A DNA stretch of 21,570 nt. Origin: Clostridia bacterium (GTDB lineage: Bacteria > UBA6262 > WVXT01 > JAUXBS01). A program made the position numbers and the translations under genes. The stretch spans positions 1-21,570 of the forward strand of contig JAUXDE010000016.1 of NCBI GenBank assembly GCA_030618495.1, in the 5' to 3' direction. This document shows, piece after piece, positions 1 to 21,570 of this stretch. Within the stretch, counting starts at the first letter, position 1, and the number at the start of each line of letters is the position of its first letter. The notes beneath the pieces are model-generated. The model was given only the letters and a program-made list of their open reading frames with translations. It did no database searches and had not been told where the DNA came from.

Positions 1-3000
1 GTCAATGGAAGCCGTAAAACCCATATTCTGGTGTTTTGTACACCTGTACGCGCCGTCTTTTTCAAGCAACGGTTTCATGAACACCTTTGAGAAATCAAGC
101 CCTTTTGCTTTCCAATGTCCGATTGCTTTATCCATCTCAAGTTTATTAACCTGCCCTACCATATCATCAAACGTCCTGAATCCCAGGGAAGACATTATCT
201 CCCTGACCTCTTTGGCGACAAATATCATGTAATTTATAAGATATTCCGGTTTCCCCTTGAACTTTTTTCTTAATTCGGGATCCTGCGTAGCAACGCCAAC
301 CGGACATGTATTCAAATGGCATTTCCGCGCCATAACACACCCAAGGGTTACCAGTGTTATGGTACCAAAACCGAATTCCTCTGCTCCAAGAAGAGCCCCA
401 ATAACAACATCCCTGCCTGTTCTTAACTGTCCGTCTACCTGCACACGTATACAACTTCTCAGCTTATTAAGAATCAGCGTCTGCTGGGTCTCTGCAAGGC
501 CTATTTCCCAGGGAATGCCTGCATGCTTGATGGATGACAGCGGAGACGCTCCGGTACCACCGTCACCTCCGCTTATCAGTACCATATCGGCTTTCCCTTT
601 TGCCACACCCGCGGCGACGGTACCCACCCCAACCTCGCTAACCAGCTTTACGGATACCCGGGCATTGGGATTCGCATTCTTCAAATCAAATATCAACTGG
701 GAAAGGTCCTCTATTGAGTATATATCGTGATGCGGCGGTGGCGAAATAAGCATAACTCCCGGAGTAGAATGCCTGACCCTGGCTATGTACTCATCAACCT
801 TATACCCGGGAAGCTGTCCCCCTTCTCCCGGTTTTGCTCCCTGCGCCATCTTAATCTGGAGTTCCTTCGCATGAGCCAGGTAATTGCTGTTAACTCCAAA
901 CCTCGCAGAGGCAACCTGTTTCACGCTGCTCATCTTACTGTCCCCGTTGCTTAACGTTTTATAACGCTTTTCATCCTCGCCGCCTTCACCTGAGTTACTC
1001 TGCGCGCCAAGACGATTCATTGCAATAGCTATGGTTTCGTGAGCCTCCTTGCTAATACTGCCGAAACTCATCGCGGATGACACAAAACGCTTCACTATTG
1101 AATCAACACTTTCCACTTCTTCAAGCGGAACGGACTTTGACCTGCGGAACCTGAATAACCCTCTTAAAGTACAAAGCCTTTTATTCTGATCGTTTATCAG
1201 CTTTGCATATTTTTTGTAATCAGTATAAGTTCCATCACGCACTGCCTTTTGCAGTGATACTATTACCTCCGGAGTCATCAGATGTTTTTCGGAAGATACC
1301 CTAAACCTGTAATGGCCTCCAACATCCAGCAACTTTTCATCGCCGGGTTCATTAAAAGCCCTGGAATGCCTCATTAAGGTTTCCCTGGCTATAACATCAA
1401 TGCCTATACCTTCAATACGTGACGGTGTATCCGGGAAATACTTTTTAATAAAATCCGACTTCAATCCAACTGCCTCAAATATCCTTGCCCCTTTATAACT
1501 ACGTATCGTTGAAATACCCATTTTGGACATTACTTTCAGCAGTCCTTTCTTGATTGCCGTTATATAGTTGTCAATTGCCGTTTCAAGCTTGAGCCCATCA
1601 ACAATACCGTTATGTTCTTTTAAATCAGCCAACACCTCAAATGCGAGATAAGGATTTATAGCGCTGGCGCCAAAACCTATAAGGGTAGCAAAATCCATAA
1701 CCTCCCTTGCCTCCCCGGTCTGTACCACAAGGCCTATTAAATGCCTCTTGCTTTTCAATATAAGATGGTTGTTAACAGCCGCCGTCGCCAGCAATGCCGG
1801 AATTGGAGCATTGTCCTTATTGATATTCTTATCACTTATTACTACGATAGCATACCCTTCATCAACTTTGCGCTCAACTTCCAGGCATAAGGCGTCAATA
1901 GCCTTTTCCAGTTCCTTATCACCACTCTTTGAACTGAATAACATAGGAATAACGCATGTTTTAAAATCTTCAAGCCTGAAACTTACAAGTTTATCCATGT
2001 CTTCATTGGTCATTATCGGATGTATAAGCTTAAGCTGGTGACAATGTTCCGGAGTTTCATCAAGCAGGTTTCTTTCCCTCCCAATGAAACTCGTAAGCGA
2101 CATAACAAGACTCTCCCTGTAGGGGTCAATCGGAGGATTGGTGACCTGGGCAAAAAGCTGCTTGAAATACCTGTATAATAATTGAGGCCTTTCCTGAAGA
2201 ACACCCGGCGCTTCATCATCCCCCATCGAACCTATGGGTTCCTGGGCATTTTCGGCCATCGGGACTAATATCATGTTCAAATCTTCAAGAGAATAACCGA
2301 ACGTAATCTTTTTTGTCATTATGGATCTGCTGTCGGCCTTCACCGGGCCCGGCGGCTGTAATAATCCCTTAAGTTCTATACGGTTTTCCTCAAGCCACCT
2401 CCTGTAAAGTTTACGCCTGCATACTACCGCTTTTATTTCATTATCCCTTTTTACCCTTCCTATAGACGTATCCACCATTATCATCTTACCCGGAGCAAGC
2501 CTGCCCTTTTCCAAAACGTCTTCAGGCAGTATGTCCAGAACTCCCACCTCCGATGCCAGCACGACCTTCCCGCTCTTTGTAATTACGTACCTTACAGGCC
2601 TTAACCCGTTCCTGTCAAGAATCGCCCCTATCTTTGTACCATCAGTAAAAGCAATTGCAGCGGGGCCGTCCCAGGGTTCCATAAACGACGCATGGTATTC
2701 ATAAAAAGCCCTTTTGTCCGCGCTCATATGATACTTATGCCCGAATGCTTCAGGGATCATCATCATCATTGTATGCTCCACTGACCTTCCCGAAAGCATC
2801 AGTAATTCCATAGTATTATCAAACATTGCAGAATCACTACCCCCGGGTATAACTACCGGAAAAACCTTCTTAATATCCTCTCCGAACAGTCCGGAAGACA
2901 GCGACCCTTCCCTGGCCTTCATGTAATTCACATTACCCCGCAGAGTATTGATTTCGCCGTTATGCGCCATATAACGGAATGGCTGGGCAAGCGCCCACGA

Positions 3001-3699
3001 AGGCGCGGTATTGGTACTGTATCTTTCATGTCCAAGCGCCATTGCGCTGGTAAAGTCCTCGCATGCCAGGTCCGGATAAAACTTTTCAAACTGATGCGCA
3101 ACGAACATACCCTTATATACGATAACCCTGCTGGATAGACTGGAAATATAGAAATCGTCCTGTCCGAACCCTATATCCCTGACTCTATTCTCAATGCCCC
3201 TCCTGAGAATATAGAACTTCCTCTCAAGCTCATCCCCGTCAACACCCTCATAAGAGATGAAAACCTGCTTCATTAAAGGCATCGTCTTTTCAGCGATTTC
3301 CCCAAGGCAATCCTTGCATACCGGTACATTCCTCCAGCCAAGTATCCTGCCCCCTTCAGTTTCAACCTGGCTGGTCAGTTCCTTTTCTATTTTTTTTATA
3401 TGTCTCTGGTTACGCGGAAGAAACAGGAATCCTATACCGTATTTCCCCTTTTCCCCGGGTGCAAAGCCAAGCTCGCCGGACTTCCTGAGGAAGAAGTTAT
3501 GCGGAATTTGCATCAACATGCCTGTACCGTCACCGGTTTTAAGGTCTCCGCCAACAGCGCCCCTGTGAACAAGGTTCTTCAATATGGTTATACCATCCAA
3601 AACTATCTGGTGCGTTGCTTTACCGTTAATATTAACCACAAATCCAACGCCACAGCTGTCGTGCTCAAAGGATTTATCATATAATCCATAATTCATCAT
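1..3699 (-). CDS. gltB: Glutamate synthase large subunit, 3' end missing at window edge
   Basis: This enzyme makes two glutamates from glutamine and 2-oxoglutarate in cytosolic ammonium assimilation. The frame stays open for 1233 codons to the left edge, so about 250-300 C-terminal residues (the beta-helix GXGXG domain) lie outside. The N-terminal class II glutamine amidotransferase nucleophile is Cys16 in [10 protein letters not shown], preceded by a short propeptide as in the family. The central domain and an FMN barrel follow ([13 protein letters not shown] near residue 983). The 3Fe-4S cysteines sit in [12 protein letters not shown] near residue 1121, followed by [12 protein letters not shown] at 3699 overlaps the upstream stop (ATGA), with AAGGGAG upstream; a second ATG follows at 3696. 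No gltD is seen in the window. Identification is secure; only the end is unknown. Confidence 0.96.
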
Positions 3700-6320
3700 G
3701 GCTTACTCCCTTTTCCTTCTATCTTGAAACAGGTACATCTCTGCTTAACAGAATTTGCATTTAAATATACCGAACTCTTCTTATTAGTTTTTGTAAAATC
3801 AATAACCTTTATAACATCCTCCCATTTCGACATCCCGGGCAGTATTTTATTAAGCCAATTCCCGGAAGCAGTAAAAAACGCTCTGTTCAAATAGTTATTA
3901 TCCTTCGTGGGAAAAATAGTAAGATACAATATATCCAGTTCTACAAGATCGTTGAAGAAATGCGTACCAATGGATACTTCCGGGATAAGCCCTTCACGCA
4001 TTTCGGCTATCTCACATAATACTGAAACATTGCTTATTTCACCGAATTGCACGGGAACACCAAGAGAAGGCGTTGATGTCCCCCAGCGCCCCGGCCCCAT
4101 TAACATGATATTATTATCTTTTGCAGCATTAGTTACCCTTCCTATTAACCGCGCTATTTCATAGCGGTCATTTTCAGGCAGCTTGCTATAAAAAGCAGGC
4201 ACAACGTATATTATAATATCTATTGCCGAATGAATACTGCTCCCCATTATCGGACCTCTTGTCTTGAATATTAAGTTCTCCTTTGCAATCTTACCCGGTT
4301 CTTTCACCCCTCCCATCTCTAACTTTGCCTGATAAGGACGGCATTGAAGCAGGTTTATCTTAAAATCCTTGCTACTACTAAAATTTGTAGTAAACTCAAT
4401 ATCAACAGGATACTCATATGCAGACTGAAGAACTTTTAGCATTTCACGGATGTCTTTTATGAAATCTGTATCGGATAACAATTCGTTAAATGTAATTACC
4501 CAGGGAATAATATTGTTCTTACCCCTTTCACTCAGGCTTCTTTCCATATCCGTATCCCTGCTTGCAAACAGGTCTACTGGCATTTCTGAAATATTTTTAG
4601 CAATATCAACAAAGTACTCGGATACCAATTTGTTCGACTGTAAATCAAGCACATCCGCTTTCCTTTGCGAGTATTTCTTTATCTCATCAAATCCCGATTC
4701 AGGCCTTTTATTAGGGTCATTTATAGCAACAACACGCGTATAATCGTCATCACTGCGGTTCACTGCCCTTGTTCCAAGCCCAAAAACAAGGCGTAGAACC
4801 CCTGATTCCGGATCAATATCCTTGTTCCATACGAACAGATTATATGAGAATCCAACCCCTGCAACCTGTGGAAAAAAATAATTACCATATATTGAACCGG
4901 ACACTCGCTGGATAAGCAAAGCCATCTGCTCATCACGGTCAAGCAATCCTCTCTTATTACGGTAAATAAGAGCATCATTGTTCATGGTGCTGGCATAAAC
5001 TTTACGGACGGCATTAAGGAACTCTTCGAGCCTCTCTTCAGGCGTACCCTGATTGGCGCAGAATATACTCTCATACTTACCTGAAAAAGAATTTCCGTAG
5101 GCATCTTCAAGGAGACTGCTTGAGCGGACTATTATAGGTGCCTGCCCATAATAATTCAGTATTTCCCTGAACTGGTCCTGTATATCGTCAGGAAATGTGC
5201 CGGAAAGCAATCTGTGATGCGCCTCTTCCGCGCCTTCAAGAAAACCCTCGGACCGTCTCTGCTTCCAACGAACCCACCAGCATTTACTCTTAATCAAGTA
5301 TGTATAGAAGACATCAGAACCTATAAAAAAACTGTCATGAGGTTCAAGCCTTTCATCCCAGTACTTTCTTTTTCTTTTAAGAATTGCCCTTGCAATCAGC
5401 ATACCTACTGTTTTGCCTCCTATCAGCCCCGTTCCAATCATGTGTTTCCCTATATCTATAAGGTCTGATAGGTCCATATACTTTTCAGCGAGCTTCAATA
5501 CGCGTTCATCCCTCGTTGCCACCATCCTTAATAATTTCTGACGATATTCTTCCCATTCCTTATTATGTTTCCCGCTCTTTTCGGCAGCGTTCTGTATCTC
5601 CTGCGCTTTTGCAAATATACGGTTCCACATATCCTGCTGGGCAACTGATATGTTAAGCCAGGGGTGAGGCACTCCCCTGAGTATTTCAGATATTACGGTA
5701 CTCCTTGTCACAGGTACTAACTCGTTATTTTTCCAATGATGCAGCATGTACATCGTGTTCGTGTACCTTTTATCTACTTTTAATGGCTGGAGGAAGATAT
5801 CTTTATTATACTTATATACATCTATAATTACCTGCGCTGTATCATGTATGGCATTGGTTGTCTGTGATACATGAAAATTCCTCATAAGTGCAAAATAAGT
5901 AACGGTATCATAATCATAAAGATAAGGGCATGTCAGCATAAAAAAGTTTGCCAGCATTCTATCGCTATACCAGTCTACGGTAAGTTCAGACAGGCAATCG
6001 AAAACATAAAATGCCCCATACCCGTTTTTCTCTATCACAGTAAAAATCTCAGCAAGGAATGTTTCAAATCCGTTTTCAGGATGGAGCTGAAATACTTCCG
6101 CCTTCACTCCCTCAGGTAATACGGACGGATGATCAGCAAACCTGAAATAAATAAGCTTATTCCCTTTTTTATTAGCATCCCGACAAAAGGGATGTACAAA
6201 CCGGATATAATCATTAATGGTATCAACCTGCCAGACTATATTATCTCCCGGCCTTACGCCCTGAATCACTTTATCTAATTCAGCTAATCCTGTACTCATT
6301 AAAGTATAGACTTTTATCAT
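3696..6320 (-). CDS. PEP/pyruvate-binding (PPDK N-domain) protein with N-terminal degenerate KaiC-like domain
   Basis: 874 residues from ATG 6320, chosen because AGGGG lies just upstream and the KaiC-like region starts at once ([13 protein letters not shown]); an in-frame ATG at 6410 would only add an unconserved 30-residue leader. Residues 1 to about 230 look like a RecA/KaiC fold, but the P-loop position reads [15 protein letters not shown] and lacks GK[ST]. From about 298 ([10 protein letters not shown]) to 670 is the ATP-grasp domain of pyruvate phosphate dikinase/PEP synthase, with [20 protein letters not shown] near 397 and LLQCRP near 658. A C-terminal domain has [13 protein letters not shown] near 745. 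The swivelling phosphohistidine domain and the PEP-binding barrel are absent, so it is unlikely to be a full PEP synthase. It may phosphorylate another carrier or act as a regulator; this is inference. It is coupled to gltB by an ATGA overlap. Confidence 0.85.
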
Positions 6321-6414
6321 TTTCAAGCCCCTTATTTTCCCAAAAAAAATGCCCTCGCGCAAAAACATGCACGAAGACATCATTGCCTTGGTAAAACTAC
6401 TTTGTTTCAATATG

Positions 6415-6443
6415 ATTATACTATGATACTATTTTTTTGTCAA
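6415..6443 (-). promoter_or_regulatory. Consensus sigma-70 promoter for the KaiC-like/ATP-grasp gene and gltB
   Basis: On the minus strand TTGACA (6443-6438) and TATAAT (6420-6415) are separated by exactly 17 bases, a perfect match to the housekeeping consensus. It lies about 95 bases upstream of the ATG at 6320 and can drive that gene and the overlapping gltB. The spacer and -10 carry a short direct repeat of TAGTAT. No other promoter is needed for the pair. Confidence 0.85.
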
Positions 6444-6460
6444 GCATTTTTTCAAAGTTG

Positions 6461-6509
6461 TTGTTACAATGCTTAAATGTTAAGTTTTGTTACTAAGCTT
6501 AAATGTTAA
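6461..6509. repeat. Tandem 23-base direct repeat, 26-base period
   Basis: Two copies, 6461-6483 and 6487-6509, share TTGTTAC, three variable bases, then GCTTAAATGTTAA; I count 21 of 23 identical positions. They lie between the promoter at 6415-6443 and the transposase scar. They could be transposase-binding repeats at the end of the old insertion sequence, or operator sites for the divergent ATP-grasp/gltB promoter, whose -35 box is about 20 bases away. The sequence does not decide between these. Confidence 0.7.
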
Positions 6510-6515
6510 TATTTC

Positions 6516-6562
6516 CCGGAAGCCAAATATGATAAAATATCATATGAAAGGAGGGCTTCCGG
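6516..6562. repeat. Nested palindromes covering the ribosome binding site of the transposase scar
   Basis: An outer 9-base inverted repeat (CCGGAAGCC at 6516-6524, GGCTTCCGG at 6554-6562) encloses an inner 8-base one (ATATGATA at 6527-6534, TATCATAT at 6538-6545, loop AAA). In plus-strand RNA the structure would bury part of the AAAGGAGGG Shine-Dalgarno site and end three bases before the ATG at 6565. This is typical of insertion-sequence ends that hold transposase translation low. Confidence 0.6.
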
Positions 6563-6564
6563 AA

Positions 6565-6861
6565 ATGAAAGAACCAAAGGTACTCTTAACTATGAAAGAC
6601 ATTAAAAAACACGAAATAATCAAAGAAGTCCTGGCAAAAAGATTAAAGGGCATACAGGCCTGTGAAGTTCTCGGCATTACCCCTGTACACTTCTCAAGAC
6701 TCAAAAAGAAAGTGCAATTACACGGTATCCAGGGGATACTGCGCCCCGGCCGTGAAGCCCCTAATAAAATAACCAATTTACTCTCTGACAAGGTTACAGC
6801 CCTCTATAAAAAATATTACTATGACTTCAACATAAGTCACTTCAATTGGAGACAAGGGTAA
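6565..6861 (+). pseudogene. 5' remnant of an ISNCY/IS481-type transposase gene
   Basis: The 98-residue product from ATG 6565 (MKEPKVLLTMKDIKKHEIIK) holds an N-terminal helix-turn-helix region of the kind found in ISNCY-like transposases, with ACEVLGITPVHFSRLKKKV as the recognition part and LYKKYYYDFNISHF before the break. The DDE catalytic core is missing. Homology stops near 6840, and the last few residues before the TAA at 6859 are out of family. The sequence then continues as a different transposase (next entry), so this is a recombination scar and not a working gene. AAAGGAGG stands upstream but within a palindrome. Confidence 0.75.
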
Positions 6862-7004
6862 TAATAGGGCAGTGGCGGCATGAATACAATACGATAAGAC
6901 CTCACAGCTCGCTGGGATACAAGCCGCCGGCTCCTGAAGCAAAGGAACCGCTAAGCATTATGCAAAAAAACGGTGGATTCTCCACTTATCATGTGGTACA
7001 ATAA
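6846..7004 (+). pseudogene. 3' remnant of an IS3-family OrfB transposase
   Basis: In a different frame from the preceding remnant, the sequence encodes a tail containing IGQWRHEYNTIRPHSSLGYK followed by PPAPEAKEP, ending at TAA 7002-7004. WRxEYNxxRPHSSLGYxxP is the classic C-terminal block of IS3-family OrfB integrases. Everything 5' of this, including the DDE triad, is absent. The join with the upstream remnant, at about 6840-6850, brings together two unrelated transposase genes. Confidence 0.85.
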
Positions 7005-7005
7005 A

Positions 7006-7018
7006 TAGGGGCAGGTCA
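7006..7018. repeat. Probable right terminal end of the IS3-type remnant
   Basis: Two bases after the remnant's stop lies TAGGGGCAGGTCA (read inward from the other strand, TGACCTGCCCCTA). IS3-family elements end in TG...CA, and this form resembles many such ends. No matching left end was found, as expected if the rest of that element is gone. Confidence 0.5.
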
Positions 7019-7028
7019 TTAAAACATT

Positions 7029-8159
7029 CTAAGTATTTAAAAATATCTTTTTGCTATTGCTATATTCTATTGCATTCTCAGGACAAACCTCTATGCAGGT
7101 TCCACAAGACCAGCAATCTGGTAAGAAGCGTTTTCTCTTCTTCTCGTAAATGCCTTTCATTGCCTGTGTTGGACAGCTTTTAACACATTCCAGGCAGTGT
7201 GTACATTTATCTTCAATTATCCTTATTCTATTAATTGCAATATTTTCCAGAAACCATGAATACAATCCAAATGGACATATGAACTGACAAAAAGGCCTAT
7301 AAATAAGCAAACTACTAACTACCAGGATAGGGAGCGTATATAAAGCAAATATAGCTAAACTTCTAAAATTGAATATTTTAAAGTAATCAATATTATGATA
7401 TATGACATAGTTTTTAATGCCATACACTACTCCTCTGCCAGGACCAAATAATACGCATAAAAAAACAACAAGAAGAAACAATCTAATTGAAATAGAATAA
7501 ATAAAAGGCACCTGATACTTATACTTTTTCTTAAAAACTGGAATATTAAATATAGTTTCCTGTAAAGCACCTAACTGGCATCCCCAGCCACATATCAGTT
7601 TACTTCCTACAATTGAGAATAAACTGAACAGAATGAAACTTACAATTATTACTCTTGGCTCTCCTTCCATGTTGTTTATCATTTTAAACAGTTTTATTAT
7701 TGATTCCATGGGGTTAGGAGATGCCCCCAACATTATCCCAAATATTATAATTGTTAAAACCAGTAACACTTTTCGTAAATTTTTGATATGTTTCCGGGAC
7801 AATATAAAAATAGTAACTATTGAAATCCATATTGCCCATAGCATATACTTTACAATGCCTATTACCGGATTGCTTTTTTCACTTATATATTCTAAAACAT
7901 GTTCAATACTTTCAATATCTATATTCAATTCATTCATTGGAATATTCCTGGGCAGATCCCATACCCTTCTGTCTTCATGACTCATAATATGAAGGATTTC
8001 TTTTACGGGAAAACCATTATTCTTTGCCAATTCCCTTAAAGTCATATTTGAAGAATACTGTATTTCACTCCCGGGCCCCATACTGTTCCTATTCATAAAT
8101 ATCGCTAAAACAATAGTAATACTTATAAGAATAATAGAAATAACAATATTTTTCTTCAT
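7029..8159 (-). CDS. Membrane-bound 4Fe-4S protein, NapH/NosR-like
   Basis: 376 residues from ATG 8159, which has AGAAGG at good spacing; the frame is open up to 8261 but that leader has no supported start. One N-terminal membrane segment (IVISIILISITIVLAIF) is followed by a soluble stretch with MTLRELAKNNGFPVKEILH, seen in other NapH-type proteins, and about five more membrane helices. Two CxxxC signatures lie on the membrane part: CGWGC near residue 190 and CQFICP near 290. The C-terminus has two [4Fe-4S] motifs, CTHCLECVKSCP and CWSCGTCIEVCP. Relatives pass electrons between quinol or ferredoxin and periplasmic partners; the partner here is unknown. The gene is visibly more AT-rich than its neighbours and lies between two broken elements, suggesting transfer. 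Confidence 0.85.
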   Translation of the reverse strand: MKKNIVISIILISITIVLAIFMNRNSMGPGSEIQYSSNMTLRELAKNNGFPVKEILHIMSHEDRRVWDLPRNIPMNELNIDIESIEHVLEYISEKSNPVIGIVKYMLWAIWISIVTIFILSRKHIKNLRKVLLVLTIIIFGIMLGASPNPMESIIKLFKMINNMEGEPRVIIVSFILFSLFSIVGSKLICGWGCQLGALQETIFNIPVFKKKYKYQVPFIYSISIRLFLLVVFLCVLFGPGRGVVYGIKNYVIYHNIDYFKIFNFRSLAIFALYTLPILVVSSLLIYRPFCQFICPFGLYSWFLENIAINRIRIIEDKCTHCLECVKSCPTQAMKGIYEKKRKRFLPDCWSCGTCIEVCPENAIEYSNSKKIFLNT

Positions 8160-8279
8160 AATGAACCTTCTTTCTTTATAAATAGAATTATAAGTATAAC
8201 CATTTTCATGAATTATTGTCAAATAAAAACACACCTCTTTTAACTCTTGGTGCCGGTTCAATAAAAGGGTTTGAATTTA

Positions 8280-8527
8280 TCATATTTCAGCCTGATCTAT
8301 AATCTCAGGAACAATATCATCCCAGCCTAAAGACATAATATGAACACCCTGACACATGGGTTTTATCTGGCAAATAATACGAGTTAATATTTCTGTTGCC
8401 TTCTTTTTTCGGTCCTCTTTTTTTGTTTCTTCTATTTCCTTGATTATGCCATCGCAGATTTTAATACAACAATTCCCGCTAATACAGGAACTTTATAGTT
8501 TGCCACCCTATCCATAAATATTATTTT
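8280..8527 (-). pseudogene. metF: Remnant of a second metF (3' third, frameshifted)
   Basis: The minus strand here closely matches the 3' end of the intact metF at 18405-19286. It begins at KVPVLAGIVVLKSA, loses about 49 bases (between KSA and DGII of the intact protein) so the frame shifts, and resumes with DGIIKEIEETKKEDRKKKA, KPMCQGVHIMSLGWDDIVPE and a TGA at 8282-8280. Homology to the 5' two thirds is absent, and alignment dissolves at about 8527, next to the inverted-repeat element at 8532. It cannot make a working enzyme. It shows that the left-hand MetV copy once had its own MetF. Confidence 0.9.
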
Positions 8528-8531
8528 ATAT

Positions 8532-8609
8532 GCTTATGCACTTGACTGACCTAAATTGACGACAACCCAAAATAAACCTTCGTCGGGCAGTACAGTGAAC
8601 TGCATAAGC
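8532..8609. repeat. Short element bounded by imperfect inverted repeats
   Basis: GCTTATGCA at 8532-8540 is mirrored by TGCATAAGC at 8601-8609, and the match continues imperfectly inward (CTTGACTG against CAGTGAAC) for about 17 bases per arm. The 78-base unit has no coding potential. It lies exactly between the metF remnant and the stop of the next gene, so it may be a small non-autonomous element that broke metF, or a transcript-end hairpin. Confidence 0.4.
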
Positions 8610-8612
8610 AAG

Positions 8613-9476
8613 TTATTTTATTTCATTATGTACATTTTCCCATATACTCTTTATTTGTTCCGTAACCTGCCCGTCTGAATATTCTATTATGTTCTTCTTG
8701 TTCACCAATGCTTTTATTACTATAGGGTCAAAGGATATTTTTCCCGCAAAGAAAATATTACTATCCCGGCAATATAACTCTATTTCCTCGCTTATTTGTG
8801 TATTCAAGTCATATTTATTAACTACAACAAGTGTCTTTATGTTAAAATGACGGGTTAATTCCACCACCCTTATCATGTCATGCTTACCGGAAAGAGTAGG
8901 TTCGGTAACAATTAAGACAGCATCGGCTCCGGTGATTGAAGAAATAACCGGACATCCTATTCCCGGAGGCCCATCAATTATAATCAGGTTACGTTTTTCC
9001 TTTTCGGCTGTTTCCACCGCAACCTTTCTTACCGTAGCAACCAATTTTCCTGAGTTTTCTTCGGCAATTCCCAGTTTTGCATGAATAAGCGGACCATATT
9101 TTGTTTCTGAATAAAACCATTCTCCGGAATTATTATCCTGCATCTTTATCGCCATTTCCGGGCACACATGAAAACATATACCACAACCTTCGCAGGAAAC
9201 AGGATCTACTGTAAAATCATCTTCGGATATCGCATTAAATCTACATGCAGCGATACAAACTCCACAACGATCGCACTTTGCCCTGTTAATCACTGCGGTT
9301 TTTCCACTTCTAAATTCATTCCTTTTTAAAACAGTAGGATTGAGCAACAGGTATAGATCAGCCGCATCCACATCGCAGTCCGCCATAACTTTATTCTTAG
9401 CCAATTTCGCAAACGCAGCGGAAATTACTGTTTTACCCGTGCCGCCCTTACCGCTTATAACAACAAGTTGTTTCAT
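8613..9476 (-). CDS. MinD-superfamily ATPase with inserted 2[4Fe-4S] ferredoxin domain
   Basis: 287 residues, full length for the COG1149-type family. The deviant Walker A GKGGTGKT is at 9-16, the second switch is DADLYLLL-like at DCDVDAADLY (33-42), and IIDGPPGIGCPV marks Walker B. Between them sits a ferredoxin insert with cysteines 68, 71, 74, 78 and 95, 98, 101, 105. Such proteins couple ATP hydrolysis to Fe-S or metal-cofactor assembly on a partner protein; the substrate is unknown here. ATG 9476 overlaps the stop of the split NifU-like gene (ATGA) and has GAGGG upstream, so ATPase and scaffold were translationally coupled. It is a paralogue of the gene at 11232-12101 and may form a heterodimer with it (inference). 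Confidence 0.9.
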   Translation of the reverse strand: MKQLVVISGKGGTGKTVISAAFAKLAKNKVMADCDVDAADLYLLLNPTVLKRNEFRSGKTAVINRAKCDRCGVCIAACRFNAISEDDFTVDPVSCEGCGICFHVCPEMAIKMQDNNSGEWFYSETKYGPLIHAKLGIAEENSGKLVATVRKVAVETAEKEKRNLIIIDGPPGIGCPVISSITGADAVLIVTEPTLSGKHDMIRVVELTRHFNIKTLVVVNKYDLNTQISEEIELYCRDSNIFFAGKISFDPIVIKALVNKKNIIEYSDGQVTEQIKSIWENVHNEIK

Positions 9477-10135
9477 TTTTCCCTCTTTATCAGGTAATTC
9501 CCAAGCGCCTTATACAACGTAATTACAGCCAGAATAGCGCAATGGTAATTTCCTCCAAGTATTCTTTTTAACCTGTCTATAATGTTTAGTGTGGTGAATC
9601 TAACATATCTTGACATTTGCTGGAAGCATTTTGCTTCAGCGTCAAGGAACGAAGAGTGAGAATACTGTACGTATGTGAACGATAAGTGACGTCGACGATG
9701 AACAAAAGACGACAGCCCTACGGGAAGGGCCCTCTTTGAGCAGCTTCTTCGTCTTTCCTCCTAACCATATTCTCGATATACCTTCGTCGTCTTTCCTTGA
9801 ACCCATCTCAAAGCCTGCCCTTCAAATGTCAAGATATGTTAGATTCACCACACTAACGGTACTATTTTTAGCGCTTCATCTATTTTACGCCCGTTTGCAA
9901 GTTCAGTTACAACCGAACCGCAGGCAAGTATTATACCGCAGCCATTTGAATAAAAAAGTATTTTCGAGATACTATCGTTTTCCGCTATGAAGTATATTTC
10001 CATCTCCTCTCCGCATTGCCCTTTCACTACGGCAGAGCCATCCGGGTCATTCATTCTTCCAAAATTAAGCGGATTGGTTATATGCTTTGTTATATTCTCC
10101 GAAATCTCTGTTTTATTATTATTGTTATTATCCAT
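9473..10135 (-). pseudogene. IscU/NifU-like Fe-S scaffold gene split by a MITE-like insertion
   Basis: From ATG 10135 the frame encodes NPLNFGRMNDPDGSAVVKG, Cys41 in GQCGEEM, and Cys66 and Cys72 in NGCGIILACGS, then runs into the inserted element and stops after PLVW. Beyond the element the missing tail continues: NIIDRLKRILGGNYHCAILA and on to IKREK, ending at TGA 9475-9473. Deleting 9587-9853 plus one TA copy rejoins the frame as KIVPLNIIDRLK and gives 131 residues with the third ligand Cys (residue 110) restored. NifU/IscU N-domain proteins hold nascent Fe-S clusters on three Cys; the usual CGD Asp is Glu here. The truncated protein lacks Cys110 and is probably inactive. Confidence 0.85.
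9587..9855. mobile_element. MITE-like element with 34-base perfect inverted repeats and TA duplication
   Basis: Arms 9586-9619 and 9823-9856 are perfect reverse complements (TTAGTGTGGTGAATCTAAC and onward). Taking the flanking TA (9587-9588 and 9854-9855) as target duplication, the element is 265 bases, 9589-9853. The core of about 200 bases encodes no transposase; it holds a GGGCTGTCG-like hairpin region (CCCTACGGGAAGGGC) and two copies of CGTCTTTCCT (9750-9759, 9788-9797). TA targets and GTG-starting ends suit mobilisation by an IS630/Tc1-type transposase (inference). It splits the NifU-like gene; excision to one TA restores that frame exactly, which strongly supports these boundaries. Confidence 0.85.
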
Positions 10136-10191
10136 TTAAGCTGTTCCTTCCACCTGACAACACAAACCGTATCCTCAAAACTATAGGAATT

Positions 10192-11229
10192 TCATGTTAC
10201 AGGCTCCTTGTTACTTCTAACAGGCAGTGTTTCCTCGCCTAAATAAGCGCTGAAATTACCCATGCTCATTTTTATGCCTTTATGATTACCGGAAACAAGG
10301 TACTGCCTCTCCAAATCGATACTATTTATATATTTCTCATTCGAACAATAACCTGCTATTAAACTAATCCCTTTTTTTGTTAAAACAAAAACAGGGATTG
10401 CCGCTGAAAGCTGCAGTATTGCTTTTTCCCCTATTATTTTCCTTGTTTCTTCCGATGCGCAACTCCATACAATGTCAGCATATTTTCTTATTTCCTGTAT
10501 TTTTGTTTTAGTCACGCCGGTATTACACACTATCAAAGAAGTAACCGATACATTATATTTCTCTTCTATTTCTTTTATTTTGTCCATGCCCTCCACTGTA
10601 TAACCATTAATAGTTACGGCTATATTCCTGTACCCGCATTCAGCGGCTTTCCTCAAACCTTCATATTGATTTATTTCCGCTGTTTCCGGAAAAACAACAC
10701 AACAACGTTTTTCTCTAAGTCTTTTGATTACTCCGTTAATAGGGGAAGTCAGGAAAAGACCGTTCATCCTGGAACCGATTCCCTGGATTACTTCGGGGCT
10801 GTCCGTAATCACAGTCCCCGCGCCGTCGCAAACGACCACGGCCGAATCAATGATATTTTTATTCATAGCGTACATCATCATCTCCGAGGCTCCGTAAGGG
10901 ATGGCTATATCTTTCCTGGACAGCTCTCTGTTTTCCGTAAAAAAACCATACCTGGATATTTTTTCTTCTATTGTTCCCTTTATCACTTCTCTTAAATTGA
11001 CAGCATTTTTTCCTGCATGCCTTATACTGCCATACAAAATACCGGCGAGGGGACAATACTTAAGGGAAGGATCTGTTACTTTAATAACTTTCCCTTCTGA
11101 TACAACCACGAAAGAAGAAAAGAACCTTGTAACATGCAAATCCTGATGTGTTTTCTTCTCCACTCCGATTTGTTTTAGTATCTTTTTTACGGTCATTTCA
11201 CCTTCCGCCATTATATTCCCGAAAAACAC
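10192..11229 (-). CDS. DUF2099 / methanogenesis-marker-8-like protein
   Basis: About 345 residues from GTG 11229, which follows the upstream stop by two bases; ATG 11196 (MTVKKILKQIG), with GGAAGG four bases upstream, is an equally good start and gives 334 residues. Visible landmarks are KYCPLAGILYG, IPYGASEMMMYAM, VVVCDGAGTVIT, VIQGIGSRMNGLFLTSPI, CCVVFPETAEINQYEGLRKA and GYRNIAVTINGY. I recognise this pattern as DUF2099, first named as a methanogen marker but also found in anaerobic bacteria; its biochemical function is not established to my knowledge. It lies between two ferredoxin-MinD ATPase genes, which suggests that it serves or is served by them. No signal peptide or membrane segment is seen. 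Confidence 0.65.
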   Translation of the reverse strand: MFFGNIMAEGEMTVKKILKQIGVEKKTHQDLHVTRFFSSFVVVSEGKVIKVTDPSLKYCPLAGILYGSIRHAGKNAVNLREVIKGTIEEKISRYGFFTENRELSRKDIAIPYGASEMMMYAMNKNIIDSAVVVCDGAGTVITDSPEVIQGIGSRMNGLFLTSPINGVIKRLREKRCCVVFPETAEINQYEGLRKAAECGYRNIAVTINGYTVEGMDKIKEIEEKYNVSVTSLIVCNTGVTKTKIQEIRKYADIVWSCASEETRKIIGEKAILQLSAAIPVFVLTKKGISLIAGYCSNEKYINSIDLERQYLVSGNHKGIKMSMGNFSAYLGEETLPVRSNKEPVT

Positions 11230-11231
11230 TT

Positions 11232-12101
11232 TTACTTCTTTATTCGCTTAATATCCGCAACTCTCACACTTATTTCATTAAATAATTTTCTAAATTCAGC
11301 CTTATATTCCGGTTGTGATTCAACAATAGAAATTCCTCTTGAGTAACTCTCTGCAATTTTTCTTGAAAATGGCAAAGACATTAAAACAGGGATATCCTCT
11401 TTCTTGCAGTATTTACTAACTTCACCGTCCCCCATATCCGACCGGTTTATTATTACCCCAAAAGGAATTCTTAATATTCTCAACACTTCAACCGCAAGTA
11501 CCAGGTCATTCAATCCAAAAGGGGTAGGTTCTGTTACAAGAATACTGAAATCACTCCCCTTTACAGCTTCAATAACGGGGCAGGATGTTCCCGGCGGAGC
11601 ATCAATAATAACTATTTTTTCTTTTACAATACATTCTTTAACCGCTCTTATTACCGGGGGAGCCATTACTTCTCCGACATTCAACTTCCCATGAATAAAT
11701 TCAATGCCTGAGCCAGCCCCGGGAACCCTTCCTTTTTCTACAACCCCTACCGGCTTATTTATTTCTCTTATTGCCTTCTCGGGACACAGGAGCGTACATC
11801 CGCCGCACCCGTGGCAAAGCTCCGGAAAAACAAGTACTTTTTTGTTTACGACTGCAATTGCATTATAAGCACATATCTCCTGGCATTTCCCGCAATAATT
11901 ACATTTACTCTCATCCACTTCAGGAACGGGGATATATACCGGATGACTCTCCGCCAATTCGGGCTTAAGAAAAATATGGGCATTGGGCTCCTCAACATCA
12001 CAGTCAAGAAACTGAACATTATTATCCAGCGATAATGCCAGGCTGGTTGATATTATGGTTTTCCCGGTACCGCCCTTACCGCTTGCAATCGATATAATCA
12101 T
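11232..12101 (-). CDS. MinD-superfamily ATPase with inserted 2[4Fe-4S] ferredoxin domain (second copy)
   Basis: 289 residues with Walker A GKGGTGKT at 8-15, FLDCDVEEPN at 31-40, IIDAPPGTSCPVIE as Walker B, and a ferredoxin insert with cysteines 67, 70, 73, 77 and 96, 99, 102, 106. It belongs to the same family as 8613-9476 but is clearly divergent, so it is not a recent tandem duplication. Pairs of such ATPases are known next to NifX-like proteins in anaerobes (for example the orange-protein loci of Desulfovibrio), where they form a complex. ATG 12101 overlaps the methyltransferase stop (ATGA), with AGAGGATAA upstream. The likely role is ATP-driven delivery or assembly of an Fe-S or metal centre (inference). 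Confidence 0.9.
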   Translation of the reverse strand: MIISIASGKGGTGKTIISTSLALSLDNNVQFLDCDVEEPNAHIFLKPELAESHPVYIPVPEVDESKCNYCGKCQEICAYNAIAVVNKKVLVFPELCHGCGGCTLLCPEKAIREINKPVGVVEKGRVPGAGSGIEFIHGKLNVGEVMAPPVIRAVKECIVKEKIVIIDAPPGTSCPVIEAVKGSDFSILVTEPTPFGLNDLVLAVEVLRILRIPFGVIINRSDMGDGEVSKYCKKEDIPVLMSLPFSRKIAESYSRGISIVESQPEYKAEFRKLFNEISVRVADIKRIKK

Positions 12102-12736
12102 TTATCCTCTTCTGACATAATTAGTATTTGCTGGTATTTATTGCAGATATATTTAACCTTGAAATGTTTATTTACAAAATATTCTTCTATATCTTTAAAT
12201 TTTTTATCGTTTTTCTTCGTGTGAACCGAACTTTCAGCCTGATGAAGTTTATCAACTATATTGAATCCCTTTGCCGAAAAATCACTAATAACAATTTTGC
12301 CACCCGGCCTCAACACTCTAATAAGCTCCTCAATAACCTTTATAGGCTTTTTCAACTCATGAAATGTATTAACTGTGATTATTGTGTCAAATACATTGTC
12401 AATAAAACTCATGTTTTCCGCGTTTTCTTTCTTAAATGTTACCCTATCTTCCAGTTTGAAGTACTTCATATTCAATCTTGCTATATCCAGGTTTTCCCTG
12501 GAATTATCTACACTGGTAAATTTAAATCCTTCTTTCCCCATAACTATTGCCATATGTCCTTTACCTGTACCTACTTCAAGGATGTTTCCTTGAAGTGGTT
12601 TTGCATTACTAATAATATACTCTCTGTTTTTTTCAACATCATAACCGAGTTTTCTATAACGTTTTATCTTAGTCATATATAACTTATGATTTGCTATGAT
12701 TCTGGCATTCATAATATCATTATTGTTTTTTTTCAT
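12098..12736 (-). CDS. Class I SAM-dependent methyltransferase
   Basis: 212 residues. Motif I is ILEVGTGKGHMAIV near residues 52-65, the acidic residue that binds the ribose lies in FTSVDNS, motif II/III is NVFDTIITVNTFHELKKP, and LRPGGKIVISDF forms the post-motif strand. This is the Methyltransf_11/25 Rossmann fold; the substrate cannot be told from sequence. The N-terminal 40 residues are Lys/Asn/Tyr-rich and family-specific. ATG 12736 has AAAGG at five bases. The stop overlaps the next ATPase (ATGA), so it belongs to the ATPase/DUF2099/NifU-like transcript. The gene is more AT-rich than the MetV copy upstream. Confidence 0.85.
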   Translation of the reverse strand: MKKNNNDIMNARIIANHKLYMTKIKRYRKLGYDVEKNREYIISNAKPLQGNILEVGTGKGHMAIVMGKEGFKFTSVDNSRENLDIARLNMKYFKLEDRVTFKKENAENMSFIDNVFDTIITVNTFHELKKPIKVIEELIRVLRPGGKIVISDFSAKGFNIVDKLHQAESSVHTKKNDKKFKDIEEYFVNKHFKVKYICNKYQQILIMSEEDK

Positions 12737-12743
12737 GTTGCCT

Positions 12744-13457
12744 TTATTGTGATTTAACCGTATTTAAACCCGCAAGTGATTTGAAGGTGGATTTTCTTCC
12801 ATCCAATTTCAGCGACCTGGGCTTGCTGAACCTGGCATAATTTTTCGGCTCCTGGTATTGACTCAAGCAATCAAGTCTTCCTATGGACTTTAGTCTTTCA
12901 TATATTAGCATCCAGCCGCAATCCTGCTCTGAATCAACCTCACATTTACCATCCTTTGAACCTCCGCAGGAACCGTTTAAAAGACCTTTAGAACATAGTG
13001 TAAGAGGACATAAACCTCCGGTAATATCTACAATACATTCACCGCATAGAGAACAATATTCAGTAATGAACTCATCGGTAACCGTCTCACCCCCGAATAT
13101 CGTATCACATCCCGGATGAACAATTCCACCGGCAGTAGCATCTATTACTGTATGTATCCCCTGCCCGCAGGCAAGTATTAGAAATGAATCAGCCGATTCT
13201 GTTTCTTTTTTATGGTCAATATTTATCATCTGCTTAGCTAAAGAAAGCTTGCACAGTGATTTTCCACTTTCCGTGGCTGCATATCCCGTCACTTCTACCC
13301 CATTCTTTTCCAACCGGACTTTCATGGCCTTACACTCACTTTCCCCACCCGAACGGCACTTCTCAGCGCAATTACCGCATCCAACCACAAATACTTTTTC
13401 ACCTGTTCTTAAACAACCGAGAATATCTTTCATGTTTTTCTGAATAGTTGCATGCAT
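12744..13457 (-). CDS. metV: MetV-type methylene-THF reductase partner subunit, copy 1
   Basis: 237 residues, Cys-rich. The N-terminus has VVGCGNCAEKCRSGG and GYAATESGKSLCKL; the middle has LACGQGIHTVIDAT and GCDTIFGGETVTDEFI; the C-terminus has CSLCGECI, GGLCPLTLCSKGLLNGSCGG and DGKCEV. This matches the MTHFR C-terminal-domain (zinc/Fe-S) family, called MetV in acetogens, where it binds MetF in methylene-tetrahydrofolate reductase. It is highly similar, by eye roughly three quarters identical, to the copy at 19283-20011. Here MetF does not follow: a methyltransferase and the ATPase module do, with a metF remnant 4 kb further on. AAGGAG lies before ATG 13457. It may still pair with the intact MetF. 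Confidence 0.85.
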   Translation of the reverse strand: MHATIQKNMKDILGCLRTGEKVFVVGCGNCAEKCRSGGESECKAMKVRLEKNGVEVTGYAATESGKSLCKLSLAKQMINIDHKKETESADSFLILACGQGIHTVIDATAGGIVHPGCDTIFGGETVTDEFITEYCSLCGECIVDITGGLCPLTLCSKGLLNGSCGGSKDGKCEVDSEQDCGWMLIYERLKSIGRLDCLSQYQEPKNYARFSKPRSLKLDGRKSTFKSLAGLNTVKSQ

Positions 13458-13517
13458 AAAAATCTCCTTAAATTATAATACCTTCAATCATTTCAATAGA
13501 ATATTCTGCTTTAATAG

Positions 13518-13862
13518 TTAACCACCAAATACCCTACTTAATATTTCTACTACCCGATCTTTGACTTGGACACTTGTCGTGGCTGCAGCAAGCTTTCCAT
13601 TCTTGAAATATACCGTGAATGGTAATCCCATAAAAGATGCGCATTCCGGCAAAGCCTTAATAAAATCTGCCGCAGGAACATCAAACTCCTGATCCCGAAA
13701 CGCAACATGCGGATAATCCTCCTCCAATTCTTTCATAATACCATAAACAGGAATGCACATCGGTCCCATTCTTCCGCAACAAATCATGACATTCTCATTG
13801 TTTTCCAGAACCTTTTTTACATCCTCCTCTGTTTCAAGATGTTCTAATTCTGTGCTTAACAT
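13518..13862 (-). CDS. Thioredoxin-fold protein lacking CXXC, copy 1
   Basis: 114 residues. Thioredoxin-like order is recognisable: a helix (TEEDVKKVLENN), a strand VMICC, a helix, then FMGLPFTVYFKNGK, where Pro81 matches the cis-proline of thioredoxins. The active-site WCGPC position instead reads RMGPMC (31-36), so the CXXC disulphide is absent, while Cys28-Cys29 and Cys36 form an unusual CC...C set shared with the copy at 20110. It may hold a metal or Fe-S cluster, or transfer persulphide (inference). It precedes MetV in both places. AAAAGGAGG stands before ATG 13862. Confidence 0.75.
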   Translation of the reverse strand: MLSTELEHLETEEDVKKVLENNENVMICCGRMGPMCIPVYGIMKELEEDYPHVAFRDQEFDVPAADFIKALPECASFMGLPFTVYFKNGKLAAATTSVQVKDRVVEILSRVFGG

Positions 13863-13920
13863 TTTTATTCATTCCTCCTTTTAATGGATACTTCTATTAT
13901 TTTTTTAAGGTATATATGCT

Positions 13921-14103
13921 TTATTCTAAACTAATTGCTTCATTTGGACAATCCTCAACACAATTACCGCATCCCGTGCATTTACCACTGTCAACCTCAG
14001 CAATGTCTTCTACGGATATTGCTTCTTCCAAACAGGTATCCTCGCAAAGCCCGCACCCGGTACACATTTTCTTATCAACAACTGCCACTTTATTTACTGG
14101 CAT
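13921..14103 (-). CDS. 2[4Fe-4S] ferredoxin
   Basis: 60 residues with cysteines 14, 17, 20, 24 and 42, 45, 48, 52 in two CxxCxxCxxxC motifs (CTGCGLCEDTC, CTGCGNCVEDC), each followed by EAI; the length and spacing are those of clostridial-type low-potential ferredoxins. ATG 14103 is chosen because GGAAGGAG lies five bases upstream; an earlier in-frame ATG at 14118 falls within that leader. It is the natural soluble electron carrier for the surrounding Fe-S ATPases and for MetF/MetV (inference). Confidence 0.92.
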   Translation of the reverse strand: MPVNKVAVVDKKMCTGCGLCEDTCLEEAISVEDIAEVDSGKCTGCGNCVEDCPNEAISLE

Positions 14104-14148
14104 AATTTCTCCTTCCAACTTTCCATCCCAGGTATTTCCGGTTGGCTG

Positions 14149-14856
14149 CTAAATTGAATATTTCATTCCGGCCCTTACATTCAAGCAATTATTTTTATAC
14201 TCACTAAACAACGCTTTTCTTGCTTTGCTTCCGGTGCAATGACACGGAGCAACCTTCTCTACTTCAAGGGATTTTAGTTGCTCAACAACTTCTTGAATTT
14301 GCTTTTCTGCCTTATCCATAAGATGTAATCCTCCGAGAACAAGTTCAATCGGCAAGGCAAACTCCTCTTTAACTCTTTTAACAATATTGATTATTCCGGG
14401 GTGTGAGCATCCTGTAATAATTGATATTTTGTCTTTCTTAATAACCAGCGATTGCTCACTTAAAGGACTATTATTATACTTGCCGGACATTTCACCTGTT
14501 GTATATACCCCCTCTTTTATTCGTGTGGTCTTCTGAGCCGCAATTACTTCCACCTTATATTGCCCCAGCTTTTTCTTGAATTCATCACTAAATCCCGGGC
14601 AGATAAAAACCTTTACCCGGGGGTTGCAATCCAAAACATACCACAATCCGTTTGTATGGTCCCAATGCTCATGAGAAATAACCACATACTTCAAATCAGC
14701 AACATTCACCTTCTGTTTTTCCATGTTCTTTTTCAAAACACGATAATTGCTGAAAGTATCAAACAGCAAATTATTATCAATTAATATAGATATCCCCCAT
14801 CCAACAAAATATCGCTGTAAAATACTTGATGCTTCTGCAATAATACTTATATCCAT
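14149..14856 (-). CDS. MBL-fold metallohydrolase (COG1237-like)
   Basis: 235 residues with the metallo-beta-lactamase metal motif HEHWDH at 62-67, further ligands His152 in TGCSHPG, LVLGGLHL near 173-180 and His206 in PCHCTG. This set matches the COG1237 group, whose archaeal members include the enzyme that joins a pterin and an aminobenzene ribotide in methanopterin synthesis; the bacterial members' substrates are mostly unknown. ATG 14856 lies two bases after the Mrp stop without its own strong Shine-Dalgarno, so translation is probably coupled. Its position next to folate C1 genes makes a pterin role possible but unproven. Confidence 0.85.
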   Translation of the reverse strand: MDISIIAEASSILQRYFVGWGISILIDNNLLFDTFSNYRVLKKNMEKQKVNVADLKYVVISHEHWDHTNGLWYVLDCNPRVKVFICPGFSDEFKKKLGQYKVEVIAAQKTTRIKEGVYTTGEMSGKYNNSPLSEQSLVIKKDKISIITGCSHPGIINIVKRVKEEFALPIELVLGGLHLMDKAEKQIQEVVEQLKSLEVEKVAPCHCTGSKARKALFSEYKNNCLNVRAGMKYSI

Positions 14857-14857
14857 A

Positions 14858-15685
14858 TCATTTATTATTTTTAGTGCTTGCGCCTATTGAATCACATATA
14901 TTATTAAATACATTTACTGCTTTAGATTCAGGATGTGTTTCAACAAGAAGTTCACCTTTATCTGAACTTTTTACTATTTCAGGATCAAAAGGAATCCCGC
15001 CCAGAAATGGTATTCCCATATCCCTGGCGGTATTCTCTGCGCCTCCTGAAGAGAATACATCTATTTTTTCTCCACATTTTGGGCACAAAAGGGAACTCAT
15101 GTTCTCAACTATTCCAATAATGGGTATTTTAAGCTCTCTTAAGAAATTAATACATTTCCTTGAATCAAGCAGGGCTACTTCCTGCGAAGTTGTGACTACA
15201 ATTGCCCCGTTCAAGTCCTTTATTAGCTGGCATATAGATAAAGGCTCATCCCCTGTTCCGGGAGGAGAATCAATTATTAAATAATCTCTTGCGCCCCAAT
15301 CAACTTCCGCTAAAAACTGTTTTATTGCTACCGCCTTCATGGGCCCGCGCCATATCACCGGTGTATCAATATTACCCAGTACTGCGGCCATTGAAACCGC
15401 AACCAGCCCGGGACTGGCCTCATATGGAACTATTCCATTGGGGCCATTCTGTAGTTTCTTGCCTTCAAACCCAAGCATTCTTGCAACTGAAGGACCGTGA
15501 ATATCAGCATCAAGCAGTCCTACTTTTAATCCCTTCTTACTCAAGCACACCGCTACGTTAACTGAGACAGTGCTCTTTCCCACCCCGCCCTTATTACTCA
15601 AAACCAGTATTTTATTCTGAATTTTATTCATATTACTTTTTAAAAGAATATCCATCTGCTTATTCACTTCTTCCTTGTTAGCCAT
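14858..15685 (-). CDS. Mrp/NBP35-family Fe-S carrier ATPase
   Basis: 275 residues. The deviant Walker A NKGGVGKST is at 31-39, DADIHGPSVARML follows (typical of Mrp), IIDSPPGTGDEPLS is Walker B, and ENMSSLLCPKCGEKIDVF near residues 195-210 carries the CPxC pair that bridges a [4Fe-4S] cluster between monomers. Mrp proteins bind and pass Fe-S clusters to apo-proteins in the cytosol. The N-terminal DUF59 domain of long Mrp forms is absent, as in many anaerobes. ATG 15685 has AGGAG upstream. Neighbouring NifX-like proteins, ferredoxin and ferredoxin-MinD ATPases all point to cluster assembly. Confidence 0.93.
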   Translation of the reverse strand: MANKEEVNKQMDILLKSNMNKIQNKILVLSNKGGVGKSTVSVNVAVCLSKKGLKVGLLDADIHGPSVARMLGFEGKKLQNGPNGIVPYEASPGLVAVSMAAVLGNIDTPVIWRGPMKAVAIKQFLAEVDWGARDYLIIDSPPGTGDEPLSICQLIKDLNGAIVVTTSQEVALLDSRKCINFLRELKIPIIGIVENMSSLLCPKCGEKIDVFSSGGAENTARDMGIPFLGGIPFDPEIVKSSDKGELLVETHPESKAVNVFNNICDSIGASTKNNK

Positions 15686-15726
15686 TCATTTTCTCCTGTC
15701 ACATATTTCCAATGTGTCATTTCCTG

Positions 15727-16353
15727 TTATTTACACTTATTCCCACTAATAACTACAAATCCTCCTTTTCCATAACCTTTTTCTATTTTATCAATTTTCT
15801 TAATTTTACCAGGTAACTGAAATAGCGTTTGATATGTTTTAATATTTACAAAATTATTATTTTTAAGTAATTCAATAACTTCTTCGGCAGAATAAAACCT
15901 GGCATTTTTATAAAATACGCTTTTACTCTTGTTCATATAATGCTTCCCCATGAAACTTGACCTGTCAATTATTCCTATAATAATTTCACCATTGCTTTTA
16001 ATAACTCTCCTTGCCTCTTTAATCACCTTGTCAGGATTCTTAACAAAACATAGGGTAGTAACCATAAGAGCATAATCGAACTCTTCCTCTTCAAAAGGAA
16101 TCTCTTCCCCTCTTCCGTAAAACGCTTTTACCTTCCTTTTTACCGCGGCTTCAAGCATACCCCACAAAGGGTCAATCCCCACGGAAATGTTTAACGGTTT
16201 TGCAAACCTACCCGTACCCACTCCTATTTCCAGGCCTTTTCCGTTTAAAGGGACTAATTTCTTTAATACCTCTAATTCAGAAAGGTATGCAAACTTATTT
16301 TTGTCAAACCAGGCGTCATATTTTTCAACATATGAATTCCAAGTATTATTCAT
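15727..16353 (-). CDS. Class I SAM-dependent methyltransferase (second)
   Basis: 208 residues. Motif I is GLEIGVGTGRFAKPL near 40-54, followed by VGIDPLWGMLEAA, then FDYALMVTTLCFVKNPDKVI and IKSNGEIIIGIID. This is the Methyltransf_11 pattern, with a C-terminal part (FYSAEEVIELLKNNNF) common in small-molecule methyltransferases. It is not close to the methyltransferase at 12098, so the two are independent members of a large superfamily. The start is four bases after the zinc-ribbon stop and lacks a strong Shine-Dalgarno, suggesting coupling. The substrate is unknown. A cofactor or arsenic/metalloid role cannot be excluded. Confidence 0.85.
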   Translation of the reverse strand: MNNTWNSYVEKYDAWFDKNKFAYLSELEVLKKLVPLNGKGLEIGVGTGRFAKPLNISVGIDPLWGMLEAAVKRKVKAFYGRGEEIPFEEEEFDYALMVTTLCFVKNPDKVIKEARRVIKSNGEIIIGIIDRSSFMGKHYMNKSKSVFYKNARFYSAEEVIELLKNNNFVNIKTYQTLFQLPGKIKKIDKIEKGYGKGGFVVISGNKCK

Positions 16354-16356
16354 TCT

Positions 16357-16551
16357 TTATTCTCGTGTCATATTTGCGCCGCAATCAGGACACTTTATAG
16401 TAGTACAGGGATTCCCGGGTTGATGGGGAATTCTTACGCCGCAACTCGGGCAGATACAATTCCCTCCCGGGCCTTTTCCCGGTTTTAATCCCCCGCCCAG
16501 TCCTCTTCCTGCTCCCCGTCCTAACGGACCGGTTCCATTTTTTCCCGGCAT
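16357..16551 (-). CDS. Small Gly-rich zinc-ribbon protein
   Basis: 64 residues. The first 30 are Gly/Pro/Arg-rich (MPGKNGTGPLGRGAGRGLGG) and carry no fold; residues 31-60 form a zinc ribbon with CICPSC (32, 34, 37) and Cys49 plus CPDC (54, 57). The opening MPGxxxTGPxGxG matches the start of the DUF5320-like protein at 17391, so two proteins of one cluster share a Gly-rich handle. ATG 16551 is one base after the upstream stop, with AAAGGAG seven bases away. It may be a metallochaperone or an adaptor for the NifX-like proteins; this is inference. Confidence 0.8.
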   Translation of the reverse strand: MPGKNGTGPLGRGAGRGLGGGLKPGKGPGGNCICPSCGVRIPHQPGNPCTTIKCPDCGANMTRE

Positions 16552-16552
16552 G

Positions 16553-16930
16553 TCAGACTCCTTTCTTCATTCCACTGTGGCTTTCCACGCTTGGTTTTTC
16601 ATCCGCATTCTTTAATTCACCATTCAGGTATCTCATTAGAATATCTTTAATATTTCCTGATAAACCGGTAATAACCTCAATATTTGCAGCCTTAAGCGTC
16701 TGAAAAGCATTTGGACCGCAATTCCCTGTTAAAACCTTCTTAACCCCTTTTTCCGCCATTAACTGCGCTGACTTTATTCCTGCTCCTCCCGAAGCCTCCG
16801 TACTGGAATTTTCAATCGCTTCATTTTTCATGGTTTCCGTATCAACCACAATGAAGTAACTGCACCTTCCAAATCTCGGGTCAAGCATTGATTCAAGCTT
16901 ATCCCCCTGTGAAGTTATGCATATTTTCAT
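16553..16930 (-). CDS. NifX/NafY-type cofactor-binding domain protein (MTH1175-like)
   Basis: 125 residues of the dinitrogenase Fe-Mo cofactor biosynthesis domain: MKICITSQGDKLESMLDPRF, FGRCSYFIVVD, ASGGAGIKSAQLMAEKGVK, VLTGNCGPNAFQTLKAANIE and VITGLSGNIKDIL. These small RNase-H-like proteins bind Fe-S or Mo clusters; many anaerobes that do not fix nitrogen have several. The C-terminal 20 residues (KPSVESHSGMKKGV) are unconserved and overlap the ribosome binding site of the next gene. It is a paralogue of 16946-17326, with GAGAGG before ATG 16930. No nitrogenase structural gene is present, so a general cluster-carrier role is likelier. Confidence 0.9.
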   Translation of the reverse strand: MKICITSQGDKLESMLDPRFGRCSYFIVVDTETMKNEAIENSSTEASGGAGIKSAQLMAEKGVKKVLTGNCGPNAFQTLKAANIEVITGLSGNIKDILMRYLNGELKNADEKPSVESHSGMKKGV

Positions 16931-16945
16931 AATAATCCTCTCTTA

Positions 16946-17326
16946 TCAGTCCTCATGTTCGCATACAGTCTTATCGACCCCGTATCCCTTTCCGTCTCCC
17001 GGGTTGCATGTGCTTGCTCCTCCTTCAAGTGCACCTGACAACAATTGACTTACCACATCATCTATGCTCCCGGATATACCCATAATTGTCTTAATATTAC
17101 TTGACTTGAATAACTCCAGGGCGCGCATTCCCATCCCTCCGGCAACTATAGAATTTACCCCCATTTTGGACAAAAACTCAGGAATATAACCGGGTTGATG
17201 CCCCGGATTATTGATTTCTTCCTTGCTTATTACCTTACCATCATTAATATCAACGATAGTAAAAGACGGACACCTTCCAAAATGAGCGGACACTGAACCT
17301 TCATCCGTAGATATTGCTATTTTCAT
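16946..17326 (-). CDS. NifX/NafY-type cofactor-binding domain protein, paralogue
   Basis: 126 residues from ATG 17326, which has GAGGAGGAG upstream; an in-frame extension to 17419 would overlap the preceding gene and the hairpin. It shows MKIAISTDEGSVSAHFGRC, NPGHQPGYIPEFL, IVAGGMGMRALELFKSSNIK and GISGSIDDVVSQLLSG. The C-terminal tail CNPGDGKGYGVDKTVCEHED, with two Cys and one His, is a common extension in the anaerobe subgroup and could ligate metal. Together with 16553-16930 it probably carries an Fe-S intermediate between the ATPases and a target (inference). Confidence 0.9.
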   Translation of the reverse strand: MKIAISTDEGSVSAHFGRCPSFTIVDINDGKVISKEEINNPGHQPGYIPEFLSKMGVNSIVAGGMGMRALELFKSSNIKTIMGISGSIDDVVSQLLSGALEGGASTCNPGDGKGYGVDKTVCEHED

Positions 17327-17347
17327 TATACTCTCCTCCTCAACGCC

Positions 17348-17383
17348 GGGAAAAGAGCCAGGCATCAGCATGGCTCTTTTCCC
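17348..17383. terminator. Strong intergenic hairpin, possible attenuator or mRNA-processing site
   Basis: GGGAAAAGAGCCA (17348-17360) and TGGCTCTTTTCCC (17371-17383) form a perfect 13-base stem with a 10-base loop between the DUF5320-like gene and the first NifX-like gene. In the minus-strand transcript no U-run follows, so it is not a simple intrinsic terminator for that strand; on the plus strand GTTTTATTT follows. A partial stop or an RNA stabiliser that sets expression of the Gly-rich protein against the downstream genes is plausible. Confidence 0.6.
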
Positions 17384-17390
17384 TGCTGTT

Positions 17391-17747
17391 TTATTTCTCC
17401 TGCTTGGATTCTTTCTCAAGCGTACTGATATGCTCGTTCATCGCTTTGATTTCTTCTTCCATTCCTTTAACCTGATGTTTAAGCGCATCAGCCTCCTGCT
17501 GGGGACTCACATTGACTTCTCCATATGGCATTCCATATCCATAATTAGGATAAGCCATTCCGAAACCCCTACCAAATCCTCTTCCAAATCCTCTGCCGAA
17601 TCCTCCTCTTCCTCTTCCCCGGAAACCTAAACCTCTTCCCGGAATAGAATTTGTGTAACCCGGCACAGAATAACCTGCGCAGTAACCGGCCGCTCTACCG
17701 GTCATCGCTCCCTGTCCTGCAGGACCTGTCCTGTCGCCTCCTGGCAT
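17391..17747 (-). CDS. DUF5320-like Gly/Arg-rich protein with C-terminal coiled coil
   Basis: 118 residues from ATG 17747, picked for the perfect AAAGGAGGTG upstream; the frame extends to 17786 but that would run through the Fur box. It starts MPGGDRTGPAGQGAMTGRA and includes YCAGYSVPGY, then a stretch of GRGFGRGFGRGFG repeats (residues about 45-68) and a Tyr/Pro patch, ending in a charged helix from about 80 (QQEADALKHQVKGMEEEIKA) that should form a coiled coil. Such proteins are common beside NifX-like genes in anaerobes, with no established function that I know of. It is the first gene after the Fur box at 17776. Confidence 0.8.
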   Translation of the reverse strand: MPGGDRTGPAGQGAMTGRAAGYCAGYSVPGYTNSIPGRGLGFRGRGRGGFGRGFGRGFGRGFGMAYPNYGYGMPYGEVNVSPQQEADALKHQVKGMEEEIKAMNEHISTLEKESKQEK

Positions 17748-17775
17748 CTTAATCACCTCCTTTGTTATTATTATT

Positions 17776-17794
17776 GCTAATGACAATCATTTTC
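17776..17794. promoter_or_regulatory. Fur box upstream of the Fe-S assembly cluster
   Basis: GCTAATGACAATCATTTTC matches the 19-base Fur consensus GATAATGATAATCATTATC at 16 of 19 positions. It lies 29 bases upstream of the DUF5320-like ATG at 17747 and downstream of the fur stop, so iron-loaded Fur should repress the whole block that follows. No clear -35/-10 pair was found at this site. Confidence 0.8.
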
Positions 17795-17818
17795 ATTAAG
17801 AATTTAAATTTTTTTGTA

Positions 17819-18277
17819 CTATTTCCCTTTACTACAACTGTTACAGAGTCCATAAAAATGTATCTGATGCGATTTTATATTAAATTTGTGTTTCTTTGAT
17901 AAATTGGTTTCTGCCCGTTTTAAAAACTCCAGCTCCTCATCCACAAAATCATTATAATCAACTATTCTGCCGCATTCAGTACAAACAAGGTGGTGATGAT
18001 GTTCCTTGTTTTTGCCTTCTGTTAATTCATATCTCGTCTTTCCATCGCCAAAATCGAACCTGTGAACCAACCCCATATTTATCAATAAATCAAGTGTTCT
18101 GTATACGGTTGTCAAACCAACCCCCGGATATTTCTTATGAATGGATATATATATATCTTCAGCGCATAAATGCTTTGAACTACAACTAAGTTTATCTAAG
18201 ACAGCCTGCCTTGGAATAGTTACCCTGTATCCACATCCCCTGAATTTATGTTCCCAGCCGCATCCTTTTTGCGCCAT
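17819..18277 (-). CDS. fur: Fur-family ferric uptake regulator
   Basis: 152 residues. The winged-helix part contains PRQAVLDKLSCSSKHLCAED and GVGLTTVYRTLDLLINMGLV (recognition helix about 53-66). The metal part has HHHH at 93-96, CTEC at 99-102 and CNSC at 145-148, the two structural zinc CxxC pairs of Fur/PerR/Zur proteins. The N-terminus has two extra Cys (KGCGWEHKFRGCGYR) not usual in Fur. ATG 18277 has AAGGAG upstream. A Fur box overlaps its own leader, so autoregulation is expected, and another lies just after its stop. Iron is the likely signal given those boxes; a Zur or PerR role is less likely but not excluded. Confidence 0.9.
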   Translation of the reverse strand: MAQKGCGWEHKFRGCGYRVTIPRQAVLDKLSCSSKHLCAEDIYISIHKKYPGVGLTTVYRTLDLLINMGLVHRFDFGDGKTRYELTEGKNKEHHHHLVCTECGRIVDYNDFVDEELEFLKRAETNLSKKHKFNIKSHQIHFYGLCNSCSKGK

Positions 18278-18291
18278 ACCGTCTCCTTATT

Positions 18292-18310
18292 GGTAATGAT
18301 AACCATTGTC
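18292..18310. promoter_or_regulatory. Fur box in the fur leader
   Basis: GGTAATGATAACCATTGTC matches the Fur consensus at 16 of 19 positions and begins six bases downstream of the -10 box of the fur promoter, overlapping the likely transcription start. Binding would block fur expression. Confidence 0.85.
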
Positions 18311-18316
18311 AATACC

Positions 18317-18345
18317 ATTATATCATACACTGTATTATTTGTCAA
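18317..18345 (-). promoter_or_regulatory. Consensus sigma-70 promoter for fur
   Basis: On the minus strand TTGACA (18345-18340) and TATAAT (18322-18317) are separated by exactly 17 bases. The Fur box at 18292-18310 follows directly, giving a simple repressible promoter layout. Together with the identical core at 6415-6443 it indicates a bacterial host with a normal housekeeping sigma factor. Confidence 0.88.
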
Positions 18346-18404
18346 GCGGTTTTTAATTTATTACTGGGAATAGGAAGGAACATCGTACCCAGATGGAACA
18401 TCAA

Positions 18405-19286
18405 TTATCCAATTTCAGCCTGTTTTAAAATCTCAGGAACAATATCATCCCAGCCTAAAGACATTATGTGAACACCCTGGCACATGGGTTTTATCTCGCG
18501 AATAATACGAGCTGAGATTTCTACAGCTTTCTTTTTGCGGTCATCCTTCTTCGTTTCTTCCATTTCTTTGATTATCCCATCAGGAACAAAAACTCCCGCT
18601 ACATTTTCGTTCATGTACTTTGCCATTCCCGCGGATTTTAATACAACAATTCCTGCCAATACAGGAACTTTAAAGTTTGCCACCTTATTCATAAATATCT
18701 CATAATTCTTGGGCTCGTAAATAGCCTGTGACTGAAAAAACTTCGCTCCAGCATCTATCTTTTTCTCCATTTTTATTATCTGGAGTTCTACCGGTTCAAA
18801 CTCGGGAGTTACCACTGCACCACATAATAATTCCGGCTTGCCTTCGAGTTCATGCCCTGCTAAATCATACCCTTCATTCAATTTTGTCACTGCTTTAACC
18901 AACTGAACAGAATCAAGGTCAAATACGGGTTTTGATTCCGCATGATCTCCCAGTATTATATGGTCTCCTGTTATACATAATATGTTCTTAATCCCCAGCC
19001 TCCATGCGCTGATAATATCAGATTGCAAAGCTAACCTGTTACGGTCCCTGCAGGTTAACTGGAATACCGGCTCAATCCCTTCATCAGCAAGCAGGTGACA
19101 CACCGCCATGGAACCCAGCCTCATAACCGAACTTTGATTATCAGTAACATTTACCGCGCATACTTTATCTTTTAAATATTTTTTAGCTTCTTCCATCACC
19201 TTTCCGGTATCTGTTCCTTTTGGAGGAGCTATTTCACCTGTAACAATAAATTCTCCAGCGTTTAACGCTTCTTTCAACTTATTCAT
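18405..19286 (-). CDS. metF: Methylenetetrahydrofolate reductase
   Basis: 293 residues, the usual length for the MetF TIM barrel. It binds FAD and reduces 5,10-methylene-THF to 5-methyl-THF, the last folate step of the methyl branch of the Wood-Ljungdahl pathway and of methionine supply. Visible family marks are FIVTGEIAPPKGTD at the start, AVNVTDNQSSVMRLGS, QLTCRDRNRLALQSD, LCITGDHIILGDH, GAKFFQSQAIYEP and MCQGVHIMSLGWDDIVPEIL at the end. ATG 19286 overlaps the MetV stop (ATGA), with GGAGGAAGG upstream, so the two subunits are made together. A broken relative of its 3' third is at 8280-8527. No MetF-fused NADH module or RnfC2 gene is nearby, so the electron donor may be ferredoxin (inference). 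Confidence 0.93.
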   Translation of the reverse strand: MNKLKEALNAGEFIVTGEIAPPKGTDTGKVMEEAKKYLKDKVCAVNVTDNQSSVMRLGSMAVCHLLADEGIEPVFQLTCRDRNRLALQSDIISAWRLGIKNILCITGDHIILGDHAESKPVFDLDSVQLVKAVTKLNEGYDLAGHELEGKPELLCGAVVTPEFEPVELQIIKMEKKIDAGAKFFQSQAIYEPKNYEIFMNKVANFKVPVLAGIVVLKSAGMAKYMNENVAGVFVPDGIIKEMEETKKDDRKKKAVEISARIIREIKPMCQGVHIMSLGWDDIVPEILKQAEIG

Positions 19287-20011
19287 TTTCCTTCCTCCCG
19301 TATGGATGATATTATTCTTTTACCCGCCAGTGATTGAAACGTTGCCTTCCCACCATCTAGTTTTATATTACGCGGCCTGCTCCATTTAGCGTAATTTTTA
19401 GGCTCCCTGTACTGCTTTAAAGAATCGAGCTTACCAATACTTTTCAATCTGTCATAAATTAACTGCCATCCGCAGTCCTGTTCCTTATCAACTTCGCATT
19501 TACCATCCTTGGAACCGCCGCAGGGCCCATTCAAAAGACTCTTGGAACATAGTGTAACAGGACAGAGCCCCCCGGTATATTCCACAATACATTCCCCGCA
19601 TAATGAACAATATTCGGTAATAAAATCATCTGTTACAGTTTCACCACCGAAAATAGTATCACACCCGGCATGAATTAATTTACTTCCAGTTGCGTCCATT
19701 ACCGTATGTATCCCCTGTCCACAAGCTAAGACCAGGAAAGAATCTGCTACCCCTGTTTCTTTTTTATGTTTAACATTAAGCACTTCCTTTGTAAGAGCTA
19801 ATTTACAGAGACTTTTTCCGCTTTCCGTGGCTGCATATCCAGTAACTTTTACACCTTTCTCTTCTAAACGGACTTTCATCTCACTACATTCTTTTTCACC
19901 GCCTGAACGGCATTTTTCCGCGCAATTCCCGCATCCTATAACAAAAACTTTTTCTCCATCCTTCAAATGCTCAATAATTTCATCTAAAGGTTTCTGAATT
20001 GTTGCATGCAT
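19283..20011 (-). CDS. metV: MetV-type methylene-THF reductase partner subunit, copy 2
   Basis: 242 residues with the same Cys layout as the copy at 12744: VIGCGNCAEKCRSGG, GYAATESGKSLCKL, LACGQGIHTVMDAT, GCDTIFGGETVTDDFI, CSLCGECIVEYTGG and LCSKSLLNGPCGGSKDGKCE. It is directly coupled to metF, the classic metV-metF order of acetogens, so this is the functional pair. Compared with copy 1 it changes conservative positions and has a longer C-terminal tail (KRIISSIREEGK). A good AAAGGAGG-type site precedes ATG 20011. The Cys-rich C-terminus probably holds zinc and the N-terminus may hold an Fe-S cluster (family knowledge plus inference). Confidence 0.88.
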   Translation of the reverse strand: MHATIQKPLDEIIEHLKDGEKVFVIGCGNCAEKCRSGGEKECSEMKVRLEEKGVKVTGYAATESGKSLCKLALTKEVLNVKHKKETGVADSFLVLACGQGIHTVMDATGSKLIHAGCDTIFGGETVTDDFITEYCSLCGECIVEYTGGLCPVTLCSKSLLNGPCGGSKDGKCEVDKEQDCGWQLIYDRLKSIGKLDSLKQYREPKNYAKWSRPRNIKLDGGKATFQSLAGKRIISSIREEGK

Positions 20012-20043
20012 AGAAAATCCCTCCTTTTAAACTGTTAATCTCC

Positions 20044-20070
20044 CTTGTATGTTTTTTATACTCATACAAG
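20044..20070. repeat. Short hairpin between the thioredoxin-like gene and MetV copy 2
   Basis: CTTGTATG (20044-20051) and CATACAAG (20063-20070) form an 8-base stem in the 98-base gap. In the minus-strand transcript it follows a run of AAAAAAGGG and is not trailed by U, so it looks more like a processing or attenuation site than a terminator. The corresponding gap in the left-hand copy (13458-13517) does not share it. Confidence 0.4.
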
Positions 20071-20109
20071 AAACCCTTTTTTATTCCGCCAGGCTCCTAT
20101 TAAGGATTT

Positions 20110-20460
20110 TTATGATGAATTACCGAACTCCTTATCCAATATTTCCATTACCTGGGCGCTGCTTTGAATACTGGTCGTGGCTGCCACGACTTTTCCATTC
20201 CTGAAATATACCGTAAAAGGTAACCCCATAAAAGATGCGCATTCCGTTAAAGTCTTAATAAATTCCGCTGCGGGGATATCAAAATCCTGATCCCGGAACA
20301 CAACATTCGGATATTTATCTTCCAGTTCTTCCATAATGCCGTAAACAGGAATACACATCGGCCCCATTCTTCCGCAACAAACCATGACATTCTCATTGTT
20401 TTCAATTACTTTCTTAACATCTTCTTCTGTTTCAAGATGTTTTAAATTTGTGTCCAGCAT
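20110..20460 (-). CDS. Thioredoxin-fold protein lacking CXXC, copy 2
   Basis: 116 residues, roughly three quarters identical to the copy at 13518. Cys28-Cys29 and the block GRMGPMCIPVYGIM (30-43) are unchanged, as is GLPFTVYF with the cis-proline at 81; Cys74 in ECASFMG is also kept. Differences gather in surface helices and the C-terminal helix. Conservation of this unusual CC...MGPMC set in both copies, each directly before a MetV gene, argues for a selected function linked to MetV. GAAAGGAG lies before ATG 20460; the upstream insertion sequence may have replaced the original promoter. Confidence 0.75.
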   Translation of the reverse strand: MLDTNLKHLETEEDVKKVIENNENVMVCCGRMGPMCIPVYGIMEELEDKYPNVVFRDQDFDIPAAEFIKTLTECASFMGLPFTVYFRNGKVVAATTSIQSSAQVMEILDKEFGNSS

Positions 20461-20507
20461 TTACCTTCTCCTTTCAATAAAACCTGCATGAATTTCTTTT
20501 TATAAGT

Positions 20508-21570
20508 GTAACAGTTCAGGACTTTCTGGAGAAATCGGCTCATAAATTAAGAGAGGGTTTAAGGTGTACTTAGTCACTTTACCTCATTTCCCCCTGTTCC
20601 CAAATTATACCTCTTTCTTTTCTCCAATGTCAATCTTTTTAGTTCTGCTCTGCGCTTTAAGATTTCCTCCTTCCTGCCGGCATATACATCAGCCGGGCTC
20701 ACATTGTTAAGACTACTGTGCGGGGTATGGTTGTATTCCCATACCGCTTTCTTCAGAGCTTTCTGCAATTCATCCGGGGAACTGTAAACTATCAAGTTCA
20801 CGGTTTTGCTCTTAGTCGTCTTGTTGAACCTTTCTACCTTACCCTGTGTCTGAGGATGATACGGCCTGCCGAACCTGTGTTTTATCCCATGCACCCAGAG
20901 ATATTCAGATAATGTATCCCCCCTAAACCCGGGACCGTTGTCTGAAAGCAAAACCGGTGGAGGTTTAAGACTGTGCCCGAGCCTCTTTGCTTCTTCTATG
21001 GCTGATTCTATCGCATCACTGATGCTATACCCTGTTTCATCAAGCTTCAGTTCATCCGTGAGCACATACCGCGAATAATCATCTATTACCGGTATATACT
21101 TGTAATAGCCCCAGCTACGAATAAACATATTGGTGCCATCGCATTGCCACATCTCGTCGGACCTTGTTGTTTTCCTCTTGTATTCCTTTGCCGCCGGTAT
21201 TTCTTTCAGCGGCCGGGGCTCTATAAGGTTATACTTCTTCAGCAATCGGTAAACGGTCTTCTCCCCGACGGAGAAGCCCTTGTTGTCGGTTATATGCACC
21301 GCAATCAGCCGCGGCGTGAGTTCCGGGTGGTCCTTGGATACCTTGAGGATTGTCTCTTCTTCTTCAGGCAGTACCCTGTTCCACACTTTCCCCGGCGCCG
21401 TTGACCTTTTCTTCAAGCCAGATATTCCTTCCCTCTTATACGTCCCCCGCCAACCGTAATACGTTGACTCAGGTATACCAAGGGACACGAGAACGCTTCG
21501 TCTATTTTCGCCGAAAGCCTCTACTTTTTCTATGAGGTCCTTTATTTCTTTCGCCTTCATATGTATGTGC
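20508..21570 (-). mobile_element. Insertion sequence, IS481/IS3-like, cut by the right window edge
   Basis: An intact DDE transposase gene occupies most of it. The left boundary is tentative: TGTAACAGTTCAGG at 20508-20521 begins TG, as ends of this group do, and lies 66 bases outside the transposase stop. The opposite end would lie beyond 21570, so neither inverted repeats nor a target duplication can be checked. Confidence 0.5.
20574..21560 (-). CDS. DDE transposase, IS481/IS3-like
   Basis: 328 residues, complete. An N-terminal helix-turn-helix (GIPESTYYGWRGTYKREGIS, 29-48) and a second DNA-binding part (GFSVGEKTVYRLLKKYNLIE) precede the integrase core. The catalytic triad is Asp141 (WQCDGTN), Asp207 (LSDNGPGF) and Glu243 (QGKVERFN), with 35 residues between the second Asp and the Glu as in DD(35)E enzymes, followed by WEYNHTPHSSLNNVSPAD. 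A single frame is used, which is more like IS481 than the two-frame IS3 type. Nothing is broken, so it could be active. It is not the source of the remnants at 6565-7004, whose sequences differ. Confidence 0.92.
   Translation of the reverse strand: MKAKEIKDLIEKVEAFGENRRSVLVSLGIPESTYYGWRGTYKREGISGLKKRSTAPGKVWNRVLPEEEETILKVSKDHPELTPRLIAVHITDNKGFSVGEKTVYRLLKKYNLIEPRPLKEIPAAKEYKRKTTRSDEMWQCDGTNMFIRSWGYYKYIPVIDDYSRYVLTDELKLDETGYSISDAIESAIEEAKRLGHSLKPPPVLLSDNGPGFRGDTLSEYLWVHGIKHRFGRPYHPQTQGKVERFNKTTKSKTVNLIVYSSPDELQKALKKAVWEYNHTPHSSLNNVSPADVYAGRKEEILKRRAELKRLTLEKRKRYNLGTGGNEVK

Follow-up and report, generated by a model that had tools for sequence, protein, structure and literature searches.

What split the iron-sulfur scaffold gene in the middle of the window (the whole 21,570-nucleotide stretch of DNA analysed here), and does the cell still need it? 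An initial annotation, made from the sequence alone, had proposed that a MITE-like element with a TA target duplication divides an IscU/NifU-type gene. We consider it highly probable (about 0.93) that a non-autonomous, TA-duplicating MITE was moved in trans into the gene, after codon 94 of 131, and that its loss was tolerated. The features of the locus are collected in Table 1.

Table 1. Features of the split gene, the element and the neighbouring genes (positions in the window)
Feature	Position	Strand	Remarks
5' part of split NifU_N gene, 94 codons	9854..10135	-	first two ligand Cys (GQCGE, NGCGI)
Listed ORF as it stands, 96 aa	9845-10135	-	frame stops two codons into element
3' part of NifU_N gene, last 37 codons and stop TGA (9473-9475)	9473..9588	-	His-Cys ligand pair (GGNYHC)
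Possible 47-aa ORF	9473..9616	-	putative, from sequence; ATG inside the element's terminal repeat, reads into 3' part
MITE, non-coding, 265 bp	9589..9853	none	same length as copies on contigs C10, C11, C13, C25
TA target-site duplication, left copy	9587..9588	none	
TA target-site duplication, right copy	9854..9855	none	
Left arm of 34-nt inverted repeat	9586..9619	+	31-nt element end, TA and outer T
Right arm of 34-nt inverted repeat	9823..9856	-	complementary to left arm
MinD1, MinD/NBP35-like ATPase with inserted 2x[4Fe-4S] ferredoxin domain	8613..9476	-	downstream gene
DUF2099, methanogenesis marker 8 protein	10192..11229	-	upstream neighbour
MinD2, second MinD/NBP35-like ATPase with ferredoxin domain	11232..12101	-	
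IS481-like transposase (rve and HTH)	20574-21560	-	start within ~10 bases of contig end

The split gene and the inserted element

The minus strand read in place gives MDNN...KIVPL, then VW and a stop, with more stops further into the element, which enters the frame directly after KIVPL (codon 94). The encoded 96-residue ORF keeps two ligand cysteines. Because the part with the His-Cys pair is missing, its product is predicted to be non-functional and should not hold a cluster. When 267 bp (the element and one TA) were left out, the flanks joined as KIVPLNIIDRLKRILGGNYHC and gave a protein of 131 aa in which the cysteine of GGNYHC returned, as the initial annotation had stated. This joined protein matched Pfam NifU_N with E = 1.9e-20 over positions 3-124 of 127. 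Only the joined reading has a whole-length NifU_N domain with its Cys, Cys and His-Cys ligands; in its present state the gene is without the His-Cys part. The joined protein scored far below all equivalog cut-offs for IscU, NifU and SufU (80.8 vs 187.9 bits for NifU_clost) and is therefore a divergent paralogue.

A repeat search of the window found the two arms complementary at 34/34 positions with 203 nt between them, in agreement with the perfect 34-base repeats that had been annotated. Within the element alone the terminal inverted repeats match at 31/31 positions, and the number 34 includes the flanking TA and one outer base; the outermost bases at the site read T-TA-GTGTGG...CCACAC-TA-A. 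As a single strand the element folds at -58.3 kcal/mol (z = -9.2 vs shuffles). With 265 bp it is under the limit of about 600 bp for MITEs, and it contains in-frame stop codons and no transposase. No tRNAs were found in the window.

A multicopy element family

The window's own genome (G000) comprises 1.69 Mb in 179 contigs and is 98% complete; its element copies were read locus by locus. BLAST returned 61 matches to the element. A degenerate pattern of the terminal inverted repeat found 56 ends, 30 of which match it perfectly, spread over about 41 contigs, compared with 0 for the reversed control pattern, so the 34-base end is indeed present elsewhere in the genome, which holds about forty copies. 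Five copies are exactly 265 bp long and fall into two subfamilies, one made up of the window copy and its nearest relative on C13 (93.6% identical) and the other of the copies on C10, C11 and C25 (91.7-95.5% identical). The other paired ends enclose 117-533 bp. Of 51 ends, 30 have TA immediately on their outer side, against an expectation of 8% for each (binomial P ~1e-20). TA is absent on one side of several copies, which means old, damaged or trimmed ends.

Most other complete copies are apparently intergenic or at gene edges, for example those just before recA on C10 and before a dtd-like gene on C52, both genes being named on inspection by eye. Among the complete copies examined, the window's is the only one splitting a gene shown to be continuous in relatives. 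Several copies abut the 3' ends of genes (L168 at ~4149, L161 at ~1762 and L078 at ~1333), and there the stop codon is provided by the element's end or by TA and its first G. A search of 39 genomes outside the genus yielded no related sequence. In a genome of the same genus (G001), a contig of its own, C280 (73% identical to C53), has a copy close to its end, and no terminal inverted repeat is present on C53; judged from these contigs, the family appears to be present in both species at different sites.

The copies also bear on the idea that the element is an intron-like intervening sequence, or is skipped by the ribosome, with full-length scaffold still being made. The insert and the duplication together measure 267 nt, which is divisible by three and leaves the frame exact on both sides, and the hairpin is strong. 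We regard this reading as extremely improbable, since every insertion that duplicates its target leaves such an exact frame, the window gave no match to any Rfam family, introns among them, and the other complete copies lie at gene edges or between genes; several copies (117, 192, 231 and 533 bp) would not keep a frame.

The bacterial MITEs Correia/NEMIS of Neisseria, ERIC/IRU and RUP of pneumococcus, as reviewed in PMC2229807, are about 100-200 bp long with terminal repeats of 7-24 nt. They have terminal inverted repeats with 5'-TA-3' termini, form hairpins and occur in many copies, mostly intergenic and occasionally intragenic (PMC2229807). The element described here resembles Correia, ERIC and RUP in being short and multicopy, in its terminal inverted repeats, terminal TA and hairpin, and in lying mostly between genes and sometimes in them, but it is longer (265 bp) and so is its exact terminal repeat (31-34 nt). 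It represents an abundant TA-duplicating MITE family that is new, in a sparsely sampled uncultured bacterial lineage, of a kind already known. A literature search on MITEs in Omnitrophota found nothing relevant.

The initial annotation had suggested looking for an IS630/Tc1-type transposase with the same ends, and none was found over threshold in this genome or its congener. The IS630-type DDE_3 domain (PF13358) had no match in G000. Searches with NF033545 in G000 and G001 gave sub-threshold matches only, far below the cut-off, with the IS481-like ORF at the edge of the window scoring highest; neither DDE_Tnp_1 (PF01609) nor ISAzo13 (PF07592) had a match over threshold. For PF00665 (rve) there were two matches in G000, the same IS481-like ORF and one on C61. 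The IS481-like ORF was rejected as partner, because sequences near it differ from the element's end at 14 or more of 31 positions. Two stretches bounded by the terminal repeats were considered as autonomous elements and, on inspection by eye, rejected: that on C1 (533 bp) has no recognisable transposase, and that on C130 (1132 bp) has a weak-match 'arm' and an unrelated coiled-coil-like ORF. RUP has IS630-Spn1, whereas no IS630-type transposase was found for the present element. It shares the TA target duplication with IS630/Tc1/mariner elements, and this duplication would be the sole ground for filing it with the IS630-derived MITEs.

Because no transposase with these ends was found, we infer rather than observe transposition in trans. 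A member of this family, whose 31-nt repeats are perfect to near-perfect, inserted at a TA and duplicated it; in the proposed course, it would have been moved by a trans-acting transposase from a same-ended element now lost or unassembled. The partner has presumably been lost, has diverged beyond the models used, or is missing from the assembly; the last may apply because multicopy elements break assembly.

Intact relatives and the age of the insertion

An uninterrupted gene was sought in related genomes and found. G001 carries an orthologue of 135 aa without the element (C277:13049-13429) that is 65% identical, and the joined protein aligns gap-free across the join to this and 13 other uninterrupted relatives. 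The Cys, Cys and His-Cys ligand positions are kept in all 14, the empty sites being compared at the protein level. Solved NifU/IscU structures also align to the joined protein over nearly its full length. The gap-free alignment to intact relatives therefore fixes the boundaries of the insertion and makes the uninterrupted gene the ancestral form. A metallo-beta-lactamase-fold gene is found close to the split gene, and its homologue (64% identical) close to the G001 orthologue, but on C277 no MinD or DUF2099 gene adjoins the orthologue. Taken with the multicopy family, the intact orthologues and the gap-free alignment over the inferred empty site bear out a MITE-like element splitting the gene. 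Neither of the outcomes set against that reading, a split gene with no intact orthologue or a repeat occurring nowhere else, was found.

The exact repair of the frame had also been taken to fix both the boundaries and the recency of the insertion. The boundaries stand. The recency does not follow, because any target-duplicating insert, when left out together with its duplication, returns the old frame whatever its age, and the restored frame therefore does not date the event. What bears on age is that the arms are identical and that both gene halves are still open. Compared with the G001 orthologue, same, synonymous and non-synonymous codons number 14/8/14 in the 3' part and 37/22/27 in the 5' part, a test with little power because the two sequences had probably diverged for the most part before the element inserted. 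The ribosome-binding region of MinD1 also lies in the 3' half and would preserve some of its sequence in any case. Identical arms, open halves and unskewed codon changes would fit a young insertion, as weak evidence of little power. Copies shared between G000 and G001 (C105/C208 and C163/C47) were considered as ancient insertions and rejected, because their flanks are 99.6-99.9% identical over kilobases; these are therefore contigs of one species in two bins and are uninformative on age.

The same codon comparison can be read as a sign that the gene works in two pieces, a 96-residue N part and a 47-residue C part assembling into a scaffold, with the short ORF coupling the translation of MinD1. 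GGNYHC is preserved in a 3' part that remains open, the changes of this part relative to G001 are not skewed against those of the 5' part, the ATG within the element has the correct frame, and the start of MinD1 overlaps with the stop of the scaffold gene. However, reading the sequence directly, we saw no Shine-Dalgarno-like sequence before that ATG, and the stable hairpin of the element is located there; in addition, the codon test has little power and the MinD1 ribosome-binding region would itself preserve some of the 3' sequence. We therefore think a two-piece product very unlikely. If it were true, the MITE would have turned the protein into an Fe-S scaffold of two subunits and coupled its translation to that of the following gene.

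In the favored reading, a gene inactivated by a MITE, translation would stop two codons into the element and yield a 96-residue protein without the His-Cys part. The ATG of MinD1 and the stop of the scaffold gene overlap (AATGA), and translation of MinD1 may be weaker, as this stop would no longer be reached from the scaffold's own start. A restart from the ATG at 9616 could still carry translation over the 3' part.

A probable second scaffold and the MinD-linked paralogues

It had been suggested that a second scaffold substitutes for the broken one, and this holds. Contig C30 carries nifS and then an iscU beginning MPQYNEKVMEYFMNPRNVGEVP, followed by a GC-rich unrelated tail. In this locus (L077, G000:C30:4500-7503) the GC content jumps from 0.42 to 0.69 in mid-iscU from ~6965, a chimeric join at the contig end. 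The same nifS-iscU is found on G001:C192 at 98.9% identity with IscU complete, and the version that belongs to G001 itself, on C48, shares 79% identity; the best reading of C192 is therefore a misbinned contig of this species. Three contig pairs (L177/L159, L183/L081 and L073/L077), 98.9-99.9% identical over kilobases, are common to the two bins of this genus, and other contigs of the two bins are only 73-79% identical, which indicates cross-binning of one species. The gene content of these contigs makes it very likely that the organism has a normal nifS-linked housekeeping scaffold and that the split gene is an accessory paralogue. This would explain why the cell tolerates the loss.

The mixed bins also raise the question of whether the insertion is a minority allele or a choice of the assembler, with most cells carrying an uninterrupted gene. 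The assembly is fragmented, its contigs often end in the element, the same-genus bin has contigs 98.9-99.9% identical to this species, and C30 is chimeric, all pointing to a mixed assembly with errors. On the other hand, the sequences on the two sides come from a single gene and join at a clean TA duplication, an arrangement that misjoining at random would not create, and no uninterrupted version from this species was present in G000 or G001. We consider this explanation unlikely, if less so than a two-piece gene.

Contigs of named genomes scanned with the MinD1 protein gave 61 loci. Omnitrophota predominate, and KSB1, Aerophobetes, Elusimicrobia and others are represented as well. A good number of these loci have a NifU_N gene clustered with MinD1, MinD2 and often DUF2099 (e.g. 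L091, L095, L099, L111, L117). A conserved cluster of two ferredoxin-insert MinD/NBP35-like ATPases, DUF2099 and a NifU_N paralogue (window 8613-12101, L091, L092, L095 and L117) occurs in several uncultured bacterial lineages. The MinD-linked paralogues have an extra invariant cysteine six residues after the second ligand cysteine (GCxxxxxC), seen in window 9854-10135 (minus strand), L076, L091-L095, L099, L105, L108, L109, L111, L117 and L127. In the canonical IscU/NifU proteins of this survey the position is V, T, S or A; Cys is found there in three intermediate sequences as well (L040, L114, L129). Thus the paralogue shares with the NifU_N/IscU scaffolds (PF01592, TIGR03419, TIGR01999) the whole NifU_N profile and the Cys, Cys and His-Cys positions, but unlike them it adjoins MinD-like ATPases instead of nifS, has one more invariant Cys and scores far below the cut-offs. 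This extra cysteine is a more novel lead than the MITE.

Further along the window, two MetV-like (DUF5981) and MetF genes (12744-13457 and 18405-20011, minus strand) share a gene run with two NifX-like proteins and an Mrp ATPase. The ORP/MrpORP gene clusters of Desulfovibrio encode paired P-loop ATPases with two [4Fe-4S] motifs, Orp3/Orp4 (PMC6345978). The present neighbourhood is similar in its paired [4Fe-4S] P-loop ATPases, Mrp/NBP35 ATPase and NifX-like (Nitro_FeMo-Co) proteins (PMC6345978), but adds the NifU_N paralogue, the methanogenesis-marker-8 protein and the MetV/MetF genes. Its Mrp aligns to the 365-position MrpORP model at positions 1-255 only and, with 353.5, stays below the cut-off of 450.

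The locus is a clear case of an ordinary process and not a new kind of system. It documents one clean interruption of a gene by a MITE, and the element helps to explain where many contigs of this genome end, which is of use in assembly work. It also sets the MinD-linked NifU_N paralogue apart from the housekeeping scaffold and suggests that at least one lineage can do without the paralogue.

Follow-up and report, generated by a model that had tools for sequence, protein, structure and literature searches.

The 114-aa protein encoded at 13518..13862 (-) of the window, by which we mean the whole stretch of 21,570 nucleotides analysed here, belongs to a family of bacteria and archaea in which the thioredoxin fold has been kept, the active site has been rebuilt and a thioredoxin reductase accompanies most of the members. 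We hold, with moderate confidence, that this thioredoxin-like (Trx-like) family represents a parallel thioredoxin system, which exists beside the canonical one and in which the cysteine pair has been relocated. Thioredoxins are usually defined by the CXXC motif, and the Trx-like family tests how far thiol chemistry can move within the thioredoxin fold. In addition, the accompanying reductase clade has apparently exchanged NADPH for NADH, and one lineage of the family is accompanied by an iron-sulfur assembly module.

The thioredoxin fold and the rebuilt active site

Two copies of the protein were identified in the window, copy 1 of 114 aa from its reading frame, alignment and structural model, and copy 2 of 116 aa at 20110..20460 (-) from its reading frame and alignment. 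They share 75% identity and both contain CCGRMGPMC; the two reading frames which the earlier note had described, each upstream of a MetV gene, are indeed present. The codons of this block in copy 1 (residues 28-36) are located at 13755..13781 (-), as seen in the sequence and from conservation in the homologues. The source genome has exactly two copies, both within the window.

The AlphaFold model of the Trx-like protein, which was built from an alignment of 45 homologues, had a mean pLDDT of 93.7 and a pTM of 0.88, and the order of the DSSP elements was H12-21, E24-30, H37-46, E53-59, two short helices, E82-87, E90-96 and H101-112. Foldseek and VIA-align matched the model to thioredoxins along the whole chain, the best VIA Z being 15.3 (2.0 A, 104 residues), and hhalign of the family profile against 19 canonical thioredoxins from the genomes of the study gave a probability of 95% and E=3.9e-8. 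The confident model, the structural matches and the profile match together make the protein a true thioredoxin-fold relative, as had been proposed in the earlier note. No Pfam or NCBIfam family claims it: copy 1 had no match in scans of both collections, copy 2 scored 12.9-14.1 bits with thioredoxin models that have cut-offs of 97-138 (12.9 vs 96.8 for TIGR01068), and the best values among the 45 members were E=5.6e-4 for PF00085 and E=1.3e-6 for an NCBIfam thioredoxin model. The family is undescribed in the literature searched, which consisted of open-licence papers only, and no paper of that literature printed CCGRMGPMC together with thioredoxin.

The Trx-like protein resembles TrxA (PF00085, TIGR01068) in its fold near full length, in the GLPF cis-proline segment of the C-terminal half and in being likewise paired with a thioredoxin reductase. 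P81, the proline of the predicted cis-Pro loop, is found in 71/71 homologues, and the fourth strand starts at residue 82. Unlike TrxA, the protein lacks the CXXC, the loop Trp and the buried Asp, it carries a CC pair at the strand end, and the Lys invariant in the 19 canonical thioredoxins aligns with D57, which is invariant in the family. The canonical invariant Asp of the preceding strand corresponds to I27 or C28. Because the buried Asp is absent and D57 takes the place of the Lys, the chemistry is not transferable from thioredoxin.

None of the 71 distinct homologues has a CXXC at the active site, where the CCGRMGPMC block is found instead. C36 is conserved in 71/71, C29 in 70/71 and C28 in 68/71 of them, G30, R31, M32, G33, M35, P38 and V39 are conserved in all, and P34 is kept in 69/71; outside the block, D57, F60, D61, P81, F82, A94, T95, S97 and Q99 are also present in 71/71. 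Such near-invariance shows that the block is not due to chance. C29 is replaced once, by Ala, and C28 by Ala, Ser or Ile. The natural variants, namely CAGRMGPMC in L077 (= L030), SCGRMGPMC in L090 (= L037), ICGRMGPMC in L123 and ACGRMGPMC in L128, are useful for telling which Cys matters.

The alignments leave the register of C36 relative to CXXC ambiguous. The ungapped phmmer register places G33 at Cys32 and C36 at Cys35 of WCGPC, and hhalign places C36 at the first Cys (Cys32) and M35 at Trp31, with one HMM alignment also placing C36 at Cys32. In any register, C36 is just ahead of the helix H37-46, and C28/C29 are at the end of the preceding strand. The unusual cysteine block of the earlier note, with a conserved CC pair at the strand end, therefore stands; its statement that the first catalytic Cys has become Met cannot be made, since one register has Gly33 at that position and the other C36. 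Trp28 of Escherichia coli thioredoxin is located beside the active-site disulfide (PMC3646739), and C29 occupies the place of this Trp in the ungapped register. With C29 there and C36 before the helix, we infer that C29-C36 is the favoured redox pair. A different reading is that C36 alone acts as the nucleophile or as a persulfide/thiol carrier of the monothiol type, resolved by the reductase, and that the CC pair has a structural or protective function. C36 is the sole Cys conserved in every homologue, and both hhalign and the one HMM alignment place it at the nucleophile position, but C29 and C28 are conserved above the expectation for a dispensable pair, and we judge this reading, in both its parts, unlikely.

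Thioredoxin reductases encoded beside the Trx-like gene

In 47/69 of the Trx-like homologues outside the window, an FAD thioredoxin reductase is encoded on the same strand at a distance of up to 500 bp, mostly with gaps of 5-160 bp, and this reductase was adjacent in all 21 of the 21 Bacteroidota loci surveyed. The reductase gene follows the Trx-like gene in bacteria and precedes it in ANME-1, one planctomycete and one spirochaete. The adjacent partners are low-molecular-weight thioredoxin reductases of about 305-325 aa. As most relatives are paired with a reductase, and one which keeps its CxxC, the Trx-like protein is probably a specialised redox protein, and the non-redox job that the earlier note suggested is disfavoured. 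An adjacent reductase is absent in the window, in ANME-2 and at the loci L007, L016, L022 and L046. A different kind of partner, which by eye looked like a CoA-disulfide reductase (L007, 453 aa), was considered and rejected, since the neighbours turned out to be thioredoxin reductases. At L006 and L008, both from ANME-1 MAGs, partial reductase matches, covering N- and C-terminal parts with the middle missing, were found upstream of the Trx-like gene, perhaps the remains of a reductase that is decaying or has been deleted.

In a tree of 63 reductases constructed by a quick method, 38 bacterial partners were on one side of a branch with an SH-aLRT of 99. The other five partners were outside this bacterial clade, four of them in an ANME-1/planctomycete group and the spirochaete partner elsewhere. 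Since these five do not join the clade of 38, the pairing was established, or re-established, on more than one occasion. The CxxC and the second nucleotide-binding glycine motif are kept in all of the 43 partners analysed. In the bacterial partner clade, the CxxC and the second GGGxxA were each found in 38/38 and the FAD motif in 36/38; HRRxxxR was found in 0/38 and H[EQ]FxxxQ in 38/38. HRRxxxR is kept in 17/20 of the non-adjacent reductase paralogues. The partners are similar to the TIGR01292/AhpF reductases, with FAD and nucleotide-binding motifs and CATC intact and with the TIGR01292 and AhpF models as best matches, but the bacterial clade falls just under the TIGR01292 cut-off (328.6 and 330.8 vs 343.45) and has H[EQ]FxxxQ instead of HRRxxxR. 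It has been reported that HRRxxxR coordinates NADPH and that the Thermoplasma acidophilum reductase without this motif is NADH-dependent (PMC6262447). Judging from the missing motif and this precedent, the bacterial partner clade likely uses NADH.

A separate canonical system is present in most of the genomes examined: a canonical thioredoxin was found in 17/18 of them, and 11/18 have, in addition to the adjacent reductase, another that is not adjacent. In the window genome, the only good thioredoxin reductase homologue, which is of the NADPH type with CATC and HRRxxxR, is encoded on another contig, and a WCGPC thioredoxin is encoded on a third contig.

In the parallel system that we propose, a flavin thioredoxin reductase whose CxxC is intact, usually a dedicated paralogue, would move electrons from the nicotinamide to the Trx-like protein, the putative electron donor for the bacterial partner clade being NADH. 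C36, just before helix 2, would most likely bridge C29 at the strand end, with C28 as an auxiliary cysteine, and the reduced Trx-like protein would then reduce a specialised target. In the window genome, the reduction would come from the sole good reductase homologue, encoded elsewhere. Two observations count against this proposal: L030/L077 (CAGRMGPMC) has no C29 and yet a reductase adjoins, and some loci, including the window, are without an adjacent reductase. The two-gene pair is found in single-contig Bacteroidota genomes, which makes the system directly testable. The clostridial TrxA3/TrxB3 (GCEPC, grd operon; PMC10880999) is a described case of an atypical thioredoxin that has a reductase of its own in addition to the canonical system, and the two systems are alike in this arrangement; TrxA3, however, keeps the CXXC and serves glycine reductase, whereas the Trx-like family has no CXXC.

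Neighbouring genes and the candidate target

A MetV-like gene (12744..13457 (-), PF12225, E=4e-30) follows copy 1 of the Trx-like gene. Copy 2 of MetV at 19283..20011 (-) is by sequence comparison the orthologue (91%) of the MetV of a sister species, and the MetF (methylenetetrahydrofolate reductase) gene is located at 18405..19286 (-) (PF02219). Both Trx-like copies precede a MetV gene of the same strand by 60-98 bp, and the earlier note had linked them to MetV, suggesting that the Trx-like protein may be a MetV chaperone or a third subunit of methylenetetrahydrofolate reductase. DNA comparison showed that both genes of the Trx-MetV pair were duplicated, with the coding regions alignable and the spacers mostly not. 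At the DNA level the two pairs are most simply explained by one old duplication: the active-site block is exact in both copies as had been noted, but the copies are not independent, and the position of both before MetV counts as a single observation. MetV or MetF was found near the Trx-like gene in 0/69 homologues outside the window genome, with flanks inspected up to 8 kb at 43 loci and about 1.5 kb at the rest; the earlier note had itself held that homologues far from MetV would speak against the link. The MetV genes identified in other genomes have no Trx-like neighbour either. In the sister species (G001, 76% complete), the Trx-like protein was not found, and acsB/cdhC is directly followed by metV, 91% identical to copy 2 of the window, and metF. 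The adjacency of the Trx-like and MetV genes is a local accident of the window genome, and a role of the protein as an accessory of MetV is highly improbable.

An rve-type transposase gene at 20574-21560 (-), directly upstream of copy 2, is a possible agent of the Trx-MetV duplication. The window genome has three MetV genes (12744-13457, 19283-20011 and G000:C60), and the first MetV gene of the window has no MetF beside it.

Copy 1 of the Trx-like gene has further neighbours. A small 4Fe-4S dicluster ferredoxin of 65 aa is encoded just upstream at 13921..14118 (-), followed by a metallo-beta-lactamase-fold protein at 14149..14856 (-), which at L004 and L007 likewise occurs close to the Trx-like gene, and a Mrp/NUBPL P-loop ATPase at 14858..15685 (-), of which the best NCBIfam model is MrpORP, below cut-off. 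Two MinD-type ATPases with a ferredoxin insert (8613..9476 (-) and 11232..12101 (-)), a NifU N-terminal-like protein (9845..10135 (-), PF01592) and two Nitro_FeMo-Co proteins of the NifX/ORP type (16553..16930 (-) and 16946..17419 (-)) complete this module, and these, as well as the Mrp ATPase, are also found near homologues of the Trx-like gene. A DUF5320 protein is also encoded in this neighbourhood. A DUF2099 gene (10192-11229 (-); PF09872, 'Uncharacterized protein conserved in archaea', E=1e-78) lies beside the MinD-ferredoxin ATPase genes, and the relatives of its host genome form a very small group. A 904-aa protein encoded at 3696-6410 (-) has a PPDK_N domain and an N-terminal region without assigned type.

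Searches by tblastn with the window proteins showed module members within 8 kb of the Trx-like gene at 8/20 loci of the window's lineage, covering Planctomycetota, ANME-1, Spirochaetes, Dehalococcoidia and Thermoplasmata, i.e., five groups in two domains. At the seven clearest loci, the nearest member is 27-3200 bp from the Trx-like gene. No module member was detected by tblastn at the other 23 Trx-like loci, and as a background 1/49 canonical Trx/TrxR loci, which were shorter, had a module match. The recurring neighbourhood of the window's lineage is therefore the MinD-ferredoxin/Mrp/NifX/NifU module and not MetV. The specialised target of the proposed parallel system would, in this lineage, likely be a component of this iron-sulfur module.

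The Mrp component has a characterised relative, MrpORP, by which Fe-S clusters are passed on to ORP proteins (PMC6345978). The module in the window is similar to the MrpORP/ORP system of Desulfovibrio in combining a Mrp ATPase with Nitro_FeMo-Co (Di-Nase) type proteins, but here these are clustered with MinD-type ATPases bearing ferredoxin domains, and the Mrp protein of the window, under the MrpORP cut-off, is without a fused Di-Nase domain. The literature passages on the Desulfovibrio ORP system named no thioredoxin-like member. Another possible reading of the Trx-like protein is that Cu(I) or an Fe-S cluster, the latter possibly as a bridge between the two halves of a dimer, is bound by C28/C29/C36, perhaps together with M32 and M35, and that the protein delivers its load to the neighbouring NifX/Mrp-type proteins, with the reductase keeping the ligand thiols reduced. 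The Mrp/MinD-Fd/NifX/NifU neighbours and the cluster transfer by MrpORP are in its favour, as is the invariance or near-invariance of C29, M32, M35 and C36; some thioredoxins, such as the plant TRXo, are reported to bind Fe-S clusters (PMC6210436). On the other hand, in the larger bacterial lineage the reductase alone adjoins the Trx-like gene, without the module, and three homologues lack C28 and one lacks C29, so that a fixed set of three Cys ligands is not universal. We regard the binding and the delivery alike as unlikely. The narrower version, that C29/C36 and the invariant Met pair would carry Cu(I) or an Fe-S cluster, with a dedicated NADH-linked reductase holding the site in the reduced state, and serve NifX/ORP-type maturation in the window's lineage, is distinctly unlikely.

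Occurrence of the family

The GTDB-wide scan, based on two N-terminal peptide patterns and biased toward close relatives, detected 43 homologues with 53-76% identity. The archaeal homologues were from ANME-1, other Methanosarcinales-labelled archaea, a Methanocellaceae MAG and Thermoplasmata, and the bacterial ones from Planctomycetota, Spirochaetes, Dehalococcoidia, Fermentibacteria, Bacteroidota, Chlorobiota, Neomarinimicrobiota, Cloacimonadota, a deltaproteobacterial MAG and two actinomycete-labelled MAGs. The Trx-like family is mostly found in anaerobic microbes, and the plasmid collection had no match to the protein. Profile searches found full-length members in 9/392 genomes of the ANME-1 phylum, 20/395 of Bacteroidota and 3/350 of Chloroflexota. 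Family members scored at least 182 bits and everything else at most 32 bits; with this gap and so few positive genomes, the family is sharply bounded and patchy. A domain fusion in a spirochaete (L076, a 337-aa ORF) was considered and rejected: an upstream ORF, which we take to be YggS-like, reads into the Trx-like gene in one frame in a single MAG.
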